Source of the DNA: Peribacillus simplex
Lineage (GTDB): Bacteria > Bacillota > Bacilli > Bacillales > DSM-1321
Length of the DNA: 64,000 bases
Direction of reading: 5' to 3'
Assembly: GCF_001578185.1 (NCBI RefSeq)
Contig: NZ_CP011008.1
Span: forward strand, 1,392,001 to 1,456,000
Position numbers and translations under genes: made by a program. The notes below the pieces were generated by a model that made no database searches, was not told the origin of the DNA, and saw only the letters and a list, made by a program, of their open reading frames with translations. Of the stretch, positions 1 to 64,000 are shown one piece after another (the stretch's first letter is position 1; every line of letters begins with the position of its first letter).

Positions 1-428
1 ATTAGAATCGGCATTTGGATTAAAAGCGGCAGACAGCCCATATTTAGCGGATTGACTCCGTGCTTTTGGTATAGCTGCATCATTTCCTGTTGCAGGGCCT
101 TTTGTTTAACTGGATCCTTAGTCTCTTTAATTTTCTGCTGGATTGCTGCCATTTCTGGTTTCAGCCCATTCATCTTCGTTTTCATGCTGAGCTGTGTTTT
201 ATATTGCTTGGCAGTCAGTGGAAGCAAGACTAGACGGATGAGAAATGTCATCATAATGATACTTAAACCATAGTTACCATTAAATATATCAGCATTGAAT
301 TCAAGCATTTTTGTCATGGGGTTAACCAATGCTGTATGAAATGGGCCGCTCGTTGCTGCAGAGCATCCTGTCAAAAGGGTCGTAGCTAAAAATAGGACGG
401 TAATTAGTAACATGCTTTTCTTCTTCAA
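1..428 (-). CDS. YidC/Oxa1-family membrane protein insertase, 3' end cut off by window edge
   Basis: Membrane insertase that places proteins into the cytoplasmic membrane, alone or with SecYEG. Only the N-terminal 142 codons are inside the window. I chose the TTG start at 428: it lies 7 bases after a GGAGG site and gives a lipoprotein signal peptide with lipobox LLTGC (Cys22), usual for Gram-positive YidC. After it come a first membrane helix (SIIMMTFLIRLVLLPLT), the charged cytoplasmic loop rich in K/E/Q, and the start of the second hydrophobic part (NMGCLPLLIQMP), all family hallmarks. Bacilli usually carry two paralogues (SpoIIIJ, YqjG); the fragment does not tell which this is. It follows a small membrane protein gene in the same direction. 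Confidence 0.9.
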   Translation of the reverse strand, partial: MKKKSMLLITVLFLATTLLTGCSAATSGPFHTALVNPMTKMLEFNADIFNGNYGLSIIMMTFLIRLVLLPLTAKQYKTQLSMKTKMNGLKPEMAAIQQKIKETKDPVKQKALQQEMMQLYQKHGVNPLNMGCLPLLIQMPIL

Positions 429-455
429 AATAATTCCTCCTCGAATTGTAAGTGG

Positions 456-749
456 TTAAACAACAATAAGGAGGCTTGGTTCATCTGAATCATCGAGTGA
501 ATCCTTTTGCTTTTGCCGGATAAATGTGAAAAAGCGCTGTGCACCCCGCCAGTCAAAAATGCTGCATGCTTGAACAGGGGATTTACCTTTATCTGAGTGA
601 ATCGAAGCTTGATATTTATCATTCAAAAGCGATTGCTTTTTATTTAAGAAGTAAAACGCAGCCAGTGGAAAGACAAAGGTCAATAAGTAACCTGCCCATA
701 CCGCATGACGAACGGTCTGATAATCGAATTCTAATAATAATTCCCACAT
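456..749 (-). CDS. Small hypothetical membrane protein (97 aa)
   Basis: I do not recognise this protein. The ATG at 749 has a GAGGG ribosome site 6 bases upstream. Residues about 15-35 form one membrane helix (AVWAGYLLTFVFPLAAFYFL), followed by a basic, soluble tail of about 60 residues. It lies 27 bases upstream of the yidC-type start in the same direction, so the two probably share a transcript and it may assist membrane biogenesis; that role is a guess from position only. Confidence 0.55.
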   Translation of the reverse strand: MWELLLEFDYQTVRHAVWAGYLLTFVFPLAAFYFLNKKQSLLNDKYQASIHSDKGKSPVQACSIFDWRGAQRFFTFIRQKQKDSLDDSDEPSLLIVV

Positions 750-1198
750 AGGAATCCCTCGTTTTTTCTAAGATAAAAAAATTTAGTTCCGCTGGCCTCC
801 ACGTTGATTTAGGGGCCAGGAATGACTATCTTGATTTAATGAGTTTAAATCATTAAGAACACTATATCAAATTTTAGTGCATGAAAGCTAAAAAATATAG
901 GGTTATTTTCAAAAAATACACAGGGAATATTTTCTGGAATATTAATTTGACATTAAACGTCTTGCAGAATCCAGATCGTGAATGTAATTCGAGCGAAGAT
1001 TGCACAAATGGCATTCGTCTACATATGGATAAAAGGAAGTTCAAATATGAGGTGAAGAAGTATAAAACCGACCGATACAATCGACCAAAATAACGGTACC
1101 GAAAACTCCGTGGCAGGTAAAAGATGGAGACGAAGCCACCAGCGATGGGCCTATTATGGAACGGACGCGCATGAAATATCATCATTTCAATGTTTTAA
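750..1198. other. Gene-poor interval of unknown content
   Basis: About 450 bases without a recognisable gene. Open frames exist on both strands (plus 881-1093; minus 874-1185), but none has a good ribosome site or a family resemblance I can name. Coding-like stretches in different frames suggest an old decayed gene, but I cannot identify it. Confidence 0.3.
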
Positions 1199-1200
1199 AA

Positions 1201-1225
1201 AACCAATCCGCATGAGGGATTGGTT
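1201..1225. terminator. Bidirectional Rho-independent terminator
   Basis: A 9-bp perfect stem (AACCAATCC / GGATTGGTT) with a 7-base loop, A-run on the left and T-run on the right. It serves the phosphodiesterase gene arriving on the minus strand and any plus-strand transcript from the interval before it. Confidence 0.85.
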
Positions 1226-1251
1226 TTTTATTTTTTAATTCATTCAAAGTT

Positions 1252-2073
1252 TCAATCCAAAAAATAATCAGGAAAATCGGAGATGATACCATCTAACTTC
1301 ATCTTTTTGAAAATGTGTATTTGTTTTTTATTGTTGACGGTCCATGTATACACTTTCATTCCGTGCTCCTGGATGCGCATTTGCAGCTTAGGACTCATAA
1401 TCGTTTGCTTTGGATTCAAAAATGATGCAAACTCTGCAATCTCTTTTAATTTTTGGTCATTAATTCGCCGTTTTATCAAAACGCCAACTTGTATGTCCGG
1501 CATTAGCTGATGAAACCTTTTCATGGATTCCAAATCGAACGAATGAACCATAACCCTATTATTCCCTGATGAATATTCTTGGATCTTTCCTAATTCTTCA
1601 GCAAGTTTCTTTTCAATGCCGGGATAAGAAGATGGATGTTTTATTTCGATTAAGATTCCAACTTCAGACCCGAAATTCTCCAATACCTCACTAAGTAAGG
1701 GGATCTTTTCGTTTTTATAACGAGTATGATACCAGCTCCCTGCATCCAATCCCTTTAATTCGGCCGCCGTATAATCACGGAGGTTTCCTTTGCCGCTTGT
1801 GGTTCGATCCAGTGTGGGATCATGATGAACCACAATTACACCATCTTTACTAAGATGAATATCCACTTCTAGGAAATCAGCTCCCAATTCAATTGCTTTA
1901 TTAAAAGATGCCATTGTATTCTCGGGGCAATATCCAGATGCACCGCGATGTCCTATCTTAAGGGGGGAATGCTGCATAATGGAGTTCTCAGGGAATTCAC
2001 TCTTTGTTCTTTTAGAGTAGAGAACGAACAAGACAAGTATGGTAACTAAGATAATAAGTAAAAATGCAATCAC
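1252..2073 (-). CDS. Membrane-anchored glycerophosphodiester phosphodiesterase
   Basis: Hydrolyses glycerophosphodiesters to glycerol-3-phosphate and an alcohol, recycling phospholipid or teichoic-acid breakdown products. The 273-aa protein has one N-terminal membrane helix (residues 2-19) and then the GDPD TIM-barrel. Visible motifs: HRGASGYCPENT with the catalytic His42-Arg43, the metal ligands in LEVDIHLSKDG, and the second catalytic His in VVVHHDPTLDRTT. The C-terminal WTVNN and GIISDFPD motifs are typical. The GTG start at 2073 has AGGAG 8 bases upstream. The helix implies that the enzyme works at the membrane, on the outer face if it is a signal anchor. Monocistronic, ending at a strong terminator. 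Confidence 0.9.
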   Translation of the reverse strand: MIAFLLIILVTILVLFVLYSKRTKSEFPENSIMQHSPLKIGHRGASGYCPENTMASFNKAIELGADFLEVDIHLSKDGVIVVHHDPTLDRTTSGKGNLRDYTAAELKGLDAGSWYHTRYKNEKIPLLSEVLENFGSEVGILIEIKHPSSYPGIEKKLAEELGKIQEYSSGNNRVMVHSFDLESMKRFHQLMPDIQVGVLIKRRINDQKLKEIAEFASFLNPKQTIMSPKLQMRIQEHGMKVYTWTVNNKKQIHIFKKMKLDGIISDFPDYFLD

Positions 2074-2291
2074 CGTTCACACTCCTTTTAGACACATTAA
2101 TTATAAAAATCTTCGTTATCCTTTACCTTAACTTAAATAAAATAAAAGAAATTTGCAATTTGGCAGCCTCATTTCATAATTTTATATGTTAGATAGGAAA
2201 AAAACATGTTTAACACAATCCAGACTTAAGAGGATTTATTGGAAAGGTATGGAATACATATAATTTAAGTATCAATAAAGGGGGAAAGCTG

Positions 2292-3608
2292 ATGGAATTG
2301 CAGGTGAAACCGAAGTCTAAAAAGTGGAAGGGGAATTTTGGTTTATATTTTTCCCTGCCCATTATCTCATGGGCCTTATACGATTTTGCCAATACGATTT
2401 TTTCTTCTAATATCAATACGATTTTCTTTCCATTCTTCCTCCAGGAACAGATAGGGGAAAATGCTGTCCTAGATCAGATAGCCAGTACCTTCATCTCCTA
2501 CGCAAATGCGATTGCCAGTTTGTTTCTTGTTTTGTTTTCCCCGCTGTTCGGGGTCATGATCGATAGAACGGGAAAAATGAAAAAATACATTATGATTTTC
2601 ACACTCATTTCTGTTGCAAGTACATTTTTAATGGGGATTTTTGGAGGGATTTCATTCGATGGGAAGTTTCTTGGCATCCCAATTTCCTTAGTGATCGTCA
2701 TTCTTTTATTTGTAATCGCAAAGTTTTTCTATCATTCAAGTCTTGTTTTCTATGATACGATGATGAGTGATTTAGGCACGAAACAGCAATTGCCGCTTAT
2801 ATCAGGCTTTGGAGTGGCGGTAGGCTACCTTGGAACGTTAGTGGGACTGTCGATCTATCCATTCATAAGTAAAGGGAGTTCACATGAAGCCTTTATGCCT
2901 ACGGCCATTTTATTTTTGGTTTTTTCGCTTCCCTTATTCTTTTTTTTAAAAGAGACCCCAAAACAGCAAAAAGCCAAACAACCTTTTTTATCCGGTTATA
3001 AGGAAATTAAATCAACATTCAAAGAGATGCAATCCTATCGATCGGTTTTTACATTCATGATTGCTTATTTCTTTTTAAACGATGCAATTGCGACCACTAT
3101 TGGCATGATGGCCGTATATGCCAAGACTGTTGTCGGATTTTCTTCAAGCGGGTTCATTTTGCTTTACTTGGTATCGACAGTATCGAGTATTGCCGGATCG
3201 TTTCTGTTTGGATACATCACACAGTCGAAGGGATCGCGGATAGCTGTGACATATGTGGGAATTCTGCTCTTGGTCGCTTTATTTATTGCGGTCTTTGCCC
3301 AAACCGCTCTTTGGTTCTGGATTGCAGGAAGTATGTTCGGCATTTCGCTGGGGTCGATGTGGGTTACATCACGGACATATATAATTGAATTGACCCCGGA
3401 TGAGAAGAGGGGCCAATTTTTTGGGCTATTTGCATTCTCTGGAAAAGTATCTTCAATAATCGGTCCGCTTTTATATGGAACGATTACGTTGGTTTTCCAT
3501 GACCTCGGTACATTGGCGAGCCGGATGGCATTAGGGTCACTGATTATCATGGCGGTTATTGGTCTGGGCTTTCTTTTGAAAATGAAGGGTTTGGAAGAAG
3601 TGAAATAA
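2292..3608 (+). CDS. MFS transporter, UMF1 (Atg22-like) family
   Basis: Membrane transporter of 438 residues with about 12 helices. The N-terminal signature SWALYDFANTIFSS is diagnostic of the UMF1 family, whose best known relative is yeast vacuolar amino-acid effluxer Atg22; B. subtilis YxiO belongs here. A cytoplasmic loop with FGVMIDRTGKMKK between early helices is the usual MFS motif A. The C-terminal half has TPDEKRGQFFGLFAFSGK, also conserved in the family. The ATG follows an AAAGGGGG ribosome site. The substrate is unknown; amino acids or small metabolites are likely. It is a single-gene unit ending at a strong terminator. Confidence 0.88.
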   Translation: MELQVKPKSKKWKGNFGLYFSLPIISWALYDFANTIFSSNINTIFFPFFLQEQIGENAVLDQIASTFISYANAIASLFLVLFSPLFGVMIDRTGKMKKYIMIFTLISVASTFLMGIFGGISFDGKFLGIPISLVIVILLFVIAKFFYHSSLVFYDTMMSDLGTKQQLPLISGFGVAVGYLGTLVGLSIYPFISKGSSHEAFMPTAILFLVFSLPLFFFLKETPKQQKAKQPFLSGYKEIKSTFKEMQSYRSVFTFMIAYFFLNDAIATTIGMMAVYAKTVVGFSSSGFILLYLVSTVSSIAGSFLFGYITQSKGSRIAVTYVGILLLVALFIAVFAQTALWFWIAGSMFGISLGSMWVTSRTYIIELTPDEKRGQFFGLFAFSGKVSSIIGPLLYGTITLVFHDLGTLASRMALGSLIIMAVIGLGFLLKMKGLEEVK

Positions 3609-3642
3609 GGAAAAGGGAATGGAGCGGGCCCATTCCCTTCCT
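3609..3642. terminator. Bidirectional terminator
   Basis: Stem GGGAATGG (3615-3622) / CCATTCCC (3630-3637), extendable by AA/TT, between two convergent genes (UMF1 transporter and ohr). Confidence 0.8.
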
Positions 3643-3647
3643 AATCT

Positions 3648-4064
3648 TTATACCAAAATCAAGGTGACATCAATGTTCCCACGAGTTGCTTTTGAATAGG
3701 GGCAGATCATGTGGGATTTTTTGACAAAGTCTTCGGCTTCTGCTCTGCTTAAGTCAGGAATTGAAACATCCAACCTTACAGCCAATTTAAAGCCACCGTC
3801 TTCCTCATCTTTACCGATCGTGACATTTGCCGTCACGGAAGTATCGACTTCTTGCTTTTCTTTTTGCAGAACAAGATTCAAGGCACTGTCAAAACACGCA
3901 GCATAACCGGCTGCAAATAATTGTTCAGGGTTTGTAGCTCTTTCACCGGAACCACCCAATTCCTTAGGTGACCTCACATCAAAATCCAGAATTCCATCCT
4001 CTGATTTAACATGTCCTTCACGACCACCGTGTACGGTAACAGTAGCTGTATATAATGGTTTCAA
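3648..4064 (-). CDS. Organic hydroperoxide resistance protein (Ohr/OsmC family)
   Basis: Thiol peroxidase that reduces organic and fatty-acid hydroperoxides. The 138-aa protein has both redox cysteines of Ohr: one in AACFDSAL and one in HMICPYSKATRG. I moved the start to the TTG at 4064. The longer frame would begin at a TTG touching the AAAGGAG site (4073), while 4064 is about 8 bases from it and gives the classic start MKPLYTATVTVHGGR. The usual MarR-type regulator OhrR is not adjacent, so regulation is unknown. Oriented against the GntR operon next door. Confidence 0.93.
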   Translation of the reverse strand: MKPLYTATVTVHGGREGHVKSEDGILDFDVRSPKELGGSGERATNPEQLFAAGYAACFDSALNLVLQKEKQEVDTSVTANVTIGKDEEDGGFKLAVRLDVSIPDLSRAEAEDFVKKSHMICPYSKATRGNIDVTLILV

Positions 4065-4202
4065 TAAAAACAACTCCTTTGTATATTCTTACTATCATTA
4101 GTTCCCGCCTTTAAGTCTTATTAAACAAAATAAAGGGGGTTTATAGGAGTGCATTGCTTGAATTTTGGTTATTAATTGGTTTTAAATTGGAAGAAATTGT
4201 TT

Positions 4203-4233
4203 TATAATGAACTGTATTAGAAGGTGTAATACA
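4203..4233 (+). promoter_or_regulatory. -10 box and GntR/YtrA-type operator
   Basis: A perfect TATAAT sits at 4203-4208; no good -35 is visible. Directly after it, at 4213-4233, lies the inverted repeat TGTATTA-N7-TAATACA, where RNA polymerase would start. The site is of the kind bound by YtrA-subfamily GntR repressors, and the first gene of the operon encodes one, so autorepression is the natural reading. Confidence 0.7.
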
Positions 4234-4257
4234 CCCAATGTTCAAGGAGGGTTGATG

Positions 4258-4641
4258 ATGTTTGAGTTGGATGTACAAAGCAGAAAGCCGATATATGAGC
4301 AATTGATGGATAAGTTTAAGGAACTAATGATCAATGAAGTTTTACAGGCACATAATCAGCTCCCATCCATTCGAATATTGGCTCAGGAATTGACCATCAA
4401 TCCAAATACAATCCAAAAAGCATACAAGCAGCTTGAATTCGACGGGTATATTTATACTTTACCAGGAAAAGGGAATTTTGTAGCACCTCCTAAATCTTTG
4501 AAAAATTCATTGAATGAAGAAAAGATCAGAAATGAGCTTGCAAAGGTTCTCGCTGAAGCTCTGTATATCGGGATAGATAAACATGAAATTTATAGATTAG
4601 TAAAAGAAATCAGTCCATTGGCAAAGGGGGGAGATTCATGA
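4258..4641 (+). CDS. GntR-family transcriptional repressor, YtrA subfamily
   Basis: DNA-binding repressor of 127 residues with an N-terminal winged helix (QLPSIRILAQELTINPNTIQKAYKQLE, about residues 37-63, split here for length only) and the very short C-terminal dimer arm that defines the YtrA subfamily. I place the start at the second of two ATGs (4258), 7 bases after AAGGAGG; the upstream in-frame ATG at 4207 lies in the promoter. It overlaps the ABC ATPase gene by 4 bases (ATGA), so it very likely controls this operon. YtrA relatives respond to cell-wall-active antibiotics in B. subtilis; whether this one does is unknown. Confidence 0.9.
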   Translation: MFELDVQSRKPIYEQLMDKFKELMINEVLQAHNQLPSIRILAQELTINPNTIQKAYKQLEFDGYIYTLPGKGNFVAPPKSLKNSLNEEKIRNELAKVLAEALYIGIDKHEIYRLVKEISPLAKGGDS

Positions 4642-5537
4642 TTGAAATAAAACAGGTGAGTAAATTATATGAGGGAAAAGAAGCAATCAAGAACGTCACC
4701 TTGGTCATACCAAAAGGCTCCATATTCGGGTTATTAGGTTCCAATGGAGCGGGGAAAACGACTCTATTAAAAATGCTTTCAGGCAATCTGATACAGGATT
4801 CCGGTGAAGTCTTTATTGATCGATCATTTGTGTTTGAAAACCGTGAAGTGAAAAATCGTTGTTTCTTCCTCCCTGATACGCCATATTTCCTGGCTAACTA
4901 TACGATCATGCAAATGGCAGGTTTTTATAGCCATATTTATAGTGATTGGAATCAAGAACGTTTTTACCAATTACAGGAAGTTTTCTCGATGCCTTTCCAA
5001 TTTAAAATACATAAACTATCAAAGGGTATGCAGAGACAGGTTGCTTTTTGGCTCGCACTCTCGACGATGCCGGAAGTTCTCATCCTAGATGAACCGTTTG
5101 ATGGGTTAGATCCGGTCATGCGTAAAATTGTGAGACAGTTGTTGATTCAGGATGTCTCGGAAAGGGATATGACGGTATTAATATCGTCTCATAATCTCCG
5201 GGAAATTGAAGATTTAGCTGACCATGTAGGGATATTGCATAAGGGAGAGCTTGTTATCCAAAAGGATTTGGACGACTTAAAAGCAGATGTACATAAAGTG
5301 CAAATTGCCTTTAAACATAAAATCCCCCATGGTTTATACCGTGGAATTCAAATTCTTAACAAGGAAAGGCGCGGCAGTGTGATCGTTTGCATTGTTAAAG
5401 GTGCAGAATCCGTGATTAAATCGCACTTTAATCAATTTCAGCCTGAAATATTCGATATTCTCCCCCTTACTCTAGAGGAGATATTCATTTATGAAATGGG
5501 GGATATAGGTTATGTCATCCAGAATAACCTGGTTTAA
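4638..5537 (+). CDS. ABC transporter ATP-binding protein (YtrB-like)
   Basis: Nucleotide-binding subunit of 299 residues. Walker A is GSNGAGKTT (about residues 36-44), the signature is LSKGMQRQ, Walker B is VLILDEPFDGLD, and the switch His is in LISSHN. The C-terminal 90 residues form an extra domain, as in YtrB and related export ATPases. Translation is coupled to the repressor upstream (4-base overlap), and the permease start lies inside its 3' end (26-base overlap), so the three proteins are made together. Substrate unknown; peptide or cell-envelope stress functions are usual for this group. Confidence 0.92.
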   Translation: MIEIKQVSKLYEGKEAIKNVTLVIPKGSIFGLLGSNGAGKTTLLKMLSGNLIQDSGEVFIDRSFVFENREVKNRCFFLPDTPYFLANYTIMQMAGFYSHIYSDWNQERFYQLQEVFSMPFQFKIHKLSKGMQRQVAFWLALSTMPEVLILDEPFDGLDPVMRKIVRQLLIQDVSERDMTVLISSHNLREIEDLADHVGILHKGELVIQKDLDDLKADVHKVQIAFKHKIPHGLYRGIQILNKERRGSVIVCIVKGAESVIKSHFNQFQPEIFDILPLTLEEIFIYEMGDIGYVIQNNLV

Positions 5538-7473
5538 TGAAGAATTGATTATCTATATTTTCAGAAGCACTGGCTGGATTGGCTTCCTATACTTCGTCGG
5601 CCTAATATTTGCACTGCCACTGGAAATGTTAACGATTATTTTGAATGAGAATAATGAATATGTTGAGTTCGAAAACCTTTTTTCCAGTCAGCAGATGATT
5701 CAATATGTCTTGGTCATCGTTATTCCAGTATTATTTGCCATCTTCCTCTTTCGGTTTTTACAGATGAAACAAGCTTCCGATTTTATTCATAGTTTACCGA
5801 TTACTAGACGAAACATCTTTTTTCATATGATTGGGACGGGAATGGGCTTCATAGTTTTGCCTATTTTACTTACAGGTTCAATCTTGATATTATTCCACTC
5901 TGCAATAGACATAGAAAGGCTTTATACCATTCCGGATATTTGGTCCTGGATGGGGATTACATTTATTTTGGAAGCTTTGATCTTTTCTGTTGCCGTTTTA
6001 ATTGGAATGGTGACGGGATTATCGGCCTTGCAAGGCTTGCTGACATATATTTTTCTAGCTTTGCCGGTGGGATTGTTTGTCTTGTTTGCAGCCAATGTGA
6101 AGTTTTTGATAGCAGGATTTTCTGCAGATTATTATCTTAGTGCCAATATGAATGCCATTTCACCCTTATTAGCTGCAACGGAGATGGAAAAAATCACTTT
6201 TTTCTCAGTTGATATATTAATCTACAGTATATTGACCCTTCTTTTTCTGCTTAGTTCTCTTTTTCTATATGAGAGGAGAAAGCTGGAGCATGTATCGCAG
6301 GCATTTGTTTTCCCTAAGATAAAGCCATTATTTAAATTCGGACTGACTCTATGCATGATGCTGCTGACAGGGCTTTATTTTAGCGGAACGACAGGCAAAC
6401 CAGGCTGGATTTTCTTCGGATATATCGTTGGTTCTTTGCTTGGATATTATTTAGGGGAAATCGTCCTGCAAAAGACTTGGCGAATACGGCTCAACCTGAA
6501 AGGTTATACAGCATTCACAGTGTTTATTATTGTTCTGGCGCTTATTTTAAAAATAGACCCCATTCAATATATGTCCAAGATCCCTGATGAAAAGATGATT
6601 AACCAAATATATATTGGCGATGCTCCTTTATTTTTTGATGATGACACGTTGGATCATGCACCCACTTATCTTAAAGAGAAGGAAAATAAAGAAGCGATCA
6701 GGTTATTGCATCAGCAAATTATCGAAAAGGGAAAAAAAGTTTCAATTGGTGAATTGGATGATGGAAAATCCATATTTCTGATGTATGAACTCAAGAATGG
6801 AAGACGGTTAGCGAGGGAGTATCATTTGCAAAACTATGACTTATACCTTCCGCTTTTGGCGAAAATTTATGAATCGAGTGAATATAAAAAAACGGTTAAT
6901 GAGTTATTGAATGTTTCCGCTGAAGACGTTTCTAAAATCAAGATAACGGCGATCGGACAAGTGGAAAAATCAGTAACGATTACAGATGGTCAACAGCTGG
7001 ACGAAGCAGTGCAGGCTTTGTCGGAGGACCTGAATAATCAGTCGTTCACCCAAATGACATCCTCATTTGGTGAATACGCTTCCATTGACATTCTTTTGAA
7101 TAATAATAAAATCATTTATCTGAATTGGGACTCTTCTTATACTCAGTTTTCAAAATGGATGGAAAATTCCGGACAAGCGGAAGAAGCGCGGTTAATGGCT
7201 GATGATATCTCTTATATTCTGGTTGCAAAGACGGATCCGAAAATTTATAATTCGAATTCTGAAAGTAAACTTGTACAACAGATTGAACAAAAGCCGAATC
7301 GCATGAAAATTAACACGTCTCCGGAAATCAATTTGGCCATTGATAATGCCCAAATCGATTGGGGCGGAGAGTATTCAGCTGCCTTTTATTATAAAGATAG
7401 CAGAGATGTGGATATCAAGAGTTTTTCTGGCGAACATGTTCCCGGCTTTATTTTGGATCATTTTAACGAATGA
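5512..7473 (+). CDS. ABC transporter permease with large extracellular domain (YtrC/DUF6449-like)
   Basis: Membrane subunit of 653 residues. About eight hydrophobic helices lie in residues 15-345, then comes a soluble region of roughly 300 residues. The conserved HSLPITRRNIFFH after the second helix is typical of permeases paired with YtrA/YtrB. The C-terminal part holds repeated beta-like units and no recognisable catalytic motif, so it may sense or bind a ligand outside the cell. The ATG at 5512 has GGGGGAT about 9 bases upstream, inside the ATPase gene. It is the last gene of the operon and is followed by a terminator. Confidence 0.8.
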   Translation: MSSRITWFNEELIIYIFRSTGWIGFLYFVGLIFALPLEMLTIILNENNEYVEFENLFSSQQMIQYVLVIVIPVLFAIFLFRFLQMKQASDFIHSLPITRRNIFFHMIGTGMGFIVLPILLTGSILILFHSAIDIERLYTIPDIWSWMGITFILEALIFSVAVLIGMVTGLSALQGLLTYIFLALPVGLFVLFAANVKFLIAGFSADYYLSANMNAISPLLAATEMEKITFFSVDILIYSILTLLFLLSSLFLYERRKLEHVSQAFVFPKIKPLFKFGLTLCMMLLTGLYFSGTTGKPGWIFFGYIVGSLLGYYLGEIVLQKTWRIRLNLKGYTAFTVFIIVLALILKIDPIQYMSKIPDEKMINQIYIGDAPLFFDDDTLDHAPTYLKEKENKEAIRLLHQQIIEKGKKVSIGELDDGKSIFLMYELKNGRRLAREYHLQNYDLYLPLLAKIYESSEYKKTVNELLNVSAEDVSKIKITAIGQVEKSVTITDGQQLDEAVQALSEDLNNQSFTQMTSSFGEYASIDILLNNNKIIYLNWDSSYTQFSKWMENSGQAEEARLMADDISYILVAKTDPKIYNSNSESKLVQQIEQKPNRMKINTSPEINLAIDNAQIDWGGEYSAAFYYKDSRDVDIKSFSGEHVPGFILDHFNE

Positions 7474-7531
7474 GTGACAAGGTGAACAAAGATATGCCGC
7501 CTGTACACTGTGAATGAAAGGAATAAAATAT

Positions 7532-7567
7532 AAAAGGATGCCGCCCTACTACGGGCGACATCCTTTT
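7532..7567. terminator. Bidirectional terminator between ABC operon and cold-shock gene
   Basis: Stem AAAAGGATG-c-CGCCC pairs with GGGCG-a-CATCCTTTT around a 6-base loop. The A/T tails make it work on both strands for the two convergent units. Confidence 0.85.
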
Positions 7568-7602
7568 GCAATGCATAAGACTTATTTTTGTGTTACTTTA
7601 CT

Positions 7603-7806
7603 TTAAAGTTTTACGACGTTTTTAGCCTGAGGTCCGCGGTTTCCTTCTTCGATCTCGAATTCAACCTCTTGACCTTCATCAAGGCTCTTGAAACCCTCTC
7701 CCTGAATGGCGGAAAAATGTACGAATACATCATCTTCGTTTGGTACCTCGATAAATCCAAATCCTTTGTCGCTATTGAACCATTTTACTTTACCTGTTAC
7801 TGTCAT
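7603..7806 (-). CDS. Cold-shock protein (CspA/CspB family RNA chaperone)
   Basis: Single cold-shock domain of 67 residues that binds single-stranded RNA and DNA and melts RNA structure in the cold. RNP1 (KGFGFIEV) and RNP2 (VFVHFSAI) are intact, as is the C-terminal [12 protein letters not shown]. The ATG at 7806 follows a TAGGAGG site. It resembles B. subtilis CspB and CspD about equally, so I give no symbol. The leader is long and carries a striking hairpin (see the inverted repeat at 7874-7940), which suggests post-transcriptional control. Confidence 0.96.
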
Positions 7807-7873
7807 TCGATGAATCCTCCTAAAAAGTTAAAAAATATTAATGGTGATGATTTTACCTGGATGGGAAAATCAA

Positions 7874-7940
7874 TTCACACATTATCAAGCATCCACATTC
7901 CAGTTAAAGTATCATACGAAGATGCTTGATAATGTGTGAA
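7874..7940 (-). repeat. 20-bp perfect inverted repeat in the csp leader
   Basis: Arms TTCACACATTATCAAGCATC (7874-7893) and its exact reverse complement (7921-7940) flank a 27-base spacer. In the csp transcript this would form a 20-bp hairpin about 70 bases upstream of the start codon. There is no T-run after it, so it is not a simple terminator. It could be an RNA thermosensor, an RNase III target, or a relic of a small inverted-repeat element. Confidence 0.85.
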
Positions 7941-7992
7941 AGCCTAAAGTAAAAATTAACCCACTAACCTCTGGAGCAATTTCCAGTTTTTT

Positions 7993-8015
7993 AGTATATA
8001 CCCACCTTTATAAAG
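7993..8015 (-). promoter_or_regulatory. Possible csp promoter
   Basis: On the minus strand a TATACT -10 (7993-7998) is preceded 17 bases earlier by a weak TTTATC. It would give a leader of about 180 bases containing the inverted repeat. The -35 match is poor, so this is tentative. Confidence 0.35.
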
Positions 8016-8220
8016 GATAAAACAATGGAAGCAATTTATACATTCCCATTTAGGGAAAATAATATTAGGAAGGTTTTATAAGGGGAAGTATAACGGTATT
8101 GTCGTGCAGAATTCTCCTGGTTTGAAATTTGACGGGAATGCCATGACCAAAAGGAAAAGCCTTTATGGTTGAAATTAAAATAATCGGGTATAGGATAAGG
8201 AAGAAAGGACTGATGGATAA

Positions 8221-8334
8221 ATGAAGAAATTATTAAAAAGGGCCCTCATATTTGCTGCTCCCATCATATTCAAAGAAGTAAAGAAACGATGGAAAAACAA
8301 ACGGAATCAAAAAGCGATAAAAACAGCAAGGTAA
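8221..8334 (+). CDS. Cationic 37-aa microprotein
   Basis: Open frame MKKLLKRALIFAAPIIFKEV followed by KKRWKNKRNQKAIKTAR. An amphipathic or membrane-touching helix (LIFAAPIIF) is followed by a lysine/arginine-rich tail. A purine-rich GAAAGGA lies about 12 bases before the ATG, and a weak terminator (8384-8406) follows, so it looks like its own small transcription unit. I do not recognise a family. Membrane association through the helix with nucleic-acid or phospholipid contact by the tail is only inference. Confidence 0.45.
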   Translation: MKKLLKRALIFAAPIIFKEVKKRWKNKRNQKAIKTAR

Positions 8335-8383
8335 GTTGGAAAAACAATGAAATAATGAACGATAATCATAAGAATTCGGGTAA

Positions 8384-8406
8384 GGGGCGCTGATTAAGCG
8401 TCTTTT
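8384..8406 (+). terminator. Weak terminator after the 37-aa ORF
   Basis: Stem GGCGCT / AGCGTC (one G-U pair) with a 5-base loop, followed by TTTTG. Confidence 0.45.
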
Positions 8407-8669
8407 GTTTTGCTATCTGAACAAATCCTTTTATAGTGTTCCATTCACCTCTACATCTTTCCTTCATATCGTGTTAAAATAGTAAGGTTGATTGAAATGA
8501 ATGCCGAGTAGCCAAGGCTTAAGCCTTATGATATATTGCTTCTTACATATATTGTGTATGATCAGGATCTTTGCTGCATACAAAGAAAGGTTGCCATTCC
8601 AATGTAAAAATTACGATAAATCCCCTATATATTTTTTATTGATGACTCCAATAATGAAAGGAACATTTT
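8407..8669. other. Intergenic region upstream of prfC
   Basis: No gene seen. It holds a perfect palindrome AAGGCTTAAGCCTT at 8514-8527 of unknown meaning, and AT-rich promoter-like sequence (GTTAAAATAG at about 8471-8481). Confidence 0.3.
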
Positions 8670-10244
8670 ATGACTACATTAAAAGACGAGGTTCACTCTC
8701 GAAGGACCTTCGCAATCATCTCTCACCCGGATGCCGGGAAAACGACTTTAACAGAAAAATTATTGCTGTTTGGTGGTGCGATTCGTGATGCCGGAACAGT
8801 TAAAGCAAGAAAAACAGGGAAATATGCTACAAGTGACTGGATGGAGATAGAGAAGCAACGGGGAATTTCCGTTACATCCTCAGTCATGCAATTTGATTAT
8901 GATGATTTCCGTGTTAATATTCTCGATACACCAGGTCACCAAGACTTCAGTGAAGACACATATCGTACACTGATGGCTGTTGATAGCGCCGTGATGATCA
9001 TCGACTCGGCAAAAGGGATCGAGGATCAGACGGTTAAATTATTCAAAGTATGCCGGATGAGGGGTATCCCGATTTTCACTTTTATCAATAAAATGGACCG
9101 ACAAGGTAAAATGCCGCTCGAATTGCTTGCCGAACTTGAAGAGGTATTGGGGATTGAAACATACCCGATGAACTGGCCGATTGGAATGGGAAAAGACTTC
9201 GTGGGTATTTACGATAGGTTCAATAATCGGATTGAACAATTCAAAACTGAAGGGGATGAGCGTTTCCTTCCGTTGAATGACGAAGGTGAACTCGAAGTGG
9301 ATCATAAACTTAAGGATTCCCAGTTATATGAGCAAACTTTGGAAGAAATCATGCTGTTGACGGAAGCGGGTAACCAATTCTCTGAAGAAAACATTGCGAA
9401 TGGAAAACTTAGTCCCGTATTTTTCGGAAGTGCTTTAACGACATTCGGTGTTCAGACGTTTTTGGATGCTTATCTGAAATTTGCACCAGCCCCACAAGCA
9501 CGGATGACAACATCAGGTGAAATGAGTCCTGTCAGTAATGATTTTTCCGGCTTCATTTTCAAGATACAGGCGAATATGAATCCGAAACACCGTGATCGGA
9601 TTGCTTTCCTTCGTATCTGCTCCGGTAAATTCGAGCGTGGAATGAGTGTCAACTTGAGCAGGACAGGGAAACCAATCAACCTTTCTTCATCTACTCAATT
9701 CATGGCAGATGATCGGAACACCGTAAACGAAGCCGTAAGCGGGGATATCATCGGTTTATATGATACCGGGAACTACCAAATCGGCGATACGATTACAACA
9801 AGCAAAGACATGTTCCAGTTTGAAAGGCTACCGCAGTTTACACCGGAACTATTCATGAGGGTAACAGCTAAAAACGTCATGAAACAGAAACATTTCCATA
9901 AAGGAATTAACCAACTTGTACAAGAAGGGGCAATTCAGCTCTTCAAAACGGTTCGGATGGAAGAATACCTGCTTGGTGCGGTTGGGCAACTTCAATTTGA
10001 AGTATTCGAGCATCGAATGAGGAATGAGTACAATGTTGAAGTCTTGATGGAGCGCATGGGCAGTAAGATCACACGTTGGGCTGAAGATGAAAAGCTGGAT
10101 GAAAATCTTCATAGCACAAGAAGCATTCTTGTTAAAGACCGGTTTGATAAATATGCATTTTTATTTGAAAACGAATTTGCACTTCGTTGGTTCCAAGATA
10201 AAAATCCTGACGTGGAATTATATAATCCAATGGATTTGAAATAA
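8670..10244 (+). CDS. prfC: Peptide chain release factor 3 (RF3)
   Basis: GTPase that recycles RF1/RF2 from the ribosome after peptide release. The 524-aa protein is full length for the family. GTPase motifs are all present: G1 SHPDAGKTT (residues 18-26), G2 region with [11 protein letters not shown]3 DTPGH, and G4 NKMD. The beta-barrel domain II and the RF3 C-terminal domain ([18 protein letters not shown]) follow. The [14 protein letters not shown] stretch distinguishes RF3 from EF-G. The ATG has AAAGGA upstream. Its native terminator hairpin (10252-10270) has been split from its T-run by an insertion sequence. Confidence 0.97.
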
Positions 10245-10250
10245 TGGAGA

Positions 10251-10272
10251 GGCCCGTGTAATATACACGGGT
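10251..10272 (+). repeat. Left target-site duplication; former prfC terminator hairpin
   Basis: A 22-base sequence containing CCCGTGTAATATACACGGG (8-bp stem, 3-base loop), repeated exactly at 11957-11978. The right copy is still followed by TTTTTT, so the original was the prfC terminator. An insertion sequence landed here and duplicated the palindrome. Confidence 0.85.
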
Positions 10273-10285
10273 CAGTTTGTAGACA

Positions 10286-10321
10286 AAAGGGGTTCGGAAT
10301 TAAAAAATTCCGAACCCCTTT
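10286..10321 (-). terminator. Transposase terminator inside the IS
   Basis: A 16-bp perfect stem starting AAAGGGGTTCGGAATT with an AAAA loop. The A/T tails on both sides make it bidirectional, so it may also stop read-through from prfC. Confidence 0.85.
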
Positions 10322-10383
10322 TTGAGATTCCCTTTGAATTTTTGCCTGAAGTTAAGAGATTGGGGCTCTACGAGCCCACTATG

Positions 10384-11683
10384 TTAGGCCATTTTTGGAC
10401 CTCGCCATGTCCAATTGGCCATCTTCTTTAAATTAATGGCAGCGTAAGTAAGCATCGCCTGCATCGACAATTTTTTAAGTACCCTTAAAGTTGTCCAACG
10501 CATACCATGCTTTTCTTTTGCATCTGCGAATACACACTCAATCGTTTCTTTACGTTTCGCATATATAGTTTTTACATCTTGATGATGACGCAGATGATCT
10601 GCTTCTTCCACATGTGTTTGCCAAATATGCCGTGTCACCACTTTTTGATGGTCTTTGCTTTCTGTACACTGAGATAAAAATGAGCATGTCGCACAAGTGT
10701 GTTTGGGTGATTTATACTCGCGATAGCCCTCTTTATTGGTTGTTGAGTACTTTAATAGCTCTCCCGAAGGACAAAGGTAACCATCAAAATGTTCATCGTA
10801 TACATAGTCCTGTTTGCGGAAAAATCCTTCTTTGGTGCGAGGACGTGTATAAGGTAAAGCCGGTATGATTTCTTTGTTAAATAGGTAGCTTGTAATCGCT
10901 GGTGTTTTATAAGCTGCATCTGCGGCAACGGCTTCCGGTTTTCCAACTTTCTCAATCACTTGTTCAACTAGTGGCTCTAAGATCTGACTGTCATGTATAT
11001 TTCCAGGTGTTACAATCGTTCCCAATACAAAACCGTTGCGGTCTGCGGCCGCGTGGAATGAATAGGCAAACTGTTTTGTTCGTTCATCTTTCACATAGTA
11101 GCCACTCTCAGAATCCGTTGTTTTCCATGGTTTTCACGATCTTGATTGATTTCTTCTTGAAGACGCCCTTGATACGCTCGTGTTTCTTTACGAACGATTT
11201 TCTTTTCAAATTTCCGTTTATTCGCACTGGCTTTCACATGTGTGGAATCCACGAAAACGTGTTCAGCACTTATTAACTTTTTATTAGCAGCTGTCATTAA
11301 AATGCGATAGAAAATCTGTTCAAACAGGTCTGTATCTTTAAAGCGTCGCTCATAATTTTTCCCGAACGTGGAGTAGGAGGTACTTTATCATGGAAACCAT
11401 AGCCTAAGAACCAACGGTAAGCCATATTGGTTTCAACTTCTTCAATCGTTTTACGCATGGAACGAATACCGAAGGTATATTGAATCAATGTCAGTTTAAC
11501 TAAAATAACTGGATCAATACTTGGGCGTCCTACCTCTGAATACATCTCTTTCACCAAGTCATAAATGAAAGTGAAGTCAATGGCAGCCTCCATTTTACGA
11601 ACCAAATGGTTCGGTGGCACCAGTTGATCTAACGTAATCATTTCAAGTTGATCTCGCTGAATAGAATCATGTTTAGAAAGCAT
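10384..11683 (-). pseudogene. Broken IS1182-type transposase
   Basis: Three consecutive frames together make a near-complete DDE transposase. The N-terminal part runs from the ATG at 11683 (GAGGTG site 6 bases upstream) to GYGFHDKVP near 11380. There the frame shifts; the next frame reads STFGKNYERRFKDTDLFEQ. A second break near 11110-11130 jumps from INQDRENHGK to DSESGYYVKDERTKQ, where about 25 residues seem to be missing. The C-terminal part (MKDERTKQFAYSFHAAADR to MANWTWRG) is intact and includes the ADAAYKTP and ECVFADAKEKHGMR motifs. The single-base loss plus deletion means no active enzyme. Confidence 0.88.
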
Positions 11684-11767
11684 CCTCATCACCTCAAGTT
11701 TTAATACTTCTATTTTAAAAACAAAAATGACTCCAGGCAAAAGTGTTTATCTAAAAGGTAAGACAAA

Positions 11768-11892
11768 GTTGATTGGAGCGGGTGTTCGAGACTCCTGCGG
11801 GAAAAGCGCGTCTAGGGGAGACCCCGCAGGCGAAAGCCGAGGAGGCTCCCCGACCGCCCGCGGAAATCGAGGTGCCTTACGTTCCAATCAAC
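11768..11892. repeat. GC-rich Bacillaceae interspersed repeat (MITE-like)
   Basis: A 125-bp GC-rich block bounded by the perfect 10-bp inverted repeat GTTGATTGGA / TCCAATCAAC. Internal pieces such as GACTCCTGCGGGAAAAGCG, GGGGAGACCCCGCAGGCG and GAGGAGGCTCCCCGACCGCC resemble a repeat I recall from many Bacillaceae intergenic regions. It folds on itself (CCTGCGGG with CCCGCAGG). Its base composition is far from the surrounding AT-rich DNA. Here it lies inside the insertion sequence. Confidence 0.75.
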
Positions 11893-11918
11893 GGCCAAAT
11901 TGTACAACTCATAAAAAA

Positions 11919-11949
11919 TAGACAAACTCGATTTTCCTCGAGTTTGTCT
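11919..11949. repeat. Subterminal hairpin at right end of the IS
   Basis: GACAAACTCGA pairs with TCGAGTTTGTC around a short loop, just inside the right inverted repeat. Part of the arm repeats the IR core GACAAA. It may shield the transposase from outside transcription or serve as a transposase site. Confidence 0.6.
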
Positions 11950-11956
11950 ACAGTCT

Positions 11957-11978
11957 GGCCCGTGTAATATACACGGGT
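11957..11978 (+). repeat. Right target-site duplication with intact terminator T-run
   Basis: Exact copy of 10251-10272, followed by TTTTTTC. This copy keeps the full hairpin-plus-T-run form of a Rho-independent terminator and marks the pre-insertion prfC 3' end. Confidence 0.85.
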
Positions 11979-12061
11979 TTTTTCATTATCTGGAGCATTG
12001 TTTAAATATCGAAAGGTTTTTTTGATAGTATCTTAAACATGTTTCCGGGGCTATATTTACC

Positions 12062-12070
12062 TGTTATAAT
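12062..12070 (+). promoter_or_regulatory. Extended -10 promoter (TGTTATAAT)
   Basis: TG-N-TATAAT at 12062-12070 upstream of a small ORF. No clear -35; extended -10 boxes can work without one. Confidence 0.45.
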
Positions 12071-12095
12071 GTGAAATTACCTATAGAGCGAATTT

Positions 12096-12191
12096 ATGGA
12101 GGAACTTCATAATCAATCAGGCTTCGACTTAACTTGGTACATTGGAACAGAAATCCCTGACATTTGGGTTGTATATCATTTTAATCAATAG
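12096..12191 (+). CDS. Possible 31-aa microprotein
   Basis: ATG GAG GAA ... TAG encodes MEELHNQSGFDLTWYIGTEI and PDIWVVYHFNQ. It lies 25 bases after an extended -10 and 35 bases before a hairpin terminator, so promoter, ORF and terminator form a compact unit. There is no good ribosome site before the ATG; the GGAGG lies just inside the ORF. It may instead be a fragment of a lost gene or a small RNA. Confidence 0.3.
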   Translation: MEELHNQSGFDLTWYIGTEIPDIWVVYHFNQ

Positions 12192-12226
12192 TTTAACTGG
12201 AAAACATCTGATAGTGGAAGTTGTTC

Positions 12227-12277
12227 AGCTTGTAGAATAAGGTCCCTTTTAGGGTCTAAATCTGCAAGCTTTTTTTG
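12227..12277 (+). terminator. Terminator hairpin
   Basis: Outer stem AGCTTGTAGA / TCTGCAAGCT with an inner stem CCCT-TTT-AGGG, followed by seven Ts. It ends the small unit starting near 12062. Confidence 0.7.
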
Positions 12278-12337
12278 TGTAATCCAAAAAAAACAGATTC
12301 CAGATAAAAGTAATATAAACAATAAAGACTGATGTTA

Positions 12338-12529
12338 TATATACATAAGTAGGATTTGCATGTATTTTCGATTTATAGGTTTCAATTGCCCCGTCTACAT
12401 CCGCACTGATGTCTACAATTACTAATCTTTTTTCATAATCATTAACATATCTCTAGTAATTAAATGATCTTTTCTATGTTTAGGCCATTTTACACAATTG
12501 ATGACTAAGTCTAAACCTTGAGTACTGTC
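12338..12529 (-). pseudogene. Fragment of an alanine-dehydrogenase-like / N5-(carboxyethyl)ornithine synthase gene
   Basis: Two frames on the minus strand read GLDLVINCVKWPKHRKDHLI then, after a frameshift near 12436, RLVIVDISADVDGAIETYKS and IHANPTYVY. This matches the C-terminal NAD-domain pattern N.(L/K)W....RKDHLI...DL..MK....IVD(V/I)S.D..G.IET......NPTY of carboxyethylornithine synthase and related alanine-dehydrogenase-like enzymes. Both ends of the gene are missing. Identification is from motif memory, not from a search. Confidence 0.5.
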
Positions 12530-12711
12530 TTAATACATTTTTGATTTGAAATCTGTTGAAAATGCGGAATTTTAATCATTACCCCCTGTTTTAAACATGT
12601 CGACTTTAGATAAACGGAAACAGGGAGATAGAAGATGTTAGACAGCTGAATTTATGAAAATTAAATAGTAACTAATTGGAAAGGTTAAAAGAAAAGCGTA
12701 GTAACTTTTAG

Positions 12712-12858
12712 CATGGTAAGAATTGCTGGGATATTCCGCGAAACTTTTTAGAACTGCATATTGCTAATAGAAAATTTGTGGCTTTAACCCTGGTGCAGGA
12801 GGAGAATAGCAAAATAACTTATATTGAACTACCGAGGTATGCATTTAAATCCAAGTAA
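12712..12858 (+). pseudogene. C-terminal remnant of an unknown small protein
   Basis: An open frame without a start codon ends at TAA 12858 and reads GKNCWDIPRNFLELHIANRK then FVALTLVQEENSKITYIELP. It looks protein-coding, but no start or ribosome site is present. The family is unknown to me. It sits in the decayed zone between the IS and malK. Confidence 0.3.
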
Positions 12859-12999
12859 TTGAATTAAATCAATTGGCTACCTTTTTGGAACTTGATAAAG
12901 TACCGAATAATTTGTGATGTAGGCAAAATGAACATACTTAACATAAAAAGTATCTTCCTTAAAGTTAATAGAGTTTTTAGACCAAAGAGGTGTGTAGCA

Positions 13000-14601
13000 G
13001 TGAAAAAAGGGAAATGGAGTCTACAGTTTACTATTATGATACTGGTGTGTGGGGTAGTAGCCCTATCATTATTTATTACAGATATTCTTATTAGCCAAAC
13101 AGTAGCGGATACAATAGAGAAGAGCCAGACTGAAAAAGCAGTAAACGTAGCACGCATGGCAGCACAAACGCCGCTTGTAATCGAAGCGTTAAGTGGAAGT
13201 GGGAACAATCAGGAAGTTCAGCAATTTACTAATAGGATAAAAAAATCGACAGATGTAGAATTTGTAGTAATAATCGATAATAATGGAATCCGGAAAACTC
13301 ACCCCGATCCAAGTAAAATAGGAAAAAAATTTGTTGGGGGGGATGAGAAAGATGTATTACGAGGTAGAGAGCACATATCTATTTCTAAAGGAACTTTAGG
13401 CAGGTCATTGCGTTCTTTCACCCCTGTTTATGATTCAGAGGATAATCAAATTGGAGCCGTGGTGGTCGGTATTTCTCTTCAAAAAGTTAATGATGCTGTT
13501 TTAAAAAGCCGTTTTAATATTTATGTGGGAACCGTTTTTGGAATATTAACCGGAATTGCCGGGGCAATACTTTTGGCAAGGTATATTAAGAAAATATTAT
13601 TTGGGCTGGAACCTTTTGCTATTGCGAAGGTTTTAAAAGAGCGAAACGCCATTTTACAATCAGTTCGGGAGGGAATTATAGCGGTAGATCAGAGTTCAAC
13701 CATTACTCTCATAAACAAAGCAGCTTTAAAGATATTTAAAAAAGCGGGCATTAATGAAAATCCAACGGGTAAAAAGGTAACTGGTTACATGCCTGACTCA
13801 AACCTGGATAGAATCCTGGAGACCGGCAAGGCCGAATTGGATAAAGAGCAGGATTTAAACGATAGTGTCTTACTAGTGAATAGGGTACCAGTATTTGTGA
13901 AGGATGAAATCGTAGGTGCCGTGGCTACATTTCGTGATAAAACAGAAATACATCTGCTGGCGGAACAGCTGACTGGAGTCCGTTTATATGCTGAATCGTT
14001 AAGGGCCCAGTCGCACGAATTCATGAACAAACTTCATGTAATACTTGGTATGGTGCATATGCATTATTATGATCAGCTTGCAGCATATATTAGTGATCTT
14101 GTTGACCACAGAGAGAACGAGATTGGCTTTATTACCAAAACCGTTAAAGATCCAGTACTAGCCGGTTTTTTAATTGGAAAACTAAGTTATGCCAGGGAAG
14201 CAGGTGCTAAGCTGGCATTATCCTCTGACTTTCAATTGCCAGAACCAGAAAATGCATCTATTACTCATGAGCTAATTACGATAATAGGAAATTTGATTGA
14301 CAATGCTATAGAAGCAGTGGAAAAAAGGCCCGTTAAACGAATTGAATTAAAGTTTGATTATGCAGATGATATTTTAACTATTGAAGTTCATGATACTGGA
14401 AAGGGAATATCTGATGCCAATCTTAATCATATCCTTCTAAAAGGATTTACAACAAAAGGAGATGACAGGGGGATTGGTTTATATTTGGTTAAGGCAAGCC
14501 TGGATAAGCTAGGTGGAGATCTCGATATTAGTTCAAAAGAAGGTCAAGAAACAACGTTTGTGGTTTATATACCATACAAAAGCAAGGATGATGTAGGATG
14601 A
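13000..14601 (+). CDS. malK: Malate sensor histidine kinase (CitA/DcuS family)
   Basis: Membrane sensor kinase of 533 residues. I use the GTG at 13000 (AGAGGTG about 10 bases upstream), because it gives an N-terminus that begins just before the first helix and the length I recall for B. subtilis MalK. Order: helix (residues about 10-30), extracellular PAS-like sensor with the DPSKIGK motif, second helix (FNIYVGTVFGILTGIAGAIL), cytoplasmic PAS, then the Spo0B-like phosphoacceptor SHEFMNKLHVILGM with His339, and an HATPase domain (NLIDNAIEAV, DTGKGI, GIGLYLVK). Overlaps the regulator gene by 4 bases. Malate as ligand is inferred from the neighbouring malic enzyme. Confidence 0.88.
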   Translation: MKKGKWSLQFTIMILVCGVVALSLFITDILISQTVADTIEKSQTEKAVNVARMAAQTPLVIEALSGSGNNQEVQQFTNRIKKSTDVEFVVIIDNNGIRKTHPDPSKIGKKFVGGDEKDVLRGREHISISKGTLGRSLRSFTPVYDSEDNQIGAVVVGISLQKVNDAVLKSRFNIYVGTVFGILTGIAGAILLARYIKKILFGLEPFAIAKVLKERNAILQSVREGIIAVDQSSTITLINKAALKIFKKAGINENPTGKKVTGYMPDSNLDRILETGKAELDKEQDLNDSVLLVNRVPVFVKDEIVGAVATFRDKTEIHLLAEQLTGVRLYAESLRAQSHEFMNKLHVILGMVHMHYYDQLAAYISDLVDHRENEIGFITKTVKDPVLAGFLIGKLSYAREAGAKLALSSDFQLPEPENASITHELITIIGNLIDNAIEAVEKRPVKRIELKFDYADDILTIEVHDTGKGISDANLNHILLKGFTTKGDDRGIGLYLVKASLDKLGGDLDISSKEGQETTFVVYIPYKSKDDVG

Positions 14602-15305
14602 TTAAGGTAATGATCGTAGAAGATGACCCGATGGTTGCTGAGTTCAATAAGCGCTATTTGAATCAAGTCGATGGCTACGAATTAGCTGCTTACTGTTCCT
14701 CAGTGGATCAAGCTCTGAATGTATTGGAAAATCAAAGAATAGGGTTAGTTCTATTAGACATTTTCATGCCTGGGAAAAATGGACTCGATTTACTCTCACA
14801 AATTCGAGAAAGTGAAAAAGAGATAGATGTTATTGTCATTTCTGCTGCGTCGGACATTGAAAGGATTCAGAAAGCATTGAGACTAGGTGCTGTTGATTAT
14901 TTAATTAAGCCGTTTGAATTTGAACGTTTTAACGCGGCCTTATCAGCATATCGGAACAAATCAGCTTTTATTCAAGATAAAAATATGCTTAATCAAGAAG
15001 AATTAGATTATCGAATATTGCATCAAGAAGAAAATCATTTACCAGAGGAATTACCGAAAGGATTAGCTCAAGATACCTTAAAGATTATATGGAATGTGAT
15101 ACGGGTATTTAAAAATGCTCCCTTTTCAACAGAGGAAGTCGCAAATGTGGCGGGTATATCCAGGGTATCAGTAAGGAAATATTTAAAATTCATGAAGGAT
15201 ATCGGGGTCCTTGATGTTAAGGTAATCTATGGAACGGTAGGCCGACCAGTCTCCCAACACAAATTTAATGATGACAAGAGCCATATTATTCAACGTTATC
15301 TGTAA
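14598..15305 (+). CDS. malR: Malate response regulator (CitB/DcuR family)
   Basis: Partner of the kinase upstream. Residues 1-120 form the receiver domain: acidic pair in VEDDPMV, phospho-acceptor Asp54 in VLLDIFMPGKNG, and the conserved Lys in YLIKPFEFERF. The C-terminal half is a helix-turn-helix (TEEVANVAGISRVSVRKYLK) of the CitT/DcuR type. 235 residues is normal. In B. subtilis MalKR activates the malic enzyme and malate transporter genes in response to malate; here malic enzyme and a permease follow directly, so the same circuit is likely. Confidence 0.9.
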   Translation: MIKVMIVEDDPMVAEFNKRYLNQVDGYELAAYCSSVDQALNVLENQRIGLVLLDIFMPGKNGLDLLSQIRESEKEIDVIVISAASDIERIQKALRLGAVDYLIKPFEFERFNAALSAYRNKSAFIQDKNMLNQEELDYRILHQEENHLPEELPKGLAQDTLKIIWNVIRVFKNAPFSTEEVANVAGISRVSVRKYLKFMKDIGVLDVKVIYGTVGRPVSQHKFNDDKSHIIQRYL

Positions 15306-15333
15306 GTAGCCAAATGGCTGCTTACTTTTTTTA
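15302..15333 (+). terminator. Terminator after malKR
   Basis: Stem TAAGTAGCC / GGCTGCTTA (one G-U) with AAAT loop and a following T-run. Confidence 0.8.
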
Positions 15334-15601
15334 ATTACATAATACTAAAATTAGTTAAATAAGCTAGTGTCCCCCGTAAATGACTACTAAGATATACACT
15401 GGCGATTGAGTTATTTATAAATTATTCACAAAATTAAACAAATAAGCAGTAATGAGGAAATATTTATGTTTTTATGTGCTGTATATTTATTTTCCTTTTT
15501 ACAGTTTTCTTTTAGTAATTACACTTCTCCAGGGAAGAATATACTCTATTGCCTAGTAATGATCATTTATAAATATACATTTTTAGGAAGAGGGTACGTC
15601 T
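15334..15601 (+). promoter_or_regulatory. AT-rich upstream region of maeA, likely MalR target
   Basis: About 270 bases with no ORF. Runs such as TTATTTATAAATTATTCAC and TATATTTATTTTCC lie 100-190 bases before maeA. MalR and DctR sites are AT-rich, so this is where control would be expected, but I cannot point to a definite site. A ribosome site GGAAGAGGG precedes the ATG at 15602. Confidence 0.35.
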
Positions 15602-17296
15602 ATGACAGCTTATGATAAGACAAAAAAGGGCTTGGAAACAACTTTAAGAGGAAAAGGTATTCTGTCAAACCCTTTTATTAATAAAGGGGTTGCTTTCACT
15701 AAGGAAGAAAGAAATGAACTAGGATTGGTAGGCTTGCTGCCATCCCAGGTGCTTACTCTTGAGGAACAAGTAAAAAGAGCTTATGTACAATTCTCCACTC
15801 AACCTAGCGATATTCGGAAGAATGGAATGTTATATGATTTGTTTAATAGGAATGTGGTACTGTTTTACCGCCTACTTAAAGACCATCTAAGTGAAATACT
15901 TCCGATCATTTACACACCTACTGTAGGAGAGGCCATTCAACAGTACTCCCAAGAATATCACCGTCCAGGAGGTCTATATCTATCTATAGATAATATGGAG
16001 GGAATGGAAGATGCATTTAAAAACCTGGACCTTTCATCTGATGATATCGATTTAATAGTTGTTACAGATTCTGAAAGTATTCTTGGAATCGGAGATCAGG
16101 GAGTTGGTGGAATTAACATAGCCATTGGCAAATTGGCAGTCTACACTGCAGCTGCGGGAATTGATCCAAGCAGGGTGCTACCTATTGTCCTGGATGTTGG
16201 GACTGACAACGAAAGCCTGATTAGTGATCCACTGTATATTGGTAACAGGTTTGGGCGTGTTCGCGGTGATGAATACACCGAATTCATTGATTTATTTGTT
16301 AAAAATTCTCAAGCCTTCTTCCCAAGGGTATTACTTCACTGGGAAGACTTTGGAAATATAAATGCACGAAATATAATCGATAATTATGGTGAAAAGATTC
16401 TCACTTTTAATGATGATATACAAGGTACAGGTGCAGTAACACTAGCCGCCGTAAAGTCTGCATTACAAGTAACTGGTGTTCCTTTAAAGGAACAAAGAGT
16501 TGTTGTTTTTGGTCCAGGTGCAGCAGGAATCGGTAATGCTGATCAGATGGTTGAAGCCATGATTCTTGATGGCATTTCAAGAGAAGAGGCATATGGTAAC
16601 TTTTGGGCTGTCGATTATCGTGGATTGTTGATAGATGACATTCCGGATGTTTTGAAGTTCCAAAAGTCGTATTGCCGGAAAGCTGAAGAAGTTGAGGAAT
16701 GGGCTCGGAATGAAGTCGGAATTATCCCATTATTAGAGGTAATAAAAAAGGTTAAACCAACCATCTTAATCGGTACTTCTGGTCAAACAGGAGCTTTCTC
16801 AGAAGAAGTTGTAAAAGAAATGGCTAAGCACGTGGAACATCCTATTATTATGCCGATGTCAAATCCGACTCCCTTAGCGGAAGCTGTTCCTGAAGACCTT
16901 ATAAAGTGGACTCAAGGTAAAGCCTTAATAGCGACAGGAAGCCCGTTTGATGATGTTGACTATAATGGTGTGATTTATACAATCGGACAATCTAATAATG
17001 CATATATTTTTCCAGGACTTGGACTTGGTGCAATTGTCGCAGAAGCAACAATAATCTCTAAGGGCATGCTTGCAGCAGCATCATCTGCTGTTTCAAGATT
17101 ATCGGATAGCAGTAAGCATGGTGCTTCTTTACTCCCTTCAATCAAACAATTGCAAGAGGTTTCTAAATCTGTAGCCATCGAAGTGGCAAAGACAGCCATT
17201 GAAGAAGGAGTTGCGAAAGCGGATATAACAGATATTGAAAAAGCAATTACAGAATACATGTGGAAGCCGGAGTACAAAACTATTCGTGGGAAATAA
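15602..17296 (+). CDS. maeA: NAD-dependent malic enzyme
   Basis: Oxidatively decarboxylates malate to pyruvate and CO2. The 564-aa length and layout match the large SfcA/MaeA type. Visible: the N-terminal malic domain with [13 protein letters not shown], the catalytic Lys region [19 protein letters not shown], the metal-binding acidic motif with EDFGN and [11 protein letters not shown], and the nucleotide loop [14 protein letters not shown]. Downstream of malKR and 120 bases upstream of an AEC permease, as in the B. subtilis ywkA-ywkB pair, so it probably acts in malate catabolism under MalR control. Confidence 0.95.
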
Positions 17297-17416
17297 ATCC
17301 AGATTATTTTGTTGTCTCAAAAGAAAGGGGATCCGTTTTAGGGGATCTCCGTATAAGTCAGTCATAGTAGAATCTTTTAAATAGGACAATTTTTTGGAAA
17401 GAGAAGTGCATCTCGA

Positions 17417-18364
17417 GTGAATATTGGGAATATATTTTTAACATTAATACCAATCTTTTTTACAATTATTATTGGTTATTTGGGTGGCTATTTTAAAGTT
17501 TTTAATTCAGAATCGTCCAAAGGGCTTAATACGTTAGTTACAAAATTTGCATTACCTGCACACTTATTCATTGGGATCACGACAACCTCAAAACAAACCT
17601 TAATTAATCAATGGTCATTTTTCTTAACTATGACCATAGGTGTTATTGGCTTTTACATTATCCTTTTAATAGTGGCTCGTTTGGTGTTTAAATACGATTT
17701 AACTAAAGCATCTATGTTTTCATTAAACGCAACTCAGCCAGCCTTTGCTTTTATGGGGATATCTGTATTAGGCAGTTTGTTTGGGGCGCAAGAGATAGCT
17801 ATACCTATTGCGATTACCGGTATTGTGGTGAATGCCCTTCTGGATCCATTAGCAACAATAGTTGGTACGGTTGGACAATCCAGATTGGGTAAATCTAAAG
17901 ATGAAAAAACAAACATTCTAGGTATTGTTTTGCATGGTCTTAGCGAACCGCTTGCATGTATTCCCTTACTTGCTGTTGTATTAACACTATTAGGGTTCCA
18001 GGCACCGGATATCATAAAAAATGCGCTTGATCAAATTGGGTCAGTGACATCTGGGGTTGCATTATTTGCTGTTGGTGTAACCGTGGGTATCCGTAAGATT
18101 AGCTTACGACCAATTGCTTTTGGTATTTCCATTTTAAAAGTTGTGGCTATTCCATTATTTATGATTCTGGTTGCTCATCTAATTGGCCTTGATCATGCAG
18201 ATACAATTAAAGCTATTTTGCTAGTATCATTTCCGGGATCTGCTGTAGCTGCAATGATTTCAACTAGATTTGATTCATTATCAACTGAAACAGCATCTTC
18301 ATTTGTAATTAGTACCATTCTATCTTTAATTACATTACCTATCTATATTTCCTTGTTAATGTAG
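17417..18364 (+). CDS. AEC (auxin efflux carrier) family permease, probable malate transporter
   Basis: Membrane carrier of 315 residues with about ten helices in two five-helix halves. The conserved NALLDPLATIVG and the tail PGSAVAAMISTRFDSLSTETAS are typical of the family that includes malate permease MleP and B. subtilis YwkB. The GTG start at 17417 has only a weak purine-rich site. It follows malic enzyme in the same direction, so uptake or exchange of malate or lactate is the likely role. Ends at a strong terminator. Confidence 0.85.
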   Translation: MNIGNIFLTLIPIFFTIIIGYLGGYFKVFNSESSKGLNTLVTKFALPAHLFIGITTTSKQTLINQWSFFLTMTIGVIGFYIILLIVARLVFKYDLTKASMFSLNATQPAFAFMGISVLGSLFGAQEIAIPIAITGIVVNALLDPLATIVGTVGQSRLGKSKDEKTNILGIVLHGLSEPLACIPLLAVVLTLLGFQAPDIIKNALDQIGSVTSGVALFAVGVTVGIRKISLRPIAFGISILKVVAIPLFMILVAHLIGLDHADTIKAILLVSFPGSAVAAMISTRFDSLSTETASSFVISTILSLITLPIYISLLM

Positions 18365-18369
18365 CCTTC

Positions 18370-18400
18370 TAAGTATCCATCCTTCTTGGATGGATACTTT
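18370..18400 (+). terminator. Terminator after the AEC permease
   Basis: Stem AAGTATCCATCC / GGATGGATACTT with a 5-base loop and TTTT tail. Confidence 0.85.
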
Positions 18401-18949
18401 TCAACAGAAGTTTGTGAAATACTGAACAAACTTATTATATAACATTAACCTTTTTTTGAAAAGAGTCGATGCTGGCTATTTTTATTTAAAGGGATGGCGC
18501 TTGATTAAAGGTGTAAGCCTTGGAAAATGCGTCGCAAATATTATCAATTGTAAAAATTATCTATTTATCAAAAAAAGATTATAATAATAGGATTTGTGTA
18601 ATTACTTATTCAAATGCAGCAGTTGACCAAATCTAAAATCTAAATCTTCGGTGTACAGGAATCATTTTTTTACTTACAAAACGTAGTCTGTACACAATAA
18701 TAATTTTTATTAATTGGTAAATTAAAAACCAAATTATCTGATGATCAGGAACGGTTTCAGTTCATTTAGGTGGGACTACGACATAACTGAAAGAATTGTA
18801 GGGACATGATTAAGATAGGGCCTTATTTGGGGCTAAGCAATGATCTTATGGAATATTTAGCTGAACCTATACGAATCGAAGTATGGGTTTTTGTTTTGTG
18901 ATAAAAAGGAATGAAGAATCGAATTCTACTAAAATAGATTATTATTCCT
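18401..18949. other. Gene-poor interval with a structured, terminated segment
   Basis: No ORF found. From about 18803 to 18900 the sequence is rich in complementarity: TAAGAT / ATCTTA enclosing GC(C)TTA / TAAGC, followed by a terminator ACCTATAC / GTATGGGT plus T-run (18867-18898). It could be a small RNA gene or the 3' end of a lost gene. TAATTGGT / ACCAAATTA at about 18711-18738 is another short inverted repeat. Confidence 0.4.
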
Positions 18950-18978
18950 TTGACAATCGCCCGAAACTCCTTTATATT
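18950..18978 (+). promoter_or_regulatory. SigA promoter of the antiporter gene
   Basis: TTGACA (18950-18955), 17-base spacer, TATATT (18973-18978). Near-perfect consensus. The leader that follows, about 95 bases, contains GTAAGGA...TCCTTAC, a possible small hairpin. Confidence 0.85.
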
Positions 18979-19081
18979 TAGCTAGTACTTTAGTGCTTAA
19001 AAGCGTTTCAGTAATTGTAAGGAGTGAAAAGTCCTATCCTTACCTTAGAGAATATACAAAATGAAAGTGGGGAAATACATT

Positions 19082-20461
19082 ATGCGTCTTGAAGATGCAA
19101 AGCTAAAACTCTCCTTACCTGAAGCAATTGGGGTTTTGGCAATTCTATTCTTAATTATTGCAACTGGTATCATACATTATGGACTTGCCCCCCATATTCC
19201 AATTATAGCGGCAATCCTATTTCTATTTGTTTATGGAAAGATCAAGAAGCTGCCATTTTCGATTATGGAGGCGGCTATCGTCAAAGGTGCAGTTTCTGGT
19301 ATGGGAGCTATCTATATATTCTTTTTCATTGGAATGCTGATTTCAATCTGGATGGCAAGCGGGACGATCCCTACCATCATGTACTATGGTTTTGACTGGA
19401 TTTCTGGTGAATATTTCTATGCGGTCACATTTTTGGTGTGTTCGCTACTTGGGCTCTGTATCGGGAGTTCACTTACAACAGCAGCCACAATCGGCGTTGC
19501 TTTCATAGGCATGGCGTCGGCGATGGATTTTTCGTTGGCGATCACAGCCGGTGCAATCATTTCCGGTGCATTTCTTGGGGATAAAATGTCTCCATTATCC
19601 GACTCGACCAACCTTGCTTCGGGAACGGTTGGAGTACCATTATTTGAACATATCAAAAATATGCTTTGGACAACGATTCCAGGTTTTTTAATATCACTTA
19701 TTCTCTTCTACTTCCTTTCACCTAATGTCAAACTGGCTCGCGTTGAGGAAATTGAAGCCATGACGAAAGCCCTGGAGATGGAAACGAACATAAGCATATG
19801 GAGTTTGATTCCGTTTGCCATCGTTCTAGTCATGGCTTTGAAAAAGGTGTCAGCCATTCCGACATTGTCGGCAGGAATCATTTCGGCAGCCATCGTCGCT
19901 TTCATTCAAACTCCTAATTTGACGGTTGCAAAACTAGCAGATATTTTATACGGCGGATTTGTACTCAAGAGTGGAATGGATCAACTGGACTCAATCCTAT
20001 CGAGGGGCGGCATTGAAAGTATGATGTTCTCCGTTTCGATGGTGTTGTTGGCATTGGCGATGGGCGGACTATTGTTTGAATTGGGAGTGATTCCTTCAAT
20101 TTTAAATGCGGTCCAGGATTCACTGACGAGTGTAGCGAAAGTGATCTCCGCTACTGTATTTGCAGGAATCAGCGTGAATTTCCTAGTGGGTGAACAGTAT
20201 TTGTCAGTTATACTGCCTGGGAAAGCGTTTCAGCAGAAATATGAAGATTTAGGCTTACACCCAAAAACTCTTACTAGGGTACTTGAAGATGCAGGAACAG
20301 TTGTTAATCCTCTGGTTCCTTGGGGTGTTTGCGGTGTTTTCCTGACACAGGTATTGGGTGTTCCAACCCTTGAATATGCCCCATTTGCATTCTTTTGCTT
20401 ACTTTGTCCTTTGCTTAGCTTGATTTCAGGCTTTACGAAAATCGGTATCCATTATAAATGA
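19082..20461 (+). CDS. NhaC-family Na+/H+ antiporter (possibly malate/lactate antiporter MleN)
   Basis: Secondary antiporter of 459 residues with about 11 helices. Family hallmarks are MASGTIPTIMYYG, GSSLTTAATIGVAFIGM and SGAFLGDKMSPLSDSTNLAS. I use the ATG at 19082, which has GTGGGG 9 bases upstream; the ATG at 19061 has no ribosome site. NhaC swaps Na+ for H+, while its close relative MleN exchanges malate plus H+ for Na+-lactate. The neighbouring malate genes make a MleN-like role attractive, but the sequence alone does not decide it. Own promoter and terminator. Confidence 0.88.
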   Translation: MRLEDAKLKLSLPEAIGVLAILFLIIATGIIHYGLAPHIPIIAAILFLFVYGKIKKLPFSIMEAAIVKGAVSGMGAIYIFFFIGMLISIWMASGTIPTIMYYGFDWISGEYFYAVTFLVCSLLGLCIGSSLTTAATIGVAFIGMASAMDFSLAITAGAIISGAFLGDKMSPLSDSTNLASGTVGVPLFEHIKNMLWTTIPGFLISLILFYFLSPNVKLARVEEIEAMTKALEMETNISIWSLIPFAIVLVMALKKVSAIPTLSAGIISAAIVAFIQTPNLTVAKLADILYGGFVLKSGMDQLDSILSRGGIESMMFSVSMVLLALAMGGLLFELGVIPSILNAVQDSLTSVAKVISATVFAGISVNFLVGEQYLSVILPGKAFQQKYEDLGLHPKTLTRVLEDAGTVVNPLVPWGVCGVFLTQVLGVPTLEYAPFAFFCLLCPLLSLISGFTKIGIHYK

Positions 20462-20498
20462 AAAAACAGGCGGTCGGTTTTGACTGCCTGTTTTTTTA
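20462..20498 (+). terminator. Terminator of the antiporter gene
   Basis: Stem AAACAGGCGGTC / GACTGCCTGTTT (one G-U) with a 6-base loop and T-run. Confidence 0.85.
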
Positions 20499-20540
20499 TG
20501 TGATATCCCATAACCAAAGATTGGAGAGAGGGTATGACTA

Positions 20541-20576
20541 AAACCCCCTGACATGAACAGAAATGTCAGGGGGTGA
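20541..20576 (-). terminator. Terminator of ftsW
   Basis: Stem CCCCCTGACAT / ATGTCAGGGGG; on the minus strand followed by TTTTAG. Confidence 0.85.
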
Positions 20577-20589
20577 AGGATTGGATCGT

Positions 20590-21783
20590 TTATTTTGAAG
20601 AAGCGATCTCATCTTTTGGGATGGACACGACTTTCTCTTTCTGTTCAAGTAAATTCATTCGCATTACGACATTTTGGTATATTCCCATTGACAGCATGAG
20701 CAGCAGTAAGGAAGATCCTCCATAGCTGATGAACGGAAGGGTGATACCGGTAATGGGAATTAGTCCAGTCGCACCGCCGATGTTGATCCCAACTTGAATG
20801 CCAATCATGGATGAGATTCCGATCAATAATAGGCTTCCAAATGGATCTTTACATTTTGCTGAGAGTATAAACCCCCTAAGGACGATAAACCCAAGTGTCA
20901 ATAGAACGAAGCCTACACCGAATATTCCAAGTTCTTCTGCAATGATGGAAATGATGAAATCCGTATGTGATTCGGGCAGGTACCCGTATTTTTGTACACT
21001 GTCACCAAGTCCCACGCCTGTAAGGCCTCCTGATCCTATCGCATACAAGGAATTCACGAGCTGATACCCATTTCCTCCCTCTTGACCAAAAGGATCTGCA
21101 AACCCGGTAAATCGAGACACTTTATTTTCAGAGAAAACGGATGAAAAATTTCCTGTCACGATTACTCCTAATGCAAATATTGTAACGAATATCGCAGTAA
21201 TCAAAGAGAGTTTGGAAATACTCTTAAATGACATTCCTGATGAAAAGATCATCGTACTTGAAATTAGGAAAATGACGGCTGCCGTTCCGTAGTCAGGTTG
21301 AATCCCGATTAAAAAACAAATAAATACGAGAAAGAAAATCGGGGGGATGACGGCTTTATCAATGCTATTGATTCGATCCTGCCTTTTTCCGTAAATGGCT
21401 GCCAGATAAATGATCATGGCTAACTTGGAAAATTCCGCAGGTTGGACCGATTTTGTCCCTAACTTGAACCAGCTTGTGGCATTTCCTGCTGTATGGCCGA
21501 AAATAAATAGCAGCAAAAGGATACCGGCCATTCCAAACATCATAGACATCAAGAAAATTTTGTTTTTGTACATCTTATAAGGAAGAATCATCGTCACGAT
21601 CATTGCCAGGAATGATATGACAAAGGCCGTTTTTTGTTTCTCGAAGAAGAAATCCATGGACTGGTGGTACCGAGCAACAGCAGTAATCATGCTCGAACTG
21701 TAAATCATCACTAAACCAAACAAACAGAGTAATACGACAGCGATGAAAATAGGGAAGTCGTATGCTTTAATTATTCTTTTCAT
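20590..21783 (-). CDS. ftsW: Peptidoglycan glycosyltransferase FtsW (SEDS family)
   Basis: Polymerises lipid II into glycan strands at the division septum together with a class B PBP. The 397-aa protein has about ten helices and SEDS motifs: LVMIYSSSM, PAEFSKLAMI, GIQPDYGTA, LPESHTDFI with the conserved acidic residue, and LPFISYGGSSLL. I use the ATG at 21783: the frame's earlier GTG (21795) lies inside the GAGGTGAG ribosome site. SEDS members FtsW, RodA and SpoVE are similar; the short N-terminus and lack of a neighbouring mur cluster fit the stand-alone ftsW of bacilli. Confidence 0.88.
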   Translation of the reverse strand: MKRIIKAYDFPIFIAVVLLCLFGLVMIYSSSMITAVARYHQSMDFFFEKQKTAFVISFLAMIVTMILPYKMYKNKIFLMSMMFGMAGILLLLFIFGHTAGNATSWFKLGTKSVQPAEFSKLAMIIYLAAIYGKRQDRINSIDKAVIPPIFFLVFICFLIGIQPDYGTAAVIFLISSTMIFSSGMSFKSISKLSLITAIFVTIFALGVIVTGNFSSVFSENKVSRFTGFADPFGQEGGNGYQLVNSLYAIGSGGLTGVGLGDSVQKYGYLPESHTDFIISIIAEELGIFGVGFVLLTLGFIVLRGFILSAKCKDPFGSLLLIGISSMIGIQVGINIGGATGLIPITGITLPFISYGGSSLLLLMLSMGIYQNVVMRMNLLEQKEKVVSIPKDEIASSK

Positions 21784-22075
21784 TTGTGCGCTCACCTCAA
21801 ATATGTATGCGCGAAAAAATCGCCTTCTTATATAGTAACGGAAAATCAGTTATATAGATAATAATTTTTATTCGATAATATGAATTTATCCTCCCAAACC
21901 CCATATTAAACACTAAACCCGATAAACTTGACAGCTGCAATTCCCTTTGGTTTCCTATACATTAACTTCGATAGTTGTCGTGAATTCTCCTTTTAATAAT
22001 GATTATTTTTACTATATATTCCATTTTGGTAGTGCTATTATGGCTAAGAGATTACTATTCAACGTAAATTGGTGA
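21784..22075. other. Intergenic region between ftsW and the SDR remnant
   Basis: About 290 bases of AT-rich DNA with no ORF. It should hold the ftsW promoter on the minus strand. The missing N-terminal, NAD-binding part of the SDR pseudogene would have lain at its right end. Confidence 0.4.
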
Positions 22076-22910
22076 GTGGAATTATTCGATGAACTTCAAC
22101 AAAAAGTCACACACATATTTAATCTTGACGCGATATACGATTTAGCTATCCCTGAAAAAATTGACCGGCTTGTCAATGTCGTAGGTAAGGACCATGTAAA
22201 CGAATTTGCTAAAGGGGTAACTAATCTTAAGAGGTATACGTATTTTAGCACCCGTTATGTGGCAGGGAATCGGGAAGGGATTCTTTACGAGCATGAATTG
22301 CGCTTTCCGAAAAGCTTTGAGAATCATTATGAACGACAAAATTTGAGGCTGAATTACTTGTCGAGGAGCTTAAAAAGAGATTCCTATTACCATAATCAGG
22401 CCCAGGATTGTTAAGGGGCATTCCCAAACAGGGGAAACGATTAAATTCGATGGTCGCCATTTCAACCTTAATTTTCTTGATCCATATATTTCATCGGAGA
22501 GGGAAACGGTAGTGAACCTGGTTACAATCGATTATATTATACAGGCTACTTTATCTCCGGCATTATATAATGAAGGCAGGGAAAACCTATCATTTAACTG
22601 GTCCCAACCCAAGTAAGGCTAGAGAATTTTATGAACTTTTCGTTGATGAATTGTATAAGAAAGACCAAAAGGCCATATTCCAATTGGACTAAGCCAAGCG
22701 CTCCTATCAAGGGTCCTATGAAGGCATATTTAGGACAAGAAGCCCCTTGATTACTTCACTTGGAAAGGACGTTTTGACAGTACTGCAGCCCAAAACGATT
22801 TAGTTGCTTCTGGAATCATTTGTCCTGATTTCAGGGAAGTTGTTCCTGCTATGGTCAATTTTTATTTAAAACATAAAAATGATAAGGAGTACCAGATAAG
22901 AATTTGGTAA
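22076..22910 (+). pseudogene. Degenerate SDR oxidoreductase (thioester-reductase-like)
   Basis: Coding pieces in three frames. Frame A gives THIFNLDAIYDLAIPEKIDR, YFSTRYVAGNREGILYEHEL and NHYERQNL. After about 22370 frame B gives KEIPITIIRPRIVKGHSQTG then ETIKFDGRHFNLNFLDPY. Later pieces read EFYELFVDELYKKD, GRFDSTAAQNDLVASGIICP and DFREVVPAMVNFYLKHKND. These are the middle and C-terminal parts of extended SDRs related to thioester reductases. The N-terminal GxxGxxG part is gone, and there are at least three frameshifts and several stops. It lies just before an intact aldehyde dehydrogenase, its likely former partner. Confidence 0.8.
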
Positions 22911-22926
22911 AGAAAGGGGAATAGTT

Positions 22927-24489
22927 ATGGAAAAAATACAAGGCAAGTGGGATGTGTATTCCCCGGCAACAGGTGAGAAGATTGCGGAATTCGTTCCAAC
23001 GCCACTGACCTCGATCCCTGATATATATAAGAAATCAAGATATGCGTTTAAAGCGTGGTCGAGTCTTCCCATCAAAGAACGGCTGCTATATTTAAAACGG
23101 CTTCGATTATTGATGGTTGAAAAAATGGATGAAATAGCTGAAGTTATTTCAAAAGATACGGGAAAAGTAAAAATTGAAGCGCTGGTTGCTGACATTATGC
23201 CCACCATTGATGCGATCAAGCATATCGAGAAACATGCAGTAAAAGCTCTTTCCGGACAGAGGGTGTCCACTCCACTCATGCTAATTGGGAAAAAATCCTA
23301 TGTCCATTTTATGCCCCGTGGAACGGTTCTCGTCATTTCACCATGGAATTATCCGCTGCAGCTCTCCATGGTACCCATTCTAAATGCTCTAGCAGCAGGA
23401 AATACAGTCATCGCCAAGCCATCAGAGGTAACTCCTTTAGTTGGGCTGTACATTGATAATCTGTTTCATGAAGCTGGTTTCCCAGAGGGAACTATACAGT
23501 TTGCGCATGGGGGGAAAGAATTGGGGGCGGCACTAACTGAGCAAAAACCAGATTATATATTTTTCACTGGATCTGTAAGGACCGGAAAAATGATCGGTGA
23601 GGTCGCAGCTAAACAACTTATCCCAACTACTCTTGAGCTTGGCGGGAAGGATCCGATGATTGTTCTGTGTGATGCTAACCTGGAACGGGCTGTGAACGGG
23701 GCTCTTTGGGGTGCTTTTACAAACAGCGGGCAAGTGTGTATGAGTGTCGAAAGGGTTTATGTAGAACGTTCCGTTTATAAGGAATTCCTAACGATGCTTA
23801 AAGAAAAAGCGAAGTCCATGAGACAAGGGATTCAATTAAACGATGATATCGGTTCAATGACTTTCCCAGCACAAGTTGATATTGTGGCTGGACACCTGGA
23901 GGACGCACTGAATAAAGGGGCCATACTTGAAACTGGAACCTCTCCGAAAGAGTGGAGAACGGGACAGACCCACTTCATTCCGCCGACGATTCTGTCCAAT
24001 GTCGACCATTCCATGAAAATCATGAAAGAAGAAACGTTCGGACCCGTGTTGCCTGTTGTGCCTTTTGATACGGAGGAACAAGTGATTGCCCTTGCAAATG
24101 AAAGTGAATATGGACTCAATTCGAGCGTATGGACGATGGACAGGGAAAAAGCAAGTCGGATTGCGTCACAGTTAGTTACAGGAGCGGTGACGATCAATGA
24201 TGTGCTGATTACTGTTGCAAATCATCATTTACCATTTGGCGGTGCCAAACAAAGTGGCATTGGCCGCTATCATGGCGAGCATGGATTGAAGATTTTCTGT
24301 CATGAAAAAGCGATCATGATCGATAAAGGTAAAAAGAATACAGAAATCCAATGGTATCCATATGATGGGAAATATCCGAGGTTTTTATCGTTGTTTCAGA
24401 ACTACTTTTCTGGAAAACCGAACTGGATCCGTTTTGGTAAAGAATATTTGCAGTTGATTAAATTATCCAAAGGGAAACGAAGAGGATGA
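22927..24489 (+). CDS. NAD(P)-dependent aldehyde dehydrogenase
   Basis: Oxidises aldehydes to acids. The 520-aa protein has the oxyanion region PWNYPLQL, the general base Glu237 in TLELGGKDP, the nucleophile Cys271 in NSGQVCMSVERVYV, and EETFGPVLPVVPF. The C-terminus is extended by about 50 residues (KKNTEIQWYPYDGKYPRFLS and after). The ATG has AAAGGGG upstream. Because an SDR/thioester-reductase-like gene stood just before it, the substrate may be a long-chain or acyl-derived aldehyde; this is inference. Intact, although its partner is dead. Confidence 0.92.
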   Translation: MEKIQGKWDVYSPATGEKIAEFVPTPLTSIPDIYKKSRYAFKAWSSLPIKERLLYLKRLRLLMVEKMDEIAEVISKDTGKVKIEALVADIMPTIDAIKHIEKHAVKALSGQRVSTPLMLIGKKSYVHFMPRGTVLVISPWNYPLQLSMVPILNALAAGNTVIAKPSEVTPLVGLYIDNLFHEAGFPEGTIQFAHGGKELGAALTEQKPDYIFFTGSVRTGKMIGEVAAKQLIPTTLELGGKDPMIVLCDANLERAVNGALWGAFTNSGQVCMSVERVYVERSVYKEFLTMLKEKAKSMRQGIQLNDDIGSMTFPAQVDIVAGHLEDALNKGAILETGTSPKEWRTGQTHFIPPTILSNVDHSMKIMKEETFGPVLPVVPFDTEEQVIALANESEYGLNSSVWTMDREKASRIASQLVTGAVTINDVLITVANHHLPFGGAKQSGIGRYHGEHGLKIFCHEKAIMIDKGKKNTEIQWYPYDGKYPRFLSLFQNYFSGKPNWIRFGKEYLQLIKLSKGKRRG

Positions 24490-24506
24490 TCCAAATATAA
24501 AAAAGA

Positions 24507-24535
24507 TTGTTATTTTCATAATAAGTGCGTATACT
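24507..24535 (+). promoter_or_regulatory. SigA promoter for the Mn riboswitch and terC-family gene
   Basis: TTGTTA (24507-24512), 17-base spacer, TATACT (24530-24535). Transcription would start near 24542, just before the riboswitch. Confidence 0.8.
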
Positions 24536-24561
24536 ATTAATATACTTAATAACTGATTTTC

Positions 24562-24697
24562 CTTTCAAAGGGGAGTAGCGTTAGGGTTCGCCCTAAAACA
24601 AAGTCGTCATTACGTGAATGGAAACATTCATCGGCTTTGTTGACATGTTTTCATGTTCAGCAAGACCTTTGCCTATACGGCAGAGGTCTTTTTATTT
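24562..24697 (+). ncRNA. yybP-ykoY manganese riboswitch with terminator
   Basis: The aptamer has the conserved pieces GGGGAGTAGCG, GTCGTCATTACG, CGGCTTTGTTGACAT and AGCAAGACCTTTGCC. The last piece pairs with GGCAGAGGTCTTTTTA to form the terminator (24662-24693). In this class, Mn2+ binding keeps the terminator from forming and turns on a Mn exporter. It directly precedes a TerC-family gene, the classic ykoY arrangement. Confidence 0.95.
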
Positions 24698-24744
24698 TGC
24701 CAATGCCGATAGGGAGAAAATACAAACTATTGGAGGTTGAATGG

Positions 24745-25518
24745 ATGGAAGCATCAATATTATTGGAATATGGTTGGGTCCTTCTTATCTTGGTTGGACT
24801 AGAAGGAATACTCGCTGCGGATAATGCAGTCGTCATGGCTGTCATGGTTAAACATTTACCAAAAGAACAACAACGAAAAGCCTTGTTTTATGGTCTGATG
24901 GGAGCTTTTGTTTTCCGCTTTGCAAGTCTATTCCTTATTTCCTTTCTTGTCGACGTGTGGCAAGTTCAAGCGATCGGTGCCATTTACTTACTTTTCATTG
25001 CTTTTCAGCACATTTACAAAAAATACGTTGGTAAAGGTGAGAAGGAAGTCACAAAACCTAAAAAGCAATCTGGCTTCTGGTTGACCGTGGTAAAGGTTGA
25101 AGTTGCTGATATCGCTTTCGCAATCGATTCCATGTTGGCTGCCGTTGCACTGGCTGTTACACTTCCTGCAACAGGCTGGATGAAAGTCGGCAGTATTGAC
25201 GGAGGGCAATTCGCCGTTATGTTCCTCGGTGGTATGATTGGATTGATCATTATGCGGTTTGCAGCAAATGCATTCGTGAAATTGCTTCATCAGCGTCCTT
25301 CACTTGAAACGGCAGCATTTTTGATTGTAGGTTGGGTTGGGGTGAAGTTAGCAGTATATACACTCGCACACCCTTCACTGGCTGTCATCGATCATCATTT
25401 CCCTGAATCAACTCTTTGGAAATCGATATTCTGGGTCGTATTGATTGGAATTGCCGTAGGTGCGTGGATCATTTCAAGCAAAAAAGAAAAAAAAGAGAAT
25501 CAAATACAGGAAGCATAA
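24745..25518 (+). CDS. ykoY: TerC-family manganese exporter (YkoY/MeeY)
   Basis: Membrane protein of 257 residues with about seven helices. TerC motifs are EGILAADNAVVMAVMV with metal-binding acids in a helix and VEVADIAFAIDSMLAAVALA. The ATG at 24745 has GGAGG 8 bases upstream; a longer frame would start inside the riboswitch. Known YkoY/MeeY exports Mn2+ or delivers it to extracytoplasmic enzymes, and the Mn riboswitch before it supports this. Next genes are sigI-rsgI, as in B. subtilis. Confidence 0.93.
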   Translation: MEASILLEYGWVLLILVGLEGILAADNAVVMAVMVKHLPKEQQRKALFYGLMGAFVFRFASLFLISFLVDVWQVQAIGAIYLLFIAFQHIYKKYVGKGEKEVTKPKKQSGFWLTVVKVEVADIAFAIDSMLAAVALAVTLPATGWMKVGSIDGGQFAVMFLGGMIGLIIMRFAANAFVKLLHQRPSLETAAFLIVGWVGVKLAVYTLAHPSLAVIDHHFPESTLWKSIFWVVLIGIAVGAWIISSKKEKKENQIQEA

Positions 25519-25552
25519 AAAAACAGGCGTGCAAGTTTACGCCTGTTTTTTT
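25519..25552 (+). terminator. Terminator of ykoY
   Basis: Stem AAACAGGCGT / ACGCCTGTTT with an 8-base loop and T-run. Confidence 0.9.
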
Positions 25553-25669
25553 ATCTTCTTAATGTATTTATGGAGATGACCCACACAAGACCAGGGATGT
25601 TTGCGAATGATATGTTAAAAGATGTGAATATTAAATTCCGATTAGAAAAATGACAATTGTCCCATTGAT

Positions 25670-25698
25670 TTGTACAATGATCCTGTAAAAGATATTTT
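25670..25698 (+). promoter_or_regulatory. Possible SigA promoter of sigI
   Basis: TTGTAC (25670-25675), 17-base spacer, TATTTT (25693-25698), 175 bases before the sigI start. I looked for the SigI-type ACCCCC / CGAA pair and did not see one. The rest of 25553-25872 has no ORF. Confidence 0.4.
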
Positions 25699-25872
25699 AC
25701 TGTAATTGCACTGTAATAAACGAGAAGAAACTAAGTATTTTATCATATGGATATATTATGTGATTTCATTTATATTGCAAAAATAGTTCTTTTAGCACTG
25801 TCTTTTAGACTCCCTCCGCTTAAGATAAGTATGTTGATGCGTATTTTTGTTCAACAGGAGCGAGGTGAGCAA

Positions 25873-26616
25873 ATGCTTGGATTGATGTTTACAGCATTCA
25901 AAAAAAAGCGTTCTTTAGAAGAAACCGTATTGAAAATTCAACAAGGCGATATAAGCCTTCGTAATGATACTATAGAGTCTTTCAAACCTTTTATTGCAAA
26001 AACCGTCTCATCAATCTGCAGACGTTACATATACGAATCAGATGATGAATTTAGTATTGGAATGATTGCTTTTAATGAGGCAATCGATAAATATTCCCCG
26101 GAAAAAGGCCGTTCTTTATTGGCATTTGCCGAAACCCTCGTTAAACGAAGGGTTATAGATTATTTAAGAAGCCAGTCGAAACGGAAAGAAGTCCTTTTGG
26201 ATTTATCTCTGAATGATGATAATGATCAAAGCCATATATATATCGATAATGAAAATTCCATGAATGAATACGAGAAGCAAAAGGAATCGGAAAGAAGAAA
26301 AGAAGAAATTCACCTTTATATAAGCCATCTACAGGATTTTGGTCTGTCATTTGAGGATTTAGTCGAAAACTCTCCAAAACATGCGGATGCCAGGAAGGGA
26401 GCTATTATGATTGCTAAATTGTTAATGGAAGATGACGAACTGAAAGAAATCCTGTTTGCAAAAAAGCGGCTGCCAGTAAAGCAGCTTGAAGGAAAAGTGG
26501 ATGTAAGCAGAAAAACGATTGAACGGAACAGAAAGTACATCATTGCTGTGGCAATCATAATAAACGGAGATTTTTTGTACTTGAATGATTATATAAAAGG
26601 GGCTATCAATGGATGA
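25873..26616 (+). CDS. sigI: RNA polymerase sigma factor SigI
   Basis: Alternative sigma factor, heat- and envelope-stress linked in B. subtilis. The 247-aa protein has the sigma region 2 block FKPFIAKTVSSICRRY, then DDEFSIGMIAFNEAIDKYSP and SLLAFAETLVKRRVIDYLR, and the SigI-specific C-terminal domain ending VSRKTIERNRKYIIAVAI. The ATG at 25873 follows GCGAGGTGAG; a longer frame upstream lacks a ribosome site. It overlaps rsgI by 4 bases, so sigma and anti-sigma are made together. Confidence 0.95.
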   Translation: MLGLMFTAFKKKRSLEETVLKIQQGDISLRNDTIESFKPFIAKTVSSICRRYIYESDDEFSIGMIAFNEAIDKYSPEKGRSLLAFAETLVKRRVIDYLRSQSKRKEVLLDLSLNDDNDQSHIYIDNENSMNEYEKQKESERRKEEIHLYISHLQDFGLSFEDLVENSPKHADARKGAIMIAKLLMEDDELKEILFAKKRLPVKQLEGKVDVSRKTIERNRKYIIAVAIIINGDFLYLNDYIKGAING

Positions 26617-27857
26617 AAAAAGGAGTAATTCTTTCAGTTAATAAGCGTTTTGTAACCCTATTGACCCCCGAGGGTGAATTTCTAAAAACCAAAAGGCAGG
26701 AACGGGAATATGAAGTAGGTGAGGAAATCACTTTTTCGCCTATTAAACAAAAGGTCACTTTCGCCTTTCCCAATTTTAATTCATCTTTCAAAAAAAAGGC
26801 CGTGCTAAGCATTGCCTCCACTTTCCTGATTCTCTTTTCGTTTCTTCCATCCTATTTCTCTGAGCATGTATCGGCATACATGACAATAGATGTGAATCCC
26901 AGCATTGAATTGGAGCTTGACCATCATTTAGAAGTTCTCAAACTTAGCGGTTTAAATGAAGACGGCAAGCTTGTGATTGGTCAGCTGAAAGATTGGAAAG
27001 GTAAGGACATTAAAACGGTTACAAACCGAATCGTCGAAACGACGAAGCAACTTGGATATCTGAAAGAAAAAAAACAAATAGTCGTTTCCACAACGATATT
27101 GGATAAAGATAAAAAATTGGATAAGAACTTAAAAAAAGAGATAAAAGAAATATCAGAACAGAATAATGTTTCTAATACGAAGATGAAAGTGATTCAGGCA
27201 ACAAAAAGCGATAGGAAGCAAGCAAGGGAACAAGGCATATCCACAGGTAAGTATGTCGAAAAGAAGTTAAATGAAGATAAAGAGAAGGTAAAAGTCAATA
27301 CGAGGGAGTCTGCACCAGCAACGGATAAAAAAGTAGAGGAAAAGGTTGTTATTCCGAAAGAGCAGAGCGAAACGCTGAGTACAGAAAAAAAATCGGTTGA
27401 GGAAAAGAAAAAAGAGAACAATACAACAAATGAATTAAAGCAAAAGTCGGTAAATGAAGCAAAACCAATTGAACAGAAAAACTTAGGAACACCATCAGAC
27501 CAAAATAAGGGAAAAAACAAAAGTGAAGATAAAAATGGAAAACGGAATGAGATAAATAACTTTAAGGAAAAAAGCATGGAATCAAAAGGAAAACCTGTCA
27601 GCAATCAAAATAATCACAGCAACCAATTAAAGGACAAGCAGAAAAATGAAAAGGAAGATAAAAGGCTTGATGGGAAAAGATATACATCGGTCAATGAAAA
27701 GGGAAGAGAAAGAGAACAGAATAATGGCGATCATATAAAGTACGAAAATAAAAATAAAAAAGATAAACAAGATAAAATAGTGATAAAAGTTAAACAAGAT
27801 TGGGATAAGTGGAAAAAGGGTAAGGGCAATAATGGAAACGGACAAGGGAATAATTAA
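26613..27857 (+). CDS. rsgI: Anti-sigma-I factor RsgI
   Basis: Membrane anti-sigma factor of 414 residues that holds SigI until a signal arrives. Residues 1-50 form the RsgI N-terminal SigI-binding domain (KGVILSVNKRFVTLLTPEGE). A single helix lies near residues 65-82, followed by the conserved extracellular segment SAYMTIDVNPSIELELD. From about residue 190 the protein is a low-complexity Lys/Glu/Asn tail of more than 200 residues ending KGKGNNGNGQGNN, without a carbohydrate-binding module. The tail may contact the anionic cell wall. Start overlaps sigI (ATGA). Confidence 0.94.
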   Translation: MKKGVILSVNKRFVTLLTPEGEFLKTKRQEREYEVGEEITFSPIKQKVTFAFPNFNSSFKKKAVLSIASTFLILFSFLPSYFSEHVSAYMTIDVNPSIELELDHHLEVLKLSGLNEDGKLVIGQLKDWKGKDIKTVTNRIVETTKQLGYLKEKKQIVVSTTILDKDKKLDKNLKKEIKEISEQNNVSNTKMKVIQATKSDRKQAREQGISTGKYVEKKLNEDKEKVKVNTRESAPATDKKVEEKVVIPKEQSETLSTEKKSVEEKKKENNTTNELKQKSVNEAKPIEQKNLGTPSDQNKGKNKSEDKNGKRNEINNFKEKSMESKGKPVSNQNNHSNQLKDKQKNEKEDKRLDGKRYTSVNEKGREREQNNGDHIKYENKNKKDKQDKIVIKVKQDWDKWKKGKGNNGNGQGNN

Positions 27858-27884
27858 AAGAGTCCAGCACGGAGCTGGACTCTT
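27858..27884. terminator. Bidirectional terminator between rsgI and the SASP gene
   Basis: An 11-bp perfect stem AAGAGTCCAGC / GCTGGACTCTT with a 5-base loop. Confidence 0.85.
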
Positions 27885-27912
27885 AGCCATGGATATTCAA
27901 TTGTGATAGTAA

Positions 27913-28110
27913 TTATTGACCTTGACCTTTAAGCTGAGATTGAGCTTGTGCTACAAGTCGTTTCGTAATTTCTCCGCCAACTGAACCATTGGCACGTGCT
28001 GAAGTATCGGAACCTAGTTGTACACCGAATTCTGATGCAATTTCATATTTGATTTGTTCTAATGCTTGTTCGATTCCAGGAACAAGAAGGTTGTTACTGC
28101 TGTTAGCCAT
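27913..28110 (-). CDS. sspD: Alpha/beta-type small acid-soluble spore protein
   Basis: DNA-coating protein of 65 residues that protects spore DNA. It has the GPR protease site in [20 protein letters not shown] and the second conserved block [17 protein letters not shown]. The ATG follows AAAGGGGAG. It is made in the forespore, so a SigG promoter is expected; TTATACTA about 50 bases upstream on the minus strand could be the -10. The symbol rests on position between rsgI and ktrD, as in B. subtilis; by sequence alone it is simply an alpha/beta SASP. Confidence 0.93.
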
Positions 28111-28295
28111 TTGAATCTCCCCTTTACTTTTTCAACGGCTTTTGCCGCTGTAATGATAGTATAAGTAGAATGCGGAGTTTTACTTATAGTAGCGGAATCA
28201 AACTTTTTGGTAAACCTGCCTTATTGTTGTAAGTAAGACAGTTTTAAAAGAGAATGGAAAAAAGAATGAAAAAAGGGTAAACTAGATTTTTAATG

Positions 28296-28314
28296 GTTAT
28301 GTGATTCACATAAC
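28296..28314. promoter_or_regulatory. 19-bp perfect palindrome before ktrD
   Basis: GTTATGTGA-T-TCACATAAC, 9-bp arms around one base, ending 28 bases before the ktrD start. As RNA the loop is too small for the full stem, so a DNA operator is more likely. The protein that binds it is unknown. Confidence 0.6.
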
Positions 28315-28342
28315 TATAAAGGAGTAAGAAAGGAAACTCTTT

Positions 28343-29695
28343 ATGTTTGCTATCAAAAAAATATTATCAAAATTAACACCAGCTCAGCTTATCGTCGGTT
28401 ATTATGTTTTGGCAGTCAGCATCTCGACCGTACTGTTGAGTCTGCCAGTCGCTCTTAAGCCAGGCGTGGAGTTTGGATTCATGGATGCTTTATTCACAGC
28501 CGTAAGTGCAGTTAGTGTAACAGGTCTAACAGTTGTAAGTTTGCCCGAAGTGTATAATGAGGTAGGCTATTTCATTCTGATGTTCGTTCTCCAGTTTGGC
28601 GGGATTGGCATCATGACACTCGGAACCTTTTTCTGGCTAATATTGGGCAAGAAGATCGGTTTGAAGGAAAGGCAATTGATCATGACCGATCAAAACCAAT
28701 CGAATCTTTCGGGCCTTGTTAAATTATTGATTCAAATCATTCAGATATTCCTCGTTATTGAAATGATTGGTGCCCTGGTTTTAGGTATTTATTTTTTGAA
28801 TTATTATCCAAACTGGAAAGACGCCTTCTTAAATGGCTTATTTTTGGCAGTCAGTTCCACTACCAATGCCGGTTTTGATATCACCGGTATATCGATGATT
28901 CCTTTTAAAGGGGATTACTTCGTACAGTTCATCACGATTATCCTGCTTACCCTTGGAGCCATTGGGTTTCCGGTCTTGATCGAGTTGAAAGAGTTTTTGT
29001 CCAATAGTGCCCGTACTTATAAGTTTCATTTTTCTTTGTTCACGAAGCTGACATCAGTCACTTTCTTTTCCCTTATCATTGGGGGGACGATCCTGATTTA
29101 CCTTCTGGAAATGAATGGGTTATTTAAAGGAAAGAGCTGGCATGAATCGTTCTTCTACTCGTTATTCATGTCCTCCAATACGCGAAGCGGAGGGTTAACA
29201 ACAATGAATGTGAGTGACTTTTCGGAACCGACCCTTTTATTGATGAGCATATTAATGTTCATTGGGGCATCCCCAAGCTCAGTCGGGGGAGGGATCCGCA
29301 CAACCACTCTGGCTATCATGATTCTGTTCTTATGGAATTTCATGAGGGGAAGGCGATCCATCAAAGTGTTCAAACGGGAGATTCATCCAGATGATATCCG
29401 AAAAGCGACAGCAGTTATGATCATGGGTTCCTTCCTGTGCATATTGGCCATCTTCATTTTATCGATTACCGAGAATTTCACTTTAACCCAAATCATTTTT
29501 GAGGTATGTTCGGCTTTCGGTTCAGTTGGCCTTTCGATGGGAATCACGCCTGATCTCAGTAATACCGGTAAAATTGTCATTATGATCATTATGTTTATTG
29601 GCCGGGTCGGGATAACGTCCCTGCTTTATATCATAGGCCATAAAGAAGTTACGGAAAATTATCATTATCCAAAGGAACGCATCATCATTGGGTAA
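28343..29695 (+). CDS. ktrD: Ktr potassium uptake membrane subunit
   Basis: K+ (Na+-coupled) channel-like transporter of 450 residues from the TrkH/KtrB superfamily. Four membrane-pore-membrane repeats are visible, each with its filter glycine: SVTGL, TTNAGFD, NTRSGGL and GSVGL. The second membrane segment of repeat 3 has the gating-loop region GASPSSVGGGIRTTTLA. The C-terminal KERIIIG is typical. The cytoplasmic regulator KtrC/KtrA is not in the window, as expected for ktrD, which stands alone. Position after sigI-rsgI-sspD matches B. subtilis; the ykrK and htpX genes found there are absent here. Confidence 0.93.
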   Translation: MFAIKKILSKLTPAQLIVGYYVLAVSISTVLLSLPVALKPGVEFGFMDALFTAVSAVSVTGLTVVSLPEVYNEVGYFILMFVLQFGGIGIMTLGTFFWLILGKKIGLKERQLIMTDQNQSNLSGLVKLLIQIIQIFLVIEMIGALVLGIYFLNYYPNWKDAFLNGLFLAVSSTTNAGFDITGISMIPFKGDYFVQFITIILLTLGAIGFPVLIELKEFLSNSARTYKFHFSLFTKLTSVTFFSLIIGGTILIYLLEMNGLFKGKSWHESFFYSLFMSSNTRSGGLTTMNVSDFSEPTLLLMSILMFIGASPSSVGGGIRTTTLAIMILFLWNFMRGRRSIKVFKREIHPDDIRKATAVMIMGSFLCILAIFILSITENFTLTQIIFEVCSAFGSVGLSMGITPDLSNTGKIVIMIIMFIGRVGITSLLYIIGHKEVTENYHYPKERIIIG

Positions 29696-29715
29696 ATGAT
29701 TTAAGTTGAAAAGAG

Positions 29716-29741
29716 ACCTTTCCATCGAGGAAAGGTTTTTT
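29716..29741 (+). terminator. Terminator of ktrD
   Basis: Stem ACCTTTCC / GGAAAGGT with a 5-base loop and T-run. Confidence 0.85.
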
Positions 29742-29894
29742 GCGTTGTTTGCAGGAATAAAAGGTAAAATGTTGAAGTTTACCTATAAGTGAGTTTTTTA
29801 CCGTTTTAATATACAGTATATGCATAATTTGAACCCTTACTTGCTGGAACTCCGTCGGATGAAGTTTAAATCATTAGTAAAGGAGGTGGAAAAA

Positions 29895-31223
29895 ATGAAC
29901 AAATATACTGGAAGGATCATTGTCCCTGCCCTGTTCTTCATATTGATATTGCCCTATTTAGGGTGGCTGGGCCATGAAGAACGCAGGTTTTCCGCCTTTG
30001 CAGGAATATATTTACTCGCCATTCTATCCATTGCTTGGTGTTTGGGTGCTATCTATGATAATAAACGGAAAACGATAGCTATATTGCAAGATAGCGAAGG
30101 ACGTTATCGCATCTTCTCCAAGTACTCCAAAGAATTGGTCAATAGCTTCAATGAGGTTATTTTTCAAACGGATGATAAAGGAAAATGGTTGTATTTAAAC
30201 CCAGCATGGAAATCGATGAGTGGTGCGACGGTGAACGAATCACTTGGGCTTCACTTTTCTAAACATATGGATATGACATCTTATCAGGACGTATTAAAGG
30301 CCTTTGCGGAATCCTTTCATCAAGGAAATAAATATTTTCGAGTGGACATTAAACTGAATGCGAAAAAAGGGACCAGTTGGGTTGAAGCATTCGTTAAACT
30401 AATATACGATGACGCAGGGAAATTCATAGGGACGGCAGGCATATTGTCGGAAATTAATGAACGTAAACATGCAGAAGAAAAGCTTGTTAGCCTAAACGAA
30501 CATTTGGCAATCACATCAAGCAAGTTATCAACGGCTGCACAACTTGCGGCAGGGATTGCACATGAGGTCAGGAATCCGATGACAGCCATAATGGGGTTTG
30601 TAAAGTTGATTAAAGATGGCGGTGCTGATAAAGATGAATATTATGATATTATTTTTTCGGAAATAAATCGAATCGAGCAAGTCCTGAATGAACTTTTGCT
30701 GCTTTCGAAACCCGCGGAGGCGGTTTTTCTTGAGAAGGATTTAAAAGAAAGCTGTAACCATGTCGTTACACTGTTGGAGACAAATGCCGTATTGAACAAT
30801 ATTCAAATTCATAAAAATTACGATACAGAACCCATTTTTATTTACTTTGATGAAAACCAAATCAAGCAAGTATTAATAAACATGATAAAAAATTCCATAG
30901 AATCGATGCCGAATGGCGGAAATATTTTTGTGAGCGTAAACGAAAAAAATGGGGAAGTTTTTTTGAGCATTTTGGATGAAGGGGAGGGTATCCCGGAAAA
31001 CTCCCTTCAAAAAGTAGGAGAACCATTTTTCACTACAAAAACATCAGGAACGGGATTGGGTCTTTCCGTTTGTTTTAGAATCATCGAAAAGCACGGCGGA
31101 AAAGTGTTCATAACAAGCGAACTGAAAAAAGGTACGAAAATCGTTTGTGTATTCCCCGCAGTCCTACCAAGTGATTATAACGGGAAAGAAAAATGTCCAG
31201 ATAACGGGACAAGAACGACATGA
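29895..31223 (+). CDS. PAS-domain sensor histidine kinase (sporulation-kinase type)
   Basis: Kinase of 442 residues. Two N-terminal membrane helices (residues about 8-25 and 38-55) with almost no extracellular loop are followed by one PAS domain (EVIFQTDDKGKWLYLNPAW) with its PAC segment, the HisKA motif AAGIAHEVRNPMTAIMGF with His223, and an HATPase with NMIKNSIESM, DEGEGI and GTGLGLSV. The ATG at 29895 follows AGGAGGTGG. No response regulator is adjacent, so it is an orphan kinase, as Spo0F-phosphorylating kinases are. KinA/KinE relatives have this core; direct action on Spo0F is plausible, not shown. Confidence 0.88.
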   Translation: MNKYTGRIIVPALFFILILPYLGWLGHEERRFSAFAGIYLLAILSIAWCLGAIYDNKRKTIAILQDSEGRYRIFSKYSKELVNSFNEVIFQTDDKGKWLYLNPAWKSMSGATVNESLGLHFSKHMDMTSYQDVLKAFAESFHQGNKYFRVDIKLNAKKGTSWVEAFVKLIYDDAGKFIGTAGILSEINERKHAEEKLVSLNEHLAITSSKLSTAAQLAAGIAHEVRNPMTAIMGFVKLIKDGGADKDEYYDIIFSEINRIEQVLNELLLLSKPAEAVFLEKDLKESCNHVVTLLETNAVLNNIQIHKNYDTEPIFIYFDENQIKQVLINMIKNSIESMPNGGNIFVSVNEKNGEVFLSILDEGEGIPENSLQKVGEPFFTTKTSGTGLGLSVCFRIIEKHGGKVFITSELKKGTKIVCVFPAVLPSDYNGKEKCPDNGTRTT

Positions 31224-31285
31224 AAATATATAATTCGATCGTTATAAGAGTCAGAATATTGCGTGTACTCCAACGGTAATAACAT

Positions 31286-31299
31286 ACTAACCGGTTAGT
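31286..31299. promoter_or_regulatory. TetR-type operator (perfect palindrome)
   Basis: ACTAACCGGTTAGT, a perfect 14-bp palindrome, 36 bases upstream of the dead acyl-CoA dehydrogenase gene. A related site lies at 34189-34202 after the dead tetR gene. Likely the operator of that repressor. Confidence 0.7.
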
Positions 31300-31322
31300 C
31301 AGTTTTAAAGGAGGAATTCAAT

Positions 31323-32517
31323 TTGCAAATTGAACATGGTCAAGAGGTGCAAAATCTGGAAAAGAAGTTAACGGAATTCATGAAAAATACGTATTCCCAA
31401 ATGAATCCGTATATCAAAAGCAGCTAGATTCACAGAAGAGACGATAAGTGATTTACCGCCGCTTTTATCTGAATTAACGGCAAAAGCAAATTGTGGAATT
31501 TATTTTTACCTTATCGCAAATATGGAGCAGGTTTAACAAATCTAGAATATGCCCCGCTTTGTGAAATCATGGGAAGGACGATGATAGGACCTGAAATCTT
31601 CAATTGTAACGCGCCGGACACCGGAAATATGGAAGTATTGGTGAGATACGATTCCGATGAACATAAAGAACGCTGGCTGAAGCCATTGCTTGCCAGGGAA
31701 ATACGCTCATGCTTCTCGCTAACAGAACCAGTAGTGGCGTCTTCGATGCTAATATAGAGTGCAGTCTTGAAAAGGCAGGTAATGAGTATGTCATAAACGG
31801 CCGGTTATGGTGTCTTCAGGAGCAGGAGAGCCCCGATGCAAGATTGCCATCGTTATGGGTAAGACAGATCCTGAAGCGTCCAAGCATGATCAACAGTCAA
31901 TGATTCTTGTGCAGCTGGACACACCGGTTTTCAAAATCGAGGAAATGCTCCCCCTGTTTGGTTATAATCATGCTCCGCATGGCAATGCGGAAATTAATTT
32001 TGCAAATGTGAGGGTCCTGGCAACGAATATACTATGGTGAGAAGGTAAAGGGTTTGCGATTGCCCAAGGAAGACTCGGGCCTGGAAGGTTACACCACCAC
32101 ATAAGGCTGATCGGTGCTGCTGAAAGAGCACTTGAAGAATTATGTAAGCGCATTCAAATCCGTGTCGTTTGGTAAACCTTTGGCGAGGCAAGGTGTGATC
32201 ATGGAATGATTGCCGATTCACGGATTGAATTCGAACAAGCAAGGCTTCTTACTTTAAAAGCTGTGTGTGATGGATACTGTCGGGAACAAGGGAGAGAAGG
32301 CGGGAGATAGCCATGAAGAAAGTGGTGGCACCAACAGGGCATTAAAAGTGCTGGACAGGGCAATTCAAGGGTTTGGAGCTGCAGGGATTTCAACGATTTA
32401 CCGTTTGCTGAACATTGGGCAAATGCACGGACGTTGAGGCTTGCTGATGGTCCTGATGAAGTGCGCCGTTCACTAGTAGCTAAAATAAAAACTTCGAAAA
32501 TACCAACAAAAGCATGA
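31323..32517 (+). pseudogene. Degenerate acyl-CoA dehydrogenase
   Basis: It begins at a TTG with a strong AAAGGAGG site (QIEHGQEVQNLEKKLTEF). Later pieces in shifting frames read [73 protein letters not shown] and VRRSLVAKIKTSK. These are acyl-CoA dehydrogenase blocks in correct order, so FAD-dependent oxidation of acyl-CoA was its job. Several in-frame stops and frameshifts are present (first stop near 31422). The gene is dead but its promoter-proximal operator and ribosome site survive. Confidence 0.85.
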
Positions 32518-32526
32518 AGTGAAAAT

Positions 32527-32930
32527 ATGAAAGGTACCGGCCTATTCAATTTAACTGGAAAGACGGCGATCATAACTGGTGGAGGGATAGGATTTGGAGT
32601 ACAAATAGTGACTGGATTTGTCGAAGCAGGGGTGAATGTTGTGCTTTTTTCAAGGAAGAAGGAAGCATGCGATGAAGTTGCTCGCAAATTGAAAAACTTG
32701 GAGGCAGGGCGCTGTCCTTCAAGTGTGATATCACAAATCCGTCAGATGTACAGGAAGTGGTTAACGAAACTTACTGGGAATTCGGTGCCATTGACATTTT
32801 AGTGAACAATAGCGGGGCATCCTTGGGGGCTCAGACCATCGACATGCCCCTTGAAGCCTGGCAGAAGGTGATGAATGTCAATGTAACCGGAACTTTTATC
32901 TTGAGCCAGACTGTAGGAAGGATCATGAAG
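32527..32930 (+). pseudogene. Truncated SDR oxidoreductase, fused by deletion to the next gene
   Basis: The N-terminal half of an SDR: NLTGKTAIITGGGIGFGVQI (a Rossmann glycine motif), a frameshift near 32705, then GAIDILVNNSGASLGAQTID and [19 protein letters not shown]. The sequence stops before the catalytic Ser-Tyr-Lys region and changes abruptly into an acyl-CoA ligase at about 32925. The ATG lies 10 bases after the dehydrogenase remnant, so the two were in one operon. Confidence 0.85.
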
Positions 32931-33545
32931 GCTATGGTCTTACGGAAGCTTCGCCAACTACGCTTTTTGCAACCCGGTATTTGTTGAAAGGAAGCATGGG
33001 AGTGCCGGGATCGGAATCCCTTCGACAGAATATAAAGTGATGGATCTAGGAGACGGGACTAAAGAAGTGGCCCCAGGCGAAATGGGGGAATTGGTCATAA
33101 AAGGACCTCAAGTGATGAAGGGTTACTGGAATATGCCAGAGGAAACGGCGGTGACTCTTAGGGATGGTTGGCTTTATACGGGTGATATCGCCAAAGTTGA
33201 TGAAGAAGGGTATCTCTATATTGTTGACAGGAAAAAGATTTGATCATTGCAAATGGGTAAAATATCTACCCCCGTGATGTCGAGGAAGTCCTCTATGAAC
33301 ATCCTGCTGTCCAGGAAGCGGTTGTCTTTGGAGTTCCAGATGCTTACCGAGGGGAGTCGGTAAAAGCGGTGCTTATACTTAAAAATAATAAAAAGGCAAG
33401 TGAACGGGAAATCATCGAGTACTGCCGTGTAAACCTATCGGCTTATAAAGGTCCGCTTTTCGTTGAATTTCTTGAGGAGTTACCAAAAACAAATGTCGGA
33501 AAGATTTTAAGGAGTGCTTTAAGGAAGGAAATTTCCAAGAAATAA
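32926..33545 (+). pseudogene. C-terminal fragment of a fatty-acid--CoA ligase
   Basis: It opens in the adenylation motif [11 protein letters not shown], then runs [40 protein letters not shown] and IVDRKK. A frameshift and stop near 33241 separate this from YPRDVEEVLYEHPAVQEAVV and ELPKTNVGKILRSALRKE with the catalytic Lys. The first 300 or so residues were lost in the deletion that joined it to the SDR. The enzyme family activates fatty acids with ATP and CoA. Confidence 0.87.
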
Positions 33546-33614
33546 GAAGGCTTTGATAGTGCGGAGCGTATGATTCAATTCAGCTGAATTTTTACAGATT
33601 GCGAGGATGCTTAC

Positions 33615-34177
33615 ATGAAAGGAAAAATGACAGAACATAGCATGCGCTTATTCGAAAAGAAGGGCTTTAGTGAACTTCGATTTCTGATATTGTCGAATCA
33701 TTTGGAGTGACAAAGGGAACATTTTATTATTACTTTAAGAGCAAAGAGCAGTTGCTTATGGATATTCATATTGCTTATATAGACGAGTTGCTTAGTGAGC
33801 AGGAAATCATCATTTCGGATACTAGGAAAAACTGTAAGGAAAAGCTTTTCGTTATGGTATATATGCTTTTAAAAAGCATCAAGACAAAAAAATCAAGCGC
33901 CACGGTCTTTTTCCGTGAAATGAAAAATCTAAGTGACGAAAAACTTGCACAAATCCTTCCTAAGCGGGATGAGTTCCGTAATAAAATCAAACAGGTGCTG
34001 GTGGAAGGCATCGAGAGCGGAGAACTACGTTCCAACCTTGATGCATCCATCATTTCTTTTGCTATTTTGGGTGTGGCCAATTGGAGCTATCATTGGTTCG
34101 ACTCTGGAGGTGAAAAAACCGAACAGGAAGTTGCAGACATTTTTATGGGGATGATTCTACAGGGCATTGAAGCTTGA
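33615..34177 (+). pseudogene. TetR/AcrR-family repressor with a frameshift
   Basis: MKGKMTEHSMRLFEKKGFSE is followed by a one-base loss near 33680; the next frame reads SDIVESFGVTKGTFYYYFKS, the TetR helix-turn-helix, and continues open to TAA... at 34177 (ADIFMGMILQGIEA). Only one lesion is visible, so a single base would restore it. It sits in the fatty-acid cluster, which has TetR-type palindromes, so it probably regulated this cluster in response to acyl-CoA. Loss of function is likely but a sequencing error cannot be excluded. Confidence 0.8.
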
Positions 34178-34188
34178 CCAGGCTACAT

Positions 34189-34202
34189 ACTAACCAATTA
34201 GT
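34189..34202. promoter_or_regulatory. Second, imperfect TetR-type operator
   Basis: ACTAACCAATTAGT differs from the palindrome at 31286-31299 at two central positions. It lies 11 bases after the tetR remnant, before the 3-hydroxyacyl-CoA dehydrogenase fragment. Confidence 0.55.
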
Positions 34203-34210
34203 AGAAGGGC

Positions 34211-34366
34211 ATGACCTACAAGCAAATTCAATCAATAACCGTAATTGGGGCTGGGCAGATGGGGCATCAAATTGCGATGCTTGCTGCATTTGGAGGTTAC
34301 GAAACGATTCTTCAGGATGCTCAGGAAAACGCGTTGAATATAGCCCTAGGAAAATTGGATCATTAA
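34211..34366 (+). pseudogene. N-terminal fragment of 3-hydroxyacyl-CoA dehydrogenase
   Basis: ATG at 34211 gives MTYKQIQSITVIGAGQMGHQ then IAMLAAFGGYETILQDAQEN, the NAD-binding Rossmann start of 3-hydroxyacyl-CoA dehydrogenases, and stops at a TAA after 51 codons. All of the rest is deleted. Part of the decayed beta-oxidation cluster. Confidence 0.8.
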
Positions 34367-34411
34367 ACACCCAGAATGCTGTTGCCTGGCATTGAAGTCT
34401 TTTTTCTTACG

Positions 34412-34531
34412 TGGCTTCTGGAAAGCTTAAGCTTGCGATCGGCGTCATTTATCCGATTGAAAAGGCGGCAGATGACCATGCAGAAATGAACGCCCGTCAA
34501 ACTAAAGGAAAGTGGATTTTACAAGTTAAAT
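34412..34531 (+). pseudogene. C-terminal fragment of a quinone oxidoreductase (zinc-type ADH family)
   Basis: A frame without a start reads ASGKLKLAIGVIYPIEKAAD and DHAEMNARQTKGKWILQVK then stop. This is the end of MDR-family NADPH:quinone oxidoreductases. It was joined to the preceding fragment by a deletion between about 34366 and 34412. Confidence 0.7.
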
Positions 34532-34615
34532 GAGAATAAGGGGTATATACCGAATGAGCTATACACCCCGTTGTTAATAAGATTTCACTTGTACCATTGA
34601 CCCTTCAAGAACCAC

Positions 34616-34951
34616 TCAATCCGTATCAATGCTAACATCTTTATCAGGATGCATAAAAGGGGGCTGCGGCGTTCTTTTAGCCTCCAACAGTTCACGGTTT
34701 TCAGTTGAATTCCAGCCTATATCATTGGTGGGGTGTATCCAGTTGTCTCCAGCCATGATTTCCGGGTCTGTATCTTCGCTCCAATTTTCGAGTGGTGAGT
34801 TTTCAGATGCATATTTACTGTCGCCAATGACGACTCCATAATCATTGACAAATGGAGCTCGTGGTTTTATGCCGGTCCCTTTATAGCTTGGTGCGTTAAT
34901 TTGGTGGGGTTGTGTATCATCGATAATTGGTGAATCCAATTTCTTTTTCAT
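34616..34951 (-). CDS. DUF3905-type hypothetical protein
   Basis: Acidic, soluble protein of 111 residues with no signal or helix. The blocks PFVNDYGVVIGDSKYASENS, LENWSEDTDPEIMAGDNWIH and PTNDIGWNSTENRELLEAKR resemble what I remember of the DUF3905 family, known only from spore-forming Bacillaceae. Function unknown. The ATG follows AAAGGGAG. It sits just after the pseudogene cluster and faces two small spore-like ORFs. Confidence 0.7.
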   Translation of the reverse strand: MKKKLDSPIIDDTQPHQINAPSYKGTGIKPRAPFVNDYGVVIGDSKYASENSPLENWSEDTDPEIMAGDNWIHPTNDIGWNSTENRELLEAKRTPQPPFMHPDKDVSIDTD

Positions 34952-35074
34952 CTAGAATCTCCCTTTCCGTTTTACGGTTATTTTTTCTCGTCTGTCCCTA
35001 TAATATCCCTGAATAATTTTCGGCAGTTTTACCCCATTCTAAAACGTAAACTATATTAAAAAGGGTGGATGAAA

Positions 35075-35233
35075 ATGAAACGGAAAGCTAATGTAGATGG
35101 TGCTGTCAAAGCAAGTAAAACGCCAAAAAGAAACCAAGCTGAAAATGAGTTTTCCAATGAGTTCGCATTAGAGGAAAACCCAATAAAAGGTGCCAACCGC
35201 AATTCAAAGCAAGGCAGAAAAGGAAGAAGTTAA
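35075..35233 (+). CDS. 52-aa basic microprotein with gamma-SASP-like motif
   Basis: MKRKANVDGAVKASKTPKRN then QAENEFSNEFALEENPIKGA. Lys/Arg/Asn-rich and hydrophilic, without Cys or Trp. The NEFALEE piece resembles the TEFASET cleavage site for spore protease GPR in gamma-type SASPs. GGGTGG lies 6 bases before the ATG. Its stop overlaps the start of the next ORF (TAATG), implying coupled translation. A spore role is inferred from composition and motif only. Confidence 0.6.
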   Translation: MKRKANVDGAVKASKTPKRNQAENEFSNEFALEENPIKGANRNSKQGRKGRS

Positions 35234-35376
35234 TGGAAAAAGAAAAACGGAACTCCCAGGAAAAGGTGGGGGAACATGTACGAACTGAATTTGGAATCGA
35301 ATTCAGTGGCGATATGAACGCAACCAAAATTTATGAAATATTAGCAAAAGAAAATAAAAAACGTGATAATAAATAA
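35233..35376 (+). CDS. 47-aa microprotein, coupled to the previous one
   Basis: MEKEKRNSQEKVGEHVRTEF then GIEFSGDMNATKIYEILAKE. The TEFGIEFSGD piece resembles the [10 protein letters not shown] site of alpha/beta SASPs, but the rest of that family is missing. It overlaps the preceding stop by one base and is followed at once by a terminator, so the pair is a real bicistronic unit. I do not know its family; a minor spore protein is a reasonable guess. Confidence 0.55.
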   Translation: MEKEKRNSQEKVGEHVRTEFGIEFSGDMNATKIYEILAKENKKRDNK

Positions 35377-35384
35377 ATAAATAA

Positions 35385-35409
35385 GGACGGACCCATTCTG
35401 GGTCCGCCC
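35385..35409. terminator. Bidirectional terminator
   Basis: Stem GG-CGGACCCA / TGGGTCCG-CC with one A/C mismatch and a 3-base loop, between convergent units. Confidence 0.8.
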
Positions 35410-35416
35410 TTAATCT

Positions 35417-37177
35417 TTAAAAAATGGCATTTCTAGATTTTGGGAGCGAGAAAATGTTTGATCCCTTTCCACTCGGATCAAAATAGGCAAGCATGATCGA
35501 TGGTTTCTCGACGATTGTACCCTCTGCTAGATACGTTTCCAAATCAAAGGGTAGTGCCTCGAGCAAGGTGTGTTTGTGTATTTCTTTTTCATTAAGTGCC
35601 AAGGCTGTGAAAGACGAACCAAGCTGTTCAGGCTTATTCAGAATATCTTCATATATTACTTTCCGTCCGTTTTTATCCAGGGAAGCTTCCCACCAAGGTT
35701 TACGTGGTTTGTATTTTTGGTTCATGAAATAATCCAATTTCATGAGTCCGATAATGTTATTCAGTTCAGCAGATTCCCGGGAAGCCAAAAACTGCTGTAA
35801 GCGTCTGAACAAGTCTTCAAGCTGGTGTCCGATTCGTGACCAGCCTTGTTCATCCCAAAAGGTACCGAAATCCTGAAAAAAGTCGAATGGTGATTGAAAT
35901 ACCGTTTTGACAAGGTATTCCGTGGTGTGATCCATTCTATGATCATTCCAGTATTTTTCAAGGACATCTTCAACTTGTTTAATGCGGACAATGTCATCGA
36001 AGCTTAAAACATTATTTCCTAGGATTTCATAGGGAGCATGATCACTGTAAATATATTGGTGTTCATTGGCACGTATCCGTAAACCCGTACCACGGAGCAT
36101 CTTTAAGAAGCCAAGCTGCATCTCTTCGGGTCTCAGCTCAAAAACATCATTGAAAGTCTTTTTGAAAGAATGATAATCTTCTTCAGGTAAACCGGCAATC
36201 AGGTCTAAATGCTGATCAATTTTCTGCCCATCTTTTACCATAGTTACGGTCCTGGTCAGTTTTTCGAAATTCTGCCTTCTCATAACTAGATCATTTGTAT
36301 GGTCATTCGTCGATTGTACCCCTATTTCAAAGCGGAACAATCCTGCAGGGGCATTATCGTTCAAGAACTGGATAACTTCCGGACGCATGATGTCCGCAGT
36401 GATTTCGAACTGGAAAACCACACCGGGAAGATGCTCATCGATTAAGAATTGAAACATTTCCATGGCATAGCTTCGGCTGATATTGAAGGTTCGGTCAACG
36501 AACTTAATGGTCTTTGCACCATTAGCCATAAGGTACCTGATATCTTCTTTAATCTTTTCACGATCAAAATATCTGACACCCACTTCAATCGATGACAGGC
36601 AAAATTGGCAGCTGAACGGGCATCCTCGGCTAGTTTCGATATAGGTGACACGTTTAGATAGATCGCCACGGTCTTCCTCCAAACGATAAGGAGAAGGGAG
36701 CGATTTCAAATCAACCTTGCCGTTTTGAGGCTGGATGATTTTTTTTCCATCCAGTCGATACGCAATGCCTCCGACCTTCTTATAGTCATTCGAACCTTCA
36801 ATTTCAGATAAAAGGGACTTGAAGGTGACCTCACCTTCGCCAATTACGATGAAATCAGCCCCGGGAATCTGATCAAGCCATTCTCCAACATCATATGTGA
36901 CTTCAGGTCCTCCGAGAATGATGACCAATTCTGGATTGATTTTCTTCAGCATGGCTACTACTTTTATTGTTTCCTCGATGTTCCAAATATAGCAGCTGAA
37001 TCCTATGACATCCGGTTTTTTGGAATGAAGGTCACCAACTATGTTCATAATCGGATCTTTTATCGTATATTCTGCTAGATGTACATTATAATCTGGCTGG
37101 GCATAAGCCTTTAAATAGCGGATGGATAGCGATGTATGGATATATTTTGCATTAAGAGTACTGATTATTATATTCAT
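35417..37177 (-). CDS. B12-binding-domain radical SAM enzyme (DUF4080 type)
   Basis: 586-residue enzyme. An N-terminal cobalamin-binding-like Rossmann domain (ISTLNAKYIHTSLSIRYLKA, GFSCYIWN, ILGGPEVTYD) precedes the radical SAM core with the cluster motif SRGCPFSCQFCLSS (CxxxCxxC) and the following SPASM-free barrel (KFVDRTFN, FRFEIGVQST). The C-terminal 200 residues fit DUF4080. The start is the ATG at 37177 (MNIIISTLNAKYIHTS); the longer frame lacks conserved sequence. AAAGGAG lies 27 bases upstream, separated by a small hairpin. Reaction unknown; methyl transfer or ring rearrangement is typical of the class. Confidence 0.88.
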   Translation of the reverse strand: MNIIISTLNAKYIHTSLSIRYLKAYAQPDYNVHLAEYTIKDPIMNIVGDLHSKKPDVIGFSCYIWNIEETIKVVAMLKKINPELVIILGGPEVTYDVGEWLDQIPGADFIVIGEGEVTFKSLLSEIEGSNDYKKVGGIAYRLDGKKIIQPQNGKVDLKSLPSPYRLEEDRGDLSKRVTYIETSRGCPFSCQFCLSSIEVGVRYFDREKIKEDIRYLMANGAKTIKFVDRTFNISRSYAMEMFQFLIDEHLPGVVFQFEITADIMRPEVIQFLNDNAPAGLFRFEIGVQSTNDHTNDLVMRRQNFEKLTRTVTMVKDGQKIDQHLDLIAGLPEEDYHSFKKTFNDVFELRPEEMQLGFLKMLRGTGLRIRANEHQYIYSDHAPYEILGNNVLSFDDIVRIKQVEDVLEKYWNDHRMDHTTEYLVKTVFQSPFDFFQDFGTFWDEQGWSRIGHQLEDLFRRLQQFLASRESAELNNIIGLMKLDYFMNQKYKPRKPWWEASLDKNGRKVIYEDILNKPEQLGSSFTALALNEKEIHKHTLLEALPFDLETYLAEGTIVEKPSIMLAYFDPSGKGSNIFSLPKSRNAIF

Positions 37178-37343
37178 GTTAAAGGGCGTAAAAGAAACGC
37201 CTGGCTCCTTTCGTGTACATATCTTTTTAAGCCAACAAGCACTAACGAGTAATTTTACCATAGTGCGCTCCATTTGAAAAATGAGTTATTGAATGAACGG
37301 AAATCTTTCAGCTTTAAAGCCGAACTGGAATTACTTTTTGAAA

Positions 37344-37378
37344 AAAACGGATAAAGCAGAAAATGCTTTATCCGTTTT
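37344..37378. terminator. Terminator between ykrP-like gene and radical SAM gene
   Basis: A 15-bp perfect stem AAAACGGATAAAGCA / TGCTTTATCCGTTTT with GAAAA loop. It ends the minus-strand acyltransferase gene. Confidence 0.85.
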
Positions 37379-37380
37379 AT

Positions 37381-38406
37381 TTAAAATGCTTGTTTTATAT
37401 ATTCTTTCGTTTTAGTCATGAATCGTTTTGTTTTGGTCGCCTTCAATTCGATGATCGGCTGTGCCATTGTGGCAATCATTTCACTTGATAATAACACGGT
37501 AATCAAGAAGGATAGACCGGCAAGCATGATAAAGCTCTCTGTATTGCTGAAGTAGTCATGTATAGTGCTTTCACGGAAGAAGCGAATGAAAAATCCGTGC
37601 AGCAGATATACATAAAGGGTTTGTTTACCCCAATCCGTAAAGAAATATTGTCCGCGTGGGATGAATGAAAGGAAGCTGAACACTGAAATTACGCTCAATC
37701 CATAAAATCCTAGGCGTTTAAACATGGATATGATTGTCGCATCTTCAAGCTCGGTATATGGTTTCGAACCGAGGAGCCATTTATAATTGACATCGGCATT
37801 TAAATAAAAACCGATAAAAATCACTAACATGACACTAAGTGAAGCCAAACGAACCTTGGGTGTGAACAGTTTCTTTAAGTGTTCCTTGCTTAAATGGTAC
37901 CCGATCAAAAACATCGGGAAAAAAACGAATGTCCTCGAGAGACTAAGGTAATTGGAGACATTGTCAATATACCCAATCAATAAAGCGATTAAAATGGATA
38001 AACCTATGCCTACTGATGGCTTTAGCTTTGAAAAACCAAGCAGCATGATGTTCCAGCAGAATAAACTGATCAAGAACCAAAGCGACCATTGGGGATCAAG
38101 CAAGTCAACAGTGATTGCAGAACGTTCATATAAAAAATAATAGTAAACGGTATATATCAATTGGAAAATGATGTAGGGTAAAATTAGTTTTTTTGTAATT
38201 TTGGCTAAATACCCTTTTTGATAAAAACCTTTCGCAAAAAAACCTGAAACTAGAATAAAGGCCGGCATGTGAAAGGAATAAATGGTTTTATATAAAGCGT
38301 AAATCGTTTCACTATCATGTATATACGTATTCAGCAAATGTCCAAAGACGACAAAAGCCATGAGAATGAATTTGGCGTTATCAAAGAAAAAATCACGTTG
38401 TTTCAT
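37381..38406 (-). CDS. ykrP: Acyltransferase 3-family membrane protein (YkrP-like)
   Basis: Integral membrane protein of 341 residues with ten or so helices. The first conserved His is in VVFGHLLNTYIH, and the core PAFILVSGFFAKGFYQKG and PQWSLWFLISLFCWN are usual for acyltransferase-3 proteins, which acylate cell-surface polysaccharides or other exported molecules. The ATG has GGAGG upstream. Divergent from kinE, as ykrP is in B. subtilis. The acceptor is unknown. Confidence 0.82.
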   Translation of the reverse strand: MKQRDFFFDNAKFILMAFVVFGHLLNTYIHDSETIYALYKTIYSFHMPAFILVSGFFAKGFYQKGYLAKITKKLILPYIIFQLIYTVYYYFLYERSAITVDLLDPQWSLWFLISLFCWNIMLLGFSKLKPSVGIGLSILIALLIGYIDNVSNYLSLSRTFVFFPMFLIGYHLSKEHLKKLFTPKVRLASLSVMLVIFIGFYLNADVNYKWLLGSKPYTELEDATIISMFKRLGFYGLSVISVFSFLSFIPRGQYFFTDWGKQTLYVYLLHGFFIRFFRESTIHDYFSNTESFIMLAGLSFLITVLLSSEMIATMAQPIIELKATKTKRFMTKTKEYIKQAF

Positions 38407-38676
38407 TGTTGCCTCCTAAATTTTTAAGGTAGCTAGAGAGCATTGTTATTTCTTATACCCTAAATACATTGATCTAAATCAATATTTATAAAATTAATAA
38501 AAATAATATTAAATTAAGCTTAACGCTAAGTTTTAAGTGATTCAACATACTATTATTTGACATAAAGGATAATTTAGGTTTTCGATGAATGCACGGATTT
38601 TCGATAATACCGAGGAAAATCAAGATGGGTGTCGAATAAAGTTTGATAAGTATGGGTTTTGAAAAGGGGTGTCAAT

Positions 38677-40836
38677 ATGAATATCGGTTATGGGAATGAA
38701 ACGGAAAATAAACAGGAAATTATAAAATTGAATAAACAGGTCGAAGGTTTTTTGAACATTTTCAATTCAATGCCAGAGCCTTATATTAGGGTTGATGAGG
38801 AACTAAGGCTCACTTATGTAAATGATGCCGCTTGTGCACTGCTGGAAACATCGAAAAATCAGCTGTTGTCCATGAAGATAACTGATTTTCTCGAGGCTAG
38901 CCCTTTAAATAATCAGGAAGAGTCCGGTACTCCAAAAAAGCCGAGTGAAAGTGAAAGACAGATGATCCAGCTCCATACCGGTGCCCTAAAGCATATAGAG
39001 TTTATACCAATAGGGGCTCCTTCCGAAGGACAGCAATTTTATCGTTTAGGGGATGTGACATTGGATCTTTCATCATCCCGGGAAACAAGAATGTCAAGGC
39101 AGATGTTTTTGGACCTTTTTGATACGGCCGTAGAAAGCATCGTCCTATTCGATGGTTCAGGAATAATCATGGAAGTGAACCATGCTTTTATCAATGTCAT
39201 GGGCATCCCGAAAAAAGAGATTGTCGGCAAGAATATGAGGGACCTCATTTCCCCTGATTATAAGGCATATTGGGACGAGAGCATAAAAAGAGCATTTGTT
39301 GAGTCGAACTTCAAAGGAGAGGTGGAGATAATGATCGGGGTTGAGCGGCATCATTTTGCTTTTTCTATCAGCTCAGCGGTAGGAAATGAATTATACATGT
39401 CGGTGCTTCGAAGAATTACAGAATCAAATTTAATAGAAAAGAAGTTAGAGACGAGCGAACGGATTTTTGCGGAATTATTCGACCAGTCCATGGATGCGAT
39501 CATATTCTGGAATGATGACGGAATCATTTTTCGAGTCAATCAATCAGCATGTAAGATATTTGAATCAAGCAGAGAGGAATTGATAGGCAGTTATATCTGG
39601 AAATACGTATACAGCAACAAACATCATTTTGAGCAGATAATGGAAACGTTTGAAAGGGACACCCAAGTGAGGGGGGAACTGATTTATAAAATGCCGAATC
39701 ACCAAATAAAATTACTTGAATTGACTGCCAAAAAACATGAGGGTGATGGGTATAACGTAACGATATTTCGAAATGTCAGTGAACGCTGGCTGATTGAGAA
39801 GGAATTAAGGGATAGTGAGAAGAAATTCAGGAAGATTTTTGAGGGGACATTAGACGGCTTGATTTTATGGAACCATGAAGGGTTCACGGATATTAATGAA
39901 GCGGGTCAGGAAATATTGGAAATATCGAAACGTAAACTGCTTTCTTTATCTGTAAAGGGATTCATCGAGAAAATCCCTGGAAATGTTCCTGCCTTGAACG
40001 CACATATTGATAATGTTTACAAGCATGAGGTCTACTCATCCATCATTCCGATAACATTCGAAGACGGAACAATTAAGCATATTGAATTTTTAACGAGAAA
40101 GAATTTATATTCGAACTTGAATCTAAGTATTTTCCGTGATGTGAGTAAAAATCTCGAAATGCAGGAACAGATCCGGAAATCAGATACTTTGAATGTCGTT
40201 GGTGAATTGGCTGCAGGGATTGCCCACGAAATCAGGAATCCAATGACTGCTTTAAAAGGGTTTATCCAGTTGCTTGAGGATGGTGTTAAGGGAGATTTCT
40301 CCACATATTTTCATGTGATTACATCTGAAATTAAGCGAATCGAAACCATTATCACGGAATTTTTGGTACTGGCAAAGCCACAGGCGCTAAAAGTTTTTAA
40401 ACAGGATGTCCATACCATTTTGAGAGAGACGCTAGAATTACTGGCCGCTCAGGCATTGTTGGAAAATATTCAATTCGAGACAGATTTCGAAGAAGATGAG
40501 TTTAAGGTTTTATGTGAAGCGAACCAGTTAAAGCAAGTGTTCATTAACATAATCAAAAATGCATTGGAAGTCATGCCGGATGGCGGATCTGTACGAATTA
40601 AAACAACCCGATATTCAGAGAAATATATTTGTATTTCTATTACCGATCAAGGCATGGGGATCTCAACGGAAAAGCTAAAAAAATTAGGTGAACCTTTTTA
40701 TACGACGAAAGATAGGGGAACTGGGCTGGGGCTCATGGTCAGCTATAAAATCATTGAAGAGCACAAGGGCTTTATAGAAGTGGAAAGCGAAGTAGATATA
40801 GGGACGAGCTTTCATATATATTTGCCATTCGAGTGA
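38677..40836 (+). CDS. kinE: Sporulation sensor kinase with multiple PAS domains (KinE-like)
   Basis: Soluble histidine kinase of 719 residues with no membrane helix. At least three PAS modules follow one another: about residues 25-125 (MPEPYIRVDEELRLTYVNDA), 145-255 (FDGSGIIMEVNHAFINVMGI), 265-380 (FWNDDGIIFRVNQSACKIFE) and a fourth at 385-500. Then come HisKA (AAGIAHEIRNPMTALKGF, His517) and HATPase (NIIKNALEVM, DQGMGI, GTGLGLMV). The ATG at 38677 follows AAGGGGTG. KinE of B. subtilis has similar length and the same neighbour. It should feed phosphate to Spo0F; no regulator is adjacent. Confidence 0.88.
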   Translation: MNIGYGNETENKQEIIKLNKQVEGFLNIFNSMPEPYIRVDEELRLTYVNDAACALLETSKNQLLSMKITDFLEASPLNNQEESGTPKKPSESERQMIQLHTGALKHIEFIPIGAPSEGQQFYRLGDVTLDLSSSRETRMSRQMFLDLFDTAVESIVLFDGSGIIMEVNHAFINVMGIPKKEIVGKNMRDLISPDYKAYWDESIKRAFVESNFKGEVEIMIGVERHHFAFSISSAVGNELYMSVLRRITESNLIEKKLETSERIFAELFDQSMDAIIFWNDDGIIFRVNQSACKIFESSREELIGSYIWKYVYSNKHHFEQIMETFERDTQVRGELIYKMPNHQIKLLELTAKKHEGDGYNVTIFRNVSERWLIEKELRDSEKKFRKIFEGTLDGLILWNHEGFTDINEAGQEILEISKRKLLSLSVKGFIEKIPGNVPALNAHIDNVYKHEVYSSIIPITFEDGTIKHIEFLTRKNLYSNLNLSIFRDVSKNLEMQEQIRKSDTLNVVGELAAGIAHEIRNPMTALKGFIQLLEDGVKGDFSTYFHVITSEIKRIETIITEFLVLAKPQALKVFKQDVHTILRETLELLAAQALLENIQFETDFEEDEFKVLCEANQLKQVFINIIKNALEVMPDGGSVRIKTTRYSEKYICISITDQGMGISTEKLKKLGEPFYTTKDRGTGLGLMVSYKIIEEHKGFIEVESEVDIGTSFHIYLPFE

Positions 40837-41324
40837 GAGGTGGAAATGTTCTAGACCTTTGCCCAGTAACCAGAAAAGTATGGAAAATCCTAATAGTATA
40901 TGGGGGTCCTTATTCAATGGATTCCTTTTTTTAGTTTCCGTTTTCCATCATTATTATCTTGGAATCACGACTGAGGTTGTACCTGTCCAAAAAATATTGG
41001 GCTCACATTAAAGGGACTATCATTTTTGATAAATTTGTCCGGTTTGATATTGAGTTAAACTGCTGAATTATTTAAGAGGAAACGGACAGTGAAAAATCAA
41101 ATGGGAGAACTTTCGAATCGATGTTCGGAGCTGGCTTCATATCAAATCCTCCTAATCATTATAAGAGGAATATGGGTTAGATATTTCCGTCATATCCTGT
41201 CTGCTGGTGGGTCAAGCTTTATCGCAATTTAAGAAGTTTTGTCTTTTTTTGCGAATCTATTTACATATAAGGCATATTTTGTAATACTTCTTTATTATGA
41301 TGTAACTTTAAAAGGGCAGGAGTA
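40837..41324. other. Interval between kinE and the Spo0E-like gene
   Basis: About 490 bases. One frame, GTG 41089 to TAA 41232 (47 codons, GAGGAAAC upstream), is a possible small ORF (MKNQMGELSNRCSELASYQI and on), but it resembles nothing I know. A promoter-like TTTACA-16-TAATAC lies at about 41260-41290, just before the Spo0E-like gene. Confidence 0.3.
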
Positions 41325-41579
41325 GTGAATGCAGTTATGAATTCTAGGTGTGCAACGGAAATTTGTTCTGAGATTCAAATGAAGCGTTGGGAAATGATGG
41401 AGCTGGCAAAAATGTATGGAATAGGTCATGAGTTTACCCTTCGCCAAAGCGAGCAACTTGATAAACTTATAAATGAGTATTTGATCCTTCAACATCATTC
41501 GTCAGTGGAAGTGAGAAATAAGCGCGAAGATATGGTTGTTATTGTACAGAAGCCCTTTAATGATGATATTACAATTTAA
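41325..41579 (+). CDS. Spo0E-like aspartyl-phosphate phosphatase
   Basis: Short two-helix protein of 84 residues (GTG start at 41325, with AAAGGGCAGGAG just before). The family motif S-x-x-L-D is present in RQSEQLDKLINEYLILQ, with the upstream helix EIQMKRWEMMELAKMYGIGH. Members remove phosphate from Spo0A~P and delay sporulation. Its position 490 bases after KinE puts a kinase and a phosphatase of the same phosphorelay side by side. The ATG at 41337 is an alternative start. Confidence 0.85.
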   Translation: MNAVMNSRCATEICSEIQMKRWEMMELAKMYGIGHEFTLRQSEQLDKLINEYLILQHHSSVEVRNKREDMVVIVQKPFNDDITI

Positions 41580-41908
41580 ATGGAACTGAGAATGCACCAT
41601 GTCTTCTTAAATTGGCGGTTTTGGAGATAATCACCTTTAGGGCTAATGATCAGGTGACCGTTTTCTGATGGAAATGAACTTTACAATCATTTCATAAATA
41701 ATGTCAAGAAAGACTCATATAAAGGACAATCATTTTCTTTTGAAATTCCTATGGGTATGAGGCATACATTGAGGGGAGGCCACCAGAAGGTGTCCTTTCT
41801 AACATCGGGAGTAGTTTAGAAGTCGAATTTAACTGAGTGGATAACACTGATAAATAAAAACTAAAGGCTGACCCAAATAATGGAGCCAGCCATTGTCAGG
41901 TCCGGAAA
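41580..41908. other. Interval with a possible gene remnant and a terminator
   Basis: From about 41672 a plus-strand frame without a start reads GNELYNHFINNVKKDSYKGQ, SFSFEIPMGMRHTLRGGHQK and ends at TAG 41819; it looks coding but is unknown to me. At about 41868-41895 the imperfect stem GGCTGACCC / GGAGCCAGCC probably terminates the minus-strand ZIP gene. Confidence 0.35.
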
Positions 41909-42640
41909 TCACAAAATTTCCAATAATATTACCATGAACAAAAGACCAACAATGAAGGAATAGGTTGAGGTGCGTTCATTACCATCCCCATGGCTTTCAG
42001 GAATCAACTCCTTATAAACGATGAAAAGCATGGCTCCGGCGGCGAAAGCTAGGCCGTAAGGAACCAGGAACCCAATGTAAGAGGTTAAATAATAACCCAA
42101 TAAGCCCGTAATTATTTCGATGGTACCAGTTAAGGTTGCTATCAGGAATGCAGTGAATTTACCGATTTTTTGATTAATTAAAAACAAAGCGACTAGTAAA
42201 CCTTCCGGAGCATTTTGCAGGCCGATGGCAAAGGCGATCAAGTTACCTGTATCAGCTGAATCAGAGGCGTAACTGACACCAACAGAAAGGCCCTCAGGAA
42301 TATTATGCAGTGTAATGGCAGTGATGATAAGCAAAGCCTTTTCATCAAACTGAATACCACTTTTCGTATGGCTGAGATCGATATGCGGAATGTTTTTCTC
42401 CATGATCGTCAATGTCATTACCCCGAGAAAAACCCCAATGACAAGCTGTATATACCCTCCGGTGGCTATAGACTCCGGGATCAGGCTCAATAACGAAGCA
42501 GCCATCATAATACCAGCGGTAAATGCCAGAAGCGTGTCTCTGAATCGATGTGTGATTGAATCTTGAATGAACAAGATCGGTAACGCACCGAACCCTGTAG
42601 ACATGGCAGATAGGATGCTGCCTAATAGAACTCCACTCAT
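41909..42640 (-). CDS. ZIP-family divalent metal transporter
   Basis: Membrane protein of 243 residues, eight helices, importing Zn2+, Fe2+ or Mn2+. The two metal-site helices are clear: TLHNIPEGLSVGV and GLQNAPEGLLVAL, both with the HN(I/A)PEG pattern or its variant (here the second has QNAPEG). The start is the ATG at 42640, which has AAAGGAG 6 bases upstream; an ATG at 42664 would put the ribosome site inside the gene. The loop between helices 3 and 4 holds several His/Asp residues. Which metal is unknown. Confidence 0.88.
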   Translation of the reverse strand: MSGVLLGSILSAMSTGFGALPILFIQDSITHRFRDTLLAFTAGIMMAASLLSLIPESIATGGYIQLVIGVFLGVMTLTIMEKNIPHIDLSHTKSGIQFDEKALLIITAITLHNIPEGLSVGVSYASDSADTGNLIAFAIGLQNAPEGLLVALFLINQKIGKFTAFLIATLTGTIEIITGLLGYYLTSYIGFLVPYGLAFAAGAMLFIVYKELIPESHGDGNERTSTYSFIVGLLFMVILLEIL

Positions 42641-42766
42641 GAATTTCTCCTTTGTATGGTCCATATCAACTTATTTATCAACTTAAACAATACTTCATTG
42701 TATGGGATGGTAAAAAAATATGTTCCAGGAAACACCCATTTTGCAGTCATGCATGAATGATCTGTA

Positions 42767-43990
42767 TCATTCTTCTGCATACCATTTTTTCAATGTTAGA
42801 TCAGTCGGCAGCAATACGCTGATGATCCCCAGCAATGGCAGGAATCCCACTAGCTTAATCATGGATTCGATCCCGATTATATCAGCAATGGCACCCAGTG
42901 AAACGGATCCAATGGCTCCCATTCCAAAGGCTAACCCTACAGTCAAGCCGGCCATTGTTCCGACTTTTCCCGGGACCAATTCCTGTGCGTATATTACTGT
43001 GACAGAAAAACTGCTCATTATAATGAAGCCTGCCATCAATAATAGGATAAAAGCGGCTGTAGGTGGTACGAAAGGTAAAAGTGCGGTTAAGGGCATACTG
43101 GCAGCGAACGAAAAGAGAATCACATTTTTGCGGCCGTATCTATCCGCAAGCGGACCACCGAAAAACGTACCTACAGCTCCAGCGGCTAAAAAGGCAAATA
43201 GGAAAATCTGAGCGGATTTTATCGTAAATGAATGCTGCTCGATTAAATAAAAACTATAAAAGTTCGTCATGCATGATACATACCAGGAACGGGCAAATAT
43301 AATGAATAAAATTAATACCAAGGCTTTGGCCACTTTATGGGACCGCTCTTTATTGATTACTTTTGCCGCAACCTTTTTAGGCTGGAAATGAACTAATTTT
43401 TGAGAATACCACTTGGCAATATACAGCAATAGGATAACGGCCGTTAAGGCAACTAGGCCAAACCAGAGTGCACCTTTTTGACCAAATGGAACAAGCACGA
43501 TGGCTGTGATGAGTGGGGCAAGGGCCTGCCCGCTATTCCCGCCTACCTGATAAATTGATTGTGCCAGGCCTCTTTTGGGGCCGCCTGCCATGTAGGCAAC
43601 CCTAGAGCCTTCCGGATGGAAAATGGCTGATCCAAAGCCCATCAAGATGACTGCACCAAGGATTATGGTATAGTTTGGGGCAATTGCAAGAATGATGACC
43701 CCAATTAATGTACTGGTCAATCCAATGGGCAATGCATAAGGAAGGGGCTTTTTATCCGTATAGAACCCAACTGCGGGTTGCAGAAGGGATGAGACGATAT
43801 TCAGGCAGAATGCAATCATCCCCAGCTGAGTATACGTTAGAGACATTGATTTCTCGAGGATTGGGAACATGGCCGGTACAACGGCTTGAAGAGAATCATT
43901 CATTAAATGGCATATGCCTATGATGATCATGATTTTCAGAGTCATATCTTGTTTTTGGGGTTTTGCTTTAATGGCAGCGATGCGTCCCAT
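42767..43990 (-). CDS. MFS transporter, fosmidomycin-resistance (Fsr)-like
   Basis: Drug-efflux-type permease of 407 residues with 12 helices. Start with ICHLMNDSLQAVVPAMFPIL, then PAVGFYTDKKPLPYALPIG and GFGSAIFHPEGSRVAYMAGG, which are signatures of the Fsr group. I use the ATG at 43990 (AAGGAA 8 bases upstream). B. subtilis has no gene at this exact place that I recall. Substrate unknown; Fsr exports fosmidomycin in E. coli. The next gene in the same direction upstream is kinD. Confidence 0.85.
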   Translation of the reverse strand: MGRIAAIKAKPQKQDMTLKIMIIIGICHLMNDSLQAVVPAMFPILEKSMSLTYTQLGMIAFCLNIVSSLLQPAVGFYTDKKPLPYALPIGLTSTLIGVIILAIAPNYTIILGAVILMGFGSAIFHPEGSRVAYMAGGPKRGLAQSIYQVGGNSGQALAPLITAIVLVPFGQKGALWFGLVALTAVILLLYIAKWYSQKLVHFQPKKVAAKVINKERSHKVAKALVLILFIIFARSWYVSCMTNFYSFYLIEQHSFTIKSAQIFLFAFLAAGAVGTFFGGPLADRYGRKNVILFSFAASMPLTALLPFVPPTAAFILLLMAGFIIMSSFSVTVIYAQELVPGKVGTMAGLTVGLAFGMGAIGSVSLGAIADIIGIESMIKLVGFLPLLGIISVLLPTDLTLKKWYAEE

Positions 43991-44108
43991 ATGTATATTT
44001 CCTTCTTCCTGATTAAGAATTTTACCCATTCCATAATTAAAATAGATTCGATAAGGTAGGTATGCATGACACCTTTAAAAAAATCGGAATCGTTAGTCCT
44101 GGCTTCAT

Positions 44109-45626
44109 TTATAAATGAAACTCCTCAATGCAAGGATGGTCATTAATTAGTGGTAGGCTGATTGTCACGGTTGTACCGTTGAGAGGTTTACTTGTAAGCT
44201 CGATGGTTCCGTTAAAAGATTCAATTATTCGTTTACACACAAAAAGTCCTAATCCGGTCCCTTCCTTTTTCGATGTATAGAATGGTTCGAACACTTTACC
44301 GATATCTTGTTCATTCAGTCCTTGCCCGGTGTCGATGATTATGATTTTAGCCCGTTCATTTTCATGGTGGATTCGTATCCTTAACTTTTTTCCAACTTCC
44401 ATGGCCTCGAATCCGTTTTTGGCAATGTTAAGAATGACCTGTTTGAGTTGGTCCTTTGTACAATGAACCAGGATCGGTTCCTTTACGATATTCCATTCCA
44501 CTTCAATATTTAAGTGACGTGCTTCTGATTCTATTATTGGTCTCAATTCGGCAATGATACTGCGAATATCATATAAGGATAAGGTCTGGACCATGGGCTT
44601 CCCTAAAATCAAAAACTCGCTGACGATACTATTGATCCGTTCAATTTCCTTCATGATGACAGAGTAATAAAACTGATCTTGTTCTTCAGGATGTTTTTCA
44701 ACCAGTAACTGTACCAGTCCCTTTATGCCCGTTAGTGGGTTTTTTATTTCATGTGCAGTACTAGCAGCCAACGTGCCGACAAAATCTATTTTTTGTTTAT
44801 CGTGTAATAACTTTTGGTTTTTCGTATTTCTGCGTACGATCAGTTCCTCCACGAATGTATAGATTATGTGAGTAAAGAAGAAGGTGAAAAAGACAAGCAT
44901 TAAAAAGACATTCATGTTATTTGTGTTAATCTTGTCAGGTATCTTCACGGACAGTTTCCAGTCCACTTCGGTTAAAGGAACATCCACCCATGTTGGATGT
45001 TCAGTAAATTCTTCGGCATTTATATTTAAAATTCGGGTTTTATCGTTTGTTTCCAATCTAAAGGTATGACCAGGGCTGAGCATTTTTAATATTTTTTCCA
45101 TATGATCCAGCCTAATATGCGCCAATAAAAACCCTTGCGCCTTTTTATCATGATCCAGAATGGGAGCAAAAATGGAAAAATAATTGAAATCCGGGTCATA
45201 CAGCTCCTGGGTTCCTACAACAACGGCTTTTTGAGTTTTTACTGCACGCTTTATATCATCCTGTTCAATTAAATGGTAATTATTGAAATGTTTATTCGTC
45301 CCCGAGATGGAAACGCCATCCTGATTTAGCCAATATACTCCGGCATACCTGGAATCTGTATCTTTGATCCATTTCATAAGGTGTTCGGTTTTTTTATCAT
45401 CCATATAAAGAACAGAACTGCTAAGGCTCAGCAGCTCAAGGTTTTCCTTTGTTTCACTGATAACTTGATCTATGTATTCTTGATAAACCGTTCCCGCCCA
45501 TACAGCTTGTTCCCGTCTTTCTTTTTGAATGGAACGTTCTAAATACATCCAATAAATGATGGATAGAATAATTAATGGTAGAATAACAATAAGTAGATAT
45601 GTGGTGAATTTATGCCTTGTTTTCAT
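44109..45626 (-). CDS. kinD: Sporulation sensor kinase KinD
   Basis: Membrane histidine kinase of 505 residues. Two helices (about residues 9-27 and 245-265) enclose a double-Cache extracellular sensor (YWLNQDGVSISGTNKHFN, GTQELYDPDFNYFSIFAPIL). Cytoplasmic HisKA carries AASTAHEIKNPLTGIKGL and HATPase has NIAKNGFEAM, DTGQGL and GTGLGLFV. I chose the ATG at 45626, which gives the KinD length I recall (506) and begins just before helix 1; its ribosome site is weak. Divergent from mhqR, as in B. subtilis. KinD links external signals and matrix state to Spo0A. Confidence 0.9.
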   Translation of the reverse strand: MKTRHKFTTYLLIVILPLIILSIIYWMYLERSIQKERREQAVWAGTVYQEYIDQVISETKENLELLSLSSSVLYMDDKKTEHLMKWIKDTDSRYAGVYWLNQDGVSISGTNKHFNNYHLIEQDDIKRAVKTQKAVVVGTQELYDPDFNYFSIFAPILDHDKKAQGFLLAHIRLDHMEKILKMLSPGHTFRLETNDKTRILNINAEEFTEHPTWVDVPLTEVDWKLSVKIPDKINTNNMNVFLMLVFFTFFFTHIIYTFVEELIVRRNTKNQKLLHDKQKIDFVGTLAASTAHEIKNPLTGIKGLVQLLVEKHPEEQDQFYYSVIMKEIERINSIVSEFLILGKPMVQTLSLYDIRSIIAELRPIIESEARHLNIEVEWNIVKEPILVHCTKDQLKQVILNIAKNGFEAMEVGKKLRIRIHHENERAKIIIIDTGQGLNEQDIGKVFEPFYTSKKEGTGLGLFVCKRIIESFNGTIELTSKPLNGTTVTISLPLINDHPCIEEFHL

Positions 45627-45703
45627 GTTCGTCACTACTTTAACTTTTTTTTCAAGTATATCAAACTGAGTGATTAAACAATAGTGCATACTAACAGTGC
45701 AGA

Positions 45704-45732
45704 TTGACAAAAAAGTCATAATGCCATATAAT
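45704..45732 (+). promoter_or_regulatory. Consensus SigA promoter of mhqR
   Basis: TTGACA (45704-45709), 17-base spacer, TATAAT (45727-45732): a perfect match. Start codon 50 bases downstream. An MhqR operator like that of B. subtilis was not recognised by eye. Confidence 0.9.
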
Positions 45733-45781
45733 AACTTTTAATTCAAGATATTTTAATTAAAAACTTTAAGGTTGTGAAGTT

Positions 45782-46219
45782 ATGGAGAATAATAACATCC
45801 AACAGTCTTTGAAACTGTTTATTGTGATGTCTAGAGCTCATCGATCAATTAATGATGTGGTGAATAAACATATAGCCGAAGAAGGTTTGAATCCAACTGA
45901 GTTTGCCGTACTGGAATTACTTTATCATAAAGGCGATCAGCCTCTTCAGCAAATAGGCGGAAAAATCCTGCTAGCGAGCGGCAGCATTACCTATGTCGTG
46001 GATAAACTTGAACAGAAGGAATATCTACAGAGAATAGCATGTAAAGAGGATCGCCGTGTAACCTTTGCAAAAATAACGGATAAAGGAAAGGCCTTTATTG
46101 AAGGAGTATTTCCTGAGCATGAAAAAAGAATCGATGATATCATGAGTGTACTTACTCAAGATGAAAAGGCCACCGTGATAGAATTACTTAAGAAGATTGG
46201 ATATTCAGCTCAAAATTAG
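45782..46219 (+). CDS. mhqR: MarR-family repressor MhqR
   Basis: Winged-helix repressor of 145 residues. Central DNA-binding block: LNPTEFAVLELLYHKGDQPL, GGKILLASGSITYVVDKLEQ, and wing KEDRRVTFAKITDKG. In B. subtilis MhqR represses quinone and azo-compound detoxification genes (mhq operons, azoR2). The divergent kinD neighbour and equal length support the name. Those target genes are not in the window. Confidence 0.88.
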   Translation: MENNNIQQSLKLFIVMSRAHRSINDVVNKHIAEEGLNPTEFAVLELLYHKGDQPLQQIGGKILLASGSITYVVDKLEQKEYLQRIACKEDRRVTFAKITDKGKAFIEGVFPEHEKRIDDIMSVLTQDEKATVIELLKKIGYSAQN

Positions 46220-46223
46220 CTTA

Positions 46224-46264
46224 AGAACCAGCACTCCGATTTTACTGCAGGTGCTGGTTTTTTA
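46224..46264 (+). terminator. Terminator of mhqR
   Basis: Stem AACCAGCAC / GTGCTGGTT with a 16-base loop and T-run. Confidence 0.85.
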
Positions 46265-46451
46265 TGTCTAATTGGATGTTGTGCAATGCTGGTACAACCT
46301 TAATTTGTTCAAAGGACATGAAGGTTTTTAATAACACTGTGGCGAATTAAATTATATTACGATAACCGCGATAATGAAGAATGTGTCTTGACGTTAATCC
46401 GGATTTTACAGTCAAAAAAAATCATGTTATATCGTGAAAAGGAGTGTATAT

Positions 46452-48146
46452 ATGAAATTTAATGAGTATGAGTATAGACGTCCTGAAATGGATGAAATTA
46501 AAACCCGGTTCATGAAGGCCTTGGAAAAGTTTACGGACGCTGAAAATGCTGCTGCACAAATAAAATCCATGGAAGAAATAAGTGAAATTCGAAATTATGT
46601 GGGTACGATGTTTAATTTGGTCTATATTCGACATTCCATTGATACCAATGATGAATTTTATAAAGCGGAGAATGATTATTTAGATGAATTCTCCCCTGAA
46701 ATGGAAGAGTTAACATCAAAATTTTACAAAGAACTCGTCCGCTCGAAATATCGTCAGGAGCTTGAGGGGAAATGGGGAAATCAACTATTTGACTTGGCAG
46801 AGGCACAGCTTAAAACATTTTCGCCCGAAATCATACCACAACTGCAAAAAGAAAATAAATTGTCAAGTGAATATTCGCAATTAATTGCCTCTGCAAAAAT
46901 TCACTTTGATGGAAAAGAGCTAACACTTGCGCAGCTTCAGCCTTTTATGGAGTCGGCGGACCGTGTGTTAAGGAAAAATGCAAGTAAGGCATATTACGGT
47001 TTCTTTGAAGAAAAGCAGGAGGATTTGGATCGTATATTCGATGAACTTGTCAAGGTGAGGCATGGGATTTCGATAGCGCTAGGTTATGAAAACTTCGTGG
47101 AGCTTGGGTATTATCGAATGACAAGGACTGATTATAATGCTGAAATGGCTGCTGCTTTCCGCAAGCAGGTGAAAGAAGAAGTGGTACCGCTTGTAACCCA
47201 GCTGAAGGGACGTCAGCGTGAACGGCTTGGCTTGGAGAATTTGAACTATTATGATGAGAATTTTCATTTCAGAACGGGTAATGCCGTTCCAAAAGGCGAT
47301 GCTCAGTGGATCATCGAAAATGGGAAAAAGATGTACCAAGAGCTTTCACCTGAAACGAATGAGTTTTTCAACTTTATGATCGATAATGACCTGATGGACC
47401 TTGTGGCGAAGAAAGGAAAAGAAAGCGGGGGCTACTGTACTTTTATAGAAGACTATAAAGCTCCATTCATCTTTTCAAATTTCAACGGGACTTCAGGGGA
47501 CATAGATGTTTTAACACATGAGGCAGGCCATGCTTTCCAAGTGTATCGCAGCCGTAATCTTGACATTCCGGAGTATTATTGGCCTACCTATGAAGCGTGT
47601 GAAATCCATTCGATGAGTATGGAATTTCTAACCTGGCCATGGATGGAGCTATTTTTTAACGAAGATACGGAAAAGTATAAGTTTTCCCATTTAAGTGGTG
47701 CACTTACATTTCTCCCGTATGGGGTAGCCGTTGATGAATTTCAGCATTTTGTCTATGAGAATCCTGATGCCTCCCCAATTGAAAGAAAGCAGGCTTGGCG
47801 TAAGATCGAGATGGAATATTTGCCGCATCGTGATTATGAAGGGAATGAATTCTTGGAGAATGGTGGGTATTGGCAGCGGCAAAGCCACATTTATCAGGCA
47901 CCTTTTTATTATATCGACTATACATTGGCTCAAATTTGCGCTTTCCAGTTTTGGAAAAGGTCGGCTGAAAAAGATGAAACGGCTTGGAGGGATTATTTGA
48001 ACCTGTGCCAACTTGGAGGGAGCAAATCTTTCCTTGGTCTCATTGAATCTGCGAATTTGAAATCCCCATTTGTTGAAGGTACTGTTCTGTCCGTTGTGAA
48101 GGTGATAGACGAATGGCTTTCAACTGTCGATGATAAAGCATTATAA
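46452..48146 (+). CDS. M3-family oligoendopeptidase
   Basis: Cytoplasmic zinc metallopeptidase of 564 residues that degrades oligopeptides. The zinc site LTHEAGHAFQVYRS has HEAGH at residues 356-360, and the third ligand lies in YEACEIHSMSMEFLTWP. The region SGGYCTFIEDYKAPFIFSNF is typical of M3 oligoendopeptidases (PepF/YjbG group). The start is the ATG at 46452 after AAAAGGAG; a GTG at 46434 would include the ribosome site. Monocistronic. Confidence 0.93.
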   Translation: MKFNEYEYRRPEMDEIKTRFMKALEKFTDAENAAAQIKSMEEISEIRNYVGTMFNLVYIRHSIDTNDEFYKAENDYLDEFSPEMEELTSKFYKELVRSKYRQELEGKWGNQLFDLAEAQLKTFSPEIIPQLQKENKLSSEYSQLIASAKIHFDGKELTLAQLQPFMESADRVLRKNASKAYYGFFEEKQEDLDRIFDELVKVRHGISIALGYENFVELGYYRMTRTDYNAEMAAAFRKQVKEEVVPLVTQLKGRQRERLGLENLNYYDENFHFRTGNAVPKGDAQWIIENGKKMYQELSPETNEFFNFMIDNDLMDLVAKKGKESGGYCTFIEDYKAPFIFSNFNGTSGDIDVLTHEAGHAFQVYRSRNLDIPEYYWPTYEACEIHSMSMEFLTWPWMELFFNEDTEKYKFSHLSGALTFLPYGVAVDEFQHFVYENPDASPIERKQAWRKIEMEYLPHRDYEGNEFLENGGYWQRQSHIYQAPFYYIDYTLAQICAFQFWKRSAEKDETAWRDYLNLCQLGGSKSFLGLIESANLKSPFVEGTVLSVVKVIDEWLSTVDDKAL

Positions 48147-48185
48147 AAGATGAGATTTTATATGATACGGTAATAAATTGAATGC

Positions 48186-48226
48186 TTTAAAAAAAACGCT
48201 TGAGAATTACTCCTTAAGCGTTTTTA
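48186..48226 (+). terminator. Terminator of the oligoendopeptidase gene
   Basis: Stem AAAACGCTT / AAGCGTTTT enclosing a partly paired loop, then T-run. The following 48227-48443 holds no gene; CCCTAC / GTAGGG just before ykvI could form a small hairpin next to its ribosome site. Confidence 0.8.
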
Positions 48227-48443
48227 ATCTTTCATCACATTCAGGAAGTTAGGCAGGGCACATACAAATCAACTGCTTTTAGCCTTAGGGAAATGCATAA
48301 GAGGTGAATAGGGTGCAATGATGGAGAGAACTTTTTCTTTAATGCCTATAAGTCATGGTAAAAAACAGCTGACATAAGGAATATTGCTTGGCTTGTCTTA
48401 AATGTCCCTACCTTACATATAAATGTAGGGAGGAGGGGAGAGT

Positions 48444-49484
48444 ATGCTGTCAAGGTGGTCAGGGATTTTTCAGATTGCAGCGGTATATGTAGGCACAGTC
48501 GTCGGTGCAGGTTTTGCAACTGGAAAAGAGATTGTCGAGTTTTTTACCCGTTATGGCTTTTATGGCTTTATTGGTATTTTAATAGCAGGTTATATTTTCA
48601 TTTTTACTGGAACGAAAATCATGCTCATTTCCGCAAGGATCAGAGCATCTTCTTATGAGGAATTCAATGAATTTCTTTTTGGAAAGAAAATAGCAGGAAT
48701 CATCAATATCTTTTTCCTTATCATGCTGCTAGGGGTGACGGCTGTCATGATTTCCGGTTCAGGCGCAGTTTTCGAGGAACAACTTGGCGTGCCGAAAAGT
48801 ATAGGAAGCTGGTCTACGATTATCCTGGCATCCTTGGTCTTGATGATGGGTATGCGCGGTGTATTCACTGTAAACTCTTTTGTAGTACCAATCATGATCT
48901 GTTTTAGTTTGATCCTTTTTTTCTCGACTTTGGGAAATGGGGATTTCTTCAAGACCCTTACTAAAGTTCCCGATGAGGTGATGACCTTGAAAGTGATTTT
49001 GTCACCATTTGCCTATACAGCCTTTAATCTTGCTTTGGCACAGGCTGTGCTGGTTCCGGTGGCTTATGAAGTCCGAGATGAGAAGGTCATTAAACATGGA
49101 GCAATCCTTGGGGGGATATTCCTGACCATCATTTTATTATCGGGGCATTTTTCACTTATGACACTTCCTGACGTGAATAGTTATGAAATTCCTTCGGCAG
49201 TTATTATGAGAACGGCAGCCGGTCAATTATATTGGATGTTCATTTTGGTGATCTACGGGGAGATATTCACTTCGGTCATCGGAAACATATATGGATTACA
49301 AAGGCAAATCAGCAGTTATATCAAATTGCCAAGCATGCTAATCATAGCTGTGATTTTTTTAATAGCTTTGATCATTAGTGAATTCGGATATGGAAGGTTA
49401 TTAGGATACATTTATCCGATTTTTGGATACATAAGCCTGCTTTTTTTAATTCTGGTCTGGAAAAGCCAGGCAGGAAAGAAGTAA
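48444..49484 (+). CDS. ykvI: YkvI-family membrane transporter
   Basis: Integral membrane protein of 346 residues with ten or so helices. It begins IAAVYVGTVVGAGFATGKEI, the glycine-rich first helix shared by the LeuT-fold amino-acid transporters and YkvI proteins, and continues MISGSGAVFEEQLGVPKSIG. The ATG follows a strong GGAGGAGGGGAG. The synteny (kinD-mhqR ... ykvI) matches B. subtilis. Function not established; solute uptake is likely. Confidence 0.85.
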   Translation: MLSRWSGIFQIAAVYVGTVVGAGFATGKEIVEFFTRYGFYGFIGILIAGYIFIFTGTKIMLISARIRASSYEEFNEFLFGKKIAGIINIFFLIMLLGVTAVMISGSGAVFEEQLGVPKSIGSWSTIILASLVLMMGMRGVFTVNSFVVPIMICFSLILFFSTLGNGDFFKTLTKVPDEVMTLKVILSPFAYTAFNLALAQAVLVPVAYEVRDEKVIKHGAILGGIFLTIILLSGHFSLMTLPDVNSYEIPSAVIMRTAAGQLYWMFILVIYGEIFTSVIGNIYGLQRQISSYIKLPSMLIIAVIFLIALIISEFGYGRLLGYIYPIFGYISLLFLILVWKSQAGKK

Positions 49485-49489
49485 TGAAG

Positions 49490-49518
49490 TACGGGGGGCA
49501 AGACATTTGCCCTCCGTC
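49490..49518. terminator. Terminator between ykvI and the lipoprotein gene
   Basis: An 11-bp stem ACGGGGGGCAA / TTTGCCCTCCGT (one G-U), loop GACA-like. There is no strong T-run on either side, so efficiency is uncertain. Confidence 0.65.
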
Positions 49519-49535
49519 CCAGGGGAAATGGGGGT

Positions 49536-50153
49536 TCATCCTTTCATAAGCGTCTTAGCCATTTCTAGAAAAGCATCCCGGAAATCCATATCTTTTTTCG
49601 TGAAAATAGTTAAGCGGACGGGTGCTTTCTCGTCCTTGAGCAATATGGAAGTGATCACATCATCCCCACTTTCGACTTCATATCCCGCGCCGTTCTCTAT
49701 ATCAAGTGCCGGATCCCTAATCGTTTTTGAATGGCTTTTCAGCTGGGTATGAACATTTTCTTCCACCTCATCCCAATTGACATCCGCTGTCAACAATTCG
49801 ATTCTCATATAAATGGAGTCATCTTCAGTCAGGAAAATAATATCCTTTCCAGGTTCTTCGGCACTTAATTTAAATTGTTGCAAAACATAGAGGCTGAACG
49901 GTTGATTATCACTTCTTTTTAAGAACGCTGTTTTTACTATTTCTTTCCCATTACTTGTATATTGCAGGTTTTGCTCCATCAGTCTTACTTTGTTGTTGTT
50001 TCCGTCATTGCCACCTTGAGAAGAATTGCCTTCGTTCTCCTCGTTTACTGAATCTCCCTGTGGCCCATCTGCATTTTTGTCTGTGGTCATACCGCAGCCA
50101 GTCAGCAAAGCGGCGAATGCGGCACAGCCAATAGAACGTGCCCAACTAGTCAT
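49536..50153 (-). CDS. Hypothetical lipoprotein
   Basis: Lipoprotein of 205 residues. The ATG at 50153 (GAGGGAA upstream) gives a signal peptide with lipobox LLTGC (Cys20). Residues 21-50 form a Gly/Asn/Asp/Gln-rich linker, and the remaining 150 residues form a mixed alpha/beta domain (LMEQNLQYTSNGKEIVKTAF, FLTEDDSIYMRIELL, GAGYEVESGDDVITSILLKD). I do not recognise a family with known function. It is anchored on the outer face of the membrane. Confidence 0.7.
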   Translation of the reverse strand: MTSWARSIGCAAFAALLTGCGMTTDKNADGPQGDSVNEENEGNSSQGGNDGNNNKVRLMEQNLQYTSNGKEIVKTAFLKRSDNQPFSLYVLQQFKLSAEEPGKDIIFLTEDDSIYMRIELLTADVNWDEVEENVHTQLKSHSKTIRDPALDIENGAGYEVESGDDVITSILLKDEKAPVRLTIFTKKDMDFRDAFLEMAKTLMKG

Positions 50154-50303
50154 TTCTTTTCCCTCATCTCTCTGATAGAAATAAAAATTCATATAATAGA
50201 TATCCCCGCAATCACAAATGCAGGACCTTTAATGAAATAGACGGTATGGAGTGAATATTGTTACAAAAAAGCAGGAGAATGAATTGGCATGCTTCTAAAA
50301 AGT

Positions 50304-50342
50304 GAAAACGGAATGGTCATTAAGAAACCATCCCGTTTGTTT
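50304..50342. terminator. Terminator after ykvS
   Basis: Stem AAACGG-ATGGT / ACCAT-CCCGTTT around an 8-10 base loop, with one mismatch. Confidence 0.7.
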
Positions 50343-50350
50343 ACATTGAC

Positions 50351-50527
50351 TTATCCTATGATTTTATAATTTTTATGGTTGACGACGGTCTTCTGTTCAA
50401 GTTCCAAATCACGATAATTTTCCATATACGTGACGTCCACGATTACTGAGTTCTCGTTCACTTTCTCGACGATTCCTTTTAAGCCTTCTCTAAATTCAAT
50501 GATATTTCCAACTTCCGCTTTCTTCAT
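50351..50527 (-). CDS. ykvS: YkvS-family (DUF2187) small protein
   Basis: 58-residue protein with a small beta-barrel fold expected (KAEVGNIIEFREGLKGIVEK, VNENSVIVDVTYMENYRDLE). Very close to the YkvS of B. subtilis as I remember it. The ATG at 50527 has AAAGGATG upstream. Function unknown; the KOW-like pattern suggests nucleic-acid contact, as an inference. Confidence 0.88.
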   Translation of the reverse strand: MKKAEVGNIIEFREGLKGIVEKVNENSVIVDVTYMENYRDLELEQKTVVNHKNYKIIG

Positions 50528-50689
50528 GGTAATCATCCTTTCCCATTTCGTTTCCAATGATCAAACTATGGAGTAATTGGATTATTCGAACATCTTGCCG
50601 TTTAGATATTGACGTGGGGAGTGCAAGTAAGAGAATTAGATTCTCTTCTGTCGGTACAGTAAGCTAAACTGTTAAAGGAGGTGCAATTC

Positions 50690-50764
50690 TTGTATGGAGC
50701 AGCTGTAATGATGTGGCATAATTTGGTATATCTTGAGAGCACAGTTATGCATACCAGTATGTAA
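50690..50764 (+). CDS. Possible 24-aa peptide with strong ribosome site
   Basis: TTG start 6 bases after AAAGGAGGTG encodes MYGAAVMMWHNLVYLESTVM and HTSM. A perfect hairpin GAGAAT-TAG-ATTCTC and ACAGT / ACTGT pairs lie just upstream. The ribosome site is far better than chance, but the product is unlike anything I know. It may be a leader peptide. The rest of 50528-50973 shows no gene. Confidence 0.35.
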   Translation: MYGAAVMMWHNLVYLESTVMHTSM

Positions 50765-50973
50765 TCCTATGTACAAAAAATGCCAAACATTTTACATTAT
50801 GATATTTTACTATACAGTTTGCACTATTTTAAAGCATTCGTAAAGAATAATGTAGCAAGAGGGCCTTAAAAAATTCCGATTTATATTAAGCGGCATGTTT
50901 ATGATAAAATGGAAACGGAATTTCTCCTGTATGAATATGGATAGAACATTTGATAATTAAGGAGGATAATATT

Positions 50974-51168
50974 ATGAATGCTGAAGAAGCAAAAGATGTA
51001 CTAGATAAACTGGCAAATCGGGAAATGGATGAATTCAGGATAACAAAGGAAGAATTTTTAGCTTTTCGTGAGGTTCTTGTAAAAAGGGACGACTTTAAAC
51101 ATTTTCGGGGGAATGCTCAACATAACGGTGTGATAATTTATACGTATTTAGAAGAAGCGAGAAGTTAA
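50974..51168 (+). CDS. Conserved small hypothetical protein (64 aa)
   Basis: Soluble, charged protein with start ATG after AAGGAGG. Sequence blocks MNAEEAKDVLDKLANREMDE, FLAFREVLVKRDDFKHFRGN and GVIIYTYLEE. I recall similar small proteins in other bacilli but no function. Monocistronic, followed by a clear terminator. Confidence 0.75.
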   Translation: MNAEEAKDVLDKLANREMDEFRITKEEFLAFREVLVKRDDFKHFRGNAQHNGVIIYTYLEEARS

Positions 51169-51184
51169 TGCCCGGATATATTGG

Positions 51185-51212
51185 GGTGGCTCATGACTGG
51201 GCCACCCTATTA
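51185..51212. terminator. Bidirectional terminator
   Basis: Stem GGGTGGC / GCCACCC with a 10-base loop between convergent small genes. Confidence 0.8.
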
Positions 51213-51707
51213 TTATTTACAGTGGAAAATCATTTGCTTCCTTAATTTAATTAAAGTGGACTTTCTCCACGATTTTACAGATGCTGTAGTGACTTGATAT
51301 AACTCAGCAATTTCAGTCACTGTTTTATTCTTCAGGTAGGTTTGCAAAAGCCAGCGTTGCTGATTCAATGTCAAGCCTTCAGTATAGTGTAAGATGCTTT
51401 CGATGGCGAAGGCCTCTTCATGCATTGAAAAAGGATCTTTAATCTCTAGTATGGTGGAATCAAATGGCTTGCTGTGGGCTTCATATTTATGATGATGCTT
51501 CAATTCGTTCAGGATTTTGCCTTTGATTACTGTGTAGGCATAGTTAGAGAATTGTCCGTATTCCTCATTGAAACTTCTAAATGAATCCCATAAAGCAATC
51601 AATCCTACCTGAAAATATTCGTCCTTATTTTTATAGATGGAAAGTGAACGGATAATATGATGGATCATAGGGGTGAATTCAGTCTTTAGAGCTGAGAAAT
51701 CATCCAT
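51213..51707 (-). CDS. Small sigma-70-family sigma-like factor
   Basis: 164 residues. Region 2: MIHHIIRSLSIYKNKDEYFQ, VGLIALWDSFRSFNEEYGQF, SNYAYTVIKGKILNELKHHH. Region 4: LNQQRWLLQTYLKNKTVTEI, AELYQVTTASVKSWRKSTLI with a helix-turn-helix. It is short, like competence or phage-type sigma-like factors (ComX- or Xpf-like), and no anti-sigma gene sits beside it. Targets unknown. The gene upstream on the same strand is a secreted nuclease, separated by 640 bases. Confidence 0.78.
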   Translation of the reverse strand: MDDFSALKTEFTPMIHHIIRSLSIYKNKDEYFQVGLIALWDSFRSFNEEYGQFSNYAYTVIKGKILNELKHHHKYEAHSKPFDSTILEIKDPFSMHEEAFAIESILHYTEGLTLNQQRWLLQTYLKNKTVTEIAELYQVTTASVKSWRKSTLIKLRKQMIFHCK

Positions 51708-52343
51708 TGAGCAGCTACCTTTAGAAAGTGCACTTTCAGTATTCCCGGGTGCTTCTACGATAAATGATCCGTTCGGCTATTGCGAAATGGCATAACGGAA
51801 AAATGTATGGGATGAAAAGTGGGTTATCGGGCGTGAACCAGAAACTAAATTGAAAGGAAAAGGGAGATTCGGGAGTATTGAAAGTGTTTTGAGCGTGGGG
51901 AAGACCAAAAGAAAAACACATCCTGATAGTGGATGTGCCAATTCTTCTTCGAAAGACTTTAAGTTCTTTAATGGTGACTCCTTCTCGTTTTCATATTCGT
52001 TCAAGTTAAACCTATATTCATATGAAGACGATGTGCTTTTCTTTTACAGATACTTTTCCTCGCAAGGATCATTTAGTATAAACGGCAGCAATAGCTCAAA
52101 GTCTCCGTTTACATGGAGCTCAAGATAACACTGGGTTACTTCAGGGAGGCTGATATCGAGAACGGGCATGTCCCATTTCGGCTTTCATTATCTATATTGG
52201 GCACTTTTATTATTTTGAAAAAAACCAGGAAGTGGGGGAGAAAAGCTGACAAGCTTCATTCCTGTTGTATTTCATTATGTATCCCCCTGAACATTTCTAT
52301 TGCAATTTCCAAAGTAGGCATATTGATAAAACCATTATTTTTG
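51708..52343. other. Gene-poor interval with a minus-strand terminator and a doubtful small ORF
   Basis: A terminator for minus-strand transcription lies at 51906-51937 (CACATCC / GGATGTG, then TTTTTCTTTT on the minus strand). A 41-codon minus-strand frame at 52044-52169 (MPVLDISLPEVTQCYLELHV and on) looks coding but has no good ribosome site. Together they could be a lost or very small gene. Plus-strand frames here look like chance. Confidence 0.35.
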
Positions 52344-53168
52344 TTACCTCTGCGATTTTCGGAATCCAGCATCCTGTGCGTCATGTTCGGTACAAAACAT
52401 TTCTTCTGGTTTAGTTATTTCGTAATATTGGCCCGAAGGAATGTGATATATTTTATTGCCTTTAGAATTTATATTGCCTTTAATTTTTGGGTTACTGCAA
52501 GATGAGTTCACAGTGGTTTTTTCCTCTGATTTATCCCCGGACTTCGAATCATCAAACCCTCTTGAAGTTGCATAGTTTTCAATCGACCATATACCGATTT
52601 CGTCTTTTTGGGCTTGTTTCTGAATATCTTCAAATTCATCAAGATATTTAGTGTTCGGTGCATAAACATAGGCTACCCTGGCCAGTCCTTTTTCAAGCAG
52701 GAGCTTATTCACCATTTTTCCATCAACATAAAAATAGGCAAGCAGCCGGCCGTATTTATCTCTTTCACCAATGCCAGTTTCTACTTCCACTTTAGAACCA
52801 GCAGGCATTAAATCCTTGGTGAACTTGCTTGCTTCAGGTCCAAAAGGCTGAACGGGCTTGGAAGGGTGCACGGTTTCCGGGGTATCTACCAAAAGAAGCC
52901 TGACCGTTTCTTCATTTCCGTTAGTCATTTTGATTTTTACTGTATCTCCGTCAACAACCCTGACGATCTTGGCTGTGAATGTCTTGCCTTTTTCTTCTTT
53001 GGAAGAATCCGTTTTGGATTGGATGTCTTCATTTACCAACGAATCATCCTGTTTGGATCCATTAATCAGGTTATCTGATGCGGCCTGGCAGCCAGACAAA
53101 GAGATCAGGCAAATGGCAGTAAGGAAAAAAACATACAGATAAGAATGTAAAAAGGAATTTTTGTTCAT
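52344..53168 (-). CDS. Thermonuclease-family lipoprotein (YncB-like)
   Basis: Surface nuclease of 274 residues. The ATG at 53168 (GGAGGAAC upstream) gives a signal peptide with lipobox SLSGC (Cys26). After a Ser/Asp/Lys linker the SNase domain starts at KIVRVVDGDTVKIKM, with catalytic Arg and Glu residues in LLLVDTPETVHPS and ERDKYGRLLAYFYVDGK. The C-terminal 60 residues have paired Cys and IYHIPSGQYYEITKPEEMFC, a small domain often found after secreted nucleases. It degrades DNA or RNA outside the cell. Confidence 0.9.
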   Translation of the reverse strand: MNKNSFLHSYLYVFFLTAICLISLSGCQAASDNLINGSKQDDSLVNEDIQSKTDSSKEEKGKTFTAKIVRVVDGDTVKIKMTNGNEETVRLLLVDTPETVHPSKPVQPFGPEASKFTKDLMPAGSKVEVETGIGERDKYGRLLAYFYVDGKMVNKLLLEKGLARVAYVYAPNTKYLDEFEDIQKQAQKDEIGIWSIENYATSRGFDDSKSGDKSEEKTTVNSSCSNPKIKGNINSKGNKIYHIPSGQYYEITKPEEMFCTEHDAQDAGFRKSQR

Positions 53169-53295
53169 GATAAGTTCCTCCATTTTAAAGGTGTTTTCCA
53201 TGTCCGTCATGGATATATTCGGCAGGAATAATACTAACCTATAAAAAAGGGAAAGAAAATGAAAAATCATAAAAATTTTTACATGGATCGCTACT

Positions 53296-53327
53296 CCCTA
53301 TCATGATAGTTTCTTATAATGATAGGG
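53296..53327 (+). promoter_or_regulatory. Inverted repeat around a -10 box before fetA
   Basis: CCCTATCAT (53296-53304) and ATGATAGGG (53319-53327) are perfect inverted arms; the second overlaps TATAAT (53315-53320). TATCATGATA inside the left part is itself palindromic. Operator for a metal or stress regulator is the simplest reading. Confidence 0.5.
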
Positions 53328-53353
53328 TGGTATATGAGAGGCAGGCGTGAAAA

Positions 53354-53986
53354 ATGATGTTTAGGCTTGAAAATATTAGGTATAAAGGGATTCTGCATAT
53401 TGATGAGTTGAAAATATCCGCTTGTGTGGTTACTTGTTTGACTGGGGAAAGCGGAGCAGGAAAAACCTCATTGCTCCGATTATTGAACAGGATGGATGAC
53501 CCGGATAGCGGTTCGATCTATTATCAAGATCAGTTGCTGGATAAATTCAACCCGATAGAGCTCCGGCGTAAAGTCACAATGCTGTCTCAGACATCGTTCA
53601 CTTTACCCGGAACGATTGAAGAAAATCTCCAGCTGGGCCTGGAATTGACAGAACGGAAAAAAAAGGATAAATCCGAATTGGTGAAGGCGCTTGAAACCGT
53701 CGAGTTACAGAAATCATTAAACGAGGGAACGGAGAATCTTTCTGGCGGGGAGAAACAGAGGCTCGCACTGGCGAGGTTACTTTTATTGAAGCCCGAAGTG
53801 TATTTACTGGATGAGCCGACAGCAGCTCTTGATGAGGAAACCGAACTGAGGATCATGAGCCGATTTTTAGAAGAAGTAAAACGGGAAAAAGGAACGGTCA
53901 TCATGATAACGCATTCAAAACAACTTGCGGACATCTGTGCTGAAAAGATGATCGTTCTGAAAAAGGTGAAGGGGAGTGACTATTAA
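53354..53986 (+). CDS. fetA: ABC transporter ATP-binding protein FetA-like
   Basis: ATPase of 210 residues: Walker A GESGAGKTS, Q-loop MLSQTSFTLPGTIEENL, signature LSGGEKQR, Walker B VYLLDEPTAALDEE, and switch His in MITHSK. It overlaps the permease start by one base (TAATG). With FetB it forms a putative iron exporter that protects from peroxide stress in E. coli; export of iron here is inferred from that. Confidence 0.87.
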   Translation: MMFRLENIRYKGILHIDELKISACVVTCLTGESGAGKTSLLRLLNRMDDPDSGSIYYQDQLLDKFNPIELRRKVTMLSQTSFTLPGTIEENLQLGLELTERKKKDKSELVKALETVELQKSLNEGTENLSGGEKQRLALARLLLLKPEVYLLDEPTAALDEETELRIMSRFLEEVKREKGTVIMITHSKQLADICAEKMIVLKKVKGSDY

Positions 53987-54771
53987 TGGAGGGGAATGGG
54001 ATAATAGATATTGAGTTCTGGCGTCTTTGTGCGGCCTACTTCTTTGTTGTAGTTCTGCTCATTATCGTGAAATGGCGAGGGATTTCAAGGGAAAAGCAAA
54101 TCATTCTAGCCACGATACGGATGACGGTCCAACTCATTCTTGCCGGTTACGTTTTGACATATATCTTTGAAAATCCCCACCCTTTACTTTCTATAGGGTT
54201 TCTATGTGCAATGGCTCTGTTCTCCATCCATAATATTTTTAAGCAAGTGCCCTATACGCTTAATGAGAAAATCAAAAGGACGGTTATCCTAAGTATGTTG
54301 ACAGGTCCCATGGCCGCCCTGTTTTATTTTAATCTGGTCGTGATCCATTTCACGCCTTGGTATGAGCCAAGGTATTTCATTCCAATAGCAGGGATGATCG
54401 TGGGGAATGCGATGACTGGAGTGACATTAGCGCTTAAAAACCTCCATGATGGGATTAGCAGTAATCGCGAAAAGGTAGAAGCGATGTTAATGCTTGGAGC
54501 GACACCAGCGAGGGCCGTGAAGAAATATGTGGATGCTGCATTCGATTCGGCAGTACTCCCAACTTTGAACAATATGCTCGGAATGGGGATTATTTTCCTT
54601 CCCGGAATGATGACAGGGCAAATCCTGTCGGGGATAAGCCCGCTCATCGCAATTGAATACCAGATTGCCATACTTATTGGGATTCTCGGGAGTGTTTCAT
54701 TAACAGTTGTCCTTTTCATTATGCTGAGTTTCAGAGCTTTTTTCACCAAAAATGCACAGCTGTCCATTTAA
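53986..54771 (+). CDS. fetB: ABC transporter permease FetB-like
   Basis: Membrane subunit of 261 residues with about seven helices (UPF0014 family). Blocks TIRMTVQLILAGYVLTYIFE, PIAGMIVGNAMTGVTLALKN and NNMLGMGIIFLPGMMTGQIL with SGISPLIAIEYQIAI are the hallmarks of FetB/YbbM. Translationally coupled to the ATPase. Probably exports iron or another metal. Confidence 0.88.
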   Translation: MEGNGIIDIEFWRLCAAYFFVVVLLIIVKWRGISREKQIILATIRMTVQLILAGYVLTYIFENPHPLLSIGFLCAMALFSIHNIFKQVPYTLNEKIKRTVILSMLTGPMAALFYFNLVVIHFTPWYEPRYFIPIAGMIVGNAMTGVTLALKNLHDGISSNREKVEAMLMLGATPARAVKKYVDAAFDSAVLPTLNNMLGMGIIFLPGMMTGQILSGISPLIAIEYQIAILIGILGSVSLTVVLFIMLSFRAFFTKNAQLSI

Positions 54772-54851
54772 TCATTGAAGAATCTGAAAAGTAATAGTTG
54801 CAGTTCTATCTATATTTTTGTACTATTTTTTAGGTACCAGATAGTTTTGGT

Positions 54852-54880
54852 TTGTTTGTTGGGAATGATAATGCTATTCT
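54852..54880 (+). promoter_or_regulatory. SigA promoter of ptsHI
   Basis: TTGTTT (54852-54857), 17-base spacer, TATTCT (54875-54880). The leader then has AAGGG-T-TTT / AAAATCCCTT complementarity (54890-54938), a possible hairpin of unknown role. Confidence 0.6.
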
Positions 54881-54979
54881 GATAAGGAAAAGGGTTTTTT
54901 CATTTCTTTCCTGATTGGATAGAGAAAATCCCTTACATAACCTAATTTTGTTAATTTATCTTAAAGGAGATTGATTTAT

Positions 54980-55246
54980 ATGGTAGAAAAAACATTTACA
55001 GTAACTGCAGAAACAGGAATTCATGCTCGTCCGGCTACATTGCTTGTACAAGCTGCAGGAAAATTCGATTCAGAAATAAACCTTTCTTATAAAGAGAAAA
55101 AAGTGAACCTTAAGTCCATTATGGGTGTAATGTCACTAGGAATTGGCAAAGGGGCAGAGATTACGATTTCTGCTGAAGGAAGCGATGAAAATGATGCACT
55201 GAACACACTTGCTGAAACATTGAACAGAGAAGGATTAGCAGAATAA
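54980..55246 (+). CDS. ptsH: Phosphocarrier protein HPr
   Basis: 88 residues, exactly the usual size. His15 in [18 protein letters not shown] is phosphorylated by Enzyme I; Ser46 in [18 protein letters not shown] is the HPr-kinase site that serves carbon catabolite repression with CcpA. The ATG at 54980 follows AAAGGAG. Its stop overlaps the ptsI start by one base. ptsG, which precedes ptsH in B. subtilis, is absent here. Confidence 0.98.
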
Positions 55247-56964
55247 TGTCCACTTTGATTAGTGGAATAGCAGCTTCAAACGGAATAGCCATCGCTAAAG
55301 CCTACCGGCTGACTGAGCCAGATCTATCGATTGAAAAAAGAAGCATAGAAGATGTCGGGGCCGAAATATCCCGTTTTAAGGATGCTATTCAAAAGTCAAC
55401 AGTTGAATTGGAGATAATCAGGGATAAAGCCGAAAAGGACTTAGGGGCCGATAAGGCCGCTATTTTTGACGCGCACCTGCTTGTTTTGGCTGATCCGGAA
55501 CTTATAACTCCAATTCAGGATAAAATACAATCAGAAAACGTTAACGCTGAGTTCTCCTTAAATGAAACCGCAAGCATGTTCATTACGATGTTTGAACAAA
55601 TGGATAATGAATACATGAAGGAACGTGCAGCAGATATCCGAGACGTCACCAAACGGGTATTGTCACATCTTTTAGGTGTTCATATTCCAAATCCAAGCAT
55701 GATTGCTGAAGAAGTGATCATCATTGCGGAGGATTTGACTCCATCAGATACAGCACAGTTGAATCCGGCTTACGTCAAAGGTTTTACGACCGATATCGGT
55801 GGACGTACATCCCATTCAGCCATAATGGCGCGTTCATTGGAAATTCCAGCAGTCGTTGGGACAAAGTCAGTAACCTCGTCCATCGAAAATGGTGACTTGG
55901 TCATTATTGACGGGTTAAAAGGTGAAGTGCACATCAACCCTACTCCTGAACTCGTAAAACGCTACGAAGAGGACCAGGAAGCCTATGCTTTGCAAAAGGC
56001 TGAGTGGGCGAAACTGGTCCATGAACAAACGGTTACAAAAGATGGACATCATGTGGAATTGGCTGCAAATATTGGTACGCCGAAAGATCTAGAAGGCGTT
56101 CATCAAAATGGCGGTGAAGGCATCGGGTTATACCGTACGGAATTTCTTTATATGGGCAGAAATGACTTTCCAAGTGAAGAAGAACAGTTCGAGGCATACA
56201 AAGCGGTGCTGGAAGGAATGTCAGGAAAGTCTGTAGTCGTCAGAACGCTTGACATAGGCGGAGACAAGGAGTTGCCGTATTTAGAGCTTCCTAAGGAAAT
56301 GAATCCTTTCCTTGGATACCGAGCGATTCGCCTCTGCTTAAATGAGCAGGAGATTTTCCGGACACAGCTTCGTGCCCTGCTTCGTGCAAGCATCTACGGA
56401 AATTTGAAAATCATGTTCCCAATGATTGCGACACTAGGCGAATTCCGCGAAGCAAAAGCCGTCTTGGCTGAAGTCAGACAGGGATTGCTTGATAATGGTG
56501 TTCAAGTTGCTGAAAAAATTGAAGTCGGAATTATGGTTGAAATCCCTTCAACTGCAGTAATGGCTGATATATTTGCTAAGGAAGTCGATTTCTTCAGCAT
56601 AGGCACCAATGACTTGATTCAGTATACGATGGCCGCTGACCGAATGAATGAGAGAGTATCTTATTTATACCAACCATATAATCCAGCGATTTTACGCCTG
56701 GTTAAAATGGTTATAGATGCAGCTCATAAAGAAGGGAAATGGGCCGGAATGTGCGGTGAGATGGCTGGAGATGAAGTGGCCATCCCGATCTTGATCGGAA
56801 TGGGCCTTGATGAATTCTCAATGAGTGCCACTTCTATTTTAAAAGCACGTTCATTAATCAGCCAACTTTCACTTGAAGAGATGAAAAAACTATCTCAAGA
56901 AGTTTTAGTGCTGGATACGAATGATAAAGTGAAAGAAGCGGTAATTAACGCTTTGAAGCAATAA
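55246..56964 (+). CDS. ptsI: PTS Enzyme I
   Basis: Phosphoenolpyruvate-protein phosphotransferase of 572 residues; takes phosphate from PEP and passes it to HPr. Active-site His in [23 protein letters not shown]-binding core [15 protein letters not shown] and [20 protein letters not shown], and Cys in [16 protein letters not shown]. Translation is coupled to ptsH. Serves every PTS sugar in the cell. Confidence 0.98.
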
Positions 56965-56974
56965 ATAATGACAA

Positions 56975-57012
56975 ACGGCACCCCATCCCCTTCGGTTGGG
57001 GTGCTGTCCTGT
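56975..57012 (+). terminator. Terminator after ptsI
   Basis: An 11-bp stem ACGGCACCCCA / TGGGGTGCTGT (one G-U) with CCTTCGG-type loop. The T-rich tail is delayed (TAATTTTTC). Confidence 0.7.
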
Positions 57013-57163
57013 AATTTTTCTTAAATCTTTTTAGAAAGAATGTTTATTGCAACAAAATGGGGGTAAATAAGAAGCAAGCACAGTTGTTTGTCTCTATTAG
57101 GGCAGCTGACATTCTCATTTCCCCCTTTGTCGCCGGTTGGTTAATCCAACCGGCAGTTTTTTT
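57013..57163 (+). other. Possible small RNA ending in a strong terminator
   Basis: No ORF. A second strong terminator GCCGGTTGG / CCAACCGGC with TTTTTTT lies at 57132-57163, about 120 bases after the ptsI terminator. Two terminators in series suggest either backup termination or a short separate transcript. Confidence 0.4.
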
Positions 57164-57281
57164 GAGTTTTTCCAAAGGAAATAAAAAAACACGGGAATGA
57201 TTATTCAAATTTTTCACTTTTCGATTATGACGATATAATGGAATTATAATTTATTTATCGAAAATGGAGGATTGATAGTAT

Positions 57282-58067
57282 ATGGAACTACATTTGAAAA
57301 AGAAAAATGCTTTGATTTTAGCTTCAAGCCAAGGTTTGGGGAAGGCGATGGCAGCTGAACTGGTTAAAGAAGGAGCAAATGTCATGATAGCCAGCCGTGA
57401 TGGAGAAAAGCTTGCCGCCGTCCAAAGGGAATTATCACAGCTTGGGGCGGGTAAAGTGGCTTATATGGCAACGGATATAACAAAAGCTGAAGATATTAAA
57501 AGCCTTGTTGAGCGAACAGCTGAGGAGTTCGGCGGTATCGACATTCTTATTAATAACGCCGGAGGTCCTCCCGGTGGTTCATTTTCAGATTTCAATGATG
57601 AAGAATGGCAACAATCTTTTGAACTTAATTTATTAAGCTTCATCAGGACGATCCGTGAGAGCTTGCCGCATCTAAAAAAACAGGGCGGAAAAATTGTTAA
57701 TATTGCATCTTCATCCATTAAGGAGCCTATTCCAGGATTGATATTATCGAATACATTCCGCACCGCAATCGTGGGATTGTCAAAGACGCTTGCTTCCGAG
57801 TTAGCTCCAGACGGGATTTTGATCAATACAGTTGGTCCTGGAAGAATTGCAACAGACCGCATTCAGCACCTTGATAAAATGAATGCAGAGAAACAAGGCG
57901 TCACTCCCGAGAAAATAACTGAACAATCCATAAATAAAATCCCTCTTGCCCGTTACGGGGAACCCGAGGAATTTGCTAAGTTCGTTACTTTCCTTGTTTC
58001 AGGTGCGAATACATATTTAACCGGCCAGTCCTATTTGGTTGACGGGGGAATGATAAAGTCCATTTAA
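57282..58067 (+). CDS. SDR oxidoreductase with unusual active site
   Basis: NAD(P)-dependent SDR-fold protein of 261 residues. The Rossmann motif is ASSQGLGKAMA and NNAGG is intact, and SSSIKEP gives the catalytic Ser. The usual YxxxK is replaced: around LILSNTFRTAIVGLSKTLAS the Tyr aligns with Ser and the Lys with Arg. Similar SDRs with an LSN motif are known to me from bacilli, so the change may define a subfamily with another chemistry or a non-catalytic role. The ATG follows a GGAGG site. Forms a pair with the ykwC-like gene 36 bases downstream. Confidence 0.82.
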   Translation: MELHLKKKNALILASSQGLGKAMAAELVKEGANVMIASRDGEKLAAVQRELSQLGAGKVAYMATDITKAEDIKSLVERTAEEFGGIDILINNAGGPPGGSFSDFNDEEWQQSFELNLLSFIRTIRESLPHLKKQGGKIVNIASSSIKEPIPGLILSNTFRTAIVGLSKTLASELAPDGILINTVGPGRIATDRIQHLDKMNAEKQGVTPEKITEQSINKIPLARYGEPEEFAKFVTFLVSGANTYLTGQSYLVDGGMIKSI

Positions 58068-58103
58068 GGTTTTTTGAAACAAAATGATTGGGAGGAATTT
58101 GCA

Positions 58104-58976
58104 GTGACGAAATCAAACGAAGTTATCGGATTCATAGGTTTAGGAGTTATGGGAAAAAGCATGGCCGTAAATCTACTAAAGGCAGGGTTTGAGGTATTTG
58201 TTTATACCAGGACGAAAGAGAAGGCAAGTGAATTGCTTTCACAGGGCGCGAAGTGGGCATCTTCACCTAAGGAAATAGCACAGTTAGCTAATGTGATCAT
58301 TTCCATGGTAGGATACCCTAGCGATGTGGAAGAAATTTATTTTGGAGAAAATGGGCTTATCGAGAATGGGAAAAAAGGAACCCATTTAATCGATATGACG
58401 ACCTCCACTCCATCCTTGGCCATGAGAATATCAGAGGAAGCCAAGAAAAGAGGAATGCAATCATTGGATGCACCGGTTTCCGGAGGAGACATCGGTGCTC
58501 GTGATGCGAAGCTTACGATAATGGTGGGCGGGGATAGTGAGGCATTTGACGCGGTTCGGCCCATTTTTGATATTATTGGCAGCAATGTTGTACATCAAGG
58601 CCCAGCTGGGTCAGGACAGCATACGAAAATGTGCAATCAAATCGCCATTGCATCTAATATGATCGGAGTAACTGAAGCGATTTCTTATGCCAAAAAGGCG
58701 GGATTGGATCCAGACCGGGTTCTAAGAAGCATATCATCGGGTTCTGCCGGTAGCTGGTCACTGTCCAACCTTGTGCCGCGAATGGTCAAAGGGGATTTTG
58801 AACCAGGTTTTTATATCAAGCATTTTATTAAGGATATGAAGATTGCACTTGACGAAGCGGAAAGAATGGGAATGGAGGCTCCTGGATTAAGCCTGAGCAA
58901 ATCCCTATATGAGGGGCTGGCAGAAGCTGGCGAGGAAAATAGCGGTACCCAGGCATTATATAAACACTATAATTAA
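58104..58976 (+). CDS. ykwC: 3-hydroxyisobutyrate dehydrogenase-family reductase (YkwC-like)
   Basis: NAD(P)-binding beta-hydroxyacid dehydrogenase of 290 residues. Signature GFIGLGVMGKSMAVNLLKAG (Rossmann), substrate loop DAPVSGGDIGARDAKL, and catalytic Lys in GSGQHTKMCNQI. GTG at 58104 has GGGAGG 10 bases upstream; the ATG at 58074 has none. B. subtilis YkwC has similar length and lies in this chromosomal area. Natural substrate unknown. Confidence 0.88.
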   Translation: MTKSNEVIGFIGLGVMGKSMAVNLLKAGFEVFVYTRTKEKASELLSQGAKWASSPKEIAQLANVIISMVGYPSDVEEIYFGENGLIENGKKGTHLIDMTTSTPSLAMRISEEAKKRGMQSLDAPVSGGDIGARDAKLTIMVGGDSEAFDAVRPIFDIIGSNVVHQGPAGSGQHTKMCNQIAIASNMIGVTEAISYAKKAGLDPDRVLRSISSGSAGSWSLSNLVPRMVKGDFEPGFYIKHFIKDMKIALDEAERMGMEAPGLSLSKSLYEGLAEAGEENSGTQALYKHYN

Positions 58977-59041
58977 GTGCTAGCATTTCTTTTTCATGAA
59001 TAAGCTGATAGCGACAGCCTTTATAAAAAGGAGCGATCGAT

Positions 59042-59407
59042 ATGGGCGAATTCGATGATATCAACATGAAATTCCAAGAATTAGAAGATGGTCGATATAT
59101 TGTCAGGATTGAAGGTTATAAACGCGAAAAGACCATTCACCAAACAAAGCCCATTCGTTGGGATCTGAAATTAATGAATGAAAGTCCGCTAATCTTGCCG
59201 GTGAAATTCAGTCATATCGAAACGAATGCCGGTTTCCAGATCCTGATGCGCGAGTTGAAAAGTTTAGGTCTTTCTAAGCCGCGCTCCGCAAAGGAATTTG
59301 AAGAAGTGATGGCTGACTTACTCGGTTCCATCGTTGAAGTGAGCCTTACCACGACAAATAAAGAAGAAGGATATCGGGAAATTCGTTTTTTACGGAGATT
59401 GTATTAG
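59042..59407 (+). CDS. Hypothetical protein (121 aa)
   Basis: Soluble protein, start ATG after AAAAGGAGCG. Blocks MKFQELEDGRYIVRIEGYKR, PIRWDLKLMNESPLILPVKF, ELKSLGLSKPRSAKEFEEVM and VEVSLTTTNKEEGYREIRFL. The pattern, a beta-rich start and a helix then strand at the end, recalls single-strand-binding or OB-like proteins, but I cannot name a family. Single gene followed by a bidirectional terminator. Confidence 0.7.
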   Translation: MGEFDDINMKFQELEDGRYIVRIEGYKREKTIHQTKPIRWDLKLMNESPLILPVKFSHIETNAGFQILMRELKSLGLSKPRSAKEFEEVMADLLGSIVEVSLTTTNKEEGYREIRFLRRLY

Positions 59408-59459
59408 TTGTCCGGCCTGGTGAAAAACAATCAGTAGCCTGAAATCTTTGAGAATAGGA

Positions 59460-59500
59460 AAGTGGCCCTCAATCATTCCATTGAAGGCCACTTTTTTTGT
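59460..59500. terminator. Bidirectional terminator between the 121-aa ORF and patA
   Basis: Stem AGTGGCC-TCAAT / ATTGA-GGCCACT with a 6-base loop, one C/A mismatch, then T-run. Confidence 0.85.
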
Positions 59501-59509
59501 CCGAGTCGC

Positions 59510-60652
59510 TCAAGATAAAAATGCTTCTATACGGTCCAAAGCCTTTTCCAATGTTTCCATGGAATAGGCATAGGAAATCCTAAAGTACCCTTCCCCAAGT
59601 GGAGAGAAAGCGTCACCAGGGACTACCGCCACTCTTTCCTGTTTGACAAGATCGAGGCAAAAGTCAATGGAAGAGGTATAGCCCTCAGGTAGCTTTATAA
59701 AGAAGTAAAAGGCACCATTTGGTTTGACTATTTCCAGTTTCATCGCTTCTAATCTACTGTATACGTAATCCCGTCTCCGTGCATACTCGGTCTTCATGGG
59801 AATGGCATCATCCTTACCTGCCGTCAATGCAGCCAAGGCAGCTCTCTGCGATATGGAGGAGGCACAAGTCACATTGTATTGATGGACCTTCAGAATATGC
59901 TGAGAGATGGCTACCGGCGCAAATAGAAGGCCTATTCTCCACCCGGTCATGGAATGGGACTTGGATAAACCGTTCAGGACGATGGTTTGTTCTTTTAAGA
60001 AAGTGGCAATCGATACATGTTCCTGATCAAATACAAGTTCACTGTATATCTCATCAGCCAATATGAAGATGTCCTTGCCCTTTACAAGTTCGGCAATGTC
60101 CAATAATTCTTCGGCAGACAATGTTACACCAGTCGGATTCGATGGATATGGAAGAACGATGCAACGAGTTTGATCAGTTATGTACTTTTCAATTATATCT
60201 GCAGTCAAACGAAATCCATTTTTTGTTGTATCGGCGTAAATGGGTGTTGCACCGCACATTTTGATGATAGGTTCGTATCCTGGATATACCGGCCCTGGTA
60301 ATATGACTTCGTTCCCTGGAATGAGAATCGTTCGAAAGGTAATGTCAATGCCCTCGCTGGCACCTGAGGTCACGATGACTTCATTCGCTGGATCATAACC
60401 AAGCTTGTATTTATCCTTTATATATTCAGAGGCAGCTTCCCTTAATTCCAAATAACCGGCATTGTGAGTATATACAGTATAATCATTATCGACGGCTTTT
60501 TTTGCCGCTTCTTTTATATGCATTGGAGTGGGAAAGTCAGGCTGTCCTATCGTTAAGGAAATGGTGCCTTCGATATCAGCGACCATATTGTAGAATTTAC
60601 GGATCCCTGATATTTGAACGTCTTTTACTAAAGGGTTTATTAAATGTTCCAT
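59510..60652 (-). CDS. patA: PLP-dependent aminotransferase A
   Basis: Class I/II aminotransferase of 380 residues, in B. subtilis PatA a transaminase for lysine-pathway N-acetyl-LL-2,6-diaminopimelate. Visible: LPYPSNPTGVTLS, ILADEIYSELVFD with the Asp that binds the PLP ring nitrogen, Lys in NGLSKSHSMTGWRIG that forms the Schiff base, and the Arg-containing YFRISYAYSME end. The ATG at 60652 has GGGAGG upstream. Position in the ykwC...patA...cheV order supports the name. Confidence 0.92.
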   Translation of the reverse strand: MEHLINPLVKDVQISGIRKFYNMVADIEGTISLTIGQPDFPTPMHIKEAAKKAVDNDYTVYTHNAGYLELREAASEYIKDKYKLGYDPANEVIVTSGASEGIDITFRTILIPGNEVILPGPVYPGYEPIIKMCGATPIYADTTKNGFRLTADIIEKYITDQTRCIVLPYPSNPTGVTLSAEELLDIAELVKGKDIFILADEIYSELVFDQEHVSIATFLKEQTIVLNGLSKSHSMTGWRIGLLFAPVAISQHILKVHQYNVTCASSISQRAALAALTAGKDDAIPMKTEYARRRDYVYSRLEAMKLEIVKPNGAFYFFIKLPEGYTSSIDFCLDLVKQERVAVVPGDAFSPLGEGYFRISYAYSMETLEKALDRIEAFLS

Positions 60653-60810
60653 GATGAATATCCTCCCTTTTCATACTTCATGAGATTATGTACTATGTTT
60701 GACAGATTCATTCTATTTTATCATTTAGTTTGGATGGGGGAGAAATACTTTTTGAGATTATTGAATTAAAGGTATAATGAATGATAAGAAAATTTTGAGG
60801 GTTGATACAA

Positions 60811-61776
60811 ATGATAAGGACTTGTGCAATTACTAATAACCAAGAAATCAGTTTCGGTTTACCTCTATCAGAAATGAATAATCCGGATATCGAGTGGTAT
60901 TGGGTGGATTTTTCCAATCCCACAAACAATGAAATCAAACTTTTATCCAGTCATTTTCACTTTCATCCGCTGGCAATTGAAGACTGCCTGGATGATTTTA
61001 ACCAACGTCCCAAAATGGATTTTTATGAGGACTACCAATTTCTTGTAATACATGCTCTCAGGCAAAAGATCTTTAGGGCGGTTGAATTGGATATGTTCGT
61101 TGGAGAAAAATGGATAGTCACTTTTCATAAGGAAGAAATGCTTGAACTTGAAAAGGTCTGGGAAGAGATTTCTGACAATAAAATGTTGAAGCATGGTCCC
61201 TTTTTCTTGATGCACAGGATAATTGACAGGATTGTTGATGAATTTTTCCCTCCCGTCTATAAAATAGAAGGCGAGTTGGGTAGCATTGAGGACAATACTG
61301 AAAATGAAACGATAAACGATTTGATGGATCAGCTATTCGATTTACGTACGGATATGTCCAGGCTCCGTCGTACCATATTACCGATGCGTGATTTATTGTA
61401 CAGGATGATTTCATCAGAGCGGCTGAATTACTTAAAAGACCAGCACCTATATTTTAATGATGTGTATGATCATCTTCTTAAATTAACTGAAATGCTGGAA
61501 TCTTATCGGGATTTCTCCTCCGATATCCGGGATAGTTATTTGTCGGTGAACTCTAATAATATGAATTCAACGATGATGACATTGACTGTAATCACTACCA
61601 TTTTCATGCCGCTGACCTTCATAGTAGGCGTATATGGGATGAATTTTAAGTATATGCCGGAATTGAATTGGCACTATGGCTATTTCATCATCCTTGGAAT
61701 GATGGGCGGAATTGCCTTGATGATGTTTTTATACTTTGTTAAAAAAGGTTGGCTCAATCCAAGGAAAAGGTCATGA
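60811..61776 (+). CDS. corA: CorA-family magnesium transporter
   Basis: Mg2+ channel subunit of 321 residues. A large cytoplasmic funnel (FHPLAIEDCLDDFNQRPKMD, DFYEDYQFLVIHAL) and long stalk helix are followed by two C-terminal helices; the pore signature GMN is in GVYGMNFKYMPE, before a final helix and Lys-rich tail. The ATG at 60811 has GAGGG 9 bases upstream; the TTG at 60802 is less well placed. Own unit. Confidence 0.93.
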   Translation: MIRTCAITNNQEISFGLPLSEMNNPDIEWYWVDFSNPTNNEIKLLSSHFHFHPLAIEDCLDDFNQRPKMDFYEDYQFLVIHALRQKIFRAVELDMFVGEKWIVTFHKEEMLELEKVWEEISDNKMLKHGPFFLMHRIIDRIVDEFFPPVYKIEGELGSIEDNTENETINDLMDQLFDLRTDMSRLRRTILPMRDLLYRMISSERLNYLKDQHLYFNDVYDHLLKLTEMLESYRDFSSDIRDSYLSVNSNNMNSTMMTLTVITTIFMPLTFIVGVYGMNFKYMPELNWHYGYFIILGMMGGIALMMFLYFVKKGWLNPRKRS

Positions 61777-61845
61777 GAGAGCTAAAAATACCCAACTGAC
61801 CTGTTAGTTATATGATGGGAAAAATACCGAATTTATGAGTGCTAG

Positions 61846-62281
61846 GTGTTGAAATGGAAGTTTTGGCTGTTGACAGTCCAGATGAAAGCGGGCTGGTTAC
61901 GCTTTGGCGCGAATATCATTGATGGAATTATAATAGGAAACCCTACTGGAATCTTATCGGTTTTTATGAGTATTTTTTTTGAGTGGAGCCATGGAATTAG
62001 AGGAAAAGACAATGGATCCTTTATTTTTACCCATGCTTAGCTTTCTTTATTATAGTGTTATATTCCTCTATATGGTAAGGGAGTGTCGGTAAAATACTCC
62101 TGAATATTAAAGTGACGGATTTATATGGAGAACGAATCGGGTTTGGAAGGGCTGCAGGGCGTTATTTTGCAACGATCCTATCAGGTATGATCATTTATAT
62201 TGGTTATATCATGGCAGCGTTTACGTCGAAGAAACAGGCACTTCACGATATGATTGCGGAATGGTAATGGTAAAAAAATGA
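61846..62281 (+). pseudogene. Degenerate RDD-family membrane protein
   Basis: The first helix region reads KAGWLRFGANIIDGIIIGNP (RDD-type) and stops at TAG 62040. After a gap in homology another frame reads VTDLYGERIGFGRAAGRYFA, TILSGMIIYIGYIMAAFTSK and KQALHDMIAE. The middle is damaged and the frame of the last codons (VMVKK) also shifts. Not functional. Confidence 0.78.
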
Positions 62282-62289
62282 GCTTGGTA

Positions 62290-62322
62290 AAAAGGGGACC
62301 TGTATGGGTCCCTTTTTTGTTT
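62290..62322 (+). terminator. Terminator after the RDD pseudogene
   Basis: Stem AAAGGGGACC / GGGTCCCTTT with a 5-base loop and a T-run. Confidence 0.8.
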
Positions 62323-62367
62323 GGCCTTAATAGATAAACACATCTTGATCCTTTTTTATCATTGCGC

Positions 62368-62394
62368 TAAACAAAAGACAAAATTAACCGAATT
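62368..62394 (+). promoter_or_regulatory. SigD-like promoter of cheV
   Basis: TAAA (62368-62371), 15-base spacer, ACCGAATT (62387-62394), close to the SigD consensus TAAA-N15-GCCGATAT (CCGA core kept). About 110 bases of leader to the cheV start. Confidence 0.6.
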
Positions 62395-62511
62395 ATTAGG
62401 TATGTGTTGATGATAAAAAAACATGATAGGTCCATGTAACTGACAAGCAGGATTTTTATGCTGGTTAAAAGATTTAGGGAATTATAAAAAGTAAGAGAAG
62501 GGCGAGATGAA

Positions 62512-63414
62512 ATGGAAACTAATAAAGGGATATTACTGGAAAGTGGTACAAATGAGCTGGAGATAGTGGAATTCGGCATCGGTAAAAATAAATTCGGCAT
62601 TAACGTAATTAAGGTGAAAGAAATCATTAATCCTGTTCCTATCACGCTTGTACCTCATTCCCATCCAAATGTGGAGGGGATCATTGAGCTTCGCGAAGAA
62701 GTCCTGCCGGTTGTGAATGTAGCGGATGCTTTAGGATTTCCGCCATCTGAAACCCCTGAGCAGGATAAATTCATATTCGCTGAATTCAATCAGCAAAAAG
62801 TGGTTTTCCATGTTCACACTGTAACACAGATCCATCGTATTTCCTGGTCTCAAATAGAGAAGCCTTCGGATATGTATCAAGGGCTTGAAAGTCAGATTAT
62901 CGGAGTAATAAAATTAAAAAGCGAAATGGTACTGTTACTCGATTTTGAAAAAATAGTGGTCGAAATCAATCCGGAATCGGGAATAAACATTCAGCAGGTT
63001 AAAAAGCTTGGTAGCCGACAAAACTCAGATAAGAAAATCCTGATTGCAGAAGATTCTCCATTACTGAGAAAGCTGCTTTTAGATACATTGACGGAAGCTG
63101 GATTCAAGTACTTGGAGTTTTATGAAAATGGACTTGATGCAATTAATTATCTGGAGAATTTGATTGATTCAGGAAAGGCCGAAAAAGAAGTGCAACTTGT
63201 GATTACCGATATTGAGATGCCCCAAATGGATGGTCATCATTTGACTAAAAGAATAAAGGAAAGCGGTGAACTCGCAGTATTGCCGGTGATTATTTTCTCT
63301 TCCTTGATTACGGACAGCCTGCGTCATAAAGGGCAGGTCGTAGGGGCTGACGCCCAAATCAGCAAACCCGAAATTGCTGAGCTAATAAAATTGATAGACA
63401 GGTTTATATTATAA
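62512..63414 (+). CDS. cheV: Chemotaxis coupling protein CheV
   Basis: 300 residues: an N-terminal CheW-like domain (IVEFGIGKNKFGINVIKVKE, VPHSHPNVEGIIELREEVLP) that couples receptors to CheA, and a C-terminal receiver domain with the acidic pair IAEDSPLLRK, phospho-Asp in VITDIEMPQMDGHH and the Lys in ISKPEI. Phosphorylation tunes adaptation of receptor arrays. A SigD-like promoter lies upstream, consistent with motility regulation. The next gene, ykyB, is convergent, as in B. subtilis. Confidence 0.96.
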   Translation: METNKGILLESGTNELEIVEFGIGKNKFGINVIKVKEIINPVPITLVPHSHPNVEGIIELREEVLPVVNVADALGFPPSETPEQDKFIFAEFNQQKVVFHVHTVTQIHRISWSQIEKPSDMYQGLESQIIGVIKLKSEMVLLLDFEKIVVEINPESGINIQQVKKLGSRQNSDKKILIAEDSPLLRKLLLDTLTEAGFKYLEFYENGLDAINYLENLIDSGKAEKEVQLVITDIEMPQMDGHHLTKRIKESGELAVLPVIIFSSLITDSLRHKGQVVGADAQISKPEIAELIKLIDRFIL

Positions 63415-63419
63415 ATGTG

Positions 63420-63462
63420 AAAACGGGCCGATGAGGCATTACCTCACGGCCCGTTTGATTTA
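63420..63462. terminator. Bidirectional terminator between cheV and ykyB
   Basis: Long stem AAACGGGCCG-TGAGG / CCTCA-CGGCCCGTTT with a short loop and T/A tails. Confidence 0.88.
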
Positions 63463-63476
63463 TCCGGAATTCTTAC

Positions 63477-63983
63477 TTAATACTTGGAACCTTTTCCTAA
63501 AAAGGAGGATGGGAATGGATTGTGAAAAGGTTGCTTGACCGACCCGCGCCCGTAAGCCCTTTTCTCGGTATTGGTTGGGGTCGGTTGTTTTTCACCTGCT
63601 TGTCCAACGTAAGATTGCAGGATTTGTTTGGCCTTGGATAATGACAACGCAGCTTTAGGATTACGTATGGATGCTGCCCGGCTGCCGAGGTGGGGTAGTT
63701 TTTTCAAATCTTCCTTAGTGGGAGGCAGATGAAAAACATATGATCCGCATTCGACAATCACGTCGGATTGTTGTGCTGCAAAGCGAGGGTTATCAGAGAA
63801 ATGAAGTCCAATCTTCTTCGCTTTTCCTTCTTGCATAAGCTTGCTTAATGCGAGCCGTTTCAAATTATACAAATTTTTAGGCTCCAACGCAGTTTTTGCG
63901 TGCTTATTAACAATAAACACGGCTTGGGCAAGGGAGTTAATCGAAAACTCATCCCTTTCAGAATGTCCTTTCGTTTGGTTCAT
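63477..63983 (-). CDS. ykyB: YkyB-family protein
   Basis: 168-residue protein, basic, soluble. It has the YkyB block SLAQAVFIVNKHAKTALEPK then NLYNLKRLALSKLMQEGKAK and KIGLHFSDNPRFAAQQSDVI. The last 40 residues are Pro/Gly/Lys-rich and probably disordered. The ATG at 63983 follows AAAAGGAG. Function unknown, restricted to bacilli; adjacent to cheV as in B. subtilis. Confidence 0.9.
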   Translation of the reverse strand: MNQTKGHSERDEFSINSLAQAVFIVNKHAKTALEPKNLYNLKRLALSKLMQEGKAKKIGLHFSDNPRFAAQQSDVIVECGSYVFHLPPTKEDLKKLPHLGSRAASIRNPKAALSLSKAKQILQSYVGQAGEKQPTPTNTEKRAYGRGSVKQPFHNPFPSSFLGKGSKY

Positions 63984-64000
63984 TATGGAAACTCCTTTTC

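Follow-up and report, generated by a model that had tools for sequence, protein, structure and literature searches.

A perfect hairpin ahead of a cold-shock gene of Peribacillus simplex: a conserved leader element of Bacilli, probably of the Staphylococcus aureus cspA kind

The hairpin and its gene

What does a perfect 20-bp hairpin do in front of a cold-shock gene? The question is raised by the window, the whole 64,000-nucleotide stretch of the Peribacillus simplex genome analyzed here (NZ_CP011008.1, positions 1,392,001 to 1,456,000), in which a csp gene is preceded by two arms of 20 nt that are 100% complementary, separated by a spacer of 27 nt and spanning 67 bp overall (Table 1). Since csp starts at 7806 on the minus strand, the arms stand at -68 to -87 and -115 to -134, and their coordinates confirm the perfect inverted repeat that the initial annotation had described 68-134 nt before the gene. 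By calculation, the right arm (A') can take as its partner either the left arm (A) or, if freed, the segment at 7839-7847. Given the terminator-like hairpin that follows it, csp is probably monocistronic. Elsewhere on the minus strand of the window, at 10384-11740, lies what we take to be a transposase-like gene split over three frames, beside prfC (8670-10244).

Table 1. Features of the csp locus, in window coordinates
Feature	Position	Strand	Basis
Probable -10 box TATACT	7993-7998	-	Read from sequence; absent from promoter-scan list
Left arm, first copy A	7921-7940	-	Inverted repeat, fold, alignments
Right arm A', core UAAUGUGUGAA at 7884-7874	7874-7893	-	Fold, covariation
Predicted RNase III cut, 3' strand; new 5' end U at 7884 (-78)	7884-7885	-	Position homology with S. 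aureus G-53/U-52 (analogy)
Small inner hairpin UGAUUUU / AAAAUCA	7848-7872	-	Folds; helix 2 of the covariation analysis
Downstream partner UCACCAUUA, diverged third copy of left-arm core	7839-7847	-	Alignment, calculated pairing
Shine-Dalgarno AGGAGG	7816-7821	-	Read from sequence, alignment
csp, 67-aa cold-shock domain protein	7603-7806	-	ORF; Pfam PF00313, 105.2 bits
Terminator-like hairpin 3' of csp	7532-7567	-	Terminator scan

The stem reaches -32.8 kcal/mol (z = -7.7), a stability equaled in none of 200 dinucleotide shuffles. Its 20 bp make it the longest perfect inverted repeat of the window for loops of 3-60 nt, the runner-up having 17, and in five versions of the window shuffled in 500-base blocks the maximum was 10-11 bp, with none of 14 bp or more. 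The judgment that such a stem is unlikely to have arisen by chance therefore stands.

The transcript that would carry the hairpin probably begins upstream of it. From the TATACT box we infer a transcription start near 7986 and hence a leader of about 180 nt in the window. The earlier proposal of a -10 box further up, with a leader of that length, is made likely by TATACT (7998-7993) and by the upstream promoters of relatives; in the window the box is weak, and the promoter scan did not list it. Clear promoters stand 5' of the hairpin in part of the relatives' leaders: promoter-like pairs scoring at least 10 of 12 occur there in 45 of 148 leaders, against 6, scattered, in shuffles, and in 40 of those 45 leaders they end 26-39 nt before the left arm. 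In the window, TATACT lies 52 nt from the left arm, compared with mostly 26-39 nt in relatives. The 148 leaders, which also serve below, derive from 272 csp leaders; a script found in each a right arm and a stable partner, and identical ones were dropped.

Distribution and action at the RNA level

Thirty orthologous loci were fetched from the 36 genomes of the genus, and 29 of them have the hairpin, which measures 49-72 nt as a whole as its loop varies and lies 60-73 nt from the csp start. A model built from these 29 loci (R1) matches 32 of the 36 genus genomes and 39 of the 43 family genomes, with a single place in each, and farther out at least 32 of 397 genomes of the order and at least 69 of 398 genomes of the class. 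With a second model, built from 48 leaders (R2), matches were obtained in at least 101 of the 397 order, 160 of the 398 class and 9 of 199 phylum genomes; four of the phylum matches lie outside the class, each with a csp gene. The class, order and phylum counts are lower bounds because these searches used strict filters and scored few candidates per genome, at most 18 (9-11 in class and order).

The gene behind the match was checked at 184 fetched loci, a set in which some places occur twice and outside which most class, order and phylum matches lie; L295 and L296 were left out as opposite-strand matches of places already checked. A csp gene is present at 181 of the 184, including one frameshifted remnant. 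Its start adjoins the match in 122 of the 123 loci with a set match position, and L120 shows the adjacency by separate inspection. Twenty weak matches gave csp at 18 loci and ydjO at two. Starting from the genes, 42 of 80 named csp loci have a match on the csp strand at E <= 0.05, among them loci of Paenibacillus, Lysinibacillus, Metabacillus, Lederbergia, Kurthia, Planococcus and Macrococcus; the other 38 have none on that strand at that threshold. Seven of 30 ydjO loci fetched by family have an upstream match on the gene's strand.

At the remaining three of the 184 loci (L100, L319, L327), where csp is missing, the same hairpin precedes ydjO, the Pfam 'Cold-inducible protein YdjO' (PF14169). 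The frameshifted csp remnant of L099 sits between the hairpin and a ydjO-like frame. Besides csp, this leader may govern ydjO as well.

That the perfect inverted repeat of 67 bp is a dispersed repeat or what is left of a small transposon, as its form might suggest, is exceedingly improbable in view of this distribution. The 15-nt arm core has its sole exact occurrence in the 5.5-Mb genome at this locus, and the single match with one mismatch lies 335 kb away, with no csp there. The element occupies one place per family genome and, at the fetched loci, stands before csp or, in three cases, ydjO. Several unrelated copies were looked for in the genome and in the family and were not found; the transposon origin that had been considered is thereby refuted.

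The match strand and the stem itself point to a function as RNA. On the csp strand, the non-Watson-Crick cells of the 20-bp stem (P1) comprise 53 G.U against 8 A.C in the genus alignment (A1) and 90 against 17 in the class-wide alignment (A4), as expected if the csp-strand RNA folds; folding of the opposite strand would reverse the ratio. In the window, R1 scores 90.4 bits on the csp strand versus 56.9 bits on the opposite one, and at two loci (L096, L131) it scores slightly higher on the opposite strand.

Compensatory change in relatives, which had been proposed as a check, is poor among close relatives and visible at the level of the class. Since the stem varies little in sequence within the genus, only 3 of the 20 pairs there have changes on both sides, a value that 184 of 500 shuffles reached. 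For the class-wide alignment, 48 of 57 listed leaders were retained, with near-duplicates, L099 and L100 dropped. There, 94.3% of P1 cells are paired, with both-side changes in 9 of the 20 pairs, and 74.8% of the cells of the inner hairpin are paired. For the two helices together, the count of doubly changed cells was 140 (53.3 in shuffles) and the covariation score 0.344 (0.195 shuffled), neither value being attained in 500 shuffles, and both measures being inflated by the kinship of the sequences. The number of pairs with both-side change (14, against 12.3 shuffled; 68 of 500 as high) and the number of further pair types (39, against 37.3; 122 of 500 as high) remain at shuffle level, so that class-wide covariation exceeds shuffles on three of five measures.

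The same data bear on the idea that the arms act as DNA, either by binding a regulator or with the left arm serving as a -35 box for a start inside the hairpin. The arm sequence is indeed conserved, and the best match of the promoter scan, TTCACA-18-TATGAT at 7940-7911, agrees at 10 of 12 positions. The scan returned four sites in all, compared with 2.9 +/- 1.6 in shuffles, and better promoters stand upstream of the hairpin in relatives, as described above. The loop varies from 11 to 40 nt across the 148 leaders, which argues against a dimeric DNA-binding protein, and inspection by eye showed that the second hexamer has no aligned counterpart in the loops of other clades. The G.U asymmetry is not expected of DNA. 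An operator or promoter was accordingly rejected on the weak promoter-scan excess, the asymmetry and the variable spacing, and we consider it very improbable.

One genus genome (G013; L028 / L300) has a csp leader without the hairpin in which the promoter-like TATATAAT at the -10 region and the downstream element are retained. This leader is a ready-made natural control.

A third copy of the arm and the question of temperature

In many leaders, the left-arm core recurs as CAUAUU(A) between the hairpin and the Shine-Dalgarno sequence; near-invariant columns are few in that region, and the C, the A and one T of this copy belong to them. A perfect 7-nt partner of the right-arm core, G.U allowed, is found in 106 of 148 leaders versus 25.1 expected from mononucleotide shuffling, and a partner with Watson-Crick pairs only in 27 versus 1.3; the 7-nt partner ends 20-33 nt before the start (5th-95th percentile). 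When each of the 148 leaders was compared singly with dinucleotide shuffles, the arm paired significantly with the region downstream (p <= 0.05) in only 31%. In the window, the third copy has diverged to CACCAUUA and pairs with a one-base bulge, UCACCAUUA with UAAUGUGUGA giving nine calculated pairs and one bulged base. At least 22 leaders with the CACCAUUA form, including those of the window's clade, fail the strict 7-nt test, as counted among the 25 of the 42 exceptions that were listed.

Folding calculations indicate when this copy is used. When the left arm was removed before folding, the right arm re-paired downstream in all eight example leaders. For the window, the best downstream pair has a probability below 0.001 in the intact leader and of 0.96-1.0 at 5-45 C if the RNA starts at 7884. 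A small stable 5' hairpin is calculated to form once the left arm is gone, with a downstream helix that stops before the Shine-Dalgarno sequence. In the folding model, the right arm A' thus takes the downstream copy only when the left arm has gone. We therefore regard the hairpin, with fair though by no means full confidence in the explanation as a whole, as an RNA element that acts in cis, is conserved in the csp leaders of Bacilli and follows the order A - A' - A.

Variants of this arrangement were also seen. In several genomes (L318, L322-L326), a longer insert separates the right arm from a GCAUAUA- or ACAUAUC-like copy. In L321, a csp leader has a very different arm sequence (GUUCAAAAAGUCACC...) ahead of GCAUAUU; its stem is perhaps independent or replaced.

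A conserved A - A' - A order is also what a bistable leader needs, and the main rival is accordingly a cold thermosensor of the Listeria monocytogenes CspA kind, possibly in a kinetic or protein-assisted form, in which a distal hairpin leaving the Shine-Dalgarno sequence free in the cold would give way to a proximal one blocking it in the warm, with no cleavage. In the passages of reviews that describe it (Ignatov et al., 2020, via PMC8079631 and PMC8155936), the Listeria system resembles the present one in its csp leader of similar length, its distal hairpin and its alternative fold; one of them describes a switch in the 101-nt leader of Listeria cspA in which the distal hairpin forms at temperatures up to 30 C (PMC8079631), and the other cites thermoswitches for S. 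aureus cspB and cspC (PMC8155936). According to the same descriptions, the Listeria exchange is driven by temperature and covers the Shine-Dalgarno sequence, whereas the window stem is too stable for this at equilibrium and the downstream helix of its processed form ends before the Shine-Dalgarno sequence. Equilibrium folding gave the long stem of the window a mean pair probability of 0.93-0.997 at 5-75 C. Among 50 leaders, every third of the 148, the long stem kept at least 0.72 and the downstream pairing at most 0.09 at 10, 37 and 45 C, so that an exchange of distal and Shine-Dalgarno hairpins by temperature was seen neither in the window at 5-75 C nor in these leaders by this calculation. 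The RNA thermoswitch of the initial annotation, if it is to work by melting, finds no support in the window, where the stem is calculated to stay at least 93% paired over that range. Lioliou et al. (2012, PMC3386247) moreover report that cold shock does not regulate how S. aureus cspA is processed. A Listeria-like thermosensor hence appears unlikely, if less so than the other alternatives. As the long stem is too stable to melt, an exchange of partners needs removal of the left arm, and a nuclease fits better than temperature.

Relation to known csp leaders and a possible mechanism

The best reading, in our opinion somewhat more probable than all others together, is that the window hairpin is a stability leader processed by RNase III, as in S. 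aureus cspA. Lioliou et al. (2012, PMC3386247) describe a cspA leader of 113 nt, in which a few unpaired bases are followed by an almost perfect helix of 32 bp. RNase III cuts it at G-53 and A-88, and the processed message begins at U-52 with a smaller stable hairpin, shows better 30S binding and has a half-life of more than 16 min, compared with less than 2.5 min without RNase III. The same source reports that the leader is conserved in Staphylococcus and Macrococcus and that a similar hairpin precedes cspB of L. monocytogenes.

The cspA leaders of S. nepalensis, M. brunensis and M. lamae contain the left arm, the right arm GUAAUAUG and the copy GCAUAUUG. The three-part motif (left arm, right arm UAAURUG, downstream copy) was recognized by eye in L205, L206, L208 and L303, where R2 scores weakly (25.8 bits and E 0.032 with filters off for S. 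nepalensis, 30.2-34.1 bits for Macrococcus). The U that opens UAAUAUGC stands at -54 in S. nepalensis, -51 in S. simulans and -48 in M. brunensis, L206 being left out of this comparison as it has no exact copy of the searched string. These positions are near the U-52 reported for S. aureus, and a cut there would therefore place the right-arm core at the 5' end of the message, where it could pair with the copy. In S. simulans, the left arm was not found within 150 nt, and by eye none of the leader parts is present upstream of L211 and L212, which are csp paralogues of S. nepalensis and S. shinii, respectively, or of a Jeotgalicoccus csp (L210).

The likeness to S. aureus cspA thus includes a csp family gene directly downstream, a long near-perfect hairpin that in the window would also lie near the 5' end, given the proposed start, and a small 5' hairpin after the cut, reported for S. 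aureus and expected by calculation for the window. The right-arm core UAAUAUG and the downstream copy CAUAUU were seen in S. nepalensis and Macrococcus, S. aureus itself being represented here by the published description. The two leaders differ in length, with 113 nt in S. aureus against the presumed 180 nt or so in the window. An inner hairpin separates the right arm from the copy in the window and is absent from the Staphylococcus and Macrococcus leaders seen, and the third copy of the window is CACCAUUA instead of the CAUAUU of S. nepalensis and Macrococcus. Of the functions first envisaged, that of a stability element cut by RNase III is favored by the G.U asymmetry, the covariation, the three-part order in S. 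nepalensis and Macrococcus and the reported S. aureus cut site; cleavage in the window would follow by analogy. The same analogy would extend to stabilization and better ribosome binding.

The mechanism that we propose begins with a transcript initiated about 180 nt before the csp start, in which A would pair first with A' to form a long double helix. RNase III would cut this helix, in the window between 7885 and 7884 if the site corresponds to that of S. aureus cspA. The released 3' part of A' would be the new 5' end of the message and would swap to the second A copy (7839-7847), upstream of the Shine-Dalgarno sequence. The resulting compact 5'-terminal hairpin should shield the message from a 5' exonuclease (RNase J) while leaving the ribosome site open, and much stable csp message would be retained. 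In such a cut-and-exchange, the nuclease would turn a buried A' strand into a protective 5' cap. Because A' would have to match two partners in turn, its sequence would be constrained, which would account for a conservation of the stem that an ordinary RNase III site does not show.

A transcription attenuator would account for the same hairpin in another manner: the stem, with the U-rich stretch behind it, would stop RNA polymerase unless Csp melts it, thereby establishing a feedback. The class alignment has a T-rich stretch with near-invariant T columns 3' of the right arm, and Csps of E. coli are antiterminators according to a review passage and a reference title. Against this, the base of the stem is A/U-rich and poor for an intrinsic terminator, the U-run of the window is broken (AUUGAUUUUCCC), and the G+C-rich stem with a direct U-run that defines an intrinsic terminator is not found for this hairpin in the window. 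The terminator scan, limited to loops of 3-8 nt, did not list the P1 stem. In S. aureus lacking RNase III, cspAL accumulates at full length, as the cspA study states (PMC3386247). Attenuation is therefore improbable, and we retain the RNase III-processed leader.

Escherichia coli cspA, to which the leader had been likened, shares with the window a regulatory leader of a csp gene, whereas no homology to the E. coli leader was found in the window. The only strong Rfam match of the window, the cspA thermoregulator RF01766, scores 54.1 bits, below the cut-off of 78, and the coding sequence alone accounts for 53.2 bits. Among ten further loci, two exceed the cut-off (L168, 83.7 bits; L083, 78.9 bits), and leaving out the leader raises their scores to 93.3 and 90.3 bits, respectively. 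An E. coli cspA-type leader was thus rejected, since the score derives from the coding sequence and stays below the cut-off in the window. In the Rfam scans of the window and these ten loci, no family matched the leader.

As for B. subtilis, a related bacterium, cspB and cspC likewise have regulatory 5' UTRs, which carry cold-shock boxes according to the part of the source seen (PMC8307031). The window hairpin is probably a new member of the S. aureus cspA kind of leader. Among open-licence papers, no title or opening of an abstract was found to describe a Bacilli-wide element of this kind; studies of S. aureus cspB/cspC, of the autoregulation of S. aureus CspA and of Listeria cspA lay outside that literature, and we make no claim that the element is unpublished.

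A broader proposal, to which we give a little less than even weight, is that the hairpin represents an RNA class of Bacilli, outside Rfam by the present scans, that controls csp, or ydjO where csp is lost, by cut-and-exchange of A'. If this is true, the stability of csp messages in a large part of Bacilli would rest on one conserved RNA device, the working of which is known experimentally, in the literature consulted, from S. aureus cspA, and it would provide a clear case of gene activation by RNase III. It would also supply a covariance model for the recognition of further members and exact predicted 5' ends (7884 in the window), and the three-part design would make the switch testable by single-strand swaps.

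The genome to which the window belongs holds another kind of csp leader as well. Five other csp copies were found in it, with a different leader and no hairpin; most of them (L002-L006) have the leader type AATTATTTTTGTTCGG, then ATAGTAATA. In three genus genomes without the hairpin (G005, G025, G032), the four places fetched have only csp copies of the other kind. Copy number of the hairpin itself varies farther out: three genomes (G434, G591, G601) have five to seven matches each, both strands counted, compared with the single copy in the window genome, and csp follows at each of the 13 places checked in them.
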